Of a DNA stretch of 64,000 nt, positions 1 through 64,000 are shown in pieces (within the stretch, counting starts at the first letter, position 1; the number at the start of each line of letters is the position of its first letter). The notes beneath the pieces are model-generated. The model was not told where the DNA came from. It ran no database searches and was given only the letters and a program-made list of their open reading frames with translations. The stretch comes from Bacteroidetes bacterium 2013_40CM_41_45 (lineage in GTDB: Bacteria; Bacteroidota; Bacteroidia; AKYH767-A; 2013-40CM-41-45), in the NCBI GenBank assembly GCA_002215675.1, contig NGFH01000003.1, positions 1 through 64,000 on the forward strand, read 5' to 3'. The position numbers were made by a program, and so were the translations under genes.

Positions 1-1
1 C

Positions 2-99
2 GTGACAGATACTCCAGTCGTGACAGATACTCCAGTCGTGACAGATACTCCAGTCGTGACAGATACTCCAGTCGTGACAGATACTCCAGTCGTGACAGA
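2..99 (+). repeat. 18-bp tandem repeat, five copies plus a partial one
   Basis: The unit gtgacagatactccagtc is repeated without change at 2, 20, 38, 56 and 74, with a partial copy from 92. Each unit is in frame and encodes VTDTPV. Perfect identity suggests recent expansion by slippage. The repeat may continue left of the window. Confidence 0.95.
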
Positions 100-250
100 A
101 ATTGCAACTTTTATTGCAGACCATTCACCTCGTAAATATAAGTGTTGGGCGGCAAAATGGTTTGGATGGGGAAATGGCCCTCTTCCTGTTGATTGCAGAT
201 GGCCTGATAATATGCCACAAAGTCCAATTCATGATGGATGGAATGATTAA
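2..250 (+). CDS. 3' end of a truncated gene with TDTPVV repeats
   Basis: The frame is open from the window edge, so the true start lies upstream. The first 30 or so residues are tandem copies of the hexapeptide VTDTPV, encoded by an 18-bp DNA repeat. A unique C-terminal part of about 50 residues follows; it is rich in Trp and Pro, with KYKCWAAKWFGW and a terminal PIHDGWND. I do not recognise a family. The repeat looks like a flexible linker in a surface or structural protein, but that is inference. The gene ends just before the tRNA array. Confidence 0.6.
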   Translation: MTDTPVVTDTPVVTDTPVVTDTPVVTDTPVVTEIATFIADHSPRKYKCWAAKWFGWGNGPLPVDCRWPDNMPQSPIHDGWND

Positions 251-289
251 ATAAAAAAAATACCTCTCGATGTACAGGTTAATCGAAAT

Positions 290-362
290 GGGCGTGTAGT
301 TTAACTGGGAAAACAGTTGGTTTGCAACCATCAGAGCGAGGATTCGACTTCCTCCATGTCCA
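290..362 (+). tRNA. tRNA-Ala(TGC)
   Basis: A cloverleaf can be drawn: acceptor GGGCGTG pairs with CATGTCC, the anticodon loop is TTTGCAA, and the T arm is GAGGA-TTCGACT-TCCTC. The third acceptor pair is G3-U70, the classic alanine identity element, and the discriminator is A. The anticodon stem has one T-T mismatch. CCA is not encoded. It is the first tRNA of the array. Confidence 0.85.
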
Positions 363-368
363 CTAATA

Positions 369-405
369 GTCATAACTGGTTGTTTTCCAGATAAAACATT
401 ATGAC
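369..405 (+). other. 37-nt hairpin with an anticodon-like loop
   Basis: GTCATAA (369-375) pairs perfectly with TTATGAC (399-405). Inside is a 4-bp CTGG/CCAG stem closing the seven-base loop TTGTTTT, which has T at the position equivalent to 33. It resembles an acceptor stem stacked directly on an anticodon arm, with no D or T arm. Function unknown. Confidence 0.45.
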
Positions 406-493
406 GAAGCATATGTTTTTGGTTGAGATAGAGATATTTCAATACCATATGTAGGATAATAACAAAAAGACTGATAGGAGAGACTATCATTAT

Positions 494-561
494 AGTGGCG
501 TACTGTGGATGAAATGAAATCTCCAAAATTTCTAGAGAGGGTTCGACTCCTTCCGCTACTG
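494..561 (+). tRNA. tRNA-Trp(CCA) with a reduced D arm
   Basis: Acceptor AGTGGCG pairs with CGCTACT (one G-U), the anticodon arm is GAAAT-CTCCAAA-ATTTC and the T arm is GAGGG-TTCGACT-CCTTC. The discriminator is G, as expected for bacterial tRNA-Trp. Only 15 nt separate the acceptor and anticodon stems and no D stem can be drawn, so the D arm is degenerate. Length is 68 nt. CCA is not encoded. Confidence 0.7.
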
Positions 562-635
562 CTAATATACAAAAATAACATAGTTGAATTTTTAGGTATC
601 ACTTCATTTCGACAAAGATTTATGTATATAATAAA

Positions 636-658
636 AGATATTCTTGATATGAATATCT
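636..658 (+). other. Hairpin with 7-nt loop just before tRNA-Tyr
   Basis: AGATATTC (636-643) pairs with GAATATCT (651-658), leaving loop TTGATAT. The end of the stem lies 4 nt before tRNA-Tyr. It could be a processing signal or a remnant of an anticodon arm; the loop reads GAT after the U33 equivalent. Low certainty on function. Confidence 0.4.
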
Positions 659-661
659 TAT

Positions 662-747
662 GTGTTGGCGGCAAAGATGGTGGGTTGCGGCGGACTGTAA
701 ATCCGTTTACCGTAAGGTACTTGATGGTTCGAGTCCATCTCAACACA
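662..747 (+). tRNA. tRNA-Tyr(GTA)
   Basis: Acceptor GTGTTGG pairs with TCAACAC, the discriminator is A, the anticodon loop is CTGTAAA, and the T arm is GATGG-TTCGAGT-CCATC. The long variable arm (TACC-GTAA-GGTA) is normal for bacterial tRNA-Tyr. CCA is not encoded. Confidence 0.9.
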
Positions 748-880
748 CAAAATTTACTATTGACCGAGTGAATAGGTGCAATAAGTCTGGTATCATTCAA
801 TGGATTTATATTCTAAATGCGAATGATGATATTGTTGAATCGTGGACATGGGTTAAATTCCCATATAGTATTTTTTATAT

Positions 881-952
881 AGGCAAGTAGCTCAGTGGTA
901 GAGCGTCCGTCTGATACGCGGAGGGTCAAAAGTTCAATTCTTTTTTTGCCTA
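881..952 (+). tRNA. tRNA-Ile(GAT)
   Basis: Acceptor AGGCAAG pairs with TTTGCCT, the D arm has the standard GCTC...GAGC form, the anticodon arm is TCCGT-CTGATAC-GCGGA and the T arm is AAAAG-TTCAATT-CTTTT. The discriminator is A. All arms are present. Confidence 0.9.
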
Positions 953-990
953 CAAATTATAAATAAAATATTTGTTTTATTTATTTTTAT

Positions 991-1067
991 GGTTTATTAG
1001 CTCAATCGGATAGAGCAATACATTGTCAATGTATAGGTTGCGGATTCGAGTTCCGCATAGACCGCCA
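991..1067 (+). tRNA. tRNA-Asp(GTC) with encoded CCA
   Basis: Acceptor GGTTTAT pairs with ATAGACC, the discriminator is G (expected for Asp), and CCA is encoded, which is rare in this array. The anticodon arm is ATACA-TTGTCAA-TGTAT and the T arm is GCGGA-TTCGAGT-TCCGC. All arms are regular. Confidence 0.92.
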
Positions 1068-1219
1068 ATATATCTGTTCAGACTCTAGAGTAGTAGAAAT
1101 CTTTTGAAGGTGATGGGCGTGTGGTTAGGGATTGCTGGACACGGATTGATTTTGAACTTAGCTACTGGACATGATTCATGGAACATAGAGACTAACATGA
1201 ATCAAAATAATTTTCATAT
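1068..1219 (+). other. Unassigned stretch within the tRNA array
   Basis: No complete tRNA or credible reading frame is visible. The start of one segment (GGGCGTGTGGTTAG near 1118) resembles the 5' end of tRNA-Ala, but no matching acceptor strand or T arm follows. An 8-bp inverted repeat GATTCATG/CATGAATC lies near 1172-1202. This may be a decayed tRNA. Confidence 0.3.
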
Positions 1220-1302
1220 GTTGAATGTGGCAGACTGGTAATGCGCCTGACTGTGAATCAGGGTGTGAAAACACGATGAGGATTCGATTTCCTCCATTCA
1301 AC
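1220..1302 (+). tRNA. tRNA-His(GTG) with encoded G-1 and a long variable arm
   Basis: Acceptor TTGAATG pairs with CATTCAA. An additional 5' G (position -1, base 1220) faces C73 (base 1302), the bacterial His identity pair. The anticodon arm is CCTGA-CTGTGAA-TCAGG and the T arm is GAGGA-TTCGATT-TCCTC. The variable region is 15 nt and folds as GTGT-GAAA-ACAC, a type II arm. That is normal for Leu, Ser and Tyr but not for His. Confidence 0.88.
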
Positions 1303-1321
1303 CAAATAGGAGTAAAATATT

Positions 1322-1816
1322 TTGGAAAGATTTTGGTCAAAAGTAGATATTAAAAATAAAAATGATTGTTGGAATTGGATTGGTGCAATTGATACAAATG
1401 GTTATGGTGCTTTCAAATATATGGGAAAGAAAATTAATTCTCATAGATTTGCATGGTTTTTAGAAAATGATTATTTTTCAGAAATAAATATTTGTCATAT
1501 TTGTGATAATAGATTATGTTGCAATCCAAATCATTTATTTGAAGGAACTGGAAAAGATAATATGCAAGATGCAAAAAATAAAAATAGATTAGCAACAAGT
1601 AAAAATAAAAAACATGGATTTTTTATTCATCCTGAAAAAGTTGCAAGAGGAGAAAATTCTGGAAAACATATCCTAACTAATGAAAATGTTATAAAAATAA
1701 AATTTTTATTAAAAAATACAAACTATAAACACAAAGAAATTGGTAAAATATTTGGTGTTGCAAGAAGTACAATAAGTTGTATTGCAATCAATAGGAATTG
1801 GAAATCCATTAAATAA
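1322..1816 (+). CDS. HNH homing endonuclease (HNH_3 type) with C-terminal HTH
   Basis: Probable free-standing DNA endonuclease of 164 residues. The N-terminal part has the CWNWIGAIDTNGYG entry typical of phage HNH_3 proteins. The core is SHRFAWF, then CHICDNRLCCNPNHL with paired cysteines and histidines, then GTGKDNMQDA. The last 45 residues form a helix-turn-helix-like segment (YKHKEIGKIFGVARSTI). The start is TTG, preceded by AGGAG at 1308-1312. It lies between tRNA-His and tRNA-Arg, a usual landing site for homing genes. Family assignment is firm; the target is unknown. Confidence 0.88.
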   Translation: MERFWSKVDIKNKNDCWNWIGAIDTNGYGAFKYMGKKINSHRFAWFLENDYFSEINICHICDNRLCCNPNHLFEGTGKDNMQDAKNKNRLATSKNKKHGFFIHPEKVARGENSGKHILTNENVIKIKFLLKNTNYKHKEIGKIFGVARSTISCIAINRNWKSIK

Positions 1817-1825
1817 TTTAATTAT

Positions 1826-1899
1826 GCGTTGGTAGCTCAATTGGATGGAGCAAAGAGTTTCTACCTCTTAGGTTGCGGGTTCAAATCCTGCCCAACGCA
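1826..1899 (+). tRNA. tRNA-Arg(TCT)
   Basis: Acceptor GCGTTGG pairs with CCAACGC, the discriminator is A, the anticodon arm is AAGAG-TTTCTAC-CTCTT and the T arm is GCGGG-TTCAAAT-CCTGC. All arms are regular. It decodes AGA, a very common arginine codon in this AT-rich genome. Confidence 0.93.
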
Positions 1900-1900
1900 C

Positions 1901-1962
1901 ATTCGGACGGATTAAGAGCTAGACTTACAATTCTAGTAAAATTCCAGATGTATATCCGAGTC
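1901..1962 (+). tRNA. Armless tRNA-like element, anticodon TAC (Val-like)
   Basis: ATTCGGA (1901-1907) pairs with TCCGAGT (1955-1961) as an acceptor stem. CTAGA and TCTAG close a loop containing CTTACAA, a valine-type anticodon loop with one extra base. Only 11 nt stand in place of the D arm and 18 nt in place of variable region plus T arm, and neither forms a normal stem. At 62 nt it is either a decayed tRNA-Val or a functional minimal tRNA-like RNA. Confidence 0.45.
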
Positions 1963-1976
1963 TGGTAAAATAAAAT

Positions 1977-2048
1977 CAGGAATTGGTGTAGCGGTTGCAT
2001 GGCTATTTTGGAAATAGGCGGTGGAAGGTTCAACTCCTTCATTCTTGA
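1977..2048 (+). tRNA. tRNA-Pro(TGG)
   Basis: Acceptor CAGGAAT pairs with ATTCTTG, so the first pair is C1-G72 with A73, as in bacterial tRNA-Pro. The anticodon loop is TTTGGAA and the T arm is GAAGG-TTCAACT-CCTTC. The anticodon stem has a terminal mismatch. Confidence 0.85.
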
Positions 2049-2061
2049 CTGTAATAAATAT

Positions 2062-2134
2062 AACCTCTTCGTATAATGGTTTATTATGTGTGGCTTTGAA
2101 CCACAAGATAGTTGTTCGATTCAATTAGAGGTTG
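2062..2134 (+). tRNA. tRNA-Gln(TTG)
   Basis: Acceptor AACCTCT pairs with AGAGGTT, the discriminator is G (expected for Gln), the anticodon arm is TGTGG-CTTTGAA-CCACA and the T arm is AGTTG-TTCGATT-CAATT. It is the last tRNA, 35 nt before thyX. Confidence 0.87.
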
Positions 2135-2168
2135 CTATTAATAAAAATTCACATGGAGATTAAATAAA

Positions 2169-2864
2169 TTGCAAATAGATATATTGGATAAGGGATTTGT
2201 AAAACTGATTGATAATATGGGGAATGATTTAAGTGTGGTAAATGCCGCACGAGTTAGTTTAAATAGAAATTCAGAAACATTTCAAGACCAAGATGAAAAA
2301 TTAATTAAATATTTATTAACCAAGAAACACACGAGTCCATTTGAGCATGTTGTTTTCACTTTTTTAGTTAAGACCCCTCTTTTTATTCGCTCTCAATGGA
2401 TGCGTCATCGGATGTGGTCTTATAATGAAATTTCAAGACGTTATACATCTGAAAATATAGATTTTTATATTCCAGAATCTTTTAGAAAACAGGCTGATAA
2501 CAATAGACAAGCAAGTATAGATGAAGAAATAGATAATATAAATATTCGTGATGGATTTATTTCACATTCAAAATCAGTAAAAAATCACATATCAGATACA
2601 TCAATATATTTATTTGAAAGTTATAAAAACCTTATTGAACAAGGTGTTTCTCGTGAACAAGCCAGAATGATATTGCCACAAAATATGTATACAAGTTTTT
2701 ATGGTACTGTTGATTTATGGAATCTTTTACACTTTTTAGAATTAAGAAATGATTCTCATGCACAATATGAAATGAGATTGTATGCACAGGCAATAGAAAA
2801 AATTGTTGAATCAATTGTTCCTTCAACCATAAAAATATGGAAAAAATTAAAATTAACTCAGTAA
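2169..2864 (+). CDS. thyX: Flavin-dependent thymidylate synthase ThyX
   Basis: Makes dTMP from dUMP with methylenetetrahydrofolate, FAD and NADPH. The ThyX signature RHRxxSxNxxSxR is complete as RHRMWSYNEISRRY, followed by SREQARMILPQNMYT in the C-terminal part. The 231-residue length is normal. The start is TTG with GGAG about 10 nt upstream. It opens the rightward early arm after the tRNA array and fits with the dUTPase, dCMP deaminase and RNR encoded further right. Confidence 0.96.
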   Translation: MQIDILDKGFVKLIDNMGNDLSVVNAARVSLNRNSETFQDQDEKLIKYLLTKKHTSPFEHVVFTFLVKTPLFIRSQWMRHRMWSYNEISRRYTSENIDFYIPESFRKQADNNRQASIDEEIDNINIRDGFISHSKSVKNHISDTSIYLFESYKNLIEQGVSREQARMILPQNMYTSFYGTVDLWNLLHFLELRNDSHAQYEMRLYAQAIEKIVESIVPSTIKIWKKLKLTQ

Positions 2865-2945
2865 TTTTAAGCTGATTAATGAATTTATTAACCCTAATTT
2901 ATTTAAAAAAATAGAATGGAGAGAGGACTATAGAGATAGGTTAAA

Positions 2946-3473
2946 ATGAAAAATAAATGTATTGTGATACTCCGGGGGAACTCAGAAGGAAAAAACAAAT
3001 TTCAAGAAATTGTTAAAAAAAGATATTGGATTTGGAATATATCTCCATCAAATTTAGGTGGGGAAGTTGCAAGACTTTTAGGTTGGGATGGAAATCGTGA
3101 TACTCAATTCAATATATTTATAGATAAATTATTAGATTTAGGTGATAATTATTTTGATTTTAGATATTGGTATATATCTAATTATAAAAATAAATTATTG
3201 GAATCTGATAAGGCTGAAAAGAATAATATGACTGGTGATTTGATGGTTATTCATGGGGCTGATGACTTTTTATCAAAAAGACTTCAGGATGATTATAATA
3301 TATTTGAATTCACTCTCAACAAAACAAAGCAAAATGATTCTGGAATTAATGGATTTATGTTTTGTTATAATGATGAAGATTTTGAAGAACAAATTTTTAA
3401 GAGAATAGAAGAATTAAGTTTTATAGAAAATAAAATAGAAACACAAGGAGAAAATATAGATGTCACAGTTTAA
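2946..3473 (+). CDS. Possible degenerate nucleotide kinase-like protein
   Basis: 175 residues. The N-terminus (CIVILRGNSEGKNKFQEI) has a beta-strand/Gly-loop/helix pattern like a P-loop but lacks a clean GxxGKS/T, and a GDLMVIHGADDF strand follows later. The order loosely resembles phage deoxynucleoside monophosphate kinases of the T4 gp1 type; this is a weak inference. It overlaps the next gene by 14 nt, so it is translated with the RecA-like ATPase. Confidence 0.45.
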   Translation: MKNKCIVILRGNSEGKNKFQEIVKKRYWIWNISPSNLGGEVARLLGWDGNRDTQFNIFIDKLLDLGDNYFDFRYWYISNYKNKLLESDKAEKNNMTGDLMVIHGADDFLSKRLQDDYNIFEFTLNKTKQNDSGINGFMFCYNDEDFEEQIFKRIEELSFIENKIETQGENIDVTV

Positions 3474-4383
3474 TATCGCACAAGCTAAACGAGAACTAAT
3501 TTGGACTAAACTTGCTCTTATGGGAGCATCTGGAAGTGGTAAAACTTTTTCATCACTTAGACTTGCAAGCGGTATGTTAGAATCACTGGTTGCATTAGGT
3601 CAAGGTAAAAATGGAAAAATTCTTTTGGCTAATACAGAAGCATCTCGTGGACGTTATTATGCCAATGAATTTCAATATGATATTATTGATATTGGTTCAC
3701 CTCATAATCCAGAAAAATATGTTGAACTTGTAGATTATGTTGTTGAAAATGATTATCCTATTTTAATTATTGATAGTACAAGTCATGAATGGGAAGGAAA
3801 GGGTGGTTGTTTAGAATTACATCAACAAGCTGGTGGAACATTTCAATCATGGGCAAAAGTTACTCCTCGCCATGATAAATTTATTCAAGCAATTGCAGAT
3901 AGTCCAATTCATTTAATTGCTACTATGCGCGGTAAAGACCAATATGAAATTGAAAAGAATGAAACCGGCAAAAATAATGTAAAGAAATTAGGTGTTGGAG
4001 CGCAACAAAGAAACGGTTTTGAATATGAATTTACTGCAACATTTAGTATTGATAAGTCTGTTGCAACAGTTCAAAAAGATAATACACATATTTTTCAAGA
4101 TTCAAGTGGAGAAATTCTTTCTGAAAAATTTGGCAAAGATATTATCAAGTGGGCAAATAGTGGAGAGGGTTATACTCCTCCAGTAAGAGTTTCTGAAAAA
4201 AGTATTGATAGTTCTGATAAAACAGAAGTAATGAAAATGATTAAAGAAAAAGGTGGAGCAAAAAATAAGCCACTTGTAGAATTAATTAAGAAATATGAAC
4301 CATCTGGAAATCCAAATAAAATTACAGATACATCAGCATTTACACAATTAAAAATCGAATTAGAATCAATTCAATCAATTTAA
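3460..4383 (+). CDS. RecA-like P-loop ATPase (Sak4-like)
   Basis: Likely recombination or annealing ATPase. Walker A is GASGSGKT at residues 22-29 and Walker B is ILIIDSTS with Asp105, in a single RecA-type ATPase core of about 230 residues. A C-terminal tail of about 70 residues is rich in Lys and Glu. Phage ATPases of this form usually sit beside an SSB, as here (next gene, 23 nt downstream). The start has SD AGGAGA inside the preceding gene. The ATPase assignment is firm; the Sak4 label is from family resemblance and context. Confidence 0.8.
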   Translation: MSQFNIAQAKRELIWTKLALMGASGSGKTFSSLRLASGMLESLVALGQGKNGKILLANTEASRGRYYANEFQYDIIDIGSPHNPEKYVELVDYVVENDYPILIIDSTSHEWEGKGGCLELHQQAGGTFQSWAKVTPRHDKFIQAIADSPIHLIATMRGKDQYEIEKNETGKNNVKKLGVGAQQRNGFEYEFTATFSIDKSVATVQKDNTHIFQDSSGEILSEKFGKDIIKWANSGEGYTPPVRVSEKSIDSSDKTEVMKMIKEKGGAKNKPLVELIKKYEPSGNPNKITDTSAFTQLKIELESIQSI

Positions 4384-4406
4384 TTTATAACTAGGAGAAA
4401 ATAAAA

Positions 4407-4838
4407 ATGTGGATTAAAGACCAAACTATTAGGGTAATTGTAACAAGTGCAGTTGATAAAGGCAAATATGGAGAATTGCGTTTTGTAGATTCTCGAAAAG
4501 TAAAAGCAACCGGACTTTATGTAAAATCATATTTTTCTTTTTGGACAGTTGCAGGAACAGCTTATCAAACTTTTCCAACTTTAGTAAGAGCAATTGAAAA
4601 TTCTGGAACATTTGAAGGTTCAGATAGAAAAAAGGGTGTTCAAATTATTATTAAGGCATTTTCAATCGGTCAAGAAAAATATACTGACAAAGAAGGAAAT
4701 GAAATATTTTCAAAACAACCTCGTTTCACTGTTTGGGATTGGGATTTTGTAGAATCTTCTAATAAAGATATGGATACTCCTTCAACTGTTGAAACACCTT
4801 TCGACAAAGAACCAGAAATTGAATGGCCTGAAGAATAA
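4407..4838 (+). CDS. Single-stranded DNA-binding-like protein
   Basis: 143 residues with a beta-rich N-terminal domain and an acidic C-terminal tail ending EIEWPEE, the arrangement of phage SSB proteins that recruit partners through an acidic tip. It lies between a RecA-like ATPase and the primase-helicase, which supports a role in coating ssDNA. No diagnostic OB-fold motif can be proved by eye, so the call rests on architecture and context. SD is AGGAG. Confidence 0.6.
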   Translation: MWIKDQTIRVIVTSAVDKGKYGELRFVDSRKVKATGLYVKSYFSFWTVAGTAYQTFPTLVRAIENSGTFEGSDRKKGVQIIIKAFSIGQEKYTDKEGNEIFSKQPRFTVWDWDFVESSNKDMDTPSTVETPFDKEPEIEWPEE

Positions 4839-4852
4839 AATATACATTTTAT
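4835..4852 (+). repeat. Intercistronic mini-hairpin, copy 1
   Basis: ATAAAAT pairs with ATTTTAT around a 4-nt loop. The stop codon of the SSB-like gene (4836-4838) forms part of the 5' arm. Confidence 0.5.
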
Positions 4853-4859
4853 TAATAAA

Positions 4860-4894
4860 TATGGGTTGGATAATTATATATTATCCAACCCATA
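4860..4894 (+). repeat. Strong 15-bp inverted repeat
   Basis: The arms at 4860-4874 and 4880-4894 are perfectly complementary (core ATGGGTTGGATAAT) around TATAT. No T-run follows on the plus strand, so it is not a typical terminator. It may stabilise the upstream mRNA or separate SSB and primase expression. Confidence 0.7.
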
Positions 4895-4927
4895 AAAAAT
4901 TCTTACTTTTATAGACTTGGAGAAAAT

Positions 4928-6865
4928 ATGCTAATACCTAAAGATTTAGTTATAGAAGCAAGACAAAAATTTGGTGCTAATGCGGCAGGAATTATAGCCA
5001 AAGATTTAAACATCAAAGATTATGATAATGAAAATTTAAAGGGGTGCTGTCCTTTTCATAATGAGGATACACCATCTTTTGTTTGGTATGAAAAAGGTGA
5101 TTATTTTAAATGTTTTGGTTGTCAAAAAACATATAATATTATTGACCATTATATGAATTTTGATAAACTTTCTTATGTTGATTCTGTTGAAAAATTATTT
5201 AAAGAATCACAAACATCTTTTAGATTTTCTGAAAAGAATATAAAAAAGAAGGATTATCAATATCCAAAATATGAAATAGATGAAAATGAAAAATCATATG
5301 ATAGAACCAGTGTTGAAAAATATCTTGCAACAAGAGGAATATCAAAAAATACATTAGATAAGTTTGATATATTGTCGGATAAAAAAGGTAATATCACATA
5401 TAATTATAGAAATACAAATGGTGTTCTTACAATGGTGAGATACCGTCTTGGAAGAATTGCTGAAAAAACAGATTCATCAAAATTTTGGTCACAACCAAAT
5501 GCAGATACGACTCCATTACTTTTTGGAATGAATAACACTAGTCCGCTTTCAACACTTGTTTTGACTGAAGGTGAATTGGATGCGTTATCTGTTTATGAAG
5601 CCGGGCATCAAAATTCTGTTTCAGTTCCTTTTGGTGCAAATAATTATTCTTGGATTGAAGAAAATTTTGATTATTTACAACAATTTGAAACCATAATTGT
5701 TTGGTCAGATAATGATGAACCCGGAATAAAAATGCGTAAGGAAGTTTGTTCTCGGCTAGGTTCTGATAAACAAAAAGTTTTATTTGTCAATCTTCCTCTT
5801 GAAATTGAAAATGAAAAAATAAAAGATATTAATCAAGTTCTAGTAAAATTTGGAAAAGAAAAAGTTTTAGAATTTATTAATAATGCCGAAGAACAAAAGA
5901 TAGAAGGAATATTAGACCTTTCAGAAGCAGAAGATTTTGACCTTGAAAAAAGAGAAGGTCTTTATTCTGGAATAAAAGAAATTGATGATATGATTTATAA
6001 ATTTTTCTTTGGCAATGTTGTTTCTGTTACTGGTTTTGCCGGAGGAGGAAAATCAAGTCTTGTTAATCAATTGTTTATCAATGAAGCATTACATCAAGGA
6101 TATGATGTAACTGTATTTTCTGGTGAACTTCCTTCTGATATGTTACGTCAATGGGTTGAAATCAATATGGCTGGAAGAGAACATATTGAAGAACACAAAA
6201 ATAAATTTAAAAGAATTATTAAAATTGATACCATTAAAAAAATGAAAGACTGGTATAAGGGCAGAATAAATTATTATGAAGCAGAAGATAATCATATTGA
6301 TGCTGTTTTAGGCAAGGCCGAAGAAACCATTAGAAAAAAGGGCGTTAAAGTTTTAGTGCTTGATAATTTAGCCACATTGGGACTAGGTGAAGACGATAAC
6401 AATACTTATGCAAAACAAAAACAAGCAATTGTAAAAATAAAGAATTTTGCAAATAAATTTAATATTCTAGTTGTTCTTGTTGTTCATCCTCGTAAACCAG
6501 CAAGTGGAATTACAAGTGTTCAATCCGGTTATGAAATGTCAGGAAGCGGTGATTTATTCAACTTAGTTCAATATAATTTTTCTGTCAAAAGAATAACAAA
6601 AAAAGAAAAAGAAGGTAAGAAAAAAAGAGGTGGGGGATGGGAAATAGAACCCTGTTTATATGATGTAAGAATAGAATTTTTCAAAAATCGTATAACAGGA
6701 CAACTTGGTGATTGCTTTTTATATTTTGATTATCCAAGTTATCGCTTTTATATTACACCAGAACAACTTTGGAAAAGATTTTCTTGGGACAAAAATACTT
6801 TGCCATTGCGAACAGATGACCCAAATGAGAAATATAGAGAAATGCCAGAAGAGTTTAAAACATAA
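4928..6865 (+). CDS. Bifunctional DNA primase-helicase (T7 gp4-like)
   Basis: Synthesises RNA primers and unwinds DNA at the fork. Order of domains: CHC2 zinc finger (C40/C41, H44 and C62/C65 in CCPFH...CFGC), TOPRIM domain (LTEGELDA with E214; WSDND with D261), then a DnaB-type helicase with Walker A GFAGGGKSS near 369-377 and a later VLDNLATLG Walker B region. The fused layout and 645-residue length match T7 gp4-like proteins, slightly longer. SD TTGGAG. It abuts the next gene with a 1-nt overlap. Confidence 0.93.
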   Translation: MLIPKDLVIEARQKFGANAAGIIAKDLNIKDYDNENLKGCCPFHNEDTPSFVWYEKGDYFKCFGCQKTYNIIDHYMNFDKLSYVDSVEKLFKESQTSFRFSEKNIKKKDYQYPKYEIDENEKSYDRTSVEKYLATRGISKNTLDKFDILSDKKGNITYNYRNTNGVLTMVRYRLGRIAEKTDSSKFWSQPNADTTPLLFGMNNTSPLSTLVLTEGELDALSVYEAGHQNSVSVPFGANNYSWIEENFDYLQQFETIIVWSDNDEPGIKMRKEVCSRLGSDKQKVLFVNLPLEIENEKIKDINQVLVKFGKEKVLEFINNAEEQKIEGILDLSEAEDFDLEKREGLYSGIKEIDDMIYKFFFGNVVSVTGFAGGGKSSLVNQLFINEALHQGYDVTVFSGELPSDMLRQWVEINMAGREHIEEHKNKFKRIIKIDTIKKMKDWYKGRINYYEAEDNHIDAVLGKAEETIRKKGVKVLVLDNLATLGLGEDDNNTYAKQKQAIVKIKNFANKFNILVVLVVHPRKPASGITSVQSGYEMSGSGDLFNLVQYNFSVKRITKKEKEGKKKRGGGWEIEPCLYDVRIEFFKNRITGQLGDCFLYFDYPSYRFYITPEQLWKRFSWDKNTLPLRTDDPNEKYREMPEEFKT

Positions 6866-7671
6866 TGTCTGATTATGATTTTATTATTGATAATATGAAA
6901 TTTAGTTACTCCAACATAAGCACATTTGAAACATGTGCTTATGCTTGGAAATTAACGTATATTGATACGTTAAAAAGAGAGCCAAATTTTTTTGCTGAAT
7001 TTGGAACTTTATGTCATGATATTCTGGAAAAATATTTTAAGGGTGAATTAGATTTATTTAATTTGCCGAATTATTATGAAAAACATTTTTATGAAGTTGT
7101 TCAATCAATTTCTCTTTCCGGAACAATGACTCAAAATTATTATGATGCTGGCTATGATTTTTTTACTAATATTGATATAAATCCTGATGATTTTGAAATA
7201 TTGGAATCAGAATTAAAAACAAGTTCGATTTGGAATGGAATAGAACTTGTTGTTAAACCAGATATTGTTTTGAAAGAAAAATCAACCGGCAAAATAATTC
7301 TTATGGATTATAAAACATCCATTATCAAGAAAAATAAAAATGGGTCAATAGCAAAATCTGATATTGATAAACTAAATGGATATAAAAAACAATTATTTTT
7401 ATATGCTTTCTTTTTATCTCAAAATCAAAAAACTAAAATAGAAGAAATTCGACTATGGTTTATTCGCAATAATACATTTGAGATATTTCAATATACAGAA
7501 AAAGAAGCAATTGAAACTTTAAATTGGTTTATGAAAATTGTGGCTAAAATAAAAGAAGAAGAAAAATTTATTGCCAATATAAGCAATCCATTTTTTTGCA
7601 ATAATTTATGTGGAGTTCGTATGTCCTGTGAATTCAGGATACAAAATCCAGAAAAAGCATCAGAATCTTAG
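6865..7671 (+). CDS. Cas4/RecB-like PD-(D/E)XK exonuclease with Fe-S cysteines
   Basis: Probable DNA end-processing nuclease of 268 residues. The nuclease motif is D133 (KPDIV) and D148-Y-K150 (LMDYKTS). A cysteine near the N-terminus (STFETC) and a C-terminal group (CNNLCGVRMSC) match the four-cysteine iron-sulphur layout of Cas4 and AddB nucleases. Translationally coupled to the primase-helicase. Its final codons form the left arm of a terminator, so it closes the 2.1-7.7 kb operon. No CRISPR array is seen, so a recombination role is likelier than spacer capture. Confidence 0.85.
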   Translation: MSDYDFIIDNMKFSYSNISTFETCAYAWKLTYIDTLKREPNFFAEFGTLCHDILEKYFKGELDLFNLPNYYEKHFYEVVQSISLSGTMTQNYYDAGYDFFTNIDINPDDFEILESELKTSSIWNGIELVVKPDIVLKEKSTGKIILMDYKTSIIKKNKNGSIAKSDIDKLNGYKKQLFLYAFFLSQNQKTKIEEIRLWFIRNNTFEIFQYTEKEAIETLNWFMKIVAKIKEEEKFIANISNPFFCNNLCGVRMSCEFRIQNPEKASES

Positions 7672-7688
7672 GATTTTGGTGCTTTTTT
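7652..7688 (+). terminator. Intrinsic terminator overlapping a stop codon
   Basis: An 11-bp stem GCATCAGAATC/GATTTTGGTGC with loop TTAG is followed by six T. The loop contains the TAG stop of the Cas4-like gene, and an A-run precedes the stem. It ends the first early operon directly before a new promoter. Confidence 0.85.
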
Positions 7689-7692
7689 GTTA

Positions 7693-7721
7693 TTGACAAA
7701 TTGAGTTAAATGTGGTATTAT
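7693..7721 (+). promoter_or_regulatory. Sigma-70 promoter, extended -10
   Basis: TTGACA (7693-7698), 17-bp spacer, TGG then TATTAT (7716-7721). The expected start is near 7728-7732, exactly where the structured RNA begins. Confidence 0.88.
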
Positions 7722-7731
7722 TATCTTATAT

Positions 7732-7900
7732 GAGCGTCATGGAGTTTGAGATACTCCATATGCAAAGATTTTCGTGATGACATAGAGTCTCCCGGTAGGG
7801 CATCAAGTCTTGATGAATCGGCGGGTAAGACTATGCACTCATCAATGCAAATAACCTCTCAAAATGACAATGAGAGCATAGATGGAATTCCTGTGACGCT
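7732..7900 (+). ncRNA. Multibranched structured RNA or leader, unknown class
   Basis: Closing stem P1 is AGCGTCA (7733-7739) with TGACGCT (7894-7900). P2 is ATGGAGT/ACTCCAT (7739-7745, 7753-7759). P3 is a long arm: TGATGACATAG (7775-7785) with CTATG (7831-7835) and TCATCA (7839-7844), then TCT/AGA, CCCG/CGGG, and a tip CATCAA-GTC-TTGATG. P4 is CTCTCA/TGAGAG (7856-7861, 7871-7876). It has its own promoter, and a start codon lies 31 nt after P1. It looks like a riboswitch-sized leader or stable ncRNA. I could not match any known riboswitch core, including cobalamin, SAM-I, T-box or M-box. Confidence 0.75.
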
Positions 7901-7930
7901 TGTTTACCATATTTATATTTGGAGAATAAA

Positions 7931-8161
7931 ATGAATAAAACTGTTCAAAAAATTCTTGCCCTTTCTCATGTTGAAGCCGTTGATAAAGAAGAAGAAGGAT
8001 ATTTTGTTTATTTTAAAAATGGCTATTGTTGGCAAGGCGACCCTCATGGTAGTATTCATTTCGTTATGGAAGAAACAGCGACAATAGCATTAAGAGAAGC
8101 CAAACGTTTTCGTATTTGTACTAAAGATTGTTGTCCACCAGAAACAGCAGAGGAGAAATGA
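7931..8161 (+). CDS. Small unknown protein, first gene after the structured RNA
   Basis: 76 residues, no family recognised. Middle part EGYFVYFKNGYCWQGDPHG is beta-rich; the C-terminus carries CTKDCCPPETAEE. ATG at 7931 is chosen because GGAGA sits 7 nt upstream; an earlier in-frame TTG at 7919 has no ribosome site. Any regulation by the leader RNA would act on this gene first. Confidence 0.75.
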   Translation: MNKTVQKILALSHVEAVDKEEEGYFVYFKNGYCWQGDPHGSIHFVMEETATIALREAKRFRICTKDCCPPETAEEK

Positions 8162-8163
8162 AA

Positions 8164-8436
8164 ATGAATCTCAACGTTGGAGATAAGGTTGAACTATTGA
8201 AAACAATGCTTGGTAATGATTCTGGCACAGTTGGAATTGTTTTTTATAAATATGATGGTGGGGGTGTTCAAATTATTTTTCCCAATGGACAATATGATGG
8301 ATTTAGTAAAAATGAACAATATAATTATTTAGAATTTATAGAACATGTTTATAAATATGAAAATTATCTATTTGAAAATGTAGTTCAAGTATCAATAGAT
8401 TTTGAAAAAGGATATTGGAGATTTGATAAGCCATGA
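8164..8436 (+). CDS. Small unknown protein, SH3-like N-terminus
   Basis: 90 residues. The N-terminus (LNVGDKVELLKTMLGNDSGTVGIVF) has the pattern of a small beta-barrel, as in KOW/SH3-like domains, followed by a helical tail. ATG 8164 is preferred over 8158 because GAGGAG at 8150-8155 is better spaced. It follows the preceding stop closely and overlaps the next gene by 4 nt. Confidence 0.7.
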   Translation: MNLNVGDKVELLKTMLGNDSGTVGIVFYKYDGGGVQIIFPNGQYDGFSKNEQYNYLEFIEHVYKYENYLFENVVQVSIDFEKGYWRFDKP

Positions 8437-8705
8437 AAACAATTAAAGAAATTATAGAATTAACAAAACAATATAAAAAAATATTTCAAGATAAATTTGA
8501 AAAAGAAAATTTTGATTTATTTAAAGAAATTGAAGAACAAATTATCAACGAAGCAAAACAAGGTAGCGGTCATTTATTGATTTATAAAAGATATTTTGAT
8601 TCGTATGATAATTTGAGTATTTATGATTTAGAAACATATTATAAAAATCAAGGATATTCAACACGTATTACTGATGATACTTTTCAGATATATTGGTTTG
8701 AATAA
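8433..8705 (+). CDS. Unknown protein, 90 aa
   Basis: Helical N-terminal half (IKEIIELTKQYKKIFQDKF) and a C-terminal YSTRITDDTFQIYWFE. No family recognised. ATGA overlap with the preceding stop indicates coupled translation. Confidence 0.7.
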   Translation: MKTIKEIIELTKQYKKIFQDKFEKENFDLFKEIEEQIINEAKQGSGHLLIYKRYFDSYDNLSIYDLETYYKNQGYSTRITDDTFQIYWFE

Positions 8706-8731
8706 AACAATGATTTCATAAAGGAAAATAA

Positions 8732-8905
8732 ATGACATATTTAATTGATGACCTTGTAAAAACTAACAAACAAATAGATGGAAAGTGGGTGATTGCACGC
8801 CCATTGCTATCATATGATTTATTAAATCGAATAGTTGATTGCTGGCTTGTATTAATTGGAAAAGCCGATGCAGTAATTTATATTAGTGGAAAGAAAAATA
8901 AATGA
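8732..8905 (+). CDS. Unknown protein, 57 aa
   Basis: ATG follows AAGGAAAATAA. The protein begins MTYLIDDLVKTNKQ and continues with GKWVIARPLLSYDLLNR, a pattern I associate with small conserved phage proteins of unknown role. Its stop overlaps the ATG of the Thg1 gene. Confidence 0.65.
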   Translation: MTYLIDDLVKTNKQIDGKWVIARPLLSYDLLNRIVDCWLVLIGKADAVIYISGKKNK

Positions 8906-9624
8906 ATGATGAACTTGGAACACGTATGAAAGAATTTTATGAAAATAGAAGTCAATCATATCTTGCACGTAGAATACCAGCCATTATAAGAATTGACGGA
9001 AAAGCGTTCCATACTTTTACAAATAAATTTACAAAACCATTTGATAATGTTATGATTAAATCCATGCAATTAACAGCTAAAAAATTATGCGCTCAAATTC
9101 AAGGTGCTAAAATTGCATATACTCAAAGTGATGAAATTAGTCTTTTATTAACTGATTGGGATAATTTAAAAACCGATGCATGGTTTGATTATAATATTCA
9201 AAAAATTACAAGTGTTTCTGCAAGTATGACAACACTATATTTTAATAATATTTTTGCAGAAATTTGTACGGTTGAACAAAGCGATAAGATTGATACAGCC
9301 TTATTTGACGCAAGAGTCTTTTCAATTCCAAAAGAAGATGTGAATAATTATTTCTGGTGGAGACAAATTGATTGTATTAGAAACTCAATTCAAATGCTGG
9401 CACAATCTAATTTTAGTCATAAAGAATTGCAAGGAAAAAATCAAGACGAATTGAAATCAATGTTATCAGAAAAGAATATTGAATTTGATAATATGAAAAT
9501 TCATTTGCAACGAGGTTCTTCTGTTGTCAAACAATTGACAGAATTTGGTGAAAATAGATGGACAATTGATGAAGAAATTCCTTTGTTCAAAGATGAAAAA
9601 TATTATATTGAAAGGTACTTATAA
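8902..9624 (+). CDS. tRNA-His guanylyltransferase family (Thg1-like) protein
   Basis: 3'-5' nucleotide-adding enzyme that acts on tRNA 5' ends. The palm motifs are intact: RIDGKAFHTFT with metal ligand D32, and YTQSDEISLLL with D77. 240 residues, full length for the family. Eukaryotic Thg1 adds G-1 to tRNA-His; bacterial and phage Thg1-like proteins mostly repair truncated tRNA 5' ends. The phage tRNA-His already encodes G-1, so repair is the likelier job here. Coupled to the gene before it; the next gene starts directly after its stop. Confidence 0.93.
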   Translation: MNDELGTRMKEFYENRSQSYLARRIPAIIRIDGKAFHTFTNKFTKPFDNVMIKSMQLTAKKLCAQIQGAKIAYTQSDEISLLLTDWDNLKTDAWFDYNIQKITSVSASMTTLYFNNIFAEICTVEQSDKIDTALFDARVFSIPKEDVNNYFWWRQIDCIRNSIQMLAQSNFSHKELQGKNQDELKSMLSEKNIEFDNMKIHLQRGSSVVKQLTEFGENRWTIDEEIPLFKDEKYYIERYL

Positions 9625-10023
9625 ATGAAAGATATTGGGCAATATAGAATTAATTTAATTTGGTGGCCGTTTTTTTATAATGAAGAATATGATGATAAAT
9701 TAGATTTTATTATTCCAAAAATTCAATTTCATAATTATAAAAATAAGCCATGTGATACATGCTGGAATTATGATTGGGATTTTACATTTATTTATTTAAC
9801 TGTTATGAAAAAACAAAAACGTGGTTCTGTTTATAAGCTTATTGAATCTGTTTGGAAATCAAATAATGATAAAGGTGATTATACTCATAACAGAATTATT
9901 ATTCCTCATGATATGTTTGCCAAATGGATTTGGGAACAAAGAAATATTAATAAATATTATACTTCAAATTATTGGGGAATAAGAGTTGTTTCAGGTGATG
10001 TTCGGGAAATTATTTTTGAATAG
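9625..10023 (+). CDS. Unknown protein, 132 aa
   Basis: Rich in Trp and Tyr, with IPHDMFAKWIWEQRNINKYY and a C-terminal strand-rich end. No motif recognised. Starts immediately after Thg1 with no gap, so it may be functionally linked. Confidence 0.7.
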   Translation: MKDIGQYRINLIWWPFFYNEEYDDKLDFIIPKIQFHNYKNKPCDTCWNYDWDFTFIYLTVMKKQKRGSVYKLIESVWKSNNDKGDYTHNRIIIPHDMFAKWIWEQRNINKYYTSNYWGIRVVSGDVREIIFE

Positions 10024-10032
10024 GAGAAATAT

Positions 10033-10329
10033 ATGAAAAGTTATAATGGTTTCTATAATGTAAATAAAATAAAATTCAATATATTTTGTATTTTTGGATT
10101 TCATCAATGGTGGTGGACTAGAGGAATGGATGATAAGCAAGAAACAAGATGTGCCGTTAAATGTGATAAATGTAATGAAATAAGAATGCTTTCTCCGAAA
10201 AATTCGGATATGCACGATATGAAAGAAATTAGAAAAACAATTAATTTATCATCTTGGGAACCAGTATATTTTAATTGGAAACCATTTTCTTTTCATATTA
10301 GCGGAAATAAAATTAGTTCACTTGATTGA
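10033..10329 (+). CDS. Unknown protein with a CxxC pair
   Basis: 98 residues. Contains a hydrophobic FNIFCIFGFHQWWW stretch then CAVKCDKC, a possible half zinc knuckle. SD AGGAG. No family recognised. Confidence 0.65.
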   Translation: MKSYNGFYNVNKIKFNIFCIFGFHQWWWTRGMDDKQETRCAVKCDKCNEIRMLSPKNSDMHDMKEIRKTINLSSWEPVYFNWKPFSFHISGNKISSLD

Positions 10330-10348
10330 TAGAACAGGAGTTTTATAA

Positions 10349-10597
10349 ATGGAAGAAAAAAGAACACGAATTATTGAGAAATTAAAAAATGATGATATTA
10401 AACAAGGAATAAAAACTTGGATTGTTGTTCATACTAATTACGGTGGATATACAGAAGAAGAATTAGAAATACAATTAGGCAATGATGATGTTCTTATTAT
10501 TCGAGATGGAAATAACTGGATATATTTGAGCGAAGAACAAAAAAATATTTTAATAGATTTTTTGATTGGGCCAAATAAATCTATGACTATTGATTGA
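10349..10597 (+). CDS. Unknown protein, 82 aa
   Basis: Begins MEEKRTRIIEKLKNDDIKQG and ends with an acidic helix (LSEEQKNILIDFLIG). SD AGGAG. No family recognised. Confidence 0.65.
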   Translation: MEEKRTRIIEKLKNDDIKQGIKTWIVVHTNYGGYTEEELEIQLGNDDVLIIRDGNNWIYLSEEQKNILIDFLIGPNKSMTID

Positions 10598-10609
10598 TGG
10601 AGATATTTT

Positions 10610-10846
10610 ATGTCTTATGAAAAATATGATATAGATGATACAGATTATAATGGTCTTAAAATAGCAGAAATTTTTGCTTTGGCTTTTGAATTGGGAATGA
10701 TTTTTACTTGCATTAATTTTAAATTAAGAGATGAAATAATCTTTAGTTCTACAAATAAAAGAAACATAATTGGTTATTGTAATTTTAAAAAAATTCAATA
10801 TGAAATTCGTGACCATGATGATTTTCCTACTCTTGTCCTGAAATAA
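10610..10846 (+). CDS. Unknown protein, 78 aa
   Basis: Small acidic protein with a central hydrophobic helix (LKIAEIFALAFELGMIF). No family recognised. Last gene before the promoter at 10853. Confidence 0.6.
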   Translation: MSYEKYDIDDTDYNGLKIAEIFALAFELGMIFTCINFKLRDEIIFSSTNKRNIIGYCNFKKIQYEIRDHDDFPTLVLK

Positions 10847-10852
10847 TGGGTA

Positions 10853-10881
10853 TTGACAAAACAACTGGTTTATAGTATAAT
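10853..10881 (+). promoter_or_regulatory. Sigma-70 promoter
   Basis: TTGACA (10853-10858), 17-bp spacer, TATAAT (10876-10881), a perfect consensus. It starts the transcript that includes the membrane protein and the PARP gene, with TTAGGAG just downstream. Confidence 0.92.
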
Positions 10882-10902
10882 GAACAGATTAGGAGAAAAC
10901 AT

Positions 10903-11109
10903 ATGGAAATATTTAGTCTATTTATTGGTGGTTTCATAGGTTTGGTAATTGCATGTTTGATTGTTGCCATTCTATCAACTATTGATTACATTCTTTGGAA
11001 AGAATATTATAATTTATATAAATCTATTTATGGATTATATTCTATTTTAACTGTTTTTCCATTTGGATTTTATATGTATATCAGATTGAAAATTAATAAG
11101 GATATATAA
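10903..11109 (+). CDS. Small membrane protein upstream of PARP
   Basis: 68 residues with one long N-terminal transmembrane helix (LFIGGFIGLVIACLIVAIL) and a second hydrophobic segment near the C-terminus. First gene after a consensus promoter; its stop lies 2 nt before the WGR-PARP start. The two may act together, but nothing in the protein proves it. Confidence 0.7.
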   Translation: MEIFSLFIGGFIGLVIACLIVAILSTIDYILWKEYYNLYKSIYGLYSILTVFPFGFYMYIRLKINKDI

Positions 11110-11111
11110 AT

Positions 11112-12308
11112 ATGCAACCATTATATCTGTTGAAAATTGAAGTAGATGGAAATGCAAATAAATATTATCGTATGATTCCCAATGGAGATTTATTTACTGC
11201 CGAATGGGGCAGAGTGGGTTCTAATTCTCAAACTATGGATTATTCAATTAATGATTGGGATAAAAAGTTACACGAGAAATTAAGAAAAGGATATGTTGAC
11301 CAAACTCATCTAGTATCTGAAATCACATCTAATTCTAAATCAAGAGAATATTCTGATATAAAAAACAAATCAATTGCAACTATTGTTCAAAGATTACAAT
11401 CTATGGCAAAAATAGCCATTGAAGAAAATTATACAATTTCATCCAGTAATGTTACTCAAAAAATGATTGATGAAGCACAAGCATTAATTAATAATCGTTT
11501 TTCTTTGGATTCCAATGTTGATTATTTTAATGAACAATTGATTCAATTATTTAGAATTATCCCAAGAAAAATGAAAAAAGTTTCTGATAATATTTCTCAA
11601 TCTAAAAAAGATTTTGGAATTATTATTCAAAGAGAACAAGATTTGCTTGACACAATGAAGGGTCAGGTAATTCAACAATCTGTTTTGAATGCCGATGATA
11701 ATATTGATAATGACAAGCAAACAATTCTTGATGTATTAGATTTACAATTTTCCGAAATAAATAAGACAGAAGAAAAACAAATTAAATCACATCTTGGTTC
11801 TATTGATAATAAATTTTATCAAGCTTGGAAGGTTGTCAATAATAAAACTCAAAATATATTTGACAAATTTATAAAACAAAATAATATCAATGAAAAAAAA
11901 TTACTTTTTCATGGTTCAAAAAATGAGAATTATTGGAGTATCATAAATAGCGGATTGATTTTACGACCAAATGCAGTTATTACCGGAAAGATGTGGGGTT
12001 TGGGAATATATTTTGCGTCTGCGGCAGTAAAAAGTTTAAATTATAGTTCTTTGAAAGGAAGTTATTGGACTGGTGGAACATCTAATTCTGGATTTTTATC
12101 TATATTTGATGTTGCATATGGAAATCCATATAATGTTTATAATTTTGATAGTAAATATTATGAATTAGATTATAATAAATTACAAAAATTTTCACCAAAT
12201 GCAAATTGTATACATGCAAGAGCAGATAGGGGAATGTTGAAAGCCGATGAAATTGTGATATATAAAGAAGAACAATGTACTATAAAATATTTAGTGGAAT
12301 TGAGATGA
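11112..12308 (+). CDS. WGR-domain PARP-like ADP-ribosyltransferase
   Basis: Predicted to transfer ADP-ribose from NAD+ to protein or nucleic acid. The N-terminal 75 residues form a WGR domain (AEWGRVG) as in PARP1-3, followed by a helical stretch of about 110 residues similar in place to the PARP regulatory domain. The catalytic domain has the full H-Y-E triad: H267 (LLFHGS), Y300 (GLGIYFAS) and E380 (KADEIVIY), and ends IKYLVELR as PARP domains do. Zinc fingers and BRCT are absent. No macrodomain partner is seen nearby. It differs from T4 Alt/ModA, which are R-S-E enzymes. Confidence 0.9.
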   Translation: MQPLYLLKIEVDGNANKYYRMIPNGDLFTAEWGRVGSNSQTMDYSINDWDKKLHEKLRKGYVDQTHLVSEITSNSKSREYSDIKNKSIATIVQRLQSMAKIAIEENYTISSSNVTQKMIDEAQALINNRFSLDSNVDYFNEQLIQLFRIIPRKMKKVSDNISQSKKDFGIIIQREQDLLDTMKGQVIQQSVLNADDNIDNDKQTILDVLDLQFSEINKTEEKQIKSHLGSIDNKFYQAWKVVNNKTQNIFDKFIKQNNINEKKLLFHGSKNENYWSIINSGLILRPNAVITGKMWGLGIYFASAAVKSLNYSSLKGSYWTGGTSNSGFLSIFDVAYGNPYNVYNFDSKYYELDYNKLQKFSPNANCIHARADRGMLKADEIVIYKEEQCTIKYLVELR

Positions 12309-12313
12309 TATAA

Positions 12314-13000
12314 ATGCCAGTTAAAGAAAATGAAAAATATACAAAATTGACTGTGATTGAACTAGTTGGAAAAAATAAACATGGTCATAGAATGTGGAAA
12401 TGTTTATGTGATTGTGGAAATATAGTGAATGTTTCTACCGGAAGTTTAACGAGTAAGAATACTCAATCTTGTGGATGTTTATTAAAAGAATCAAAAAGAA
12501 AATCTGGTGAAAAGTTAAGAATTTTAAATAAATATGAATTCTTTGATAATTATGGAATTGGATATACAAAGAAAAAAGAGCCATTTTATTTTGATTTAGA
12601 AGATTATGAAAAAATTAAAATATACACTTGGAGATATAATCCAGATGGATATATAATTTCAATATCATTTGGAAAGATTATTAGAATGCATATGTTGATT
12701 ATGAATTCTGATGGTTCAAAAGATGCTGACCATATAAATCATATGATTCATGACAATAGAAAATCAAATCTTAGAATTTGTGAACATTTTGAAAACATTA
12801 TTCACAGTAAGATTTATTCAAATAATACATCTGGTGTAAAGGGTGTTTATTGGGATAAAAATAGAAATAAATGGATGGCATTGATAACAGTAAATAAAAA
12901 AGATATTCATTTGGGTAGATATGATGAATTTGATGATGCTGTAAAAGCAAGAAAAGATGCCGAAGAAAAATATCATAAAGAATTTATATATAAAAATTAA
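12314..13000 (+). CDS. HNH homing endonuclease with AP2 domain
   Basis: 228 residues. The N-terminus has the cysteine motif of phage HNH proteins (WKCLCDCGN ... QSCGCL). The core carries the HNH signature ADHINHMIHDNRKSNLRIC, and the C-terminal 60 residues are an AP2 DNA-binding domain (SGVKGVYWDKNRNKWMALI, HLGRYDEFDDAVKARKDAE). Free-standing, 5 nt after PARP. Confidence 0.92.
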   Translation: MPVKENEKYTKLTVIELVGKNKHGHRMWKCLCDCGNIVNVSTGSLTSKNTQSCGCLLKESKRKSGEKLRILNKYEFFDNYGIGYTKKKEPFYFDLEDYEKIKIYTWRYNPDGYIISISFGKIIRMHMLIMNSDGSKDADHINHMIHDNRKSNLRICEHFENIIHSKIYSNNTSGVKGVYWDKNRNKWMALITVNKKDIHLGRYDEFDDAVKARKDAEEKYHKEFIYKN

Positions 13001-13018
13001 AAACAAGGAGATAATAAA

Positions 13019-13324
13019 ATGAAAGACATGAACAAAACAACTATCATATATCATCCCGTATATCAAAAATTTACAGAATATGATGGTCAAGGTCAAATTA
13101 TACAAGAAGGTTCTTTTAAGATAGATGGAAGGCAAGAAACTATTTTTGAAAATGATAGAGCAACAGTTATGTTTCTTGGTGACAATTCAAAAGGTGTGGC
13201 AAAAATTCATCCAGACGATATTCCCAATCTTAAAATGGGAAGAAGTATTGCTTATCTTCGGGCAAGAATTTCATCTTATAAAAAGTTGTTGAGAAATAAA
13301 ATAAAAGAAACACATGGCAAATGA
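13019..13324 (+). CDS. Unknown protein, 101 aa
   Basis: The C-terminal segment GRSIAYLRARISSYKKLLR resembles a helix shared by many small phage proteins of unknown function. SD AAGGAG. It overlaps the next gene by 4 nt. Confidence 0.7.
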   Translation: MKDMNKTTIIYHPVYQKFTEYDGQGQIIQEGSFKIDGRQETIFENDRATVMFLGDNSKGVAKIHPDDIPNLKMGRSIAYLRARISSYKKLLRNKIKETHGK

Positions 13325-13566
13325 ATAATTATGATATAGAACATTTATCATTAAAAAAACTTTATGAATTAGTTGAACATCATGCTGGTTTAGATGATAG
13401 ACTTTGTGATGGTGATTGCGATGAAGAATTTCCATATATAAAATGTGATATTTGTGAATCTAGACATTTTATAAATGAATTTGCAGAAGATATTAGAAAT
13501 CATTTTCGCAATATGAATAATAATGATTTAAAAAAATATAGACATCCATCATTGATAAAATCTTAG
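13321..13566 (+). CDS. Unknown protein with possible zinc site
   Basis: 81 residues; CDGDCDEEFPYIKCDIC gives four cysteines in CxxxC...CxxC spacing, perhaps binding zinc. The rest is helical. Coupled to the gene before. Confidence 0.65.
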   Translation: MNNYDIEHLSLKKLYELVEHHAGLDDRLCDGDCDEEFPYIKCDICESRHFINEFAEDIRNHFRNMNNNDLKKYRHPSLIKS

Positions 13567-13592
13567 TTTCATAAATAAAAGGAAAAATTAAA

Positions 13593-13850
13593 ATGTATAT
13601 TTGGAATGTTATCGTTGAAGAAAAATGGAATTATCATGCTATAGATGATGATGGTGAGACAGATTTGGAATATTATGTTGTTGCCGCAGAAGATTTTAAT
13701 GAAGCATTTAATAAGGTTGTAAAAATCGCTCTTGATAATTCAAGATGGTGGAAAGATGAACATGATGAAGGCAATGGAAAAGGATTTATAAATAAACCTA
13801 TTTCATTGGAATTGGTATCCATTGAAAGAGGTGATTGGTTAGATGGATAA
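13593..13850 (+). CDS. Unknown protein, 85 aa
   Basis: Strand-rich start (MYIWNVIVEEKWNYHAI) and a very acidic middle. No family recognised. Overlaps the next gene by 8 nt. Confidence 0.65.
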   Translation: MYIWNVIVEEKWNYHAIDDDGETDLEYYVVAAEDFNEAFNKVVKIALDNSRWWKDEHDEGNGKGFINKPISLELVSIERGDWLDG

Positions 13851-14058
13851 TATAACCCAAAAACAATTAGATGAAATTTTCAGAGACAATGATAAAATAA
13901 TTACAGATGGTCTTGAAATTTTCGATTCAATGATGAAAAAACTTATCGTAGATGTTTTTACGGGTGGAAATGAAGAACATCAAAAAAGATTAAAAATTAT
14001 ATTAGATAATTTTTTGGTTGATATAAATAACCGAATGGATAGAATGAGGTTTTCATAA
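13843..14058 (+). CDS. Unknown helical protein, 71 aa
   Basis: All-helical and acidic, for example DNIDNK-free core QLDEIFRDNDKIITDGLEIF. Its stop is followed directly by the next ATG. No family recognised. Confidence 0.65.
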   Translation: MDNITQKQLDEIFRDNDKIITDGLEIFDSMMKKLIVDVFTGGNEEHQKRLKIILDNFLVDINNRMDRMRFS

Positions 14059-14604
14059 ATGAGAATTGATATAGAAGATATAAATAAAATCACGCATATT
14101 AGAAAGTTATACAATCAAATTCCATTAGAAAAAATTATATTTTATAAGAATGAAAAACCTATGGAAATTGATTCTCGTATAATTGAAGAATTTAAATTCA
14201 CTGGATTAAATAATATTGACTTTATTACAACTGGTTATTATTTAAGAAAATATGGTGAAAACGAATCAAGTGAAGAAATTGATACCGGATTAGAAGAATT
14301 AAAAATTCAACATATTAGTTTTCCAACAACTGGTCTTATTTTAGAATTAAATGAATATCAAGCTAAAAATTTATTGGCTTTATTACAACTAATTGGAACA
14401 GGGTTAATTATGGAAAAATCTGAACAATATAATTCAAATGTTATTAGTGCAAATAATGGTGATTGGATTGGTGAAATTCGTTGGCAACTTGAAGATTATA
14501 TAAAAGAAGATGGTCAAACAAACTTTGGTAAAGAACTTCCTGATTGGGCGGCGCAAAGAGGCCAATGGATTACCAAAAAACAATGGAAAGAAAAATATGG
14601 ATAA
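14059..14604 (+). CDS. Unknown protein, 181 aa
   Basis: No motif recognised. A helical LELNEYQAKNLLALLQLIG lies in the middle and a Trp-rich end (DWAAQRGQWITKKQWKEKYG) follows. Overlaps the next gene by 8 nt. Confidence 0.65.
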   Translation: MRIDIEDINKITHIRKLYNQIPLEKIIFYKNEKPMEIDSRIIEEFKFTGLNNIDFITTGYYLRKYGENESSEEIDTGLEELKIQHISFPTTGLILELNEYQAKNLLALLQLIGTGLIMEKSEQYNSNVISANNGDWIGEIRWQLEDYIKEDGQTNFGKELPDWAAQRGQWITKKQWKEKYG

Positions 14605-14887
14605 TTTATCATATTATTCAATACCAACAATCAGAATAGAATCTGATGATGAAAATGAATTTTTTGGTCTACCAAGAAAATTAATTTGGAAAAATAAAAA
14701 ATGGTTATATCATGTTCATTGTGATGGTTCTGTATTTCATGTTGTTTCTTATTATTTAATTTGGGATGGAGTTAATAAAAAAGTTGCAATGCCTTGTTCT
14801 GAAAAAAATTGCATTATGAATGCTCCAGTAAATATTCAAATTGAAGCATGGAAACTTTGTCGTGACAATGGAACGTTGATAAAATAG
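14597..14887 (+). CDS. Unknown protein, 96 aa
   Basis: ATG 14597 is chosen over an earlier in-frame ATG at 14510 that lies deep in the preceding gene. Contains CSEKNC and a strand-rich core (KWLYHVHCDGSVFHVVSYY). Function unknown. Confidence 0.6.
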   Translation: MDNLSYYSIPTIRIESDDENEFFGLPRKLIWKNKKWLYHVHCDGSVFHVVSYYLIWDGVNKKVAMPCSEKNCIMNAPVNIQIEAWKLCRDNGTLIK

Positions 14888-14905
14888 AATTTTTATGGAG
14901 AAAAA

Positions 14906-15118
14906 ATGGAAGATAAAACGAAAGTGATTGAAGGAATTTCTAAAGAAGAAGCAGAAAAGATATTGAAAGAATTTGACAACACTGTTTTAATGGATTTGGC
15001 AAATAAAGAAAATGTTGTCATTTATAATGGATTAAAATTTGAAATTAAATTTTTCAATCCTAGAAATGGTGAAATCAGAATGAGATTAATTAAAGAAAAT
15101 CAAGTAAAGATTGGATAA
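14906..15118 (+). CDS. Unknown protein, 70 aa
   Basis: Acidic helix followed by beta strands (VVIYNGLKFEIKFFNPRNGE). SD GGAGAA. No family recognised. Confidence 0.65.
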   Translation: MEDKTKVIEGISKEEAEKILKEFDNTVLMDLANKENVVIYNGLKFEIKFFNPRNGEIRMRLIKENQVKIG

Positions 15119-15121
15119 TAA

Positions 15122-15505
15122 ATGATTATTGAATTTTATGGCGACCAAAATTTAAAAGAACTTCATAAAAATGTTGTTTTTGTATTTAAAAGATTGACAG
15201 AAAATAGAAGATGTCCAAAAGATAAATGTTCGCTATGCGATAAATTCAATAAAATTAATTTTTCAAAATGGCATCCAGAACAATCTGGAAAATATAATGA
15301 CACTTGGAATATTATCGAATTGATGGAACATTATGGCTATCATTCATATGAATATGATACCGTTTTATATACATCTAAATTTATATATCAAGAAACAGTT
15401 GGTAAACCAGATGTTATTATAACTGGAGATGGGTTGAGTTTTAATCAAGCTGTTTGCAATATGTTTGTCAAATATGGAAGATATTTAAAGGTTTTGCCAG
15501 CATGA
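15122..15505 (+). CDS. Unknown protein with CPKDKCSLC motif
   Basis: 127 residues; three cysteines in CPKDKCSLCDKF may bind metal. Overlaps the next gene by 4 nt. No family recognised. Confidence 0.65.
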   Translation: MIIEFYGDQNLKELHKNVVFVFKRLTENRRCPKDKCSLCDKFNKINFSKWHPEQSGKYNDTWNIIELMEHYGYHSYEYDTVLYTSKFIYQETVGKPDVIITGDGLSFNQAVCNMFVKYGRYLKVLPA

Positions 15506-15876
15506 ATAAAATTAGATTAAATTGGCATGGAGATACAAAAATAGAAATTGATTGTCACTTCTTTTCTTTTGAACCCGGTCAAAATGATGAAGTAATTAAA
15601 GATAATATAAGGGTGAGATACTTTGGAGATGATGATGATTTTCAACATTTTTCTCCAACACTTAAGGATATTTCAATTATAATGCATACGATGGTAGGTC
15701 ATGGTGTTACTTGGCAATTAGCTAATGAGCTATCTAAAAGATTTAAATTAAATCCATATGAAGTTTCTGAAAATCTTAGTGAAATTTTTGAAGAATATTA
15801 TAATATTTCCGAAGATGAATCAGACCAAAGATGGGAAAGCAAAGAAAATCCATCATTATATGCACCAATGACTTAA
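15502..15876 (+). CDS. Unknown acidic protein, 124 aa
   Basis: ATG 15502 overlaps the preceding stop and is preferred to an upstream in-frame ATG at 15454. Contains VTWQLANELSKRFKLNPYEV, a helix-turn-helix-like stretch, and a strongly acidic tail. Function unknown. Confidence 0.6.
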   Translation: MNKIRLNWHGDTKIEIDCHFFSFEPGQNDEVIKDNIRVRYFGDDDDFQHFSPTLKDISIIMHTMVGHGVTWQLANELSKRFKLNPYEVSENLSEIFEEYYNISEDESDQRWESKENPSLYAPMT

Positions 15877-15918
15877 GGAAACGTACATTTTATTTAAAAA
15901 ATAAGAAAGAGAAATAAT

Positions 15919-16092
15919 ATGAATGGAAAGATAAAGTTAAAAAAAGGAGATACTATATTAGTATATGGTTCTTCTGTTGCAGTTGAATTAGAAGTTGATA
16001 CAATTATATTGGTAACAGAGGATACCTTCTTATCATTTATAAAAAACTTACCTAAAGACGCTGATTATAGAATTACATTACAATCTGATTAA
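15919..16092 (+). CDS. Unknown protein, 57 aa
   Basis: Start ATG after AAGAGAAATAAT. Strand-rich (KGDTILVYGSSVAVELEVD), then LSFIKNLPKDADYRITL. No family recognised. Confidence 0.55.
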   Translation: MNGKIKLKKGDTILVYGSSVAVELEVDTIILVTEDTFLSFIKNLPKDADYRITLQSD

Positions 16093-16109
16093 TAAAATAA
16101 GTGTTTTAT
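16092..16109 (+). repeat. Intercistronic mini-hairpin, copy 2
   Basis: ATAAAA and TTTTAT flank 6 nt. The 5' arm touches the preceding stop, and the SD GGAG follows 1 nt later. Confidence 0.45.
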
Positions 16110-16120
16110 GGAGAAAATAA

Positions 16121-16654
16121 ATGAGTGTTGTTGCAGTTAAAATTATTAATAATGAAAAAAATATTGGATTTGAAATATCTAGTGATTCTATTATGACCAG
16201 AAATGCAACTCAATCTAAAAATAACACATCTGATTTTGTAAAACTTTATGAAATAAATGATATTGTTGTTGGAACTGCTGGATATGCAGAAGATTCTTCT
16301 TTAATGAAATTATTTATTGAAACAACAAAACCATCTAGTTCTACTGAAACAGGTTTACTCGAATTTATATCCAGATTTCAAGATTGGAAAAAAAAGAAAA
16401 CTGATAATGGAAGCATAAATAGCACTTTTTTTATTGGGTATGAATATAAAATTTTTTATATAAGTGGATGGCATATCCAACAAATAACAAAATATGATGC
16501 AATTGGTGCAGGACAAGATTTTGCATTGGCATCATTATATCTTGGACACAATACTAAAGAAGCCGTAAAAACTGCAATTGAACTTTCTGTTTATTGTGAA
16601 GAACCCATAATAACAATAGAAAAATATATAACATTAGGAAAACAATATGTTTGA
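16121..16654 (+). CDS. Proteasome/HslV-like Ntn hydrolase
   Basis: 177 residues with the strand order of the proteasome beta/HslV family: MSVVAVKI, then the SSDSIMTR region, then KLYEINDIVVGTAGY, and a C-terminal AIGAGQDFALASLYLGHNTKEAVKTA with YCEEPIITI. The residue after Met is Ser, so processing could expose an N-terminal Ser nucleophile; Bacillus ClpQ/CodW is a known N-terminal-Ser HslV. Similar phage proteins are known but their substrates are not. No HslU-type unfoldase is nearby. Overlaps the next gene by 8 nt. Confidence 0.8.
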   Translation: MSVVAVKIINNEKNIGFEISSDSIMTRNATQSKNNTSDFVKLYEINDIVVGTAGYAEDSSLMKLFIETTKPSSSTETGLLEFISRFQDWKKKKTDNGSINSTFFIGYEYKIFYISGWHIQQITKYDAIGAGQDFALASLYLGHNTKEAVKTAIELSVYCEEPIITIEKYITLGKQYV

Positions 16655-16937
16655 AAATAATGAAAGAAAACAATTAACAGAAGAACATATGGAAAATCCA
16701 AAAGTAGGGGATAGGTTTTCTGAAATGTTGGCTTTTTGGGTTTATGTTTTACATGTCAATAATGATTTAAAAACAATTATTACTTTATCTGCACACGCTC
16801 CTGCCGAACTTCCAAAAGACGGAAAAATTGAATATCAAACTTTTGATGAATTTCGCACAAGATTTCATTATAGCGGAGGAGAAGATTATTGGGTATCTTA
16901 TATAGATGGAAATAATGATGTTGAAGGTTGGTATTAA
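16647..16937 (+). CDS. Conserved phage protein of unknown function
   Basis: 96 residues. The pattern PKVGDRFSEMLAFWVYVLHV ... YWVSYIDGNNDVEGWY matches a small family I have seen repeatedly in phages; its role is unknown. Coupled to the proteasome-like gene. Confidence 0.7.
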   Translation: MFENNERKQLTEEHMENPKVGDRFSEMLAFWVYVLHVNNDLKTIITLSAHAPAELPKDGKIEYQTFDEFRTRFHYSGGEDYWVSYIDGNNDVEGWY

Positions 16938-16941
16938 TATT

Positions 16942-17172
16942 ATGAACAATATGTGGACAGCAAAATATTGGAATAAAAATCAATGGATAGATATTGAACT
17001 TATAAATATAAAATCTGGAATGACTATATATGTAGTTGAACCGGATGGAAATGTTGTTTGGAATAATGTTTTTAATTCATCACGATTAAAAGTTACTAAA
17101 GATGCTTGTTATAATGAAGATGGAAATATAGAAATAGAATTTATTAAAGGAGAAGTTGAATTAAATGACTGA
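16942..17172 (+). CDS. Unknown protein, 76 aa
   Basis: ATG 16942 directly follows the preceding stop. Strand-rich (MWTAKYWNKNQWIDIEL). Overlaps the dUTPase start by 8 nt. No family recognised. Confidence 0.6.
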   Translation: MNNMWTAKYWNKNQWIDIELINIKSGMTIYVVEPDGNVVWNNVFNSSRLKVTKDACYNEDGNIEIEFIKGEVELND

Positions 17173-17602
17173 AAATATTTCGATAGTATATCATGATAAA
17201 GATATGCCTCATATTGAATATGTAGATGGAAAATCTGATTGGTTAGATTTAAGGTCTGTTGAACGATACCATTTATTAAGAGGAGAATATAAACATATTT
17301 CTTTGGGAGTTTCCATTAAATTACCAGATAATTATGAAGCTTATATCATTCCAAGAAGTTCACTTTTTAAAAATTATGGGTTAATGCAAGCTAATTCATT
17401 TGGTCTTATTGATAATAGTTATTGTGGAAATGAAGATATATGGAAATTCACAGCCTATGCAACTATGGAAACTATTATTAATAAATATGATAGAATTTGC
17501 CAATTTAGAATAATGATAAAACAACCCGATATTAATTTTGTTGTGGTTGATAAATTGGATGGTGATACTCGTGGTGGATTCGGCAGTACCGGAAAAAAAT
17601 AA
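17165..17602 (+). CDS. dut: dUTPase (trimeric type)
   Basis: Hydrolyses dUTP to dUMP, which feeds ThyX and keeps uracil out of DNA. Five motifs are visible in order: SDWLDLRS (motif 1, with the usual Gly-Tyr replaced), PRSSL (2), GLIDNSYCGN (3), DRICQFRIM (4) and the C-terminal lid RGGFGSTG (5). 145 residues is normal. Last gene before a terminator. Confidence 0.92.
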   Translation: MTENISIVYHDKDMPHIEYVDGKSDWLDLRSVERYHLLRGEYKHISLGVSIKLPDNYEAYIIPRSSLFKNYGLMQANSFGLIDNSYCGNEDIWKFTAYATMETIINKYDRICQFRIMIKQPDINFVVVDKLDGDTRGGFGSTGKK

Positions 17603-17604
17603 TC

Positions 17605-17640
17605 ATAAGGAAAGGTCATATATGACTTTTCCTTATTTAT
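17605..17640 (+). terminator. Terminator after dUTPase
   Basis: Arms 17607-17619 and 17622-17634 (AAGGAAAGGTCAT/ATGACTTTTCCTT) form a stem of about 12 bp, followed by ATTTATTTT. It ends the transcript started at 10853. Confidence 0.85.
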
Positions 17641-17647
17641 TTTAACC

Positions 17648-17676
17648 TTGACAATTTGTGTAAAATATGATAGAAT
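17648..17676 (+). promoter_or_regulatory. Sigma-70 promoter
   Basis: TTGACA (17648-17653), 17-bp spacer ending TGA, TAGAAT (17671-17676). Immediately follows the dUTPase terminator and precedes a run of about 15 small genes leading to DNA polymerase. Confidence 0.88.
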
Positions 17677-17704
17677 CAAATATATTAAAAACAGGAGAAT
17701 TATT

Positions 17705-17905
17705 ATGGCAACCCTACAGATTGACCTTGAAATATCTATTGAATGTGAAAAATGCGGGAATAAATCTAAACCAAAATTTAATGAATCTTCTGCGCGTATA
17801 TGGGCAATTACAAATGGTTGGCATATAAATTATATTAACGATACTGCCATTTGTTCTTCATGTCGAACAAAAAATCTTTTAGGAATAAAAAATGGAAAAA
17901 ACTAA
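17705..17905 (+). CDS. Small zinc-ribbon protein
   Basis: 66 residues with CEKC and CSSC separated by about 38 residues, a zinc-ribbon layout. ATG 17705 follows CAGGAGAATT. First gene of the transcript. Overlaps the next gene by 14 nt. Confidence 0.7.
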   Translation: MATLQIDLEISIECEKCGNKSKPKFNESSARIWAITNGWHINYINDTAICSSCRTKNLLGIKNGKN

Positions 17906-18116
17906 TTTTATAAATTTTTGTGGAATAGCTAATTTTGATGAGATAATTACATCGCAATTTTTATTATATGTTTATTATAATAAATTAGAAAATAAAAATG
18001 AAATTGAATTATCTGAGTTTATTAAAAAAGAAAGAACTATTACTGAATGGCAATTTATTTGTGATGGATTTTTAGAATCTCTAACTATTGTTAAAAACGC
18101 TTGGGATATAAAATAA
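17892..18116 (+). CDS. Unknown protein, 74 aa
   Basis: Helical; begins MEKTNFINFCGIANFDEIIT. No family recognised. Coupled to the zinc-ribbon gene by overlap. Confidence 0.6.
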   Translation: MEKTNFINFCGIANFDEIITSQFLLYVYYNKLENKNEIELSEFIKKERTITEWQFICDGFLESLTIVKNAWDIK

Positions 18117-18119
18117 TAA

Positions 18120-18137
18120 ATAAAATGTGCATTTCAT
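18120..18137 (+). repeat. Intercistronic mini-hairpin, copy 3 (imperfect)
   Basis: ATAAAAT pairs with ATTTCAT around GTGC, with one A-C mismatch. Confidence 0.35.
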
Positions 18138-18149
18138 AATTGAGGAATA

Positions 18150-18314
18150 ATGGCAAAAAGAATTAATATTGATGGAAAATTTTATCGTAATCGCAGAGGG
18201 AAACTTGTTCAAATTCCTGATGAATGGCTTGGTAAAACTACTGACCGTCAAACAATAAAAAAAAGAAATTCTATTTCTAGACGGACAAGAAAGAATAAAA
18301 ATAAATCAACATAG
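18150..18314 (+). CDS. Small basic protein, 54 aa
   Basis: ATG after TGAGGAATA. Very rich in Lys and Arg (RNRRGKLVQIPDEW, then RRTRKNKNKST), so it may bind nucleic acid. Ends with TAG. Function unknown. Confidence 0.6.
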   Translation: MAKRINIDGKFYRNRRGKLVQIPDEWLGKTTDRQTIKKRNSISRRTRKNKNKST

Positions 18315-18323
18315 GAAACAATA

Positions 18324-18566
18324 ATGATAGGTATAGGTAAAGTAATTAAATCTGTTGCTGGTGGATATGCATATTTTGAAGTTGAAAAAGATTATATAGA
18401 ATATATAGATACTAAAAAAATAAAATTTCTAGTTCGTAAAATTGAAAGAAAAAATGAACATGATTTTGATATAGAAATGTTTCCGTATAAGTATGATAAG
18501 CCTGATTATCAAAACCCCGAATTTTTAACCCTATATTGTGATATAGCAATCATAAGATATAAATAA
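18324..18566 (+). CDS. Unknown protein, 80 aa
   Basis: Beta-rich start (IGIGKVIKSVAGGYAYFEVE), no family recognised. SD is AGGAAACA. Confidence 0.6.
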   Translation: MIGIGKVIKSVAGGYAYFEVEKDYIEYIDTKKIKFLVRKIERKNEHDFDIEMFPYKYDKPDYQNPEFLTLYCDIAIIRYK

Positions 18567-18580
18567 AATACAGATTTTAT
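18563..18580 (+). repeat. Intercistronic mini-hairpin, copy 4
   Basis: ATAAAAT pairs with ATTTTAT around ACAG; the 5' arm includes the stop of the gene at 18324-18566, and CAAGGAAAA follows. Confidence 0.5.
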
Positions 18581-18593
18581 CAAGGAAAATAAA

Positions 18594-18809
18594 ATGACAA
18601 TATTAAATCAAACTTACACTGGAATGCCTTGCCCACTTTCTATTCACTATCTTAAGGATACGATTAAAAACAGAGGTAACTCATCAATGATGATGCAAAT
18701 ATCTGTTTCAGCTTGGGAATTAGCAATAGTTTTGGACAGACTAGATTATCTTGAAAGATATGAAAAATATGTTCAAACAGCAATTGAAAAAGGTGTTCCT
18801 TATAAATGA
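18594..18809 (+). CDS. Unknown protein, 71 aa
   Basis: Contains an amphipathic helix (VSAWELAIVLDRLDYLERYE). SD AAGGAAAA. Overlaps the next start by 4 nt. Confidence 0.6.
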   Translation: MTILNQTYTGMPCPLSIHYLKDTIKNRGNSSMMMQISVSAWELAIVLDRLDYLERYEKYVQTAIEKGVPYK

Positions 18810-18976
18810 AAATTAATATGATTAATAGCATAAATAAATATAATCAAGAGTTAAAAAATTTAAATTATCAAATAATTATTGCAACAAATGAAACTCAAAT
18901 TTTTATAAATCTTATATCTGCTTATATTTATAAATCTTGGTGGCAACGAATTCAATATTGGTTGAGATTAAAATGA
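18806..18976 (+). CDS. Unknown protein, 56 aa
   Basis: ATGA-coupled to the gene before. Asn/Ile-rich, with a Trp-rich end (YKSWWQRIQYWLRLK) that could be amphipathic. Function unknown. Confidence 0.55.
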   Translation: MKINMINSINKYNQELKNLNYQIIIATNETQIFINLISAYIYKSWWQRIQYWLRLK

Positions 18977-18992
18977 AAGAAACCGTGTCATT

Positions 18993-19157
18993 ATGAATGA
19001 TTCACAAAAGTTATTATTAGATATTTCAAAAGACCCTGAAAAATCAGAAAGATTTTTTAAGATTGTTGCGGCTGATAAATTAATTCGCAAAGGAAAATTA
19101 TTGTTGATTGTTTGTTTATGTTTGTTTATTGGATTTATGTTTGGGAAAATATTATGA
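18993..19157 (+). CDS. Small membrane protein, 54 aa
   Basis: Cytosolic-type N-terminus then a C-terminal transmembrane helix (LLLIVCLCLFIGFMFG), giving a tail-anchored topology. The stop overlaps the next ATG. No strong ribosome site, so the start is uncertain. Confidence 0.55.
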   Translation: MNDSQKLLLDISKDPEKSERFFKIVAADKLIRKGKLLLIVCLCLFIGFMFGKIL

Positions 19158-19339
19158 AAATACAATATCATAATTGTGAAGAATTAAAAAAAGAAATTCA
19201 TGGTTTGAAATATCTTGATGCATTACATGCAATAACAATATGGCATCATGATGTTCAAAAATTTTGGATAATGTCTTTATATCAACACGCAGATATAATT
19301 ATTAATTATTGTCCATTTTGTGGAGTTAAATTAAAATGA
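19154..19339 (+). CDS. Unknown protein with CPFCG motif
   Basis: 61 residues. ATG 19154 overlaps the preceding stop. The end YCPFCGVKLK is the second knuckle of the common phage Lar/DUF-type zinc motif; a first CxxC is missing. Function unknown. Confidence 0.6.
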   Translation: MKIQYHNCEELKKEIHGLKYLDALHAITIWHHDVQKFWIMSLYQHADIIINYCPFCGVKLK

Positions 19340-19542
19340 ATTGTGATTATTGTAATAGTAGAATTATTGAAGAAGATGAAAATTGTTCTCATTGTGGTGC
19401 GCCAATAAAAGACTATTATTCTACAAAAGAATGGATTTCTAAATTAAATATTTATAATAATCTAAAAGATTTTAAACTTGGAAATGAAATACATATATCT
19501 TCTCTTTCAAATTCAATAGAATATTTTGAAAAACATTCATAA
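19336..19542 (+). CDS. Small zinc-ribbon protein, 68 aa
   Basis: CDYC and CSHCGAPI in the first 25 residues make a compact zinc ribbon; the rest is a helical tail. Coupled to the gene before by ATGA overlap. Confidence 0.65.
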   Translation: MNCDYCNSRIIEEDENCSHCGAPIKDYYSTKEWISKLNIYNNLKDFKLGNEIHISSLSNSIEYFEKHS

Positions 19543-19566
19543 AATGAAAGATTCATAAAGGAAAAC

Positions 19567-20112
19567 ATGATTATAGAGAAAAGAAAAAATCCATCATATC
19601 AAGTTGGAGATATAAGATTAAAAAGAGGATTTATTTTTTTAAAAACAATAAACAATATAACAAAATTTTTATCTAATGAAATTTGGACTGAAAAATTATT
19701 AGATAAAAATATATGGGAATCCTTACAATGGGGATGGAGTATGTCGAATATAGGTGAAAGAGTTTTTATAAACAATATTCAATTAATGCATACTAGAGGT
19801 TTGGGATTCAAAGAAGGTAAAAAAAATTTTATAGAAAATATTTTGATATATGGAAGTGAAAATAGAATAAAATATGAAATTATAAATTATTTCTTTGAAA
19901 ATACATATCCAAATAAAGAATATACAATTGAATCAAGAGAAGATAGAGCAGTTTTAGTGAAATTCACAAATAATCCATATGTTCAATCAATTATCTATGA
20001 TACATATAATAATTTTTTAGAAGGTATTGGAATTGATAAAAAAATTATTAATAAATATAAGTTAAAAAATTACAATGTTTTTCATAGCAAAGGAAAAAAT
20101 GAAACCACTTAA
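19567..20112 (+). CDS. Unknown protein, 181 aa
   Basis: Lys/Asn-rich, mixed alpha/beta, no motif recognised. Follows AAGGAAAAC. Overlaps the next gene by 14 nt. Confidence 0.6.
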   Translation: MIIEKRKNPSYQVGDIRLKRGFIFLKTINNITKFLSNEIWTEKLLDKNIWESLQWGWSMSNIGERVFINNIQLMHTRGLGFKEGKKNFIENILIYGSENRIKYEIINYFFENTYPNKEYTIESREDRAVLVKFTNNPYVQSIIYDTYNNFLEGIGIDKKIINKYKLKNYNVFHSKGKNETT

Positions 20113-20266
20113 ATACATAAAAGAATTATCCAAAAAAACAATTGAATGGTATAATATTTTAAAGATTTCTGAAACAGGAACAATTCCACCTAAAGAAGAA
20201 TGGGCTAAACATTTCAATGTTTCCATTGGACTTTATGAACATGTTCAATTAGAAATGAATAAATGA
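20099..20266 (+). CDS. Unknown protein, 55 aa
   Basis: ATG 20099 has AAGGAAAA upstream inside the previous gene. Helical, with PKEEWAKHFNVSIGLYEHVQ suggesting a winged or HTH-like fold. ATGA overlap with the next gene. Confidence 0.55.
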   Translation: MKPLKYIKELSKKTIEWYNILKISETGTIPPKEEWAKHFNVSIGLYEHVQLEMNK

Positions 20267-20499
20267 AAAATCCTAAAACGGTTTATTTTTGGTGGAGTGT
20301 TGGTCATGTCTATCAAGCAGAATTTGTTCGATGGGTTATTAAGAGAATGCATAATGGCAGAGATGATACCAATAAATTAGGAGTTGCTGTTTTACTTGAA
20401 TCTGATTGGTTATTTAATAATGTCAAAATATCTTATGGTTGCAAAAGAGGGCAATATATTCTTAGACCGACCATATACAGATTTATATCGTTCGTATAA
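20263..20499 (+). CDS. Unknown protein, 78 aa
   Basis: Begins MKNPKTVYFWWSVGHVYQAE. No family recognised. The last 26 codons overlap another plausible gene in a different frame (20420-20566), so its 3' end may reflect a frameshift. Confidence 0.5.
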   Translation: MKNPKTVYFWWSVGHVYQAEFVRWVIKRMHNGRDDTNKLGVAVLLESDWLFNNVKISYGCKRGQYILRPTIYRFISFV

Positions 20500-20566
20500 T
20501 AAAGCTTATAGTGGAATTGATAAAATAAGAAGACCAACTGTTGAACAAATACGATTAATAAAATAA
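20420..20566 (+). CDS. Unknown protein, 48 aa, or frameshifted continuation
   Basis: Reads MSKYLMVAKEGNIFLDRPY then a polar helix. It overlaps the preceding gene by 80 nt and has no clear ribosome site. Either a nested start or the true C-terminus of the preceding protein after a shift. Confidence 0.4.
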   Translation: MSKYLMVAKEGNIFLDRPYTDLYRSYNKAYSGIDKIRRPTVEQIRLIK

Positions 20567-20575
20567 ATCTTTTAT
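20558..20575 (+). repeat. Intercistronic mini-hairpin, copy 5
   Basis: ATAAAA pairs with TTTTAT around a 6-nt loop; AAAGGA follows at once and serves the next gene. Confidence 0.45.
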
Positions 20576-20588
20576 AAAGGAATCTAGT

Positions 20589-21068
20589 ATGTCGTACAAA
20601 AATTTTAATAAAGATTTGCCAGCATCTATAAGAAATGAAAATGATATTTCAAATAAATTTTTAGAATTTTATGGATGGAAAACTTTAGGACGCGGTGGAA
20701 AAAGTAATAAATTTGATTTATTAATTCAAACAAATAAGCGTCAAATAAAAGTAGAAGCAAAACAAGATTTCACCTGTAAAAAAACTGGCAATGTTGGATT
20801 AGAATATCATTGCAGAGGAAAGCCAAGCGGAATCAATGTTACGGAATCTGATTATTATGTTTATACAATTCACAGAAAAAATGAGATTGTTTTTAGAATT
20901 GCAAAAACCGAAGTATTGAAATACATGGTTGAGAATAACCTGTATCATCGTTGGGTTAATGGTGGAGATAAAGGTAGTGATAGTTTGAATTATTTATTTA
21001 CATATAATGTATTCTGCACAGGTTCTAGCAGAATATTTTTTGAGAAGGGAACACCAAAAATTGAGTAA
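20589..21068 (+). CDS. Probable PD-(D/E)XK-type nuclease
   Basis: 159 residues. N-terminal helix (NDISNKFLEFYGWKTLGRGGKSNKFD) followed by KFDLLIQ and IKVEAKQD, which fit the D...ExK pattern of Holliday-junction resolvase-like nucleases (D near 39, E-x-K near 55-57). Lies directly upstream of the DNA polymerase and overlaps its start, consistent with replication or repair. Exact specificity unknown. Confidence 0.6.
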   Translation: MSYKNFNKDLPASIRNENDISNKFLEFYGWKTLGRGGKSNKFDLLIQTNKRQIKVEAKQDFTCKKTGNVGLEYHCRGKPSGINVTESDYYVYTIHRKNEIVFRIAKTEVLKYMVENNLYHRWVNGGDKGSDSLNYLFTYNVFCTGSSRIFFEKGTPKIE

Positions 21069-24000
21069 CTATATAAATTACCATAGTCATTCGCACTATA
21101 GCAATGTGATTGTTCCAGATTCGACAATTTCAAATAAAGATAGGGCGAATAGGGTTTTAGAATTAGAACAAAATGTTTTGAGTTCTGTAGAACACGGCTA
21201 TGTTGGTCGTCCAATAGAAATTATTGAATTATCAAAACAATATAATTTAAAGCCTTTATTGGGTGTTGAAACATATTATGTTCGAGATAGAAAAGAAAAA
21301 GATAAAACAAATGCACATTTAATTCTTTTGGCAAAAAATGAAGAAGGTAGAAAAGAAATAAATTGGGCATTATCTGAAGGAAATGTTTCTGGATATTATT
21401 ATCGTGCCAGAATTGATGATGAACTTTTATTTAATATAAATCCAAATAATGTTTGGGTTACTTCTGCATGTCTTGGTGGAATTTGGAAATACGAAGATGC
21501 AGATGATATTGTTTTAAAAATGAAATCATATTTTGGTTTGAATTTTTTCTTAGAAGTTCAGGCACATAATGTTGAACCACAAAAAGAATTGAATCAAAGA
21601 ATTGTAAATCTATCTAAGAAACACAACATTAAAATTATAGCTGGTGCAGATAGTCATATGATTTTTCCAAATCAGGCAAAAGACCGTGATGACTATTTAT
21701 TATCAAGAGGAATTGAATATCCAGAAGAACAAGGTTGGTTTTTAGATTTTCCTTCATATGATGAATTTAAGAATCGATTTGAAATTCAGGGAATTTTAAA
21801 TAAAAACCAAATTGTAGAAGCATTGGACAATACTAATATATTTCAAAATGTTGAAGAATATAGTTCAATAATTTTTGATAATACAAAAATTAAACTTCCA
21901 ACAATTTATCCAACTAAAAATCAAGAAGAAAAAGATAACATATTTAAAAATATGGTTTGGAATTTATGGAGTCTTGAAAAAGATAATGTGCCAGAAGAAA
22001 AATGGAATCATTATGAAGAAGAAATTCAAAAAGAAATGGATATTATTCTTGAAACCGGAATGTCTGATTATTTTCTATTAAATTATGAGGTTGTAAAAAA
22101 GGGAAAAGAATTAGGTGGTTCAATTACCTTAACTGGTAGAGGTTCAGCACCATCATTCTATATTACAAAATTACTTGGACTAACAACTATTGATAGAATT
22201 TCTGCATCTGTAAAAATGTTTCCAGAAAGATTTATTTCCAAAGAAAGATTGTTGGAAACAAAGTCACTTCCAGATTTTGATTTCAATCTTGGTACTCCAG
22301 AAATTTTTGCACAAGCACAGGTAGAGATAGTGGGTGAGGGTAGAAGTTATCCCATGATTGCATTTGGAACAACTAAAAATTTAAGTGCTTGGAAATTATA
22401 TGCCAGAAGTGCTGGAATTGATTTTGATACTTCAAATCATGTATCAGAACAATTAACACAATTTGAATTAGATTATAAGCACGCAGAAGAAGATGATAAA
22501 GAAAATTTAAATGTTCTTGATTATATTGACAAAGAATTACATCAAACATTTTTAGAAAGTAGAAAATATATCGGACTCGTAAATTCTTTGACTATTCATC
22601 CATGCGGTTATCTTCTTGCAGATTTTGATTTACGAAAAGAATTTGGTCTTATAAAAATAAAAACAGGAAATGTAGAACATATCTGTGTTGCTTGTGATGG
22701 ACTATTTGCAGAACAATATAAATTACTTAAAAATGATTTATTGAAAGTTGCCGTTGTTGATTTAATTTATAGAACTTATAAAAGAATTGGAATTAAACCA
22801 CATCCATTACCAGAACTTTTAAAAATTTGTGAAAACAATGAAAAAGTTTGGAATATTTATAAAAGTGCTTGTGGTATGGGAATTAATCAAATTGAACAAC
22901 CCGGAACTGTTGGCAGAGTTGCAAAATATGCGCCAACAAATATATCAGAACTATCTGCTTTTGTTGCGGCTATCAGGCCGGGTTTTAAATCAAATTATAA
23001 ACAATTTGAGGCACGTGAAAAATTTGAATATGGGATTCCAACTCTAGACAAATTGATTCAAACTGATGAATTTCCACAGAGTTATATGCTTTATCAAGAA
23101 AATGCAATGAGTGTTATGGCATATGCAAAAATTCCTATGTATGAAACATATGAGATAATAAAAAATATTGCCAAAAAGAGATATGCAAAAGTTATAAAAT
23201 ATAAAGAACAATTTACTGGAGGAATGAAAGAAAAACTTATTGAGGAAAAAGTTTCAATGAGAGATTCCGAAGAAACAGCCAGTATGACTTGGCAAATTAT
23301 TGAAGATAGTTCAAGATATAGTTTCAATTGTAGTCATTCTTACAGTGTTGCTGGTGATAGTTTATATGGAGCATGGCTTAAAGCGAATTATCCATATGAA
23401 TTTTATGAAGTATTTCTTCAAATGCTTGAAGATGATGCAGACAAAGAAAGACTTGCAAAAACAAAGATTGAAGCTGAAAAACATTTTGGAATTAAATTTC
23501 CTCCATATCGTTTTGGTCAAGATAATAGGGGAATCATTGCCGATAAAAAGAATAAAACAATTTCATCAAGTTTGAAAAGCATAAAAAGTTTCAACCATCA
23601 AATCAGTGAAGATTTATATGAATTAGGAAAAAACAAATATAATACATTTATTGATTTTTTAATTGATGCCGAAGAAAATGGATATATATCTTCTAAATTT
23701 GAAAAACTTATTAAAATAAAATATTTTCAATCATTTGGAAACAATAAAAAACTTTTGACAATTTGGGAAGAATTCAAAAAGGGTAAAAATAGATATGCTA
23801 AAAAACTTTCCGATAAATCAAAAGAAAAAAGAATTCCATTGTTGTTAGAAATAGAAAAAAATACACCAAATGATAATTTGACTTTTAGAGAACAAATATT
23901 GGCAGAACAAGAAATTCTTGAACATGTACAAGCTGTATATCCAAATGTAGATAAAAAATATATTTATGTTATGGGATTGAACGATAAATATGCTCCAAGA

Positions 24001-24231
24001 GTTCAAGCATATTCTATCAATGGTGGAACACAATCAACCCTAAAAATATATAAGGCACAATTTGCAGAAAAACCATTTGGATTTGGTGATATTCTTTATT
24101 GTAAATCTTTTGAGAAAAAATTTGCTGTAAAATATGTTGATGGAGAATATCTTGAAAATAAAGAACAAATTGTCTGGTGGCTAACAGATTATAATGTTAT
24201 TCAGGATGTTGATAAAATAATTGGGGGTTGA
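21061..24231 (+). CDS. dnaE: DNA polymerase III alpha subunit (DnaE-like, family C)
   Basis: Replicative DNA polymerase of 1056 residues. PHP domain at the N-terminus (YHSHSHYSN with H8, H10, H12), and catalytic palm motif PDFDFN with D405 and D407 in place of the usual PDxDxD. The finger region has FNCSHSYSVAGDSLYGAWLK, followed by a helix-hairpin-helix and a C-terminal OB-like part. TTG 21061 is chosen as start because AGAAGGGA lies 12 nt upstream; an ATG at 21007 would overlap the nuclease gene by 62 nt without a ribosome site. Pol C exonuclease is absent. Confidence 0.94.
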   Translation: MSNYINYHSHSHYSNVIVPDSTISNKDRANRVLELEQNVLSSVEHGYVGRPIEIIELSKQYNLKPLLGVETYYVRDRKEKDKTNAHLILLAKNEEGRKEINWALSEGNVSGYYYRARIDDELLFNINPNNVWVTSACLGGIWKYEDADDIVLKMKSYFGLNFFLEVQAHNVEPQKELNQRIVNLSKKHNIKIIAGADSHMIFPNQAKDRDDYLLSRGIEYPEEQGWFLDFPSYDEFKNRFEIQGILNKNQIVEALDNTNIFQNVEEYSSIIFDNTKIKLPTIYPTKNQEEKDNIFKNMVWNLWSLEKDNVPEEKWNHYEEEIQKEMDIILETGMSDYFLLNYEVVKKGKELGGSITLTGRGSAPSFYITKLLGLTTIDRISASVKMFPERFISKERLLETKSLPDFDFNLGTPEIFAQAQVEIVGEGRSYPMIAFGTTKNLSAWKLYARSAGIDFDTSNHVSEQLTQFELDYKHAEEDDKENLNVLDYIDKELHQTFLESRKYIGLVNSLTIHPCGYLLADFDLRKEFGLIKIKTGNVEHICVACDGLFAEQYKLLKNDLLKVAVVDLIYRTYKRIGIKPHPLPELLKICENNEKVWNIYKSACGMGINQIEQPGTVGRVAKYAPTNISELSAFVAAIRPGFKSNYKQFEAREKFEYGIPTLDKLIQTDEFPQSYMLYQENAMSVMAYAKIPMYETYEIIKNIAKKRYAKVIKYKEQFTGGMKEKLIEEKVSMRDSEETASMTWQIIEDSSRYSFNCSHSYSVAGDSLYGAWLKANYPYEFYEVFLQMLEDDADKERLAKTKIEAEKHFGIKFPPYRFGQDNRGIIADKKNKTISSSLKSIKSFNHQISEDLYELGKNKYNTFIDFLIDAEENGYISSKFEKLIKIKYFQSFGNNKKLLTIWEEFKKGKNRYAKKLSDKSKEKRIPLLLEIEKNTPNDNLTFREQILAEQEILEHVQAVYPNVDKKYIYVMGLNDKYAPRVQAYSINGGTQSTLKIYKAQFAEKPFGFGDILYCKSFEKKFAVKYVDGEYLENKEQIVWWLTDYNVIQDVDKIIGG

Positions 24232-24277
24232 CAAAACAATCTTAATATGGTAGAATCATATTAAGATTGTTTTTTTA
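24228..24277 (+). promoter_or_regulatory. Promoter embedded in a terminator hairpin
   Basis: TTGACA (24228-24233), 17-bp spacer and TAGAAT (24251-24256) form a promoter. The same DNA is a 15-bp perfect inverted repeat (24235-24249 with 24257-24271) whose loop is the -10 element, followed by a T-run, so it is also an intrinsic terminator for dnaE. Confidence 0.85.
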
Positions 24278-24290
24278 TGGGGAAAAATTG

Positions 24291-24308
24291 ATAAAATAGT
24301 TCTTTTAT
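24291..24308 (+). repeat. Intercistronic mini-hairpin, copy 6
   Basis: ATAAAA pairs with TTTTAT around TAGTTC, between the promoter-terminator and the SD AGAAGGAA of the deaminase gene. Confidence 0.45.
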
Positions 24309-24327
24309 TAATAGAAGGAAAAAATTA

Positions 24328-24801
24328 ATGTACAATTATTTAATTGATAGATATGGAAAAATTTGTTTGGAATTGGCAAAACAATGTAAATCTGATGTGG
24401 GATTTGGTTCTGTGCTTGTAAAAAATAATAAGATATTAGGACAAGGTAGAAATAGACTTTCAACAGCAGAAGAACGGAAATTGTTATCACATGTTGATTA
24501 TGCTATTCATGCAGAACAAGCGGCAATCCTTGATGCAATAAAAAATGGATACAATATTTCTAATGCAAAAGTATATGTTTTAGGGTTGGCATTGCGTGGA
24601 AAAAATAAAGGAAATTTAACAATAAGAACAGAACGTGTTTTTATTTGTCACAAATGCCCTCATGCTTTTATAAAACATAATGTATCAGTTAATATACCTC
24701 ATGTAAATGGATGGATGAATATCTCAAAAGAAGAATCATTGATAATTGGAAAACAATTATCTCAAAAAGGATATTGGAAAGATTTTGTAAATAAAAATTG
24801 A
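24328..24801 (+). CDS. Deoxycytidylate/cytidine deaminase family protein
   Basis: Likely converts dCMP to dUMP for ThyX. Zinc site is HAEQAAI (His and catalytic Glu) with CHKCP as the two cysteines. At 157 residues it is typical of phage dCMP deaminases. The spacing and lack of the usual PC before the first cysteine leave open another deaminase substrate. First gene after the promoter at 24228. Confidence 0.85.
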   Translation: MYNYLIDRYGKICLELAKQCKSDVGFGSVLVKNNKILGQGRNRLSTAEERKLLSHVDYAIHAEQAAILDAIKNGYNISNAKVYVLGLALRGKNKGNLTIRTERVFICHKCPHAFIKHNVSVNIPHVNGWMNISKEESLIIGKQLSQKGYWKDFVNKN

Positions 24802-24810
24802 CACAGGAGA

Positions 24811-26460
24811 ATGATGATTAAGTTTTTGGCAAGTATTTTATTTGTAATTAGATTTTTTAAAAAGAATAAAAAAGTATCACAATATTTAATAACAACACTT
24901 GTATTATTTTCTATATTTTATTTTTTCAATTCAGATATGGCTATCACAATGATTTCCTTAATTCTGAGATTGGGATTTTCTGCATTATTATTAATATCTC
25001 AGTTTGCATTTTTATTTATGTTTATGGCTCGTTCAAAAACAATTACAATTATTCCGGGAGATAAAAATCAATTAACATTGAATGATTATAAAGGCCAAGA
25101 TATTCTTGTCGAAAATATGAGACAATGGATAAAAACGCTTCGAGGAGACAAAAAATTTCAAGAAATGGGCGGTGAACCACCAAGAGGATTATTGCTCGTT
25201 GGAAGAGCGGGAACTGGCAAGACTCAGTTGTTAAAGTGTTTAAGTGGTGAAGCAGGGATTGCAATGCACGCAATTGAAGGAAGTGGATTTAAGGCAATGT
25301 TTTGGGGAATTGATATTTTAAAGATGAATCAATTTGTTAACAAAGCAAGAAATCTTGCATTAGAATATGGTAGTGCAATCTGTTATATTGATGAAATTGA
25401 TGCTGTAGCTTCTTCTAGAGGGGGAGTTATGGGAGGACAAAATCAACCAGCCGGAATGATGGGCATAGGTGGAGGTTCTCTATCAACATTATTAACTCAA
25501 ATGGATGGTCTTTCAGAAGAACGCGAATTTATTAAATGCCAAAATATTATTAGAAAATTGTTTGGTATGAAATCAATAAATGAAGGATATGTAATGTTTG
25601 TTGGTGCAACAAATAGACCTGATGTTCTTGACCCTGCAATTGTCAGAGCCGGAAGATTAGATAAAACAATTACTGTTGAACCACCAGACGCAAAAGGAAG
25701 AAAAGAAATATTTGAATATTACTTGAATAAAATCAAACATGATGATATAAATGTTGATAGTGTTGTTGCATTTTCTCATGGAATAACTCCGGCAGAAATT
25801 GCAATGTCTGTTCAAAGAGACAGCGTTAGAAATGCAAGATTTGCAAATAGAAATTCTGTAACACAAGAAGATTTAGAGTGGGCATTAGTAGAAGAACGTG
25901 CTGGATTTTCAAATCCAATTGATAACATGCCAATAGAACAACAAAAACAAGTATGTATTCATGAAAGTGGACATGCTGTTGCATTATATCATCTTAGAAA
26001 AGATAGATTAATTAGTTTTGTTTCTACCGTTAGAAGAGGTTCAGCTTTGGGAATGGTTATTCCTGTTGATACAGAAACTAATTATGCAATTCCTTTAAAA
26101 AGCTTTATTGCAGATATTAGAATTTCTATGGCTGGAGATAAGGCAACAGAAGTTCTTCTCGGAGAACGTTGGACTGGTGCTAGGGGAGATATTGAACATA
26201 TTAAAAATTATGTTTCTTACTTGGTTCATCATGGAGTTTTTGGTCAAATACCATTTGGAAATAGTGAAAGTATTATGAATAATGAACAAGTACAAAAATG
26301 GATAATCTCACAATGGGAAGCAACACAAGAATTCTGTGAAAATCATATTGATGAAATTAGAGTTTTATCAGACGTTCTAATGGAAAAGAAAGAACTTCCC
26401 GGTAGAGAAGCAATTAAAATTATTGAAAGTGTTATAGGAGAAAGAAAAAATGAATCGTGA
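24811..26460 (+). CDS. ftsH: FtsH-like membrane AAA+ metalloprotease
   Basis: ATP-driven inner-membrane protease of 549 residues. Two hydrophobic segments occupy roughly residues 23-75. The AAA module has Walker A GRAGTGKT (131-138), Walker B CYIDEID (D194, E195) and GATNRPDVLDPA with the following arginines. The protease domain has zinc motif HESGH (384-388) and a third ligand D460 (ARGDIEH). All active residues are intact. It is shorter than E. coli FtsH (644), mainly in the periplasmic and C-terminal parts. SD GGAG; overlaps the next gene by 11 nt. Confidence 0.95.
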   Translation: MMIKFLASILFVIRFFKKNKKVSQYLITTLVLFSIFYFFNSDMAITMISLILRLGFSALLLISQFAFLFMFMARSKTITIIPGDKNQLTLNDYKGQDILVENMRQWIKTLRGDKKFQEMGGEPPRGLLLVGRAGTGKTQLLKCLSGEAGIAMHAIEGSGFKAMFWGIDILKMNQFVNKARNLALEYGSAICYIDEIDAVASSRGGVMGGQNQPAGMMGIGGGSLSTLLTQMDGLSEEREFIKCQNIIRKLFGMKSINEGYVMFVGATNRPDVLDPAIVRAGRLDKTITVEPPDAKGRKEIFEYYLNKIKHDDINVDSVVAFSHGITPAEIAMSVQRDSVRNARFANRNSVTQEDLEWALVEERAGFSNPIDNMPIEQQKQVCIHESGHAVALYHLRKDRLISFVSTVRRGSALGMVIPVDTETNYAIPLKSFIADIRISMAGDKATEVLLGERWTGARGDIEHIKNYVSYLVHHGVFGQIPFGNSESIMNNEQVQKWIISQWEATQEFCENHIDEIRVLSDVLMEKKELPGREAIKIIESVIGERKNES

Positions 26461-27091
26461 CAATATTATAAAATATGAAACTTATTTATTGATTATTTCA
26501 GTTATTATTGGGTTTTCACATTTACCTCCAATTAAAAAATTAATTGATAATAAAAGACAGGAAATAAAACAATCTTATGTGGAAAATAGAATCATAGATT
26601 GCTTTAATCAAAAACAAACTAAAACATATAACTATTCAATTGGTGTAAAATATGATGAAAAATTATCTTATACATATATTTATATTGTCGTAAATCATGA
26701 TGAAGTTAAAAGAGAAGTATTAAGAAATTATTCTATTGCTTTAGCTTGTGTTGTAAAATATACGGACAATGTAAAAACAATTGCTGTTATTGACCATTAT
26801 TTTTTTCCTTTCTATAATATTGAAACAAATCAAGTAAGTTATGAATTACGTGTATTTGGAATATTGAAAGTTGATAACATTCAATCTGCGAATAATTTTA
26901 TAGATGCATTTGCAAAAAAGGATGTTGTATTAAAAGATGACCCAAATATTGCATTTTTAAATTTTTATACTTTTGAAAATTATTTTGGAATTCAATTGGC
27001 TGACCTTAGATTTATTAATCATTCTCTTATAATGAATGCTTTGAAAAAAGTTATTTCACAATATGGTGCAAATAGCGCAAGAGGATTATAA
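26450..27091 (+). CDS. Unknown membrane-anchored protein next to FtsH
   Basis: 213 residues. One N-terminal hydrophobic segment (TYLLIISVIIGFSHLPP) then a soluble alpha/beta domain. Its start lies inside ftsH, so the two are co-translated; it may be an adaptor or substrate. No family recognised. Confidence 0.65.
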   Translation: MNRDNIIKYETYLLIISVIIGFSHLPPIKKLIDNKRQEIKQSYVENRIIDCFNQKQTKTYNYSIGVKYDEKLSYTYIYIVVNHDEVKREVLRNYSIALACVVKYTDNVKTIAVIDHYFFPFYNIETNQVSYELRVFGILKVDNIQSANNFIDAFAKKDVVLKDDPNIAFLNFYTFENYFGIQLADLRFINHSLIMNALKKVISQYGANSARGL

Positions 27092-27243
27092 TGAATATTA
27101 TAAAAATTATTATTTGTTTATTATTTCATTGGATGCCCAAAGAAGGATATTATATTAAAGATGGATATGGATATAATTATCCACAATATCATTGGGGTTG
27201 TAAATTTTGTGATAGAACATGGACAACTGAAAATTTTAGATAA
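27091..27243 (+). CDS. Small unknown protein, 50 aa
   Basis: ATG overlaps the preceding stop by one base. Short hydrophobic start (IIKIIICLLFHWM), then CKFCDRTW, one zinc knuckle-like pair. Function unknown. Confidence 0.55.
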   Translation: MNIIKIIICLLFHWMPKEGYYIKDGYGYNYPQYHWGCKFCDRTWTTENFR

Positions 27244-27259
27244 TTTATAAAAAAGGATA

Positions 27260-27526
27260 ATGAAATATTTAAAAATACTTGGAAGAGATTTAATAATTTT
27301 ATTTACTTTCTTTTTGAAATTGATTTCATATGGTGGAATACTTTTTTTTGGATTTTTCTTGATTATGGATATTCCAATTAAATTTGCAATGGAAAATCCA
27401 AATGAATTTTTTACTATTGTATTCTATATTGAAAATGTCATTCTTATTTCTTTACTTTTATTTTTTCCTGTATTGACTATAAAATTATATATTGAAGATG
27501 TAAAAGAAAGAGCAAACGAAGAATAA
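27260..27526 (+). CDS. Two-helix membrane protein, 88 aa
   Basis: Hydrophobic segments at about 14-37 and 50-72 separated by a short polar loop, and a charged C-terminus (YIEDVKERANEE). Sits in the FtsH operon. Function unknown. Confidence 0.65.
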   Translation: MKYLKILGRDLIILFTFFLKLISYGGILFFGFFLIMDIPIKFAMENPNEFFTIVFYIENVILISLLLFFPVLTIKLYIEDVKERANEE

Positions 27527-27553
27527 TTGTTTTGCACAATACAAAAGGATATA

Positions 27554-28186
27554 ATGATAACAACAGATAATTATAAAACACTTGATGATGCTTATTCATA
27601 TTTTAATAAAAAATTATTTGATGATAAATTACCAGATTGTATTATAACATTTCAAAGACAATCTAGAACATTGGGATATTATCATCATGAAAAATTTGAA
27701 GAACGTGATGCCAAAAATAAAATCAGTGAAATAGCATTAAATCCAGACCATTTTAAAGAACAAACTGATATGGATATATTAGATACTCTAGTTCACGAAA
27801 TGGTTCATTTACTTCAATGGTATTTTGGAGAACCATCAAGAAAAGGTTATCATAATAAAGAATGGGGGACTATGATGAAATCTATTGGCTTATATCCTTC
27901 ATCAACTGGTGAACCCGGCGGAAAAGAAACTGGTCAAACTGTAAGTGATTATGTTATTTCAGGTGGAAAATTTGAAATTGTTTGTGGTGCTTTTCTATTG
28001 AAAAATAGTTTGAAATGGAATAGTTTACCCGTTGTTAAAGTTTTGAAAGATGAAGTTAAAAATAAAACGAGAGAAAAATATTGCTGTCCTAAATGCTTTT
28101 TAAATGTTTGGGGTAAGAAAAATATAAAAATAATTTGTGGAGAGTGTAAAATAAAAATGGAAATAGAAAAAGAAAATGATTGGTGA
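27554..28186 (+). CDS. SprT-like zinc metallopeptidase domain protein
   Basis: Zinc site HEMVH at residues 81-85 with downstream His in GYHNKEWG, as in SprT/Spartan proteins; a C-terminal CCPKC...CGEC zinc ribbon follows. 210 residues. ATG 27554 is chosen because AAAGGA precedes it; an upstream TTG at 27527 is unlikely. Spartan relatives digest DNA-protein crosslinks; the phage role is not known. Confidence 0.88.
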   Translation: MITTDNYKTLDDAYSYFNKKLFDDKLPDCIITFQRQSRTLGYYHHEKFEERDAKNKISEIALNPDHFKEQTDMDILDTLVHEMVHLLQWYFGEPSRKGYHNKEWGTMMKSIGLYPSSTGEPGGKETGQTVSDYVISGGKFEIVCGAFLLKNSLKWNSLPVVKVLKDEVKNKTREKYCCPKCFLNVWGKKNIKIICGECKIKMEIEKENDW

Positions 28187-28865
28187 ACTTAGCAGAAATT
28201 CTGGAATATACTGTTTTGAAAATATAATTAATGGAAAAAAATATATAGGAAAATCAATAAATATTAAACAAAGAGTAAATTTTCACATTAGAGAGTTAAA
28301 TAAAAATTCTGACTCATGTTCCTATCTTCAAAATGCATGGAACAAATATGACGAAAATAGTTTTTTAATATATGTAATAAAACTATGTAAAGAAGAAGAT
28401 TTAATAAAAAAAGAAATTTTTTATATTAAAAAATTCAATACCAAAAGACCTAATGGATATAATTTAACAGATGGAGGAGAAGGTGTTGCAGGATTAGTTT
28501 TTAGCGAAGAAAGAAAAAAATTAATGTCTGGAAAAAATCATCCTAAATATGGAACACACCATTCCGAAGAAACAAAACTGAAAATAGGAAAAGCCCAATC
28601 AAGATTTAAAAGTTATATTTTTGGTAAAAAGAGAAAAAATAGTAAATCAAAATATTTTGGTGTAAGATACTCAAAAGTTAACGGAATAATTTATTGGCGA
28701 GCGCAAATTAGAGAAAATAAAAAAACAATTGGTATTGGAAATTTTAAAAAACAAATTCATGCCGCACGAGCATATGACAAATATGTGGTTGATAATAATT
28801 TACCAAGACCTCTGAATTTTCCAAAAGATTATAAAAATTTCATAATTGAAAAGGATGATGAATAA
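28176..28865 (+). CDS. GIY-YIG homing endonuclease with AP2 domain
   Basis: 229 residues. GIY-YIG core: SGIYCFENIINGKKYIGKS, then Arg/His helix and YNLTDGGEG. A NUMOD3-like segment (SEERKKLMSGKNHP) follows, then a C-terminal AP2 domain (YFGVRYSKVNGIIYWRAQI). Its start overlaps the SprT-like gene by 11 nt. Confidence 0.93.
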   Translation: MIGELSRNSGIYCFENIINGKKYIGKSINIKQRVNFHIRELNKNSDSCSYLQNAWNKYDENSFLIYVIKLCKEEDLIKKEIFYIKKFNTKRPNGYNLTDGGEGVAGLVFSEERKKLMSGKNHPKYGTHHSEETKLKIGKAQSRFKSYIFGKKRKNSKSKYFGVRYSKVNGIIYWRAQIRENKKTIGIGNFKKQIHAARAYDKYVVDNNLPRPLNFPKDYKNFIIEKDDE

Positions 28866-29236
28866 TGAATAAATGCATACTTTGTACATTTTTTAAAATG
28901 ATTTGGCAAGGTTTGAGAGATAATACCTGCCCAAGCATTGATAAGAAAAAAGAAGAAAAGAAAACACCAACCTTAAAGATTGTTAGAGAATATTTTTTCG
29001 CTATTGTTTTCGGTATTATTTTAACTTTTTTGCTTTGGGGTGTCGGATATTTGATTTTATGGGTCATAGCATTATTATTAAATGTAACAATTGGCACTAT
29101 ATTGTCTTGGTTAGGGATTTTTATTTTTCTTCCAGTCGGTTTAATTGTGTTGGTGATTCTCATAGTAGAATTTGCTAAAATTAGAATTGCTTGCATCAAG
29201 GCATATTGGCGAAAAGCCAAAGAAGAATGTGAATAA
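28865..29236 (+). CDS. Membrane protein, 123 aa
   Basis: Cysteine-containing N-terminus, then two strongly hydrophobic segments (about 45-72 and 77-100). Basic and acidic ends. No family recognised. Follows the GIY-YIG gene with a one-base overlap. Confidence 0.65.
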   Translation: MNKCILCTFFKMIWQGLRDNTCPSIDKKKEEKKTPTLKIVREYFFAIVFGIILTFLLWGVGYLILWVIALLLNVTIGTILSWLGIFIFLPVGLIVLVILIVEFAKIRIACIKAYWRKAKEECE

Positions 29237-29237
29237 A

Positions 29238-29468
29238 ATGTATCTTGATTGGATTCTAAGTATATTAACAATTGCAATGAATATAATGTTGGGAAAGAAA
29301 ATTAAATGGGGGTGGATTATCATGTTTATTTTAAGTTTATTGTGGATATATTATGCATTATCTTTAAATCCTCCACAATATGGTTTACTTCCAGCAATCA
29401 TTGCAAACCTAATTATTTCTGTTCCTAGTGCAATCAAATGGTTTAAGGAAGATAAAGCGAATCAATAA
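29238..29468 (+). CDS. Small three-helix membrane protein (possibly PnuC-like)
   Basis: 76 residues. ATG 29238 is 1 nt after the preceding stop. Three hydrophobic segments with the WGWIIMFILSLLWIYYALSL pattern seen in small phage membrane proteins distantly like one repeat of PnuC/SWEET transporters. The resemblance is weak; transport is not shown. Confidence 0.55.
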   Translation: MYLDWILSILTIAMNIMLGKKIKWGWIIMFILSLLWIYYALSLNPPQYGLLPAIIANLIISVPSAIKWFKEDKANQ

Positions 29469-29483
29469 AATTTCACTTTTATC
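29466..29483 (+). repeat. Intercistronic mini-hairpin, copy 7
   Basis: ATAAAA pairs with TTTTAT around TTTCAC; overlaps the stop of the gene at 29238-29468. Confidence 0.45.
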
Positions 29484-29498
29484 AATATAGAGGCAATA

Positions 29499-29747
29499 AT
29501 GTTTACTAAAAGAAAATCAGAATTAGAATTTGGAATTAGTGCTGGAAAAAATGTTTATAATGCAGAATTAAAAAGTAACGGTGTTAAAAAAATAATATTA
29601 CAATGGATTGAGGGAAGAGAATCTATTTATATTAAATTTGCTGATATTTTTGGTTATAAAGAAATGTGGGGAGTGTTTGGTATTGATGAGTTTATTGTAA
29701 TGGCAGAAGAATTAAAAAAATTAAAAGAAGAAAATAAAGGAAAATAA
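29499..29747 (+). CDS. Unknown protein, 82 aa
   Basis: Strand-rich core (KKIILQWIEGRESIYIKF) and a Lys/Glu-rich helical tail. SD is GAGGCA. No family recognised. Confidence 0.6.
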   Translation: MFTKRKSELEFGISAGKNVYNAELKSNGVKKIILQWIEGRESIYIKFADIFGYKEMWGVFGIDEFIVMAEELKKLKEENKGK

Positions 29748-29749
29748 TT

Positions 29750-29827
29750 ATGGATGAATTTATTGCTGGAATAATTGTCGGATTACTTGTTGCATATCTT
29801 ATTTGCATTGTCATAGTGTGGAGTTAA
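29750..29827 (+). CDS. Single-span membrane peptide, 25 aa
   Basis: MDEF followed by IAGIIVGLLVAYLICIVIVW, a complete transmembrane helix. AAGGAAAATA serves as ribosome site. It could be a regulator of the FtsH-like protease or a membrane toxin; both are guesses. Confidence 0.5.
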   Translation: MDEFIAGIIVGLLVAYLICIVIVWS

Positions 29828-29829
29828 TT

Positions 29830-30021
29830 ATGAATAACGAAGATGATTTAATAGTATCAAATAATGAAAACAAAGAAAATAAGATAAGAGTATTTCCACA
29901 AATTAAAAAAATGATTCGTAGAGAATTATTGAATGAATTGATAGTTGTATTTTCAGATATAAATACTGATTGGTCAACCAATGACTTGATTAATTTCTTA
30001 ACTTCTTATGATGAGAAATAA
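29830..30021 (+). CDS. Unknown acidic protein, 63 aa
   Basis: ATG 29830 follows the small membrane peptide by 2 nt. Acidic N-terminus and a helical core (KKMIRRELLNELIVVFSDI). No family recognised. Confidence 0.55.
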   Translation: MNNEDDLIVSNNENKENKIRVFPQIKKMIRRELLNELIVVFSDINTDWSTNDLINFLTSYDEK

Positions 30022-30023
30022 AA

Positions 30024-30230
30024 ATGTACATAGAAAATGTAATTGAAGAATTGAGAGTTGGCGGGAAAATAAGAAGAACCATGTGGTTAGAAGATGCCCA
30101 TATAAAAATTATTATTTTGAATGGTGATTTTTCTTCTGACATATTGATGTATCATAAACGTGATGAATCTTTTTATGATTTTTCTACAGAAGATTTATTA
30201 GCAAATGATTGGGAAATTTATCGTAAATAA
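30024..30230 (+). CDS. DUF2829 / Tad2-like small protein
   Basis: 68 residues with the DUF2829 pattern: ENVIEELRVGGKIRRTMW at the start, a beta strand IKIIIL, and the hallmark end STEDLLANDWEIY. Tad2, the Thoeris anti-defence protein that sequesters the signalling molecule, belongs to DUF2829. The family also has members of unknown role and this copy is short, so an anti-Thoeris function is inference. Confidence 0.65.
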   Translation: MYIENVIEELRVGGKIRRTMWLEDAHIKIIILNGDFSSDILMYHKRDESFYDFSTEDLLANDWEIYRK

Positions 30231-30243
30231 AAGGAGTAAAATT

Positions 30244-30504
30244 ATGTTTAATAAAAATAAAAAAGAACAAAAACCAGTAGAAAAAAAGTTATCGGATTTT
30301 GATGAAAAAACTTTGAATGATATGAGAGATAAAACGACAAAGCAAGTAGAAGAATTGACAAAAATTGATGACATCATTAAGCCAGTATGTAAACAATGCG
30401 GTGGATTATTGCATGAATTAAATCCCAAAATAAAAATGGAAGATTTGATTTTGAATGAATGTTCTAGCTGTGGAGAAAGAGAATATTTAAAGGTGTTGAA
30501 TTAA
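30244..30504 (+). CDS. Small zinc-ribbon protein, 86 aa
   Basis: Charged helical N-terminus and two knuckles CKQCGG and CSSCGE. ATG 30244 follows AAAGGAG. Function unknown. Confidence 0.65.
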   Translation: MFNKNKKEQKPVEKKLSDFDEKTLNDMRDKTTKQVEELTKIDDIIKPVCKQCGGLLHELNPKIKMEDLILNECSSCGEREYLKVLN

Positions 30505-30839
30505 TGAAAAAGGTTACAATTTATTCAAATGAAGATAATTTATATATTTCCAGATATAAATATGATGAACTTTATTATACTGTTCTTGTGAAAGATTATG
30601 ATTTGGCAACAGATTTTAAAAATTATGGACTTTTAAAATATTGGTTTATTTGGAGATTTAATAAAAAATATAATTTAAAATTTAGAATAAGAAATTTTGA
30701 ATTTTTATCATGGCACATAGAAGATAATTTGCAATGGAATATGAATAATTGGTGGAAAAATATTATATTAATTTGGAATGAAATCAAACATGAATTCAAA
30801 AAAGAAATGAAAAGGATTAAGAATGAACAAACCAATTAA
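30504..30839 (+). CDS. Unknown protein, 111 aa
   Basis: Aromatic-rich (LKYWFIWRFNKKYNLKF) with a basic C-terminus. No family recognised. Starts on the last base of the preceding stop and overlaps the next gene by 17 nt. Confidence 0.6.
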   Translation: MKKVTIYSNEDNLYISRYKYDELYYTVLVKDYDLATDFKNYGLLKYWFIWRFNKKYNLKFRIRNFEFLSWHIEDNLQWNMNNWWKNIILIWNEIKHEFKKEMKRIKNEQTN

Positions 30840-31086
30840 AGTTTGGCATTTTATGAAAGAATTTGCGGAAGCACTAGAAGAACAATTGAGAAGTGATGAT
30901 TTAAGATGGGGAGATACTTGGTTAGATAGAACAATAACTGGACAAACAGAAAGAACAGAAATTGAATTCATGAAATATTTTGACCAATATAAACATGTTG
31001 GTAAAGATGTTAATTGGCTTGCTGTTGCCGGAAATGCAATGATTTGTTGGATAAGAACAAAGCACCCTGAAATGTTTAAACCATAA
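30823..31086 (+). CDS. Unknown protein, 87 aa
   Basis: Contains LRSDDLRWGDTWLDR and KDVNWLAVAGNAMICW, a pattern I have seen in phage proteins of unknown role near MazG-like or methylase genes. SD AAAGGATTAAG. Confidence 0.6.
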   Translation: MNKPIKVWHFMKEFAEALEEQLRSDDLRWGDTWLDRTITGQTERTEIEFMKYFDQYKHVGKDVNWLAVAGNAMICWIRTKHPEMFKP

Positions 31087-31089
31087 CCT

Positions 31090-31773
31090 ATGATTTCATA
31101 TTATGGGTCTAAAAGCAAAGTAATTAAATATTATCCAAAACCAATACATGATTTGATAATTGAACCATTTGCAGGAAGTGCCAGATATGCATTAGAATAT
31201 TTTGAAAAAGATGTAATACTTATTGAAAAATATGAGACACTTTATAAAATATGGAAATATCTTCAACAATGTTCACCTAAAGATATTCTTGGTCTTCCTA
31301 AAATGAAATCTGGTGAAACAACAGATGATTATAATTTTGATTGTATTGAAGCAAAATGGCTTATGGGATTCATGGTTCAACAGGGAGTTAATGCACCTCG
31401 AAAGACTGTTTCAAAAGTTGGTAATTTTGGCAAATGTATAGAGCGTGATAAAATGCGAATTTCATCAAGTCTTTATAAAATCAAGCATTGGGATATAAGA
31501 CTCGGTGATTATAGAGATTTGAAAAATAAAAAGGCCACATGGTTTATTGACCCTCCTTATCAATATGGGGGAGAATATTATCATTCAAGTGTTAATAATT
31601 CTCATTTAGATTTCAAAGAATTGTCAAAATGGTGCAAAAAAAGAAGGGGGCAAACGATAGTCTGTGAGAATACAAAAGCTAATTGGATGAATTTTAAACC
31701 ATTAAAAGAAATGCATGGAAGTAAAAATACAACCACTGAAGCAATATGGTATAAGGAAAATAATGGAATTTAA
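31090..31773 (+). CDS. DNA adenine N6-methyltransferase (Dam-like)
   Basis: Probable S-adenosylmethionine-dependent adenine methylase of 227 residues. SAM motif region is IEPFAGSARYALEYF; catalytic motif IV is DPPY at residues 154-157. The N-terminal YYGSKSKV replaces the typical Y-x-G-(G/S)-K of Dam proteins. No restriction partner is adjacent, so a protective role is likely. Starts 3 nt after the preceding stop. Confidence 0.88.
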   Translation: MISYYGSKSKVIKYYPKPIHDLIIEPFAGSARYALEYFEKDVILIEKYETLYKIWKYLQQCSPKDILGLPKMKSGETTDDYNFDCIEAKWLMGFMVQQGVNAPRKTVSKVGNFGKCIERDKMRISSSLYKIKHWDIRLGDYRDLKNKKATWFIDPPYQYGGEYYHSSVNNSHLDFKELSKWCKKRRGQTIVCENTKANWMNFKPLKEMHGSKNTTTEAIWYKENNGI

Positions 31774-31954
31774 AGAATTTAAATTATTTGATGAAACTTA
31801 TTATTTATGTAATGGATTGATATATTCCAAGAATGGAAGCAATGTGAATGATACTTATCATGTTGTTGACAGTCAAAAACTTGCTTTTATAATAATAAAA
31901 ATATATGGAATTATGACTGGAGAAAGTCTACATATTCCTCCAGCTAATCCATAA
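31763..31954 (+). CDS. Unknown protein, 63 aa
   Basis: ATG 31763 overlaps the Dam-like gene by 11 nt; AAGGAAAA precedes it. Contains a C-terminal hydrophobic helix (LAFIIIKIYGIM). No family recognised. Confidence 0.55.
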   Translation: MEFKEFKLFDETYYLCNGLIYSKNGSNVNDTYHVVDSQKLAFIIIKIYGIMTGESLHIPPANP

Positions 31955-31966
31955 TATTTTTGGGTC

Positions 31967-31995
31967 TTGACAAAATCCAAATAATGTGATACAAT
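31967..31995 (+). promoter_or_regulatory. Sigma-70 promoter
   Basis: TTGACA (31967-31972), 17-bp spacer ending TGA, TACAAT (31990-31995). It drives the MT-A70 and nucleotide-salvage genes. Confidence 0.85.
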
Positions 31996-32020
31996 TCTAT
32001 CTTACTTAAAAAGGATAAAT

Positions 32021-32620
32021 ATGCCAGCAAAAACAAAAAAATATAAGATTATATTGGCAGACCCGGCTTGGACTTTCAAAACCTACTCTCTTAAAGGTAA
32101 AGAAAAAAAATCAGCAGAAAATCATTATGATTGTATGACTATTGAAGATATTTATAATCTTCCAGTACAAAATATATCTGATGATGATTGTGTTTTATTT
32201 TTATGGGTGACTTCACCTATGTTACGAGAAGGTTTAGAAACAATGAAACAATGGAGTTTTACCTATAAAACAATTGGTTTTAATTGGGTTAAGAGAAATA
32301 AAATTGCAGATAGTTGGTTTTGGGGATTAGGATATTGGACTCGTCAAAATTCAGAATTATGTTTGATTGGAACAAAAGGAAAGCCAACAAGAATTTCTAA
32401 AGGTGTTCAACAACCTTTTGATACCGATAATCCCTTTGTTTTTTATGATACAGAAACAATCACAGATAGAATCGCCCGTCATAGTCAAAAACCAGCAATT
32501 GTAAGAGATAGAATTGTTGATTTAATGGGGGATATTTCTAGAATAGAATTATTCGCTAGAGATAAAACTAAAGGTTGGGATGTTTGGGGAAATGAAGTAA
32601 AATCTGATATTAAATTATAG
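32021..32620 (+). CDS. MT-A70-family adenine methyltransferase
   Basis: 199 residues. Catalytic motif DPAW at residues 14-17 (MT-A70 members use DPPW or DPAW), followed by YDCMTIEDI, and the conserved C-terminal VQQPFDTD and RHSQKPAIVRDRI. These features match bacterial and phage DNA m6A enzymes of this family. It is a second adenine methylase in the window, with its own promoter. Confidence 0.9.
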   Translation: MPAKTKKYKIILADPAWTFKTYSLKGKEKKSAENHYDCMTIEDIYNLPVQNISDDDCVLFLWVTSPMLREGLETMKQWSFTYKTIGFNWVKRNKIADSWFWGLGYWTRQNSELCLIGTKGKPTRISKGVQQPFDTDNPFVFYDTETITDRIARHSQKPAIVRDRIVDLMGDISRIELFARDKTKGWDVWGNEVKSDIKL

Positions 32621-32629
32621 GAAAATAAT

Positions 32630-32860
32630 ATGGATACAACACTCATTGATAAGATATTTCCAAATGGCGTAAAAGAAGATGATACAAAAGTTATTGCTGA
32701 TGTTATTATATTTGCCATAAAAAATAGAGATTCAAGCGCATGGGAAAAAGCTGGTTTGATGCTTATTGATAAACAAATAATTGATTGGGGAAAACATTGT
32801 ATCAACATTGCCCATAGATTAGATAAGCAAAAGGAAAAAATTAAAAATGCCACTGTATGA
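32630..32860 (+). CDS. Unknown protein, 76 aa
   Basis: All-helical, charged C-terminus. SD AGGAAAA. Overlaps the next gene by 14 nt. No family recognised. Confidence 0.6.
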   Translation: MDTTLIDKIFPNGVKEDDTKVIADVIIFAIKNRDSSAWEKAGLMLIDKQIIDWGKHCINIAHRLDKQKEKIKNATV

Positions 32861-33047
32861 TTATTTTTGCGATTCATGTGAAAATGAATTTGAAGAAAAA
32901 ATTTCATATGAAGAAATAGACAATAAAAAAATTAAATGTCCAAAATGTAAAAGTCAAAAAACAAAGAGAATTATTAATGCGAAACCATTTGTTCGTTATA
33001 TTGGAGATGGTTGGACACAAGGAATTGATAGGTTGACTGATGAATAA
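32847..33047 (+). CDS. FmdB-like zinc-ribbon protein
   Basis: 66 residues with the FmdB signature MPLYDYFCDSCENEFE and second knuckle CPKCKSQKT. Such proteins are often small nucleic-acid or protein-binding zinc ribbons. Overlaps the next gene by 8 nt. Confidence 0.8.
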   Translation: MPLYDYFCDSCENEFEEKISYEEIDNKKIKCPKCKSQKTKRIINAKPFVRYIGDGWTQGIDRLTDE

Positions 33048-33603
33048 TCAAAAAATATTTGCTAGTGATATTGATGATGTCTTATTGAAATTAATACCTC
33101 ATTGTTTAGATAAATATAATTTAAATTGGAATGATAATTTAAAAGAAGAAGATATTACAGATTGGGCAATTTCTAGTTTTGTTAAACCTGAATGTGGAGA
33201 AAAATTTTTTAATTATTTTTCACCAGAAATTTATGATGATATTGATGTAGTTGAAAATTCATTGTGGGGAATTAATTGTTTAAGAACTCTCGGATATAGG
33301 GTTGTCTTTCTAACATCCAATGCTTTTTCTATCGGAAATATAAAGTTAAATGCTCTAAATATTAGAGGATTTAATATTGATGAAAAAGATTATTTTGAAA
33401 CTAGTGATAAATCCATTGATGGTTCACCAATAAAATATGATTGGTTATTAGATGATAATATGGATAATATTTTATCAGCACAGGAAAAAGGAATATTATT
33501 CACAAGAGCATGGAATAAAAAATATGATTATCAACCTCGTGTTAATGAATGGATAGAATTAATTGAAAATTTAGAAAATATAACAAATAGGATTCTTGTA
33601 TGA
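33040..33603 (+). CDS. HAD-superfamily 5'-nucleotidase-like protein
   Basis: 187 residues. HAD motifs: ASDIDDVLL (nucleophile Asp and acid Asp), VVFLTSNA (motif II), a Lys in TSDKSI (III) and LLDDNMDN (IV). Resembles 5'(3')-deoxyribonucleotidases. It lies with dNTP-metabolism genes, which supports dNMP dephosphorylation, but the substrate is inferred. Confidence 0.8.
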   Translation: MNNQKIFASDIDDVLLKLIPHCLDKYNLNWNDNLKEEDITDWAISSFVKPECGEKFFNYFSPEIYDDIDVVENSLWGINCLRTLGYRVVFLTSNAFSIGNIKLNALNIRGFNIDEKDYFETSDKSIDGSPIKYDWLLDDNMDNILSAQEKGILFTRAWNKKYDYQPRVNEWIELIENLENITNRILV

Positions 33604-33986
33604 CAAAAGATATAAAATTAAAAGATTCTGGAGAAAGAAGTTCATATAGTTCTGGTGCGGTTAGAGATAATTCTGAAGGAAAAGGAAGATTTGATTTAAT
33701 ACCGTATCAGGGAATGATTAGATTGGCTAGGCATTATGAAGCTGGTGCAAAGAAATATTCTGATAGAAATTGGGAAAAGGGAATGAATATTTCAAGATAT
33801 GTTGATGCCGCATTAAGACATCTTTTTAAATATGTCGCCGGTTGGAATGATGAAGACCATTTGGCCGCTGTAGCATGGAATGTGTTTAGTATAATGCATC
33901 ACGAGCATTCATTACCAGAATTCCAAGATTTACCAATTTGGAAAGATAGAAAATCAAATTGGATTGTTGATGAAACAATTGAATAA
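33600..33986 (+). CDS. dATP/dGTP diphosphohydrolase-like (DUF5664) protein
   Basis: 128 residues. The pattern GRFDLIPYQGMIRLARHYEAGAKKY ... DAALRHLFKYVAGWNDEDHL is that of the phage DUF5664 family, distantly MazG-like all-alpha nucleotide hydrolases. Coupled to the nucleotidase gene by a 4-nt overlap. Substrate unproven. Confidence 0.82.
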   Translation: MTKDIKLKDSGERSSYSSGAVRDNSEGKGRFDLIPYQGMIRLARHYEAGAKKYSDRNWEKGMNISRYVDAALRHLFKYVAGWNDEDHLAAVAWNVFSIMHHEHSLPEFQDLPIWKDRKSNWIVDETIE

Positions 33987-33989
33987 ATA

Positions 33990-34026
33990 TAAATAATAAT
34001 CCGAAGAAATTTGGATTATTATTTTT
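33990..34026 (+). terminator. Terminator before RNR
   Basis: AATAATCC and GGATTATT form an 8-bp stem with a 10-nt loop, followed by ATTTTTTC. It separates the salvage genes from nrdJ; partial read-through is possible because no consensus promoter is seen between. Confidence 0.75.
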
Positions 34027-34084
34027 TCTTAAATTTCAATAGAAGGGAGATTGTTTGTAAAAAATAAAAATTTATGGAGGCTAT

Positions 34085-35704
34085 ATGGGATTTGCAGATG
34101 ATATAATGAAATTGAGATATTCTTGGGATAAAAAAGATGGAACAAAAGAAGAATGGCCTGATATAGCCAAAAGAGTAGTTAAAAATGTTTTCTCTTCAGT
34201 TGAATTTGAAAATAAAAAAGAAATTTCTGATAGAATTATACAATTAATTTCTGAAAGAAAATTTATTCCGGGTGGCAGATTTCTTGCACAATCAGGAAGA
34301 GATTATCATCAGGTGAATAATTGTTTTTTATTAAAAGTTGAAGATACAAGAGAATCTTGGGGTGATTTGGCAAATAAAGCTACAATAATGTTAATGTCCG
34401 GCGGTGGATTAGGTGTGGATTATTCTGAACTTAGACCTAAAGATACTCCATTAAAAAGAAGTGGGGGTGTCTCTTCAGGAGTTATTCCTTTGATGAAAAT
34501 GATAAATGAAATTGGCAGAGGAGTTATGTCTGGTGGAAAACGAAGAAGTGCAATTTGGGCTGGACTTAGATGGAATCATGGAGATATATTTGATTTCGTA
34601 AATATTAAAAATTGGTCTGAAGATATTAAAAAATTGAAACAAAAAGATTTTGATTTTCCAGCACCTATGGATATGACTAATATATCTGTTATATTAGATA
34701 AAGATTTTTTTGATGCTTATGAAAATAAAGAAAACGAAAAACATAAACATGCACAAAATGTTTATTGGCAAGTAATAGAAAATATGACTAAATCTGGAGA
34801 ACCCGGCTTTAGTATTGATTATGAAAATAAAAAAGAATCTTTAAGAAATGCATGCACTGAAATTGTATCGGAAGAAGATTCGGATGTATGTTGTTTAGGT
34901 TCTATAAATTTATCTCAAATAAAAGATATAAATGAATTAAAAGAAGTTACTGAGTTGGGACAATTATTTTTGATTGTTGGAACTGAATATTCTGATGTTC
35001 CACATCCAAAAGTAAAAGAAATACAAAAAAGATTAAGAAGAACTGGATTAGGATTGATGGGGTTTCATGAATGGTTAATTCGTAGAAATTATAAATACGA
35101 ACCAAATGAAGAATTGGGAGAATGGTTATCTGTTTGGGAAAAAGAATCTAATAAATCAGCTAAAAAATGGTCAAAAATATTAGGTTTTAATGAACCGATT
35201 AAAAAACGTGCCATTGCACCAAATGGAACTATTTCAATTGCCGGAGGACAAACAACATCTGGCATAGAGCCTATTTTTAGCGTAGCATATCAAAGAAGAT
35301 ATTTGACCCCTGATGGATGGAAAAAACAATATGTCGTTGATTTTGTAGCAGAAAAATTACATGAAGAAGGATATGATGTCTCACAAATTGAAGATGCATA
35401 TTCATTAAGTTTAAATGTTGAAAAAAGAATATCATTTCAAGCATTTGTTCAAAAATATGTTGATAATTCAATTTCATCCACGATAAATATGCCAGCTTAT
35501 GAAACATTGGGAAATAATGATTATAAAAAATTTGGTAAAATATTAATGAAATATTTGCCTCAACTAAGAGGGATAACCGTATATCCCGATGGAAGTAGGG
35601 GCGGGCAACCATTAACTCCTGTTTCATTTGATTTTGCTATATCAAAAAAGAACGTTGTTTTTGAAGGAAGTGAAGAATGTGCAGATGGTATTTGTGGTGT
35701 ATAA
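34085..35704 (+). CDS. nrdJ: Adenosylcobalamin-dependent ribonucleotide reductase (class II)
   Basis: Reduces ribonucleotides to deoxyribonucleotides with a B12 cofactor radical. Visible elements: C80 (NNCFLL), loop GGGLGVDYSELRP, active site N255-A-C257-T-E259, redox cysteines at DVCC, APNGTISIAGGQTTSGIEP, and the C-terminal shuttle pair C532/C537 (CADGIC). At 539 residues it is compact; no ATP cone is present. A class I beta subunit or class III activase is not encoded nearby, which supports class II. SD TGGAGG. Confidence 0.9.
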   Translation: MGFADDIMKLRYSWDKKDGTKEEWPDIAKRVVKNVFSSVEFENKKEISDRIIQLISERKFIPGGRFLAQSGRDYHQVNNCFLLKVEDTRESWGDLANKATIMLMSGGGLGVDYSELRPKDTPLKRSGGVSSGVIPLMKMINEIGRGVMSGGKRRSAIWAGLRWNHGDIFDFVNIKNWSEDIKKLKQKDFDFPAPMDMTNISVILDKDFFDAYENKENEKHKHAQNVYWQVIENMTKSGEPGFSIDYENKKESLRNACTEIVSEEDSDVCCLGSINLSQIKDINELKEVTELGQLFLIVGTEYSDVPHPKVKEIQKRLRRTGLGLMGFHEWLIRRNYKYEPNEELGEWLSVWEKESNKSAKKWSKILGFNEPIKKRAIAPNGTISIAGGQTTSGIEPIFSVAYQRRYLTPDGWKKQYVVDFVAEKLHEEGYDVSQIEDAYSLSLNVEKRISFQAFVQKYVDNSISSTINMPAYETLGNNDYKKFGKILMKYLPQLRGITVYPDGSRGGQPLTPVSFDFAISKKNVVFEGSEECADGICGV

Positions 35705-35740
35705 TATAATTGATAGAATCAAAATTTTATAAATAGTAAA

Positions 35741-35772
35741 AAAAATACCCTAGAATTTTCTAGGGTATTTTT
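35741..35772. terminator. Bidirectional terminator at the convergent gene boundary
   Basis: ATACCCTAGA and TCTAGGGTAT form a 10-bp stem with A-run upstream and T-run downstream, so it can stop transcription from both sides. It separates the rightward nrdJ from the leftward virion arm. Confidence 0.9.
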
Positions 35773-35774
35773 AT

Positions 35775-36596
35775 TTAAAACATTATGAAAAATGATGATG
35801 CAAGTAACGTAGGAGCAACAAAAGTACCATTTGAAGTAAATGAATGAATAGTTTTTCCTCCAGAATGTGTAATTGTTCCTCCGGTTCCATCAACTACACC
35901 AGCAGAAGTATAGGATAAAACGCAAATTCCTGAGCCACCATTACCTCCATTACTTGCGCCAGCACCACCACCACCGCCGCCGCCAGTATTTGCTGTTCCA
36001 TTACTTCCTGCTCCTGATGATGCTCCATTTCCGCCTCCACCGGTTCCTCCTGTTCCACCAGTTCCACCATTTATTCCTCCGCCACCACCGCCAGCATATG
36101 TAACCGATGCTCCTGTTATTGATGATGCAAGCCCGGCTCCACCGTTACCTCCCACACTTGTTGTTCCATTATTTCCTACTGCATTTTTTCCACCACCACC
36201 ACCAGTTCCAAAGTTTGCAGATGTAACGCCAGTACCACCACTTGAACCTTGTCCACCTGTACCTGCACCAGCGGTTCCACTAAATCCAGCACCACCGCCA
36301 GAACCTCCAGTACGTCCCGGATATTTACTTGTATCAGCACCAGACGCAGTTCCACCACCACCACCTTTTGTTGATGTATGGCTATTCCATGTCGAGTCAT
36401 TTCCATCTGTTCCTTGTGTTGCCGTTCCTCCAGTTGCACCAGCACCTCCACCTCCAACAACAACGGGTAGAGATGCTGAAGTAGCAACGGCATCTGTTCC
36501 GGTAATCATTCCACCGGCACCACCGCCACCTCCAATAATATTTGCTCCACCACCTCCACCAGCCACAAGTAAATAATCTATATTTATGTTTGCCAT
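35775..36596 (-). CDS. Glycine-rich tail-tip or adhesin protein
   Basis: 273 residues, with long Gly runs (YLLVAGGGGG near the start, and GGGGGGAG blocks throughout) and a C-terminal SFTSNGTF segment. This is the glycine-rich domain found in phage tail-tip adhesins and receptor-binding proteins. It is the last gene of the leftward arm, directly after the tail fibre, the usual place for a host-range determinant. It overlaps no other gene and stops at the convergent terminator. Confidence 0.8.
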   Translation of the reverse strand: MANINIDYLLVAGGGGGANIIGGGGGAGGMITGTDAVATSASLPVVVGGGGAGATGGTATQGTDGNDSTWNSHTSTKGGGGGTASGADTSKYPGRTGGSGGGAGFSGTAGAGTGGQGSSGGTGVTSANFGTGGGGGKNAVGNNGTTSVGGNGGAGLASSITGASVTYAGGGGGGINGGTGGTGGTGGGGNGASSGAGSNGTANTGGGGGGGAGASNGGNGGSGICVLSYTSAGVVDGTGGTITHSGGKTIHSFTSNGTFVAPTLLASSFFIMF

Positions 36597-38348
36597 TTAA
36601 GCCTCTTGTGCCGATGCAACCAAGTCCCACTTTGTATCTGTTGAATTATAGATAAATCCAAGATATAAAGTTTTACTTATTACAGTTGTTGTTGGCAATG
36701 CCGTTCCCATAGCCCTATAGATTGCATTAAAAGCTAAGGCTCTAGCTGTAGCATTATCTTTTATACGAATAGTTAATTTATATCCTTGTTTTGGACTTCC
36801 TCCGGGAATACCAAAAGTAGGTGCGGTAGCAAGAGCGGTAACAGTAAATAATAAATTATTAATTGCCGCTGTTGGAGTCGGGGTTGAACTTGAAGTAATT
36901 GTTTCTGTAGGAATATCTATACTTGGTAATCCACCACTGTAATATAAATTTGTTCCATCAGAAATAAATTCCAATACAGTTACAGAACTGGCAACTAAAT
37001 TAACTTGAGGAACATTGATAAATACAGCGTTCCATGTTGGATTTCTTCCTCCAGTTCCATCCTGTGTTAAAACAAGCGTGTATATGCCACCAACTTTCAA
37101 ATTTGTTGGAGCGGCAAATGTTCTGCTTCCACCAAATGTAACTGTAGCATAACTTCCACTATTTGTATCCCAAGATATTGTTGCACCATCGGTAAGTGCA
37201 AACGATGTTTGAGCAGGATTTGTAAGTGTTTTATTTGTTAAAATATCGGTCGTTGCTTTTCCAACTAAAGTATCAGTTGCATCTGGCAATGTCAATGTTC
37301 TATCATTTGTATGAGATGAAAGTATTGTCATTGTTTTTCCGGTAGTTGCACCACCTAGAGATGTTTTTAATGCTTTTGTTACATCAGAAACATTTCCAAA
37401 ATAAGATGTTGAATCTGACAATATTTTATTTGTTAAAGTATCTGTTGTTGTTTTTCCAATTAAAGTATCTGTTATATCTGGCAATGTCAAGCTTCTATCG
37501 TTTGTATGAGAAGAAACAATAGTCATTGTTTTTGCTGTTGTTGAACCGCCTAAAGATGTTTTTAATATTTTTGTAGCATCAGAAACATTAACAAAATATG
37601 ATGTTGAATCAGAAAATAATTTATTTGTTAAAGTAGATGCTACCGCATCATAATAAGTTTTTATGGTTGCTTTTAAATTTGCCCATGTTAATTTTTTAAG
37701 GACATTTGATGCCGCACTATCCACCAATGGAATTTCATCAGCATCTACGGGAGTTGCTTTTGTTGTTGCGGCATGAGTGGTATCTGCAAGCATTCCTGCT
37801 TGTGTGGTTGTTCCTAATAATGTATTATCAGAATTGACCGTAACAAGATTTCCTGAAGTACCAACTATATTTATTTGGTCTGCACTATTTGCTGACACCC
37901 ATAACCATCTAGTCCCATCAAATATAAATAAATATTCTCTTCCAATTGTTAAATCTGAACCAGTTAAATTTATAGCAGTGCCAGAACTATTATTTTTCAT
38001 TACGGATTTAATTCCCAATGAATTTATATTTAAAGTTACAGTTCCACTAGATGTAGTATCTAAAGTTAATATTATTGTCATACCAGTTACATAAGATGTT
38101 ATCGCTGTTATACCTGTAACGGCATAAAAATTTGCAGATTGAAACAATGCTGTTACTGGAATAGAACCCCTTGTAGATTGCAAGCTTGTAATTTGTGCGG
38201 CTTGGACACCATATGCAGTATCTATTTTATAAAAATTGCTTGTTGATGATGGGCCATCAATAACAGCCCTCCAAGTTGCAAAAGTTGCCGCTTGGTCGCC
38301 AGTTGAATCATATAAGACTAATCCTAAATTCGGAGTTGTAGTAGTCAT
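36597..38348 (-). CDS. Tail fibre-like protein with internal duplication
   Basis: 583 residues. N-terminal fibre-attachment-like part (TPNLGLVLYDSTGDQ), then two to three near-identical modules of about 60 residues (SHTNDRSLTLPDITDTL and TSLGGSTTAKTMTI repeats), then a beta-rich C-terminus. Low-complexity Ser/Thr/Asn composition is typical of trimeric fibres. Lies between upper tail proteins and the Gly-rich tip. Confidence 0.8.
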   Translation of the reverse strand: MTTTTPNLGLVLYDSTGDQAATFATWRAVIDGPSSTSNFYKIDTAYGVQAAQITSLQSTRGSIPVTALFQSANFYAVTGITAITSYVTGMTIILTLDTTSSGTVTLNINSLGIKSVMKNNSSGTAINLTGSDLTIGREYLFIFDGTRWLWVSANSADQINIVGTSGNLVTVNSDNTLLGTTTQAGMLADTTHAATTKATPVDADEIPLVDSAASNVLKKLTWANLKATIKTYYDAVASTLTNKLFSDSTSYFVNVSDATKILKTSLGGSTTAKTMTIVSSHTNDRSLTLPDITDTLIGKTTTDTLTNKILSDSTSYFGNVSDVTKALKTSLGGATTGKTMTILSSHTNDRTLTLPDATDTLVGKATTDILTNKTLTNPAQTSFALTDGATISWDTNSGSYATVTFGGSRTFAAPTNLKVGGIYTLVLTQDGTGGRNPTWNAVFINVPQVNLVASSVTVLEFISDGTNLYYSGGLPSIDIPTETITSSSTPTPTAAINNLLFTVTALATAPTFGIPGGSPKQGYKLTIRIKDNATARALAFNAIYRAMGTALPTTTVISKTLYLGFIYNSTDTKWDLVASAQEA

Positions 38349-38366
38349 TATTTTTTTCCTTTCTGA

Positions 38367-38852
38367 TTACGTTAATGTGTAATCCATAGTTCCTAAAGTT
38401 TGTGTATCTAATGTCCCTAATGTTTGAGGGTCAAAATCTCCCAATAAATTAAAAATAGCATAAATTGCTGTTGCAGTTACATGAATTTTTCCTTCATTTA
38501 TTATTGTAATTATTTTTTGTTTAGCACGAGAAATAAATATAATATCTATTTGACTGTTTATAATAACTACAAATTTCATTATTTGTTTCATTGAATAGTT
38601 TATTTTAATATATTTAGCATTAATTGTTTGTGTAATTTTTGTTATCAATTTTACAATTGAAACTAATAATTTAATTTTTTTTACATTTATTGTAGCACTT
38701 GCTTTACTTAATATTGTGGCAACAAATAAAATATCTAATTGTTGTATAATTCTAAAAATAAGTGTTGTAGCAAATTGAAATCCAGATATGAATAAAGAAA
38801 AAGTTTTATTTTTTCTATTTATTAATTTAAAAGATTTTTTATTTATATTCAT
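38367..38852 (-). CDS. Unknown tail-region protein, 161 aa
   Basis: Long runs of Ile/Val/Thr-rich sequence suggest extended beta structure, and the end DFDPQTLGTLDTQTLGTMDY contains a short imperfect repeat seen at the C-terminus of some phage tail proteins. Position implies a virion or tail accessory role. Confidence 0.6.
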   Translation of the reverse strand: MNINKKSFKLINRKNKTFSLFISGFQFATTLIFRIIQQLDILFVATILSKASATINVKKIKLLVSIVKLITKITQTINAKYIKINYSMKQIMKFVVIINSQIDIIFISRAKQKIITIINEGKIHVTATAIYAIFNLLGDFDPQTLGTLDTQTLGTMDYTLT

Positions 38853-38869
38853 AACGAATAATTCCTATA

Positions 38870-39277
38870 TTAAGAATTGTTCATTTGAACAGTAATAGCA
38901 CCAATAGCAAATAAAACTGTTGTTGCAGATGCAACGGCTCTTGATGGTGTCAATACGTCAAAAAACCAAATATTTCCTGATGTCAATGCATCAGAAATAA
39001 ATACATAAGTTATAGTTCCCCATGATGCCGTACTTTCTGCAAATGTTACTGCCGCTGAATTTGTTAAAATTCCATTTGATGCTGTTCCCCAATTTGTTTT
39101 ATCATTTACCAGTGCAACTCTGGCATAAGAACCACCAGAAGGTTCAGTTGCTCCCGTACCATCAATAGCAATAGCTGTTGTTGATAATCCAAAATACATT
39201 GTTCCGGGTGGAGTATATGCAACCGAACCAAAATTTCTATCTATAATTTTATTTGCGCTAAAATATGTAATCGCCAT
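38870..39277 (-). CDS. Tail-associated protein of the Gp80-like type
   Basis: 135 residues. Starts MAITYFSANKIIDRNFG and has MYFGLSTTAIAIDGTG, a pattern shared with a family of phage tail-region proteins. Beta-rich. Function unknown, probably virion-associated. Confidence 0.7.
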   Translation of the reverse strand: MAITYFSANKIIDRNFGSVAYTPPGTMYFGLSTTAIAIDGTGATEPSGGSYARVALVNDKTNWGTASNGILTNSAAVTFAESTASWGTITYVFISDALTSGNIWFFDVLTPSRAVASATTVLFAIGAITVQMNNS

Positions 39278-39278
39278 T

Positions 39279-40202
39279 TTATTTTTTCTCCTTTTTTATT
39301 CCATTTGGAAAATTTAATTTTCTTGATAAATCATTCTGAATAACATAATTATCATATGATATTGCAGAATCTATTTCATTTTTAAAATATCCCAAACATA
39401 TTCTTTTATTTTTTATTGTTATTCTAGTTCTCCATAAATTACAACGAGTATCAAAAATAACACCAATATAAATACTCGATTGTCTTGAAATATGTTCTTG
39501 TTCTAATTTATCAATTATTTTTTGATTTTTTTTAATTTCTTTTTTCGTTATTTTATTTAATTTTGATTTATCATATCCATAATATTTTATTAATCCATCA
39601 TTATATGCTAAAGCCGCAGAAATTTCAGTTTTATGATAGCCGAGAGAATGTTTTATTTTTAAATACATTATTTCTGCGTGCCATGAATTATTAAATCTAT
39701 CCCAATAAACACCGACATATTTACTTGATGTATTTGAGTGTTTAGAACCTAAACTTGAAATAACCCTAGAATCTTTTTCTTTTTGAGATTGTTTTCTTCC
39801 CTTCGTATTGGTATTACCCATCATTGCAATGGACATTTTTTTGTTTCTCTCTTTTGTATGTCTTCTTCCAAGCATCGGAGCTATTCCACCCGGAGAAATA
39901 TTATATCCATTTGGTTTTTGAGATTTTAATTTTTTTATCAAATGAATCTCTCTTATGTGTAATTTTTCCACTTTGCAGAATTCTAAAACACCAATTTCAA
40001 AATTTTCTTCACCATATTTATTCCAAGAATTTTGTAATATTAGACAATCATCATCATTTTTCCTCAATTCTCTGAGATGTCCCATTATTCTATTCCTCAA
40101 ATCTTTAGCTTGACCAATATATAATTTTTCATTTATTATGTTTTTAAAATAATATATTCCAGACTTGCCTTCTAAATCTTCAAATAAATTTATCTTTTTC
40201 AT
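39279..40202 (-). CDS. GIY-YIG homing endonuclease with two AP2 domains
   Basis: 307 residues. GIY-YIG core (SGIYYFKNIINEKLYIGQA, later PNGYNISPGG), a NUMOD3-like stretch (GRRHTKERNKKM), then two AP2 domains (KYVGVYWDRFNNSWHAEI and IYIGVIFDTRCNLWRTRI). Free-standing between tail genes, a few bases from each neighbour. Confidence 0.93.
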   Translation of the reverse strand: MKKINLFEDLEGKSGIYYFKNIINEKLYIGQAKDLRNRIMGHLRELRKNDDDCLILQNSWNKYGEENFEIGVLEFCKVEKLHIREIHLIKKLKSQKPNGYNISPGGIAPMLGRRHTKERNKKMSIAMMGNTNTKGRKQSQKEKDSRVISSLGSKHSNTSSKYVGVYWDRFNNSWHAEIMYLKIKHSLGYHKTEISAALAYNDGLIKYYGYDKSKLNKITKKEIKKNQKIIDKLEQEHISRQSSIYIGVIFDTRCNLWRTRITIKNKRICLGYFKNEIDSAISYDNYVIQNDLSRKLNFPNGIKKEKK

Positions 40203-40208
40203 TTTGTT

Positions 40209-40565
40209 TTATGTTAATTCTATGCGGGGAAGAATGAGGCAGATTCCCTGTGCTGGACGATACTCACTTCCACCAAAACTTGTGATGATAGGTTGTTGAA
40301 TATATTTTCCAAAAAATGTTTCTGTATTTGTAGCCGATAATTCAATTTTAAATTTATTAGTAGCCGTTATTGTTCCAACAATATGTAGAACAGTAAAATC
40401 TGGTTGTCCATAAGGACATAAAACCCAATCTACTGTTGCTCCACCTAAATCTAAAGGAGTAACACCATCTTCTTCAAAAACTTCAAATTCAAGAGTATAA
40501 GTATTTCCAGCAATAAATGAAAATTCTTCGAGTGAATTTAAGGTTTTAAAACTTATAAAAGACAT
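40209..40565 (-). CDS. Baseplate upper protein-like (BppU N-terminal-like) protein
   Basis: 118 residues, beta-rich, with FIAGNTYTLEFEVFEEDG and SGKYIQQP-like KYIQQPIITSFGG. These match small tail proteins related to the Ig-like N-terminus of BppU. Probably part of the distal tail. Confidence 0.7.
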   Translation of the reverse strand: MSFISFKTLNSLEEFSFIAGNTYTLEFEVFEEDGVTPLDLGGATVDWVLCPYGQPDFTVLHIVGTITATNKFKIELSATNTETFFGKYIQQPIITSFGGSEYRPAQGICLILPRIELT

Positions 40566-40766
40566 TTAATTTTCCTCCTTTTTTTCTTCAGGTTTATTTT
40601 CTTCAATATTTTCAACAACAATCAAATTATCAAATATATTTTTTAATGCAACTTTAGATAAAAAAATATGTTCTACTCCATTCCCTTTTACCTCTATTTC
40701 TGATAAATTGTTATTTATTTTTATTATTATTTCTTTTATTTCTATCTCGCTCTTATATTGAAACAT
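40566..40766 (-). CDS. Unknown protein, 66 aa
   Basis: Small acidic protein with an Ile/Asn-rich start and a Lys/Glu-rich tail (ENKPEEKKEEN). Start ATG in the gap after the large tail gene. No family recognised. Confidence 0.6.
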   Translation of the reverse strand: MFQYKSEIEIKEIIIKINNNLSEIEVKGNGVEHIFLSKVALKNIFDNLIVVENIEENKPEEKKEEN

Positions 40767-40792
40767 ACTATATTTTCCTTTTAAAAATTTAT

Positions 40793-43489
40793 TTAAGCTG
40801 TATATTGAACTAAAATTCCATTATCAAATCTCATAAATCTATTTCCAGCCGGAGTAGTTACATTGACTGTTTGATTTAAGCCTCTTCCAGAAACAAAACC
40901 ATCGGGAGAATAAGTATATAATTTTCCTTCAATATTTATATGTGCAGAAGATGGAACATTAAATATGATACCAAATTCAGAATGCATATTTATTCCACCA
41001 CTATCTTGTAACATAAAATTAGCTCCTGAATTTGATGAAATTTCTATTTCTAATGGAGCCGCTATTGAAATAAAACCAGAAGTACCAGATGTAACACTAA
41101 CTCCTCCGGGCCATTGTAAAGCAACTCCTGTTGGTGCAACTCCTGTTGATATTTTTTGAAATGGTATGTTGGTCAATTGAGAATAATCAACAAGACCTAA
41201 TAATTTTACTGCCTGAATATTTCCAGTAAAAGTTCCAGATGCTCCAGATATATTTCCACTAAAAGTTCCAGTAGCGGCACTCAATGCGCCTGCAAATGTT
41301 CCTGTTGCCGCAGATAAACTCCCTGCAAATGTTCCTGTTGCCGCAGATAGAGAACCGCTAAAAGTTCCAGTAGCGGCACTTAAAATACCAGCAAAATTTA
41401 CATTACCAACATTATCAACCCAAAATTTATCAACAAAAGTTCCGCCTTGATTTTTTTGAATATTCAAAACTTTGATTGCTGTTGGGTCAATAAATATTTT
41501 AGTATTTGTTGAAGTTAAAGTAAATTTAGCATTAGTTAATGTTGCACCTGTTTGGTCTAATACAAAATTATTTCCACCATTAGAAATTCTTAAAGAATTA
41601 CCGGCAAGAATATTTCCGACGATAACACCACCAACAACACCATATGCTGTTCCACCGCCGGGAACAGATACCTCTCCAAGTGCTAATTTTGATGTTAAAA
41701 ATCCATCATCTGAAAATGCTAAAACATTATTTACAAGCCATGCTTGTTTTAGACTATAAGTACCACCACTATAATTTCTTGCTCTTAATCCATTTTCATT
41801 AATAAGAATTTCTTGATTTGAATTGCTTATTAAATTATTTGTTGTTGTATTTAAATCAGATGTAATAAAATTTGTTACATCATCTTTATAATTATTACTC
41901 CAATTACTCCAATTATAATTATCAAAACTTACAGCAGAACCAGTTTTAACAACATTTCCTACTAAGTCAGAATACATAAATCCACTTCCGTCAATTCTAA
42001 CTCTATTACTAAATAGCATAGAAAAATTAATTGGGTCATTAAAACCAAATGTAATTTTTAATAACACTGTTTCTATAAAAACATCTGTTTCTATTTCAGC
42101 AATTACGGTTGCACCAACTTCTGTTTGAGTCGTAAAAACAGAGAATTCTTCCAATGCAATATAATTTGCTGAATTCATAGAAATTTCATATCTTGGTTGA
42201 GAAACTCTTGCCAATACTGTTATAGCTTGGTCATATAATGCTTGTTCAGCATGTTGAATTTCTACTAAGGTCATAGAATCAGTTTGAATTATATTTTCAT
42301 TTTTATATGTGTTTTCATATATGAAATTATTCAATTCTAATAATTGTGATGGACTAAAATTTGTTGAAAAACTAACCTGATTATTTATTGTAACTATACT
42401 AGTTGTTGTTGAATTTATTTGAGTTTGTTTATTTGTAATTAAAATTTGTTGTGCTGTTATTTGAGATTGTTTTGCGACCATTAGGGCGACAATATCAGAA
42501 TAGGGGAGTCCCTGTTGTATTCTTACTTTTTGAACGCCCTCCAATGCTAACAATTCAGAATTCAAAGTATCTAAAGTACCATTTAAAACTATTAATTCTG
42601 AATTATAAGTTATTAATAAAGTCAATAAATTAGCATAACTCAACTGAAGAGAATCAATTAAATTATTCCAATTATTAACTGCTGTTACAAGACTGGAACT
42701 CATCCAATTAGAATTTGTATAATAAGAAAAATCATATATCTTATCTGTTCCTAAAGGATTTACTGCACGTATATTTAAAACACCTCCACCATAAACAGAT
42801 AGACATGTGGTTATTTCATCACTTTTTTCAGAAAATGTTGCATCTTTTATTATGTTATCAAAACTTAAAAATATATCAGTTTGTATTGTTGCATTTTCTA
42901 TTGTTTTTGCTGAAATAGTTTTATTATCAGTATCAAAAAAGAAAACACATTCAAATGCTTTACACACATCTACCATTAAAAAATTATAAATGTTTGTATC
43001 TGAAACATTGAATGTTCTAAATTTAACCATTAATTCTGTATCAATATTTCCAATAGACCATGTTGGTGCAAGCTTAATCATATCATCAAGAAGTGTTCCA
43101 GCAGGACTAACAATGTTATATAAAGCAACTGTTCCACCATAGGCAACCAATCTTTTTGAAATTAAATCTGCTTCTAAAGAATTGCATGTTACTTTTTTTA
43201 TTGGAATTGAACCATTCAAATCTTCTTCAGAATCAATAATTAAAAAATATCCATATCCTTCAATTCTAACAAGTCTTTTGTTTTGAATATAATCATATGC
43301 TTCTATGTTTGTTGTTCCACCATCTATACTTTTAGGAAAATCAAATTTGAATTCACTAAGAGAATTAAAATTTAAATTTATTTCTGTATTATATGCAAGA
43401 CCCAATGAATATAATTCCGATTTATCCGGGTTGCACAGAAGGATAAAAGGTATTTCAGGTTGACCAAAGAAATCAAATTGGACATCCAT
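40793..43489 (-). CDS. Tail-associated (Tal/tip) structural protein with beta-helix-like repeats
   Basis: 898 residues. The N-terminal third (GYGYFLIIDSEEDLNG) resembles siphophage Tal/tip proteins that follow Dit. A coiled-coil stretch lies near 280-350. About residue 720 there are five tandem copies of an AATGTFSGSLS-type repeat, common in phage fibres. No peptidase or muramidase motif is evident. Gene order TMP-Dit-Tal supports the call. Confidence 0.8.
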   Translation of the reverse strand: MDVQFDFFGQPEIPFILLCNPDKSELYSLGLAYNTEINLNFNSLSEFKFDFPKSIDGGTTNIEAYDYIQNKRLVRIEGYGYFLIIDSEEDLNGSIPIKKVTCNSLEADLISKRLVAYGGTVALYNIVSPAGTLLDDMIKLAPTWSIGNIDTELMVKFRTFNVSDTNIYNFLMVDVCKAFECVFFFDTDNKTISAKTIENATIQTDIFLSFDNIIKDATFSEKSDEITTCLSVYGGGVLNIRAVNPLGTDKIYDFSYYTNSNWMSSSLVTAVNNWNNLIDSLQLSYANLLTLLITYNSELIVLNGTLDTLNSELLALEGVQKVRIQQGLPYSDIVALMVAKQSQITAQQILITNKQTQINSTTTSIVTINNQVSFSTNFSPSQLLELNNFIYENTYKNENIIQTDSMTLVEIQHAEQALYDQAITVLARVSQPRYEISMNSANYIALEEFSVFTTQTEVGATVIAEIETDVFIETVLLKITFGFNDPINFSMLFSNRVRIDGSGFMYSDLVGNVVKTGSAVSFDNYNWSNWSNNYKDDVTNFITSDLNTTTNNLISNSNQEILINENGLRARNYSGGTYSLKQAWLVNNVLAFSDDGFLTSKLALGEVSVPGGGTAYGVVGGVIVGNILAGNSLRISNGGNNFVLDQTGATLTNAKFTLTSTNTKIFIDPTAIKVLNIQKNQGGTFVDKFWVDNVGNVNFAGILSAATGTFSGSLSAATGTFAGSLSAATGTFAGALSAATGTFSGNISGASGTFTGNIQAVKLLGLVDYSQLTNIPFQKISTGVAPTGVALQWPGGVSVTSGTSGFISIAAPLEIEISSNSGANFMLQDSGGINMHSEFGIIFNVPSSAHINIEGKLYTYSPDGFVSGRGLNQTVNVTTPAGNRFMRFDNGILVQYTA

Positions 43490-43507
43490 ATTATTTAACC
43501 TCCTTTT

Positions 43508-44305
43508 TTACCCACCAATTTTTTTGGCGATTGTTTGAGTTGTCATAGAAAATTGTGCGATATTTCCTTGTATTCTTAATCTATTAACTCCCGGAACTAA
43601 TCTCAAAAAATGTTTATTGAATTTTGATAATCTTTTCAATCCAGTTGAAGAAGATATTGTTTGTAAACTATTATCTATAGTAATTACTTCATTAGCAGAA
43701 AGGGCGGTAAAAGTAAACATTCTATTATTATCATCAAGATTTGTTATATTTATATTTCCACCAAAAGAATTACAAGTAAGAATATTGGATGGATATAAAT
43801 AAGAACCTATATCATCTGAAATATTATTAAAAGTAATTGTAGCATCAACAACAGGAACAACATAATTATACACAACAGTTTTTGGAAAATTAAAAGCAAA
43901 TGGAGCATTACAATTAACTGTAAATTTTACTCCTGTTAATAAATTACCAATTCTAACAATTTTTGGGTCATTTAATATTGCGTCAAAATAAACTAATTGC
44001 ATATCATCTTCATCAATTTGAAGACGTTGATATGTTCTACTAGAAAAAAAGACTTTTTGAATTAATTGAAAAAAATCAGCATCAATTTCTTCGTTACTAA
44101 AAGCTGTCATTTCAAAAGATAAAACTGGAGATGGAGTTGCACCATAAAAAAATGGTGTTGCCCGTCTATATAATTTTTGATTTAATATTTCCATTGAACT
44201 TGAACCCATTGATTCATTAACTGCTTGTGCATCTATATTGGAAATTCTTAGTCCATATAATTCCGAAGGAATCCCCCCGTAGAGGAAAGAGCTACCATAA
44301 AACAT
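43508..44305 (-). CDS. Distal tail protein (Dit)
   Basis: 265 residues. N-terminal YGGIPSELYGLRI and ATPFFYGATPSPVLSFEM are typical of the Dit N-terminal domain that caps the tail tube. The C-terminal half is a galectin-like beta domain by position. Lies directly downstream of the tape-measure gene. Confidence 0.85.
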   Translation of the reverse strand: MFYGSSFLYGGIPSELYGLRISNIDAQAVNESMGSSSMEILNQKLYRRATPFFYGATPSPVLSFEMTAFSNEEIDADFFQLIQKVFFSSRTYQRLQIDEDDMQLVYFDAILNDPKIVRIGNLLTGVKFTVNCNAPFAFNFPKTVVYNYVVPVVDATITFNNISDDIGSYLYPSNILTCNSFGGNINITNLDDNNRMFTFTALSANEVITIDNSLQTISSSTGLKRLSKFNKHFLRLVPGVNRLRIQGNIAQFSMTTQTIAKKIGG

Positions 44306-44323
44306 ATTTTCTCCTTTCTATAT

Positions 44324-44354
44324 ATAAACCCTTATTTATTATAATAAGGGTTTA
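44324..44354 (-). terminator. Hairpin downstream of the tape-measure gene
   Basis: TAAACCCTTAT and ATAAGGGTTTA form an 11-bp stem with an A/T loop. On the minus strand it follows the tape-measure stop. A short T-run suggests attenuation rather than full stop, since the tail genes continue. Confidence 0.65.
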
Positions 44355-44361
44355 TAATTAA

Positions 44362-47300
44362 CTATTCTTGAAATAAATCTGCGCGCCTATTAAAACCACG
44401 ATTTTGCATTGTTTTATTTAATTCTGAAATAACTTTTTGTGCTATTTTTTCAATATCTGGAAGAACTGAACGGTCAAGATTTCCAGAAACAGTTATATCC
44501 ATTAATTTCTCAATATTTATTCCTCCTGAACCAGATGATTGAACCATTGATTGAGGTAAAATATTTGACATAAAATTATGCATTTGTTTAGGATTTATAA
44601 CAAGTTCTCCGTCCATAAGCTTATTAAATTCTTCATTGGATTTTAATTTCGGTGCGCCTCCAACAAATCCAGATTTTATACCATCATGTCTATGTGGAAC
44701 AACGGGAGTGATGGTAGAAGATGGTGTAAACGCTCCAGCACCTCCAGCAACTCCTCCAAGTCCAGCCAAAGATGTTCTATATTGTTCTACTGCCATTCTT
44801 GCAGAATCCCACATTTGAACAATATCTTTATCAATTCCAGTTCCATATTCACTATTCCAAGCAATTAAATCTTTATAAACACTTGAATTTTTATCGGCAA
44901 TCAAGTCTAATGCTTGTTTATTTATATTGCCTTCTTTTGATAAATAATCATCAATTAATTGTATTTGGTCTTGTAATGATTTTTCTTTTGCGTTATAAGA
45001 ATTATCAAGTTCTTCAACTCTTATATCGTATCTTCTTTGAGCCGCTTGTTGTTCATCATCAATTTCTCTTAAGCGTAAACTATATGATTCTTCATAATTC
45101 TTTTTTTCTTGGTCAATTGAATCGGTTTGTAATTGTGAAGTTTCTTGTGCAATTTGTTTTTCATGTTCCAATGCTTGATTTTGAAGATTATATTGTCTAT
45201 CAGCAACATCCTGAGACATTCCCTTTTGTAATTTAGCGGCTTCATCTTCTAGTTGCAATTTCTTTGCTTGTGCTTCGGCACTATCATCAAGTCCTAAAAC
45301 AATTATTTGTGCTTCTAAATCTGAAAGTTTTTTTTGATTTTCTTCAGTTTTATTATTATAATCGTCTTCTGCTTTTTTAGCTTTTAATAATTCTTCTTGT
45401 GCAGATATGATTTTTAGATAAGAATCAAGCTCATCTTTTATTGCTTGTTTTCTATCATCGGCATTTTGTTGTTCATCTTCTTTTTGTCTTTGTAGACTTG
45501 TTTTCTCATCATCATAAATTTGTTTTTGTCTGTCTAATTGGTCTTTGTATTCTTTTTTTCTTTGTTCAATTACATTTTTATAATCCGAAAGTTCTTGTTT
45601 GAGATTATCTTTTTCTTGTTTCTTTATATCCTTTAACATTTCAACAACATTTTTTGTTAATGCTTTGAATGCATCTTTAGATTCTTTTGTAACCTGAGAA
45701 ATTGGAGAATCTGACGATGAAGATATTTGACTGGATGCTTGTTTTACAGTATTTACAACAGTTGCAAGTTGTTTAGCAATTTCTTGGTCTATTTTATCGC
45801 CATTTTTTAAAGTATTTAATAAAACATCTTGTTGTGCTTTATCTAAAGAATAATATGAAGTTTTTATTTGATTCATGTATTCTTTTTGCAATAAAGCATC
45901 TTCTTTTAACTTCTCTGCCAAGCCTTTTGCGGCATAGGGAGTGATTATAAGACTATTTGCCTGTCTTTGAAATTGTTCTATTTCCTGTCTTGTTTTCTTA
46001 TATGCATTTATGTCGGCTTCATAACTTTTTTTATTTGCTAAAGAAAGTTTTTCTTTTTCAATATCAATTTCTTCTTTTTTTAAATCTAGAAGTGCTTTTA
46101 AATTAACTGTTTCATCAATTATGAAATTGCCTTGTTCATCATAATATCCTGAAACTGTAGGAAGAATATCTCTCAAATCTGATTGAACTTTAAAAAATCT
46201 TTCTTGTTCATCATTTGTTTTACTTGTTTTATTTTTTAATGATTCAAATTCTTTCCATAAATCTTTGATGGAATCTGATTGTTTATTTAGTTTAGATAAA
46301 TTAGCGGCACTTTCTTTTGCATTCATAGATAATTGATTTAATTTATCTCTTGTTTCATCAACAGTATCATTAAAATAATTAAATGCTAAAACAGCCGCAC
46401 CAATGGCTAGTACAGCAAATCCAAATGGATTTGCTTCCATAATTAAGGTTAATGCCGCCCATGCATCAGTTAATGTTGTTATACCAACAGCAGAAACAAT
46501 AGCCGCTCCATTGAATGCCAATAGGGAAGTGGTTATAACTCCAAAAAGTGCTGGAAGTCCACCAGCCAAAGATATTATATTTAATAATCCTGAACCAATA
46601 TCATATAATGCAGGAACTAATCCACTAGATACAGTTCCTTGTATTAATTTTTCCCATGAAGCAATAAATCTATTTTGTGCGGCTTCTGCGCTTTTCAAAT
46701 AAATTGAATATCTATCCATTGCAAGACCAGCAGAATTTGATTCTTCTGTTTGCAATTTCAATGCTTCGTTCATATGTCCCATAAGAACATAGAAAATATT
46801 AGCTTGACGTACACCGGCGATACTTTTTGCTATATTGGCTTGCTCTGTATCACTTAAGCCATTCCATTTAGCTGAAACATCTTCTAATACATCAGACATA
46901 TTTCTAAATTGATGTTGACTATCTCTCAATGGAACATCTATTCTTGCCAAAGCAGATTCAACATTATTTAAACCAAGACCATCTTCATCAATTTTTCCAG
47001 CTTTAATATCTTGCATACGAGCAAACATGGTTTTAAATGATTGACCAATTGTTTCTGCGCTTTGTCTGGTAACAGAACTAACTACACCAATATAACTTAT
47101 TAGTTTATCAAGACTTACTCCGGCTTGTTGACCTGACGCCGCTGAATATTGTAATGCTGTTGCCAATTCACCAGCGCTTGTTGCGGCAACATTATCTACA
47201 GCTATCAATTTATCAACAACACTTGAAGCATCTTTTGCTTCTAGTTTATATGAATTTAATGTTGCTGTTAAATAATTTGTTGCATCTGCTGTTTCAAGAT

Positions 47301-48090
47301 TTCCAAGTTTTGAAAGCATTAAACTTGAACGAAGTAATTCTTGTGTTTCTGCAATGCTTTTACCTTGTCTTAACCACTCAACACTTCCTTGTGCGACTTC
47401 GATAGTTGTTGCGCCTAATTCTCTTGCAAGTCTATTATAACTTAAAGCCAAAGCATTTACTTCTTCTGGTGTTTGCGCTCCAGTTACTTGCAAGACTTGA
47501 ATATTTGTCATTTCTTTATTCAAATCTTTTACATATTGAATACCTTGTTTAATTTGATTTAATGCACCATAAACTAATCCAATACTTGTTGCATATTGTA
47601 AAGTTCTTGAAATAGCATTTGATAAACCATCAGTCCAAGTTGCAATAGATTTAGTAGAACCTTGAACTACTTTTGTAGTTTGAACAAATCCAGCATTTTG
47701 TTCATCAGTAGCATTTTTTAATTTATAAGTTTCAGTAATTAAAGTATCTTGTGCATCTCTATATTTTACAATTTGACCAGTGACATCACCAGTATTATTT
47801 GTAATATTTGTTGTTTGAACATTTTTTCCTAAATCTTGTAATTCTTTTATTCTTGTTTGAATTTCATCAAGAGATTTTAATTCCATTTTAGCATCAATAA
47901 GTTGAATTTTTGATTTACTCTTATTGATAGAACTATTAACTTTGGCTGTAAAATCGCTAACATCTTTATCGTTTATATTTAATTTTAAATTTAAACTATA
48001 TTTTTTTGATAAAGTGTCAACTTCTTCTTGAAGACTTGTTGCATCTATAGATGCTTTTAAAATTAAACGATAATCTTTATTGCTTGCCAT
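44362..48090 (-). CDS. Tail tape-measure protein
   Basis: 1242 residues. TP901-type tape-measure region near 200-450 (RLARELGATTIEVAQ, SAASGQQAGVSLD, QSFKTMFARM), a hydrophobic segment near 510-580, and a long Gln/Lys/Glu coiled coil (about 850-1080). The length sets a tail of roughly 180-190 nm if the usual 0.15 nm per residue holds. SD GGAGG precedes the ATG. Confidence 0.95.
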   Translation of the reverse strand: MASNKDYRLILKASIDATSLQEEVDTLSKKYSLNLKLNINDKDVSDFTAKVNSSINKSKSKIQLIDAKMELKSLDEIQTRIKELQDLGKNVQTTNITNNTGDVTGQIVKYRDAQDTLITETYKLKNATDEQNAGFVQTTKVVQGSTKSIATWTDGLSNAISRTLQYATSIGLVYGALNQIKQGIQYVKDLNKEMTNIQVLQVTGAQTPEEVNALALSYNRLARELGATTIEVAQGSVEWLRQGKSIAETQELLRSSLMLSKLGNLETADATNYLTATLNSYKLEAKDASSVVDKLIAVDNVAATSAGELATALQYSAASGQQAGVSLDKLISYIGVVSSVTRQSAETIGQSFKTMFARMQDIKAGKIDEDGLGLNNVESALARIDVPLRDSQHQFRNMSDVLEDVSAKWNGLSDTEQANIAKSIAGVRQANIFYVLMGHMNEALKLQTEESNSAGLAMDRYSIYLKSAEAAQNRFIASWEKLIQGTVSSGLVPALYDIGSGLLNIISLAGGLPALFGVITTSLLAFNGAAIVSAVGITTLTDAWAALTLIMEANPFGFAVLAIGAAVLAFNYFNDTVDETRDKLNQLSMNAKESAANLSKLNKQSDSIKDLWKEFESLKNKTSKTNDEQERFFKVQSDLRDILPTVSGYYDEQGNFIIDETVNLKALLDLKKEEIDIEKEKLSLANKKSYEADINAYKKTRQEIEQFQRQANSLIITPYAAKGLAEKLKEDALLQKEYMNQIKTSYYSLDKAQQDVLLNTLKNGDKIDQEIAKQLATVVNTVKQASSQISSSSDSPISQVTKESKDAFKALTKNVVEMLKDIKKQEKDNLKQELSDYKNVIEQRKKEYKDQLDRQKQIYDDEKTSLQRQKEDEQQNADDRKQAIKDELDSYLKIISAQEELLKAKKAEDDYNNKTEENQKKLSDLEAQIIVLGLDDSAEAQAKKLQLEDEAAKLQKGMSQDVADRQYNLQNQALEHEKQIAQETSQLQTDSIDQEKKNYEESYSLRLREIDDEQQAAQRRYDIRVEELDNSYNAKEKSLQDQIQLIDDYLSKEGNINKQALDLIADKNSSVYKDLIAWNSEYGTGIDKDIVQMWDSARMAVEQYRTSLAGLGGVAGGAGAFTPSSTITPVVPHRHDGIKSGFVGGAPKLKSNEEFNKLMDGELVINPKQMHNFMSNILPQSMVQSSGSGGINIEKLMDITVSGNLDRSVLPDIEKIAQKVISELNKTMQNRGFNRRADLFQE

Positions 48091-48132
48091 TTTTCCTCCT
48101 TCTCCTCACCAAGATAGGGAGGTGGTTATTAT

Positions 48133-49137
48133 TTAAGTAAATGCTTCATCTGACATATCCTCATCATCACGAATAACATATAATTCACTTGTTTGTGATG
48201 ATTCATGTCCTAATAATTTTTGAACTACTTTTATATCGCGTCCCTGTTCTACTACTAAACTCGTAGCACGTGACTCTCTCAAAATATGTGGGTGAAATCT
48301 TCTTCCCAATAATTTTGTAAAAATTGTTGTTCCCCATAAATTTAAAGTTGCCGGATTCAATTGTTTGACAACATGGTTATGTTTTGATACAAAAACATAT
48401 GGACAATCATCATTTCCTCTAATTTCCATCCATTTTTTAATTGCCAACATAGATTCTTCATCAAATTGAAAAATTCTAATCTTACCGGCTTTTCCTTTTC
48501 CTTTACATCTAATTTTTCCAGTTAAATAATACGTGGCAGTTTTTATAATTTCATTTCCATTTTCATCTTTTACTTTTATTTCTTTTTCTTGTTTTTCTGC
48601 ATTAATAACTTCTTTTAAAAGCTGAATAGATTCTGCTCTTCTACATCCGGTGCTAAAAGTAAATTTTAAATATGCTAAATGTTGCCACATTTCTAATTTT
48701 TCTAATTCTTTACACATTAAAGAATATTCTTCAAGAGTGGGAGGATTTTTTTCATTTACAAAAGCAGATGTGGGTGCAGATATTTTTTTAGTTATATAAG
48801 ACCTAAAATTTAATTCTTCATAATATGTTTCAATATATGAGTTTAAAGATGAAACAGCCGCACGTTTTAATCTAACAGCAGAAGAAGAGAGTCCTCTTCT
48901 TGTCAAATAATTTTGATATAAAAGAAAATCTTTACTTTTTATTTTATCAAAATCTTTATCTTCACAATTATCTTTAATATAACAAAAATATATACGAAGT
49001 GCAGATGTATATTGTGACAAAGTTTGGTCAGATAATTGAATACTTTCTTTTAAAAATTCTTCCACTATTTTTCTATTTTTTTGATTTATAGATGCCCATT
49101 GAACATCTGTAACTTCAGGTATTTTTTCAACTGTCAT
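48133..49137 (-). CDS. Tyrosine recombinase / integrase
   Basis: 334 residues. SAM-like N-terminal domain (QTLSQYTSALRIYF) and a catalytic domain with R166 (TGCRRAES), H284-x-x-R287 (HPHILRESR), H311 (LLGHESS) and nucleophile Y320 (SELYV). All catalytic residues are present. It sits between the tape-measure gene and tail-chaperone region, an unusual place for an integrase; no attachment site is visible nearby. Its start overlaps the GIY-YIG gene by 11 nt. Confidence 0.9.
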   Translation of the reverse strand: MTVEKIPEVTDVQWASINQKNRKIVEEFLKESIQLSDQTLSQYTSALRIYFCYIKDNCEDKDFDKIKSKDFLLYQNYLTRRGLSSSAVRLKRAAVSSLNSYIETYYEELNFRSYITKKISAPTSAFVNEKNPPTLEEYSLMCKELEKLEMWQHLAYLKFTFSTGCRRAESIQLLKEVINAEKQEKEIKVKDENGNEIIKTATYYLTGKIRCKGKGKAGKIRIFQFDEESMLAIKKWMEIRGNDDCPYVFVSKHNHVVKQLNPATLNLWGTTIFTKLLGRRFHPHILRESRATSLVVEQGRDIKVVQKLLGHESSQTSELYVIRDDEDMSDEAFT

Positions 49138-49771
49138 TATTAATTGCTCCTCTATTTGGATAATCTTCTGGAAAATTTAATGGATGAGGCAAATTATTAT
49201 TTATTATATATTCATCATATGCTTTTGCCGCATCAATTTCTGTATCATAAATTCCAATGTGTATTGATTTATTATTTAATTTTAATGAGGCTCTCCAATA
49301 TTTTTCATTTTTAAAAGAAACACCCCTATAAATAGATTTATATTTTATATTTGAACTTCTTTTTTTTGGGACTTTCATTCTTAATTTTCTTTCTTCTGAA
49401 AGATTTTTACCAAAAAGTGCCTTACGAATATTTTCTTTTGTTTCTTGGGATGGAATCCATCCCAATGAACCTTCTCCTCCGTCAGTTAAATTATAACCAT
49501 TTGGAGATTTGGTATTGAATTTTTTAATATAATAAATTTCTTTTTTTATTAGTTCTTCTCTTTCACATTTTTTAATTATATAAAATTTAAAATTATTTTC
49601 TCCATATTTATTCCAAGCATTTTGTAAATAATTATTTACATGTTTATTATTTTTTAAATTAAATTTATGAGAATTCCATCTTCCAATTATATCTAAACCT
49701 TTTCCAATATATTTTTTATTATTAATTAAATTTTCAATACAATAAATTCCAATTATTTTATTAATTCTCAT
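49127..49771 (-). CDS. GIY-YIG homing endonuclease with AP2 domain
   Basis: 214 residues. IGIYCIENLINNKKYIGKG, then PNGYNLTDGGEG, a NUMOD3-like segment, and an AP2 domain (IYRGVSFKNEKYWRASL). Closely similar in layout to the gene at 28176-28865. Start overlaps the RusA-like stop and its stop overlaps the integrase start, as if inserted into a coupled pair. Confidence 0.93.
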   Translation of the reverse strand: MRINKIIGIYCIENLINNKKYIGKGLDIIGRWNSHKFNLKNNKHVNNYLQNAWNKYGENNFKFYIIKKCEREELIKKEIYYIKKFNTKSPNGYNLTDGGEGSLGWIPSQETKENIRKALFGKNLSEERKLRMKVPKKRSSNIKYKSIYRGVSFKNEKYWRASLKLNNKSIHIGIYDTEIDAAKAYDEYIINNNLPHPLNFPEDYPNRGAINNDS

Positions 49772-50213
49772 TTTTCATATCCTTAATAATAATTTCAACT
49801 CTTGGATTTAATTTATCATATTGGAAGGGATGAAATTTTAATCTTAAATTTTCTCCATTATCATCTATCAAAACCCCTGCGTCAACAAATCCATCATTAA
49901 TCAATTTGGGTGTAAGCAGTAAATTATCGAAATCTCTTCTCCTATGGTCTGGAAAAAAGAAAGTGTATTCAAATTCTGCTTTATTTAATTTTAAATTAGC
50001 AACATCATAATAGCTTGCTAACCAAATTGAAAATTCTTTATATTTTTGTTTCAATGAATTTTGAACCATTCTTTTTATTGATGTAAAATAATTAAAAGAA
50101 GGTGGTATCGGTTTTTTTATTGGCATAACTTTTCTCTTTGGATATTTTTCAAAATAATAAATCATATATTTTTCTAAAATATCATTATTAATTATTATTT
50201 TATATTTATTCAT
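49761..50213 (-). CDS. RusA-like Holliday junction resolvase
   Basis: 150 residues. The RusA hallmark RRRDFDNL (catalytic Asp residues) lies near residue 95, followed by LINDGFVDAGVLIDDNGENL with further acidic residues. Resolves four-way DNA junctions. Rare in a late tail operon. Confidence 0.85.
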   Translation of the reverse strand: MNKYKIIINNDILEKYMIYYFEKYPKRKVMPIKKPIPPSFNYFTSIKRMVQNSLKQKYKEFSIWLASYYDVANLKLNKAEFEYTFFFPDHRRRDFDNLLLTPKLINDGFVDAGVLIDDNGENLRLKFHPFQYDKLNPRVEIIIKDMKNEN

Positions 50214-50225
50214 ATTCTTAATTTT

Positions 50226-50253
50226 ATGTAGACTCTCACATAAGAGAGTCTAC
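50226..50253 (-). terminator. Hairpin between RusA-like gene and upstream tail gene
   Basis: TGTAGACTCTC and GAGAGTCTACA form a perfect 11-bp stem. No strong T-run follows on the minus strand, so it may act as an attenuator or mRNA stabiliser. Confidence 0.6.
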
Positions 50254-50732
50254 ATATTAACTCCTCTTTTTTTAAATTCTGAAGAAAATAATTTTTCTAA
50301 TTCTCCCTCTTCAAACATTTCATGTATAAAACGATTCCAATAATCCGCACGCTGTTTGTGTCCAAATACATCATTTACATTAAGTAAATCAGCAAGACGT
50401 TTACGCATATCTTTTCCATTTTCAAAATGGCGACCAGAACCTCTATCAACGGTCATGACTTCCCAATTATAAAATAATTCTCTTGATATATCATTTAATG
50501 TTTTACGAGTTTCTTTTAGTCGAAATGCTTCTAGAAATTCATAAGAAGGAATTCCAGAATTATCTTCATAATTCTTATTGGGGAAATAGTCCCAATGGTA
50601 TGTTTCGGCAAGTATATGGTCTTTTAATTTTTCTCTTACTTGAATGCTAACAGATTCAATAACTTCTCTTGTTATTTCTTCCATTAGAATTCTTAATTGG
50701 TTCTCGTTTTTTATATTCAATATCATCACCAA
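50250..50732 (-). CDS. Unknown tail-region protein, 160 aa
   Basis: Helical, acidic, with FGHKQRADYWNRFIHEMFE near the C-terminus. It overlaps the zinc-ribbon gene by 77 nt if this start is used; an internal ATG at 50684 is an alternative. Neither has a strong ribosome site. Function unknown, perhaps tail assembly by position. Confidence 0.55.
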   Translation of the reverse strand: MVMILNIKNENQLRILMEEITREVIESVSIQVREKLKDHILAETYHWDYFPNKNYEDNSGIPSYEFLEAFRLKETRKTLNDISRELFYNWEVMTVDRGSGRHFENGKDMRKRLADLLNVNDVFGHKQRADYWNRFIHEMFEEGELEKLFSSEFKKRGVNM

Positions 50733-50934
50733 GAACTTTCTTTTTATTATTATCCTGCTTTTTATTTATATGATTATGATTTTCATATTCGCAGGTTGGA
50801 CAATATATATAATCTTTTTCATCTATAATCTCAACACCTTTAACAAGAACAGAATTATTTTCAACTCTTAGTTGAAGAATTCCACCACATTCTGGACAAC
50901 GCTTTTTCAAAGTTCTTTTAAGACGACCCAACAT
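50656..50934 (-). CDS. Zinc-ribbon protein in the tail module
   Basis: 92 residues; CPECGG and CPTCEY form a zinc ribbon, followed by a Lys/Asn-rich disordered tail. It starts 1 nt after the preceding stop. Role unknown. Confidence 0.65.
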   Translation of the reverse strand: MLGRLKRTLKKRCPECGGILQLRVENNSVLVKGVEIIDEKDYIYCPTCEYENHNHINKKQDNNKKKVLGDDIEYKKREPIKNSNGRNNKRSY

Positions 50935-50935
50935 A

Positions 50936-51475
50936 TTATTTTACCGATTCTTTCATGATTGCTCCAACAGGAGTATTTTCTAATTCTTTGCTAAAATTTT
51001 TTATAATATTATTGATATTATCTAATCCTTCTTGTGAAAAATCGAATTCAGAAATTTTTTTAAGTAAAGGATTAATTTGCATCAAGAATGACTGAACAAC
51101 ATAAGCAATATTATCTTTTTTATTTTTTTCATATTCTAAAGCATCTTTTAGTGCCATTTCAAATTGTGGATAATTATCAATATTTCTCTTGATTTTTTCC
51201 CAAAGACCACTAGCAATAAATAATTCTATATTGAATTCATTTTCAATATCAACATTGGTCATTAAATCTAAAACAGCTATAATATTTCCATATTGAGCAG
51301 AAATATAATTTCTTTCTTCATTTTCAAAATATATTTGCATAAATGTATTGATTAATATTCTTTGTTTCTCAACATTCATATAACGTTCAACTTCTATTTT
51401 TTGACCATCAAATTCAACTGAATCTAATGATTTTTGTGATTCCTTTGATTTTATCCAAGCAATCTTCTTACTCAT
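50936..51475 (-). CDS. Possible tail assembly chaperone
   Basis: 179 residues, helical. It lies between tail tube and tape-measure genes, where siphophage chaperones sit, and has a central helix-rich region (LFIASGLWEKIKRNI). No slippery sequence is visible at its end, so a classical gpG/gpGT frameshift is not supported. Confidence 0.45.
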   Translation of the reverse strand: MSKKIAWIKSKESQKSLDSVEFDGQKIEVERYMNVEKQRILINTFMQIYFENEERNYISAQYGNIIAVLDLMTNVDIENEFNIELFIASGLWEKIKRNIDNYPQFEMALKDALEYEKNKKDNIAYVVQSFLMQINPLLKKISEFDFSQEGLDNINNIIKNFSKELENTPVGAIMKESVK

Positions 51476-51655
51476 GTAATTCTCCTATTTTTTGCATTTT
51501 TTAATTATCATCTATTTTTTGTACTTTTTATGACTATATACAATAGTCATAAAAATAAACAAAAATACTAAAGATAAAAAATCATAAAAGTTATTTCACA
51601 GGTCAAATTGACCCGTAAATTCATTGATGAAATGACTGTTTTATCAATAGTATTA
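51476..51655 (-). promoter_or_regulatory. Gap with hairpins, no gene
   Basis: ATGACTAT/ATAGTCAT (about 51529-51550) and the palindrome GGTCAAATTGACC near 51601-51613 lie here. The first has T-rich flanks on the minus strand and could be a terminator after the gene at 51656-52285. No consensus promoter is evident. Confidence 0.4.
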
Positions 51656-52285
51656 TTATTTAATTAAAGACATAATCCAATCTGTTACTGGTTTGATGGT
51701 CATTACAAAATATAATGCTCCACCTCCATAAATTAATATTTTAGGTAGATTTTGTTTTATAAAAACTACCGAATCTATTTTTCCTTTGTTATCAACATCA
51801 CTTATTTTTTGATTCATTTGAATAACATCATTTTTGATTGTGGTTATGTCACTACTATTATCTTCAACTTTATTTCCAACTTTTTCTGTAAAATTTTTTA
51901 GTTCACCGACAGTTTTATCAAATCTTTCAAGTATGTCAGAAAACCTATTGATAGTTTCATCAAATCTTTCTGCAAAAAGACCAAACTTAGTAATTGTTGC
52001 ATTCATATCAACATAACCATCTTCTAACTTTCTAATTTTACTTATGTGTTCATTTAATTCAGCCCGATGAGAGCGTATTTGTTCCTGAATACTGGCTTGT
52101 CCATTTCCCCTTACCAATATTTTATCATGAATTTTGAAACCATTTTCAAGACGTTCAACATTTGGATTTATTGTATTAATTTTTTCTTCTATTGTTCTTA
52201 GTCTATTATGGTATTCATCGTTTAATTTTGAAAGTCTTTCGTACTCATTAGACAATACAGCTAATCTTTCACTTTCCTCTCCCAC
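51656..52285 (-). CDS. Coiled-coil protein with C-terminal membrane anchor
   Basis: 209 residues. Long heptad coiled coil through about residue 175 (LSNEYERLSKLNDEYHN at the start), then a single hydrophobic segment (ILIYGGGALYFVMTIKPV). Resembles phage proteins that anchor in the membrane; could be holin-like or a tail-assembly factor. No lysin is adjacent. Confidence 0.6.
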   Translation of the reverse strand: MGEESERLAVLSNEYERLSKLNDEYHNRLRTIEEKINTINPNVERLENGFKIHDKILVRGNGQASIQEQIRSHRAELNEHISKIRKLEDGYVDMNATITKFGLFAERFDETINRFSDILERFDKTVGELKNFTEKVGNKVEDNSSDITTIKNDVIQMNQKISDVDNKGKIDSVVFIKQNLPKILIYGGGALYFVMTIKPVTDWIMSLIK

Positions 52286-52308
52286 ATAACACCTCTCTAA
52301 ATAAAATT

Positions 52309-52506
52309 TTATATATCCAGTTCTATTGCATCACCAGATTTTTTATTTTCAAAATTTCCAATTATTTTTTCACCATTACCATTATTATCAATAACAATAT
52401 AGTTTTTACCAACAGCAATAATTTTATATAATTGTTTCATAAATTTCTTTTTTTCTTTTTTTGATTCTTCTTTATATTCTTTTTCTTCCTTAAAATCATT
52501 GAACAT
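52309..52506 (-). CDS. Unknown small protein, 65 aa
   Basis: ATG at 52506 is chosen because GGAGG sits 5 nt upstream. Lys/Glu-rich N-terminus, then beta strands (YKIIAVGKNYIVIDNNGNG). No family recognised. Confidence 0.65.
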   Translation of the reverse strand: MFNDFKEEKEYKEESKKEKKKFMKQLYKIIAVGKNYIVIDNNGNGEKIIGNFENKKSGDAIELDI

Positions 52507-52526
52507 AAACACCTCCAATTTAAATA

Positions 52527-52562
52527 ATAAGCGATATAAGAAAAAATTCCTATATCGCTTAT
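52527..52562 (-). terminator. Hairpin downstream of the tail tube gene
   Basis: ATAAGCGATATA and TATATCGCTTAT form a perfect 12-bp stem around a 12-nt loop. It follows the tail tube stop on the minus strand and may limit transcription of downstream genes relative to the abundant tube protein. Confidence 0.7.
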
Positions 52563-52571
52563 ATCTAATTA

Positions 52572-53606
52572 TTAAGTTGTTGTTACTGTAACATTTGCAT
52601 CTATCGAAGTTTTAGCTGTTATTGTTGCTGAAATCAAAGCTGAACCACTAGAAATCCATGTTACTAGTCCACCATGAAGAGACACGGTTGCATCACCCGT
52701 AGAACTAGAACCAAATGTCAAATCAGCTAATGGTGCTAAGAAGGCGGCCCCACTTGATGGAACTGCCCATACAACCAATTGTTTTGTTCCTGAAGCAAGA
52801 GTAAAATCACCACCTTGAATTCCAAGAGCAACGACGGAATCATACCAATTTGCATTATCTAATATTTCTATTAATTTTGCAAGAACTGGTGTATTCAAGC
52901 ATGAAGCTGTTGTCAAATCAGTATTTGCTAAAGCACGAATTTTCAATGGAGTTGTAGAAACACCATCCGATGTCATTGACAAAGAAAATGCACCAGTCAA
53001 AGTAGCTGTTGGAACAATAATTTGAACAACACCAATTCTACTAGTTGTTTCTTGTGAACTAATTAAAAGAGTTTCCATTTCAACTCTAACAATTGATGGT
53101 AGAACATCTGCTTCGATTGTTAATGAACGAGCCGCAGAATTTAAATGATAATATCTTACACAAACAACATCACCACTTGTACCTGTACTAGATGCAAAAG
53201 TTGAACCTGAGAATGTAACTTTATCAACTGTTCCGTCAATTTGAGTTACCCAACCGTAGATTGTTGTTCCTGTTACGGACAATGGAGTTCCTGTAACTGT
53301 TCCGCTTCCAGATGCTCCTAAAGTAATTGTTTCTTCTGTATAAACATTATCTCCAGTTACAATTGATTTTCCAACCGCAGTTGCAAGAAAATCTAAATTA
53401 AATTGTGTATCATTAACAGTTAAATTTAAATCACTTGTATGATAATAAATTGCTTGTAGTTGACTACCGCGTCCACCTCTAATGTCAGTATTTCCAAGTG
53501 TCATTTCAAGACTTGAATCTACTAATGTTTTTCCAATAGCAATTAAACTATCGTTTGAAACATCATAAAGTCTAACATCGGCAACCGAAACCATAAATTT
53601 TTTCAT
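52572..53606 (-). CDS. Major tail tube protein
   Basis: 344 residues. N-terminal FMVSVADVRLYDVSND, then SLEMTLGNTDIRGGRGSQLQ, typical of phage tail tube proteins that start with a short conserved strand-loop. The C-terminal half is Ser/Thr/Ala-rich and ends in an Ig-like domain (SSGSALISATITAKTS). Strong SD GGAGG and the following hairpin fit high expression. Confidence 0.85.
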   Translation of the reverse strand: MKKFMVSVADVRLYDVSNDSLIAIGKTLVDSSLEMTLGNTDIRGGRGSQLQAIYYHTSDLNLTVNDTQFNLDFLATAVGKSIVTGDNVYTEETITLGASGSGTVTGTPLSVTGTTIYGWVTQIDGTVDKVTFSGSTFASSTGTSGDVVCVRYYHLNSAARSLTIEADVLPSIVRVEMETLLISSQETTSRIGVVQIIVPTATLTGAFSLSMTSDGVSTTPLKIRALANTDLTTASCLNTPVLAKLIEILDNANWYDSVVALGIQGGDFTLASGTKQLVVWAVPSSGAAFLAPLADLTFGSSSTGDATVSLHGGLVTWISSGSALISATITAKTSIDANVTVTTT

Positions 53607-53621
53607 GAATTACCTCCTATA

Positions 53622-54365
53622 TTATTTTTTACCACTTAATTTTTTTTCAACTGAATCTGTGGCAATAAGATTTTCGTTTCTATCTGATTCTAAATCAGAC
53701 ATCCAATGTTTTATAAAACTTTTATCTTTAAATTCCACAAGTCCACTTAATGAGGCAGATAAATATATTTGATAATGAAGTTTTACGTCAACTCTTTGTA
53801 ATGTTTTTACAAATTTTCTTATTGTCATATTAAAAATATCATCCATATTCATAGATGTAGAAATTAATATGCATATTATTTGGTCTTCAAGAGAACCCAT
53901 TCTTGTATTAGAAGATTTGTTTTTAAAATTTCTTGCTTCCTTTAATTTATCTCGAATTTCTTTTTGAATTGTTTCATCTTCCAATTCTATTGAATTTTGT
54001 TCACATATAATTTTTCTTATGTTTTCAAAATCATTTCCATTAATAATTTTATCATCAATTTTTATTATTGGTTTTTTTTTATTATCAAAACCAAATGATA
54101 TGTTTTCATTATCAATTTTTGTAGACAATGATAATATTATGTTTAATTTTTCTAATAAATTATTTTGTTTATTAGATATGGAAAAAAGATATTCGAGATA
54201 ATTCATAGTAATTATATTAACATCTGGAATGCTATTTTTATCAATTGTTAAACAATCAATATAATAATTAAATAATATGTAATCTGACATTAACACTGGA
54301 TAAAGTAAAATTCCATTTATTGGAACTGGCTTATCAAAGATATAAAAAAAATCTCTTGAATTCAT
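53622..54365 (-). CDS. Tail-module protein, chaperone-like by context
   Basis: 247 residues. The C-terminal part (SLEDQIICILISTSMNMDD, then FVKTLQRVDVKLHYQIYLSA) resembles proteins found next to tail genes in clostridial phages and may be a tail assembly factor. N-terminal DKPVPINGILLYPV. Stop of the preceding gene overlaps its ATG. Confidence 0.5.
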   Translation of the reverse strand: MNSRDFFYIFDKPVPINGILLYPVLMSDYILFNYYIDCLTIDKNSIPDVNIITMNYLEYLFSISNKQNNLLEKLNIILSLSTKIDNENISFGFDNKKKPIIKIDDKIINGNDFENIRKIICEQNSIELEDETIQKEIRDKLKEARNFKNKSSNTRMGSLEDQIICILISTSMNMDDIFNMTIRKFVKTLQRVDVKLHYQIYLSASLSGLVEFKDKSFIKHWMSDLESDRNENLIATDSVEKKLSGKK

Positions 54366-54904
54366 TATCCCACCTTTGCAGACATGACTATTCTTTTTCC
54401 TTTGAATGGAATTTGACCAGAAGGATATTCTCTATTTTCTTTATTTCCCATTACATCAAAAAATAAATTTCCCAATGCTCCAATACCATTCCAACCATTA
54501 AATTTTTCTATTATGATTTGACAAATAGTATCAGTTCTTGTTGTATAATTACTCAATGTATTGACTCTATAATGTGCATATACGTCAAAATTCATTGATA
54601 TTGTTCCAACAGTTCTATTTTCAGGAAATATAGAATAAGGCCAAATTCTTATAACACAAGCTTCATGTACCCATGCATTGATTTGTCCTTCATCAGAAAA
54701 TACTCTAAATAGAGTTTCATCCTTTTGACCCCCATATATCAATGATTGTTTTTGACTCAAAGTTAAATTTGGTTTTTTCCATGCATCTGCATCACTATAG
54801 AACATCAATTTCCAAGTCATCTCATCAGTTTCTAACAAATATTTTATACAATTATATGAATAATTTGGAAGATTTGAATATTTATTATAGGCAAATGAAT
54901 CCAT
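54365..54904 (-). CDS. Unknown head-tail or tail completion candidate
   Basis: 179 residues. Contains TWKLMFYSDADAWKKPN and a beta-rich core with RVNTLSNYTTRTDTICQIIIE. Position between connector and tail tube genes suggests a tail completion role; no sequence family recognised. Confidence 0.55.
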   Translation of the reverse strand: MDSFAYNKYSNLPNYSYNCIKYLLETDEMTWKLMFYSDADAWKKPNLTLSQKQSLIYGGQKDETLFRVFSDEGQINAWVHEACVIRIWPYSIFPENRTVGTISMNFDVYAHYRVNTLSNYTTRTDTICQIIIEKFNGWNGIGALGNLFFDVMGNKENREYPSGQIPFKGKRIVMSAKVG

Positions 54905-54933
54905 ATTATAAAACTCCTTTAAATTCTAACATA

Positions 54934-56220
54934 TTACCAAGCACCACGAAGCCAGTATTCAACAATCTCAGTATGAATACCAGATTCTATTTTTATTTTT
55001 AATGATGAATTCAAATATCTAGAAATATTTGTAATTGAAAAATGATTTCCATCTATAACATTATAGCTAAATTTAGATATTGGTACAGTGTTCGATATAT
55101 CAACAGTAATAGTAAATGTATCAGATTGTACAACATCATTCAACCATAAATAAACAGAATATATTTCTACAGAACCTTCTAAAATAGAATTTGTTGAAGG
55201 GTCAAGAATTATTTCATAATTATTTGATGGTGATGATATAACTGAAATTAAACATTCATCATAAACAGAAGAATTTCCATCAATTTCACATTTAATTGTT
55301 GCCATACCCGGAGAAATAGTTGTTACCAATCCAGATGAATCAACTCTTGCAACCAATAAATTATCGCTTGACCATGCTACAGATTTATCAAAAATAATTC
55401 CATTTATTTTAACTTCAGCAGATAAAGAAAATGTTTGACCATTTTCTATACTTATAGAATTTTTATTTATTTTTATTGTATAAATATCTTCAAATGCATC
55501 AGCCACACCATTTACAAAATCATCCGTTGTTGGATTACTTTGTCCAACAGTCATTGTTAATTTTAATAATCCTGTACTTGAATTATCACTTGTTTTTAAA
55601 TTATTGTAATTATCTATACCCCCACCCATTATTTTATATCCAACCCAATTATCAGTATTTCCAAATAGAAATCTTTGACTTGGCTGAATTTTATTCGTAG
55701 TTTCATTGAATTGTGTTACCACTTCTATAAAACCAGATGGTAAAACTAGAGAAGAACCAGCGGTACTATAATCTCTATTTTGTTTAATATCGTAATTAAT
55801 TGAACAAGGTGATGTTAGTATTGCTCCAGTTTCAGGGTCAATCCATTTCAAAACATTATTACATCTTTTGACAACGGATGAAGCGGCAAGATTTTTAATT
55901 CCTTCACTATTAATAACTATCCAATAATTATCATCAAAAAGGTACATATATCCAACATTGGAAACATGGTCTAAATTTTGAAATAATATTATTTTATAAT
56001 CATCTCCTAGATGTTGTCCTGTTCTAGTATTAATAGCATGATTCACTCTTACATCTATATCTACAAAGTTTTTTGACATTGTAGGAAATTCTTCTTTAAT
56101 AGTGTACCAATCAGTAGATGTTTTAAATTCCATATCTAAATTTTTTTGAAAATCATTTGAAAAAGAATTTTTAGGGGATTTTTGAATTGGCATGGATGCG
56201 TTTAAAAAATCATAAGGCAT
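54934..56220 (-). CDS. Virion protein with BIG2 (Ig-like) domain
   Basis: 428 residues. A clear Ig-like BIG2 domain at about 260-340 (SIENGQTFSLSAEVKING, SWAWSSDN-like VAWSSDN, VDSSGLVTTISPGMATIKC). The N-terminal part begins MPYDFLNASMPIQKSP. ATG 56220 is 2 nt after the preceding stop and is preferred over upstream in-frame codons. Probably structural, decorating head or connector. Confidence 0.75.
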   Translation of the reverse strand: MPYDFLNASMPIQKSPKNSFSNDFQKNLDMEFKTSTDWYTIKEEFPTMSKNFVDIDVRVNHAINTRTGQHLGDDYKIILFQNLDHVSNVGYMYLFDDNYWIVINSEGIKNLAASSVVKRCNNVLKWIDPETGAILTSPCSINYDIKQNRDYSTAGSSLVLPSGFIEVVTQFNETTNKIQPSQRFLFGNTDNWVGYKIMGGGIDNYNNLKTSDNSSTGLLKLTMTVGQSNPTTDDFVNGVADAFEDIYTIKINKNSISIENGQTFSLSAEVKINGIIFDKSVAWSSDNLLVARVDSSGLVTTISPGMATIKCEIDGNSSVYDECLISVISSPSNNYEIILDPSTNSILEGSVEIYSVYLWLNDVVQSDTFTITVDISNTVPISKFSYNVIDGNHFSITNISRYLNSSLKIKIESGIHTEIVEYWLRGAW

Positions 56221-56222
56221 AA

Positions 56223-56687
56223 TTACCCCACAAAATTTCCGGCAAACCATGATGCCCAATCAAGATTTTTAAATCCATAGTCCACCATTGCCTGAGAACA
56301 ATCTTCATTTAATTTATCATATGAAGATTTTTTTGCATTTAAATTATTTGCTTCTGCAAATGTTTTAAAATCATCATCTTGAACATGAAGTCTCATTTGT
56401 AAAATGTCATTAACTTCTTTGCCAAGCCATTCTTTTACCATGAATTTTGATAATATTATTTTATTTATTTCTGTCATGATGAAATTAAATTCTTTTGAAG
56501 AATCATTTCTATCTGATAAATTTTGTGTACAAGGGTCAAATCCTCTTGTTGCTAAAATTAAAAATCCTGTAAGATATGTTTCAAAATTTGAAATACCAGT
56601 TGTTGGTGTATTATATAAATCAATTAATCTATAGTCTGATAATTGTTGCATAAAGAGGTCAAAGATTTCTGAAAACGAAGTTCCCAT
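56223..56687 (-). CDS. Head-tail connector-region protein, 154 aa
   Basis: Helical; SEIFDLFMQQLSDYRLIDLY and ILSKFMVKEWLGKEVNDILQ. Small helical proteins downstream of capsid genes are often connector or neck proteins. Strong SD GGAGG. Exact role unknown. Confidence 0.6.
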   Translation of the reverse strand: MGTSFSEIFDLFMQQLSDYRLIDLYNTPTTGISNFETYLTGFLILATRGFDPCTQNLSDRNDSSKEFNFIMTEINKIILSKFMVKEWLGKEVNDILQMRLHVQDDDFKTFAEANNLNAKKSSYDKLNEDCSQAMVDYGFKNLDWASWFAGNFVG

Positions 56688-56713
56688 ATTTCCTCCTTAT
56701 TATATTAAAAATA

Positions 56714-56739
56714 CAATTCCCGTTATGTAACAGGAATTG
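56714..56739 (-). terminator. Intrinsic terminator (minus strand)
   Basis: CAATTCCTGTT and AACGGGAATTG form an 11-bp stem with loop ACAT, then TATTTTTAA on the minus strand. It overlaps the stop of the gene at 56723-57319. Confidence 0.75.
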
Positions 56740-57319
56740 CATCTAATGCTTTAGCTTCTTCAGCTAATTTTGATAAATCTGTTCCACTTATTTTTGAAAT
56801 TTGTGAAATGATATTTAAATCTAATTCATTTACTTTCATTTCTTGCACAAGCATCGAATCTATATTTTCTCTTTGTGCTGGAGTTGCGCTTTGATAAAGT
56901 TTTACAGCCAATTTGGAATCACAATTAAGAATTTTTTCAATCATTGATTTAGAAAGAATATTTGCATACATGTCATTAAGTCCATGTTTTCTGATAATTT
57001 TTTCATTTAATATATAAAAATATCCTTTTTCCATGAAACTTCTATAATTTTCCATAACACTAGCTAAATCATTATATAGAATTCTTTTTACTTCACCAAA
57101 ATCATTAAAAGAAAAACGCTTTCCTTTTCCTGATGGTTCTGTACTAAGATTTAATTTTCCGGGATATAAACTCATTACTTCAATATATGAATCTAAACGA
57201 AACTCTAAATCTTCTTCTTGATTTCTCAATTTTTCATTTTCCAATTCAATTCTTGCTAATTTTTCGACCAAAGTTTCTTCAACTTTAGTTGTTGGTTGTA
57301 CTTTTTTTTCTGTAGCCAT
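56723..57319 (-). CDS. Helical protein downstream of the capsid gene
   Basis: 198 residues, Lys/Glu-rich coiled-coil-like N-terminus (EKLARIELENEKLRNQEED) and a helical C-terminus. Located between capsid and connector genes; may be a capsid accessory or neck protein. No family recognised. Confidence 0.6.
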   Translation of the reverse strand: MATEKKVQPTTKVEETLVEKLARIELENEKLRNQEEDLEFRLDSYIEVMSLYPGKLNLSTEPSGKGKRFSFNDFGEVKRILYNDLASVMENYRSFMEKGYFYILNEKIIRKHGLNDMYANILSKSMIEKILNCDSKLAVKLYQSATPAQRENIDSMLVQEMKVNELDLNIISQISKISGTDLSKLAEEAKALDAIPVT

Positions 57320-57353
57320 TTCTCCTCTTTATATTTATAATTTGAATTTTTTA

Positions 57354-57393
57354 TTTAGGGAATGTTCTATAATTAAATAAAACATTCCCTAAA
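57354..57393 (-). terminator. Hairpin after major capsid gene
   Basis: TTTAGGGAATGTT and AACATTCCCTAAA form a perfect 13-bp stem. It follows the capsid stop on the minus strand and likely sets the high capsid-to-neighbour mRNA ratio. Confidence 0.75.
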
Positions 57394-57427
57394 TTTTATA
57401 TTATTATTTTTATAGAAATAATAAAAA

Positions 57428-58555
57428 CTATGGTAATGTCATAACACCGGCAATTGCATTTGTCGCAATACCAGATGCCCAACTCTTCATAAGAGTTGCA
57501 TTTTGGTTAAGATTTGCATTAGCAAAATTATTATCAACATTTGCCAATGTTGTTCCTTCGATAACTAATTTTACAAGTTTATTCGCTGATGGAGAAATCA
57601 CATACAAGCGAGTATCATCTAAAACTAGGCTAAAAGGTGTTGTCCAATCAGCTACTTGTGGTAATGCCATTACATCATATGTTCCCATAGTGTTAATATA
57701 ACCAATACGAACATAATCTGATTCCAAAGTATATCTGTAATTTGCATCTGCCGGTAAAACACTCAATAGAGCGACTGGAGTTCCAACAATAATGGCTTTA
57801 TTTCCACCATTCCATGCAGAAACCTTTTGAGCCAAAGTGATTAAATCAGATTGACTATATCCAGCGTACTTCAATTTTGCATTGCCTGAAGATGTAAGAT
57901 TTGTCATAGCAGTATTGAACGTAGTATAAACATCTCTTGTCATTTCTGATTCAAGTGAACGAATAACTTTTGTTACAAAATCTCCCAATGATTCTTTTCC
58001 GGCCAAAACCTTGTAAAGAGAAACTTGTGTTGATAATTCACGCATTACAGGAACAAGTGTAACTTGTCCTTCAAATTGCTTATGAATTTCTCCGGTTCTC
58101 ATGCCTTTACCAGCTTTTGAAACCACAAATAAATCACGAGGTTTAATATCGAATGAAGCAGAATCTCCCCAATCAAGTGCTTTTACATCAGTATAAATAC
58201 CAATACTATCAATTAATGTATCTGGAAGAACCATATCAACAAGAGCGTTGATAACAGCAAAAGTAGCCCATTTAACCATAGGGTTACTAATCCATTGTTC
58301 TAAAGGAAGTTGTTCAAAATGAGCAACACCTGCATGGCGTAAAATTTCACGCTTCAAGCTTGCATTCATTTGAGTTTCTTTTTCATCAAACGTAATTGTT
58401 GTTCCATCTGGACGATTACGTTGAAAATCATATTGTTTTCCATTGTTCTTGTTTTGCATTGAACGATAATGGTTGTAATAGTCCAAAAATGATTTATATG
58501 GACTTAAAAATGTTTCGCCTCCGGCGAATTGTATAACTTTATTAGTAATTTTCAT
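57428..58555 (-). CDS. Major capsid protein
   Basis: 375 residues. N-terminal helix and arm (FLSPYKSFLDYYNHYRSM), central SFDIKPRDLFVVSKAGKGMR and a C-terminal beta-rich region. It follows the protease/scaffold and decoration-like genes, has GGAGG, and is bounded by a strong hairpin. HK97 fold is expected from context; it cannot be proved by eye. Confidence 0.82.
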   Translation of the reverse strand: MKITNKVIQFAGGETFLSPYKSFLDYYNHYRSMQNKNNGKQYDFQRNRPDGTTITFDEKETQMNASLKREILRHAGVAHFEQLPLEQWISNPMVKWATFAVINALVDMVLPDTLIDSIGIYTDVKALDWGDSASFDIKPRDLFVVSKAGKGMRTGEIHKQFEGQVTLVPVMRELSTQVSLYKVLAGKESLGDFVTKVIRSLESEMTRDVYTTFNTAMTNLTSSGNAKLKYAGYSQSDLITLAQKVSAWNGGNKAIIVGTPVALLSVLPADANYRYTLESDYVRIGYINTMGTYDVMALPQVADWTTPFSLVLDDTRLYVISPSANKLVKLVIEGTTLANVDNNFANANLNQNATLMKSWASGIATNAIAGVMTLP

Positions 58556-58584
58556 TATATTTTTATCCTCCTATATCTATAGTA

Positions 58585-59124
58585 TTACGCAACAGCCACA
58601 ACTTCAAACAAGTAGGCAGTAACACGTTGTGTATCAATTCCGCCTGTACCAATAGAAATATAGTCAGTTGAAATTAATTTTAAAGTTAAACCTGAAACAG
58701 CACTAGCCGCCCAAGTTAATTTTTGAGCCGCATTTGTTGCAACAACAAATCCGTTTGATGATTTTGTTCCAGCAACAGCATCGGCACTCATCAAAATTAA
58801 GTCACCCATTACTGGTTGAAACACTGAAAAAATATCCCCAATTTCATTTCTGAAATTTCTTGGGTCAGGGTCTAATCCCTTATATTTTGAACTTCCAGAA
58901 ACAGTTACAACAACTTCTGGTTCATAAGCCATCCATAGATTAACTAAATCACTAGTAGTAGGTGCAGTAATAACCCAAACTTCACCTTCACCAGTTGTAG
59001 TAGATTTTGTTAGAAGATTTCCAACACTACCATTTTCATAAGCACTAGCACTTACAGCGGCACGATTATATGAATCAATGTTTAAAGCCGCAACTTTTGT
59101 TTGTACGATTACTCCGTATGCCAT
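58585..59124 (-). CDS. Probable capsid decoration protein
   Basis: 179 residues, Ala/Thr/Val-rich and beta-rich (GEVWVITAPTTSDLVNLWMA). Lies between protease/scaffold and major capsid genes, the usual position for a head decoration protein. SD GGAGA. Confidence 0.65.
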   Translation of the reverse strand: MAYGVIVQTKVAALNIDSYNRAAVSASAYENGSVGNLLTKSTTTGEGEVWVITAPTTSDLVNLWMAYEPEVVVTVSGSSKYKGLDPDPRNFRNEIGDIFSVFQPVMGDLILMSADAVAGTKSSNGFVVATNAAQKLTWAASAVSGLTLKLISTDYISIGTGGIDTQRVTAYLFEVVAVA

Positions 59125-59137
59125 AATTTATCTCCTT

Positions 59138-59953
59138 TTATTCCCATAATTTTTCTTGCTTTGGTTTTCTTTCAGAAAAAGGAAGTTGCATTCTTATAAT
59201 GTCATCTTTTTCCTTATCTTTACTTCCAGCATAAACAAATGCCTTTGCTTTTACCATATTTGTATAAGAATCCATATTTTCTAAACTAAATTCTAAAGAC
59301 AAATTGCGGCATTTTTCAATTTCTGCATCTGGCATTCCAACTTCCATCGCTTCATTTAAAACTTTTTCTACTGCAAAACTAAATTTTTCCAATTCTGAAT
59401 TTTTCTTGTATTGTTTTAATTCTACATTTTCTTTTGACATTTCATTGATTGTTGCAGAATCTTTTGCAATAGCCAAAGATGCTTCCTTAACAAAATTAAT
59501 CATTGAATTAGTAATATTTTTTAATTTAGCATCAGAACCTTTTGCAATTTCAACAGCGCAAGATTCAAGTAAACTATAGAATACACTTTTATTCTTATCT
59601 TTTTCAGACATTTGACGATATGTTTTTGTTTCTGATTCTAAAAATGAAAGAATTGCTTTTACATCAAGATTTTCATTCAATGACATATTTACATCTTCTT
59701 TTTCTTCTGCGTCAGAACCAACTGTTGAATCAGCATAAGATTCTTTTACATCACCCTTATCTCCCTCTTTTTTATCTTCTTTTTTTTCTTTTTCAGGAGT
59801 TTCTTTTTTTTCTTCTTCAGGTGTTTCTTCTTTAGCAAAAGTTCCATCTTCTTTTGACATAACTTCTGTGTCTGTCATTTCTTCTTTTGACATAACTTCT
59901 GTGTCTGTCATTTCTTCTTTTGCCATTTCTTCTGTCTTATTTTTATCGGCCAT
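59138..59953 (-). CDS. Nested scaffold protein from an internal start
   Basis: In-frame ATG at 59953 within the protease-scaffold gene (MADKNKTEEMAKEE) is preceded by GGAGG at 59966-59962, 8 nt away. It would give a 271-residue acidic, helical protein, like the lambda Nu3 scaffold nested in C. Another internal ATG at 60577, with AGGTGAT upstream, marks the ChaB-like segment. Expression is inferred from the ribosome sites only. Confidence 0.6.
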   Translation of the reverse strand: MADKNKTEEMAKEEMTDTEVMSKEEMTDTEVMSKEDGTFAKEETPEEEKKETPEKEKKEDKKEGDKGDVKESYADSTVGSDAEEKEDVNMSLNENLDVKAILSFLESETKTYRQMSEKDKNKSVFYSLLESCAVEIAKGSDAKLKNITNSMINFVKEASLAIAKDSATINEMSKENVELKQYKKNSELEKFSFAVEKVLNEAMEVGMPDAEIEKCRNLSLEFSLENMDSYTNMVKAKAFVYAGSKDKEKDDIIRMQLPFSERKPKQEKLWE

Positions 59954-61267
59954 ATTATTTACCTCCATTCCCAAGTAATTATCTTCTTGAAATTCAGAAG
60001 ACATTTTTTCTTCATTTGGCTTATCTAAGCCCATTTTCTCATAAATCTTTAGTATTTTTCCAACCACACCAGATTCATTTTGACCTCTTGCTCTTTGTAA
60101 AGCGGCAGAAAGACCATAATGATTATAAACAAGAGTATTATTTTTTAACTCCATAACTGGATATTTCAAATGTTCACTTGGGGCATCTTCCCACCCATTT
60201 TCAACAAGCATATAAACATCATTAACTAATGATTTGTAATTGCTTGCATTTAAAATCTTATTTCTAAGAGATGTTTTATCTACATTTCCCCATGCATCTT
60301 CACTCATTGATTCTTTTTTTTTGTCAATTTTTAAAACTTCACCAGAACCTAAATCTTCTGAAGAAAATTCAGACATTTTTTCTTTCTTTACCCAATGTCC
60401 ATCTTTTACTTCATGTGTTTTTTTAAAACTACTAATTGCAATTGCCCATCCATTTTTATTTTTATCTGTTCCTATAGATTCGGCTTGTTTTGCAATAGCA
60501 TTGGCTTGGCTTAAAGTAATTGGGGGATTGATTCCTTTTAATGCAGGATTTGCATCTTTTAAACTAGCGTAAGGCATAGTAATATCACCTTTCTTTTCAT
60601 AACTTGAAATCTTATCATCAATATCAATTAATTTATTTATCACTTCTTTTACTTCATTTTTCAAAATTGAGAAATCAGATTTATATTCAAATTCTTCTTT
60701 ATAGATTTTTTCATATTCTTCATTCTCTTCTTTTGCAAATGAAATCATTTGTAAATTTGCACCCGGAGATGCTGGAGTTGTAAAATCTCCCAAAACACAA
60801 ATAGCAGTATATGTAAAATCTAATAAATTTAATAAACCATCTTCTGTTTCATTATAGTCATTGACTTCTAATTCAACTGAAACTGATTTATTTTTCTTTC
60901 CAGATTCTTGAAATACTTGCATAAATTTTGGAGCATATTTTTTCCATATTTTTCCAAATACATTTAAAGAAGTTCTACCGTCTGGTAAAATTTCAAATTC
61001 TGCACTATCTGGCATTACAAATCCAGAAATAATAGGAATATCAGAATGTCCTCCAAAATCTCTCAATCTATTATCATATTCAAAAATTATTGGTTTTTCA
61101 TATAATGTTGGAGCAGTTCTTTTTAATGTCTCAACATCACAAACTGTATCATGAAGACTTTTTCCTGTTGAAAATGCTTTAATTTTTGCTGTTGCAAATT
61201 GACTGTCTGGTGATTCATATATAATATCAACACTTTCAATTTCAAAATTTAATTTCTTATTTACCAA
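59138..61267 (-). CDS. Prohead protease-scaffold fusion
   Basis: 709 residues. The N-terminal 200 residues (VDIIYESPDSQFATAKIKAF, later SVELEVNDYNE and DFTTPASPGAN) resemble a prohead-maturation protease domain. Then a ChaB-like segment (MPYASLKDANPALKGINPP), a Glu/Lys-rich linker with tandem TDTEVMSKEE repeats, and a long helical scaffold-like C-terminus. TTG at 61267 is chosen because GGAGGTGAT lies 4 nt upstream; a GTG at 61276 lies inside that ribosome site. Two internal ribosome sites may give nested products. Catalytic residues could not be assigned with certainty. Confidence 0.75.
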   Translation of the reverse strand: MVNKKLNFEIESVDIIYESPDSQFATAKIKAFSTGKSLHDTVCDVETLKRTAPTLYEKPIIFEYDNRLRDFGGHSDIPIISGFVMPDSAEFEILPDGRTSLNVFGKIWKKYAPKFMQVFQESGKKNKSVSVELEVNDYNETEDGLLNLLDFTYTAICVLGDFTTPASPGANLQMISFAKEENEEYEKIYKEEFEYKSDFSILKNEVKEVINKLIDIDDKISSYEKKGDITMPYASLKDANPALKGINPPITLSQANAIAKQAESIGTDKNKNGWAIAISSFKKTHEVKDGHWVKKEKMSEFSSEDLGSGEVLKIDKKKESMSEDAWGNVDKTSLRNKILNASNYKSLVNDVYMLVENGWEDAPSEHLKYPVMELKNNTLVYNHYGLSAALQRARGQNESGVVGKILKIYEKMGLDKPNEEKMSSEFQEDNYLGMEVNNMADKNKTEEMAKEEMTDTEVMSKEEMTDTEVMSKEDGTFAKEETPEEEKKETPEKEKKEDKKEGDKGDVKESYADSTVGSDAEEKEDVNMSLNENLDVKAILSFLESETKTYRQMSEKDKNKSVFYSLLESCAVEIAKGSDAKLKNITNSMINFVKEASLAIAKDSATINEMSKENVELKQYKKNSELEKFSFAVEKVLNEAMEVGMPDAEIEKCRNLSLEFSLENMDSYTNMVKAKAFVYAGSKDKEKDDIIRMQLPFSERKPKQEKLWE

Positions 61268-61284
61268 GTAAATCACCTCCTATA

Positions 61285-61491
61285 TTAAAAAAGATTTTTT
61301 GTTATTTTGTAATAAAATGGAATATTTTCTAAAACTTCCTTTAATAAATCAGTATTAGCAAAATACCATTCCCCATTTTTACCTCTACCAAAAAGAGGAA
61401 TATTTTTTGAATTTATAAGCCAATTGGCAATAATACCATTTGTTTTATATAATTTATTCTCTTTTATAATGTCAGGGTTAACTACATACAT
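61285..61491 (-). CDS. Unknown protein, 68 aa
   Basis: Begins MYVVNPDIIKENKLYK; central GIIANWLINSKNIPLFGRGKNGE looks like a DNA-binding helix-turn-helix of the excisionase type, but this is only a resemblance. Between scaffold and endonuclease genes. Confidence 0.55.
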   Translation of the reverse strand: MYVVNPDIIKENKLYKTNGIIANWLINSKNIPLFGRGKNGEWYFANTDLLKEVLENIPFYYKITKNLF

Positions 61492-61512
61492 GATAATCTT
61501 CCTTTAAACAAA

Positions 61513-61536
61513 AACTCTCTTTATTACAAGAGAGTT
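61513..61536 (-). terminator. Terminator after the homing endonuclease gene
   Basis: AACTCTCTT and AAGAGAGTT form a 9-bp stem around a 6-nt loop, followed on the minus strand by TTTGTTT. It overlaps the stop of the gene at 61524-62444. Confidence 0.75.
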
Positions 61537-62444
61537 GTTTTTAATATATTTTCTATATTATCAAAATTCCAATACGGAATCCTAATAAGTTTTATATCAT
61601 TATCTTTACAATATTTTGTTTTTATTTTATCATTTTTCTTTGTTTTTTTAAATTCTATTGGTTTATTGAATTTATCTTTATAATGAAGAATTCCATCATA
61701 TTCTATTAAAATATTTAATTTTGAAATATAAAAATCAAATGAAAGAATGCGAATATTTTTGCAATTTTTAAAACCTTTATATTGTGTTTCAAATTTTATG
61801 TTATTATTTAATAAATATTCTGATATTCTTTTTTCACCTTTTGATGAAGCACAATTTGGACAATTTTTTCCAGAAGTTCTATTGGAAATTTTACATATCC
61901 ATTTATATCCACAATCTTTGCAAATCCAATTTTTATATTTATGTGAACCTATTGTAAAATCCTTTGGAATTCCAGTATTTTTATCATAATTCCATTCAGA
62001 AGAAATTTCTGGAAATTTTATTTCCAAATTATTATGATTTCCATTTATTCTCCATAAAGTTTTACATTTACATAAACCTCTTCCTGAACGAATATAATCA
62101 AAACATATGTAAAATTCTTTTTTACAATTATTGCATAAAAATTTTAAATTCTTTTTTTCTGTAGAAATATATTCTCCAGAAATATATGTTATAAGAATAT
62201 TATTATTTTTTATATATAGTAAAACATTATATAAAGAATAAGGATTATATTTTGCAAACTCATATAATTTACAATTTCTTTTTATTTGAGTTTTAAAATT
62301 GGTAAATGTTGTACTATATTTATATCCATATTTATCTATAATATTTAAATAATCTTTTGTTGTATTATATTTTTTATCAATCAAAAAATAATATTTATTT
62401 TTTTCTATGATTGATTTTACTTCTTGATATGAAAATTTTCCCAT
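61524..62444 (-). CDS. Zinc-ribbon homing endonuclease-like protein (Vsr/EDxHD type)
   Basis: 306 residues. Two treble-clef or zinc segments: FLCNNCKKEFYICF, then the DUF4379-like EISSEWNYDKNTGIPKDF and CKDCGYKW...CPNCASSKG. The C-terminal 100 residues have the Vsr-like endonuclease pattern GEKRISEYL, FDFYI and IEYDGILHY. Phage genes of this layout are free-standing homing endonucleases related to I-Bth0305I. It has its own promoter and lies just downstream of the intron-containing gene. Confidence 0.8.
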   Translation of the reverse strand: MGKFSYQEVKSIIEKNKYYFLIDKKYNTTKDYLNIIDKYGYKYSTTFTNFKTQIKRNCKLYEFAKYNPYSLYNVLLYIKNNNILITYISGEYISTEKKNLKFLCNNCKKEFYICFDYIRSGRGLCKCKTLWRINGNHNNLEIKFPEISSEWNYDKNTGIPKDFTIGSHKYKNWICKDCGYKWICKISNRTSGKNCPNCASSKGEKRISEYLLNNNIKFETQYKGFKNCKNIRILSFDFYISKLNILIEYDGILHYKDKFNKPIEFKKTKKNDKIKTKYCKDNDIKLIRIPYWNFDNIENILKTTLL

Positions 62445-62479
62445 ATATCATCTCCTATAATGATTCCTAAAAATAAATT

Positions 62480-62530
62480 GACGGCAGGACATTTAGGAAA
62501 TGTCTTTTCAGTTCTAGTTACCTAGCCGTC
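62480..62530 (-). ncRNA. Structured 5' leader of the endonuclease transcript
   Basis: On the minus strand, GACGGC (62530-62525) pairs with GCCGTC (62485-62480). Inside are hairpins CTAG-GTAA-CTAG and GACATTT-CCT-AAATGTC (with a 3-nt tip), making a three-way junction. The predicted transcription start is within a base or two of the outer stem. The class is unknown to me. It may protect the mRNA or control the endonuclease. Confidence 0.6.
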
Positions 62531-62536
62531 AAAAAT

Positions 62537-62565
62537 ATTATACCACAAAATCTTTATTTTGTCAA
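62537..62565 (-). promoter_or_regulatory. Sigma-70 promoter (minus strand)
   Basis: TTGACA (62565-62560), 17-bp spacer ending TGG, TATAAT (62542-62537): perfect -35 and -10 hexamers with an extended -10. It drives the endonuclease gene separately from the late operon. Confidence 0.92.
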
Positions 62566-62571
62566 TATAAA

Positions 62572-63503
62572 TTATCCAATAGTTAAGAATGTTAATTCAA
62601 GAATTTTAGTAGCATCGAATGTTCCTGCAACTGCATAAATTGAACCTTCTAGGGTTGTTGCCGCTGTCACTGTGCCAGCATCTACAGAACCATTAAAATC
62701 TTTTGATAAAACATTATTTGTGTTATCAATAATAGAAGGAAATCCAACTTTATTACCAACACCAATCGAAACTGTATCTGTCAATCTGTTACTTAATGAC
62801 CTTATTACAAGGCGGATAGTATTTTCATGCTATCTCTGCAATTTTATATATTGTTGCAGTTCAGACTATATATTCACGCTTAAAATAAGCGGGATGAGTT
62901 CAGCATTTATATTACTATAAATGCCCCGTAGTCGTTAGAGGTTCTTTTGTTTTTTATATAAAAGTCTTCCTACGGTCTTGTCCATTTTTGGATTTTAACC
63001 GTTATACTCATCTTCTAATTAATTTTTATTTAATCCATATATTACTATATGTTCAGGCAAAATTTACCTGCATGTGTTTCGGCGGGAAGGTCTACCGATG
63101 TAATTGTTGCGAAAGCTTTTACGCCCAAAACTTCAGTTGCTCCATTCAAAGCAATTGTGTCAGTAATTGCTGTGCCAGCCATATTTGTTCCATTAACTGT
63201 GACGTTTCCAACATTACCAGACGCATTTCCCTTTATTGTTGCAATTCTTGGAAAGTCTGGATTTGTAAATGTTCCAGTAGCATATCCAACTTGCGCTCCC
63301 GATGTCAACGCAATTGCCGCATGAACATAAGTTGCAGTTCCAAGTGCTGGAGTTGTTGAATATTTAAGTGTATTTACTGGTGAAAGAGTTCCAGCACCAG
63401 AAAGGGATGCTCCACCCATTATCAAAGTTCCCAACTGTGCCCTTTGAGATGCCGCATTCATATTATTTAAATCAGAAATTCTTTTAGCTGTAACAGTAGT
63501 CAT
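62572..63503 (-). CDS. Virion structural protein split by a group I intron
   Basis: Two exons: 63503-63066 (146 codons) and 62781-62572 (69 codons plus stop), joined in phase to give 215 residues. The junction reads DLPAETHAG followed by TDTVSIGVGNKVGF, which restores a continuous pattern known in phage virion proteins (an Ala/Thr/Gly-rich beta protein with ALNGATEVLGVKAF). Without splicing, exon 1 runs only six codons into the intron before a stop. SD GGAGG. Location upstream of the protease gene suggests head decoration or fibre. Function is inferred. Confidence 0.82.
62782..63065 (-). ncRNA. Group I intron, 284 nt, without ORF
   Basis: P1: exon end CAGGT pairs with intron GCCTG, giving the U-G pair at the 5' splice site. 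P7 is GACTA (after CTCTAAC) with TAGTC in ATATAGTCTG. P8 is GCATTTATA/TATAAATGC. P4-P6 region begins GGTTAAAATCC. The intron ends in G (62782). All are group I hallmarks. The free-standing endonuclease downstream may be its mobility partner. Confidence 0.85.
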
Positions 63504-63564
63504 ATTTTAAAACCTCCTAATTAAGTCATTATTTTGTCTAAATATTTTTAGACGGTAAAGAAAT

Positions 63565-63589
63565 AATATTATTTGACAAAAATAATATT
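63565..63589 (-). terminator. AT-only hairpin between virion genes
   Basis: AATATTATTT and AAATAATATT form a 10-bp stem with loop GACAA. It lies after the gene at 63599 on the minus strand. Composition is all A/T, so strength is uncertain. Confidence 0.45.
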
Positions 63590-63598
63590 CAAACCATT

Positions 63599-64000
63599 TT
63601 ATTTCCAATAGCTATCTGCATTCAATTCATAAAATTTTTGAAATGAATAAGATTTTTCATCTTTTATTTCTTCACCAAACCAATAAGGAATCATAAATTC
63701 ATTCATTTCTTTTTCAGAATAAAATTCAACTTCTACAATTATATCTCCATCTTCAAAATAGTCAATTGTAGCAGTTTGATAAATTCCTCCAGAACCAGTA
63801 TTAACCGTTGGTAAAGTAATAAAAACTCTCTTTTTTTTAATTGGTATTTTTCCAATAAAATCAAATATTCTTATATATTGATTTTCTGTAATTTCAGGTT
63901 CAATTTCTTCTCTCACTCCATCATTTAAATTGTACTTTGTACAATGAGTATAAACAGTATATTCTTCTCCAATCATTTTTCTTATTCTGTTAGAAGGATA
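63599..64000 (-). CDS. Head-region protein, 5' end outside the window
   Basis: Frame is open to the window edge (PSNRIRKMIGEEYTVYTHCTK), and no ribosome site precedes the first ATG at 63976, so the start is probably outside. Beta-rich, with MIGEEYTVYTH near the edge resembling small head-closure proteins. At least 133 residues. Function tentative. Confidence 0.55.
   Translation of the reverse strand, partial: YPSNRIRKMIGEEYTVYTHCTKYNLNDGVREEIEPEITENQYIRIFDFIGKIPIKKKRVFITLPTVNTGSGGIYQTATIDYFEDGDIIVEVEFYSEKEMNEFMIPYWFGEEIKDEKSYSFQKFYELNADSYWK

Follow-up and report, generated by a model that had tools for sequence, protein, structure and literature searches.

A GC-rich segment that lies directly behind a promoter in a phage genome raises the question of what its transcript is: the leader of the genes that follow, an RNA with a function of its own, or no RNA element at all. 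We addressed this question in a window of 64,000 bases, the whole stretch of DNA analysed, which comprises bases 1–64000 of contig C4 (147,646 bases) in a 3.4-Mb assembly of 11 contigs.

The phage and its assembly

Contig C4 is a large phage, since it carries genes for a DnaE-type polymerase, a primase-helicase, an exonuclease, a ribonucleotide reductase and a ThyX-type thymidylate synthase together with 27 tRNA genes (ARAGORN; 9 + 18 in two runs). The IMG/VR record IMGVR_UViG_3300026320_000001 (147,693 bases) is the identical phage, with 100% identity across the 14,862 bases compared. One and the same phage combines a tRNA-His guanylyltransferase (8902–9624), a WGR-PARP protein (11112–12308) and a tRNA set that includes tRNA-His at 1221. 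A tandem 18-bp repeat at positions 1–99 of the window recurs at the contig end (~147,560–147,646) and apparently spans the circular join. The GC skew of C4 has its minimum at 93,695 and its maximum at 147,496, and a 557-nt stretch without called genes at 93622–94178, outside the window, which contains GC-rich palindromes and the skew minimum, is a possible replication or control region.

The phage and its bin probably do not belong together: either the contig was assigned to the wrong bin or the host of the phage is a different organism. Among ORFs that start with ATG and span 150 aa or more, 58 of 92 in the phage have a Shine-Dalgarno-like motif, compared with 0 of 30 in two 20-kb stretches from other contigs of the assembly. 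In those 40 kb the pattern TTGACA-16/18-TANNNT has a single match, versus 41 in the 147.6-kb phage. A Bacteroidota-type promoter motif, however, is itself found 11 times in this AT-rich genome, which makes the promoter count on its own weak evidence on the host. The 16S of the assembly, judged by eye, we take to be Bacteroidota-like. Given the probable mismatch between phage and bin, the assembly says nothing on the defences of the true host.

Promoter, fold and coding content of the leader

The features of the locus, numbered by position in the window, are as follows.

7652–7687, plus strand: intrinsic terminator that closes the upstream replication unit and coincides in part with the 3′ end of the exonuclease gene
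7693–7721, plus strand: phage-class promoter TTGACA-17-TATTAT with an extended −10 (TGTGG), 11 of 12 consensus bases
7728, plus strand: predicted transcription start, from promoter spacing
7733–7739, plus strand: 5′ strand of stem P1 (AGCGUCA), a perfect 7 bp with pair probabilities of 0.95–1.0
7740–7758, plus strand: P2 hairpin (7740–7745 with 7753–7758), an alternative to extension of P1
7746–7934, plus strand: 62-codon frame with a TTG start and a coding score of 0.003 bits per codon
7775–7844, plus strand: P3 composite arm with a 6x6 internal loop (7795–7800/7816–7821) and a terminal hairpin (7801–7815)
7856–7876, plus strand: P4 hairpin, four of five pairs at 0.89–0.96 and the fifth at 0.26
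7894–7900, plus strand: 3′ strand of P1 (UGACGCU), pairing with 7733–7739
7900–7929, plus strand: weak hairpin that includes the Shine-Dalgarno sequence and reaches into the outer edge of P1; a speculative expression platform
7921–7924, plus strand: Shine-Dalgarno sequence GGAG, 6 nt before the ATG at 7931
7931–8161, plus strand: opening gene of the unit (76 aa), with no relative found beyond this phage
8164–10846, plus strand: rest of the likely unit, small genes of unassigned function and the tRNA-His guanylyltransferase gene (8902–9624)

A preliminary description of this DNA had placed a near-consensus promoter directly after a terminator, and both elements held up. The terminator has a 16-bp stem whose 3′ side is T-rich; at −17.4 kcal/mol, it was matched in stability by 0 of 500 shuffles. 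The −35 element begins five bases past it. The promoter is one of 18 strict matches to TTGAC-N13-T[AG]TG[GA]TA-N3-T in the contig and scores 28.9 bits by a matrix built from all 18 sites, its own included; sites of at least 13 bits number 27 in the contig versus 0 in one mononucleotide-shuffled strand. The predicted leader measures 203 nt and has the lowest folding energy of the 22 leaders listed, one of which is longer (212 nt, at 108641).

Folding energy provides good, not overwhelming, evidence for the predicted structure. The minimum free energy of the leader is −52.3 kcal/mol (z −2.4), a value as low as which was obtained in 14 of 1000 shuffles and, separately, in 6 of 200, and the P3 arm alone was equalled by 36 of 1000 shuffles. 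Among 4916 windows of 180 nt across the contig, two on the plus strand and eight on the minus strand fold as well, and 59 have a GC content as high; segment 7728–7905 has a GC content of 0.42 compared with 0.285 genome-wide.

The perfect closing stem proposed for this RNA was recovered at exactly 7733–7739/7894–7900. The 5′ strand of P1 lies 5 nt from the start predicted by promoter spacing, which makes P1 a stable stem near the transcript 5′ end as so placed; together with its outward and inward extension, it found no equal with a 5′ arm near the start in 200 dinucleotide shuffles (p = 0.005, the floor). The three internal arms that had also been proposed fared unevenly, with P4 and the two ends of P3 well predicted and P2 disfavoured at a probability of 0.05–0.11 in the full-length ensemble. 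P2 is present at all seven shorter transcript lengths folded (40–165 nt), and its low probability at full length arises because P1 can be extended by pairings 7741–7745/7887–7891 and 7755–7763/7876–7886. The two folds compete and differ by ~1.7 kcal/mol in constrained ensemble energy, so the three-arm picture is one of two alternatives. Within P3, predicted pair probabilities are 0.55–0.95 in the outer helix, 0.39–0.67 in the middle, 0.98–0.99 for CCCG/CGGG and 0.55–1.0 in the terminal hairpin. P1 and P4 are robust in the predicted fold, as are the CCCG/CGGG pairing and most of the terminal hairpin within P3; the middle of P3 is less certain.

The RNA matches no recognised class, as had been suspected: an Rfam search of 7600–8000, even at E 10, gave eight matches, every one ending at or before 7710 and none overlapping the RNA, and at gathering threshold the whole window yielded tRNAs only. 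Neither ARAGORN nor Rfam identified a tRNA or tmRNA at the leader. A tRNA-like autoregulator was considered in view of the guanylyltransferase in the unit and the 7-bp P1; blastn found no similarity between the RNA and the phage tRNAs. We rejected 7746–7934 as a protein-coding frame, its near-zero coding score contrasting with 0.20–0.46 bits per codon in five neighbouring small genes (a score this low or lower is seen in 10 of 145 small called genes) and tblastn against phages at E 1 returning zero matches. A 15-codon frame from an ATG at 7730, two bases past the predicted start, is probably due to chance. The leader is most likely non-coding.

Searches for relatives and comparison with other leaders

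The sole other copy of the RNA that we found belongs to the same phage and is identical, which leaves one sequence for covariation, so covariation says nothing on the fold. A blastn search of 50,697 phage records at E 10 returned short matches in 449, none covering 80% of the query; the 20 records listed show at most 14% coverage and E values of 3 or worse throughout, and we take the matches as chance. We then used two structure models, R1 for the three-arm fold (from the single sequence) and R2 for the minimum-energy fold. R1 gave four other matches in 87 loci (E 0.81–8.6, two inside the window itself), none a divergent homologue; the best of them, in L086 (18.8 bits), sits in an open frame and was rejected. 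In 30 related phage records R1 gave one match at E 0.36 and no homologue, and R2, run on the same 87 loci and 30 records, returned the minus strand of the window itself and two matches at E 0.59–0.69. Among 395 genomes of the class, R1 found its own sequence and one 25-bit match that lacks P3 and whose E value of 0.06 per genome amounts to chance in 395; among 395 genomes of the phylum it found its own sequence only (both draws include G000 and may overlap). Pattern scans of IMG/VR for the P3 internal loop and the P3 base found the same phage only, and a P3-loop scan of genome contigs gave eight exact matches, approximately the chance estimate (8), with R1 there scoring one match at 9 bits.

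An alignment-based scan gave 79 primase-helicase loci, including that of the same phage, and the order primase, exonuclease, DnaE was seen in 17 loci (L003, L004 and L022 added from other searches); the remaining loci have a different gene order or lack one of the genes in the stretch compared. The exonuclease and DnaE genes lie at most 149 bp apart in 14 of these 17 loci (L003 and L026 being one phage) and 817, 1222 and 2526 bp apart in the other three, the last being L024 with a partial DnaE match. The corresponding distance in C4 is 13.3 kb, so by gene order the RNA and its operon look like part of an accessory insertion. L024, the closest relative by primase identity (51%), has a same-class promoter at the corresponding place, behind which come an inverted repeat and a small gene; no comparable RNA is present.

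We compared the leader with others behind the same promoter class. Eight of the 18 strict sites lie 18–34 nt before a gene, seven have leaders of 56–203 nt, and three, with no gene within reach, stand before tRNA genes; 12 of the 22 listed leaders are 15–34 nt long. One promoter class in one phage thus serves both short plain leaders and long folded ones. A matrix scan of C4 and loci L024–L093 located 32 distinct sites that a gene follows. Leaders of at least 30 scored nt occur at 17 of them, and a 5′-proximal stem better than 95% of shuffles was found in 5 of these 17 leaders from the phage and its relatives, including 4 of 7 in C4 (the leaders of the 7693 promoter, 62565, 110627 and 122520). 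The 62565 leader, on the minus strand, can be closed at its start by an 8-bp stem (TTGACGGC/GCCGTCAA) with two hairpins within. This closed fold is the minimum-energy one if the transcript gains one T (4 of 500 shuffles as low), and from the exact start first assumed a different fold wins. In this locus (61524–62565 of the window, minus strand) the gene behind the promoter and leader is homing-endonuclease-like.

Relatives of the phage also place GC-rich segments behind such promoters. A conserved non-tRNA segment common to L025:638–761 and L026:4942–5063 (84% identical across 124 nt) immediately follows a phage-class promoter and stands just upstream of tRNA-Met. It matched nothing in Rfam at gathering threshold, and L114, from the same sample as L025, holds a further copy. 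L024:1126–1270, behind such a promoter, can be closed by ACTAACCCT/AGGGTTAGT around three small arms. Folds as low occurred in 20 (L025), 214 (L026) and 42 (L024) of 500 shuffles, so these segments are not clearly structured by energy. The L025/L026 segment was rejected as a relative of the 7733–7900 RNA, as blastn and nhmmer found no similarity; what the GC-rich segments of the relatives have in common with this RNA is their place behind the promoter and not their sequence. At C4 24228 and 122520, L024:7784 and L027:2665, inverted repeats with T-rich ends overlap the promoter or directly follow it, as though a terminator guarding against read-through had been joined to the promoter that follows it. 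These cases weaken the idea that promoter-proximal stems are a general rule, the L024, L027, 24228 and 122520 stems being inverted repeats overlapping the promoter or start.

Candidate roles of the leader RNA

The 7733–7900 segment is most likely a promoter-driven, structured, non-coding leader RNA, orphan to one phage. The reading we favor, at a probability of roughly 0.45, is a 5′ leader of a phage operon mRNA that acts in cis by protecting the 5′ end, possibly with a mild effect on translation. Transcription would begin near 7728 at the phage-class promoter, the first ~175 nt would fold into a rod or a multibranched structure that P1 closes within a few nt of the 5′ end, and the mRNA would continue into the small accessory genes and the tRNA-His guanylyltransferase. 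The closed 5′ end would shield the transcript from 5′-end-dependent decay, and the P1-closed fold would insulate the ribosome site from upstream sequence; a mild translational effect may accompany this. We infer protection, any translational effect, the start site and co-transcription with the gene.

We read the segment as a 5′ leader because there is no evident terminator before the gene and P1 ends 20 nt from the Shine-Dalgarno sequence. Inspection by eye of the stretch from 7900 to the Shine-Dalgarno sequence and the gene showed no stem accompanied by a T-run. A consensus terminator scanner likewise reported none between the RNA and the gene, a weak silence, as it returned zero sites across 6000–11000 and missed the real 7652–7687 terminator too. 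The next near-consensus promoter after the unit is at 10853, and the leader is presumably co-transcribed with the downstream genes through 10846, which begin, in line with the preliminary description, with small genes of no known function (7931–8161 and onward). Counting against 5′ protection, 12 of the 17 scored leaders have no significant 5′ stem and the 122520 stem is an inverted repeat overlapping its promoter, so the class of 5′-stem leaders is loose. In addition, 170 nt of elaborate GC-rich fold exceeds what 5′ protection needs, for which a simple hairpin is enough, and this suggests something more.

Leaders of this type have precedents in ompA, papA and aprE mRNAs, which are stabilised by 5′-terminal stem-loops according to titles in the reference list of a review (PMC3997798). 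As in those leaders, the stem here closes a few nt from the predicted start and is followed by a linker and a Shine-Dalgarno sequence; unlike them, the phage RNA is far larger and has an internal composite arm, and its stabilising effect is a prediction.

A possible though doubtful alternative is that processing of the leader releases an independent, trans-acting phage RNA, obscure in the manner of T4 RNAC and RNAD or of abundant phage RNAs near tRNA genes. The RNA is long for a leader, is GC-rich and has its own promoter, and L025 and L026 carry a different conserved GC-rich segment behind the same promoter class before tRNA-Met. Published work fits this reading, in that the role of T4 RNAC and RNAD is given as unknown (PMC3014915) and phage K is stated to express noncoding RNAs, one with its own early promoter (PMC9241854). 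Against it, neither inspection by eye nor the scanner revealed a 3′ end signal before the gene, the Shine-Dalgarno sequence and start codon lie within 31 nt of P1, and the RNA is not in a tRNA cluster, the nearest tRNA in the window ending at 2135. RNAC/RNAD, GOLLD and ROOL share with this RNA a phage-borne location and an unclear function, and they differ in adjoining tRNA genes, the present RNA also having no Rfam match. GOLLD and ROOL are much larger.

It is unlikely that the leader is a ligand- or protein-sensing translational switch operating through the choice between P2 and P1 extension and through pairing near the Shine-Dalgarno sequence. The two folds are nearly isoenergetic, and in the predicted transcript the Shine-Dalgarno sequence is paired at 0.76–0.97, partly with the first codons and partly in hairpin 7900–7929, which overlaps the outer edge of P1 and is predicted to be favoured when the P1 5′ arm is blocked. 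Blocking, however, neither simply hides nor frees the Shine-Dalgarno sequence, the pairing of its four bases moving in mixed directions (0.76 to 1.00, 0.96 to 0.99, 0.78 to 0.01 and 0.97 to 0.89). The hairpin itself is not significant (−4.7 kcal/mol, 37 of 500 shuffles as stable), and with no homologues found there is no conserved core. Shine-Dalgarno pairing is best regarded as a lead for translational control, not evidence, and nothing found supports the riboswitch suggested in the preliminary description, or assigns the RNA to any other functional class. Phage precedents for a switch include the manA and wcaG structured RNAs of T4-like cyanophages, as stated in one report (PMC2864571), and the operator RNAs of T4 genes 32 and 43, as covered in another (PMC3014915). 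The cyanophage RNAs, which are in Rfam, are likewise structured RNAs of large phages with a proposed cis action; the 7733–7900 RNA differs in matching no Rfam family. T4 leaders (genes e, soc, 49 and I-TevI, and the operators of 32 and 43) similarly place phage RNA structure near a ribosome-binding site. According to a review (PMC3014915), these T4 structures either bind a known protein or bury the start codon or Shine-Dalgarno sequence, in contrast to the RNA here, which has no known binding protein and a Shine-Dalgarno hairpin that is not significant. The same 2010 review records no riboswitch or trans-acting regulatory RNA functionally characterised in T4 to that date (PMC3014915).

Quite unlikely, too, is a new class of RNA, in which P1 and three arms would form a switchable or trans-acting element controlling the operon with the tRNA-His guanylyltransferase; its analogues in relatives, before tRNA-Met in L025/L026 and in L024, would be unrelated in sequence. 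We consider it improbable that the segment is a DNA-level element (repressor palindromes, a replication start or a recombination site) that merely resembles RNA: the two strands both fold well (−52.3 and −49.9 kcal/mol), but the segment lies downstream of a strong promoter, several of its pairs are G-U on the plus strand only, and it is away from both turning points of the GC skew, on which ground a replication-origin reading was dropped. An anti-defence RNA decoy such as an RNA anti-CRISPR, also raised in the preliminary description, is highly improbable and nothing was found in its support beyond the RNA being phage-borne and promoter-driven, since 170 nt is unlike a solitary CRISPR repeat, the binned assembly has no Cas1 match (0/1), though its organism is probably not the host, and the ten proteins behind the RNA gave no convincing PADLOC hit (three at E 0.003–0.008, taken as chance).

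Structured phage leaders are a known kind, and the 7733–7900 RNA, which we favor as a cis-acting 5′ leader, is a further, orphan example. Should the new-class reading prove true, this phage lineage would repeatedly install structured RNAs behind one promoter class. The locus offers a compact, promoter-driven candidate RNA in a tRNA-rich phage that is easy to probe.
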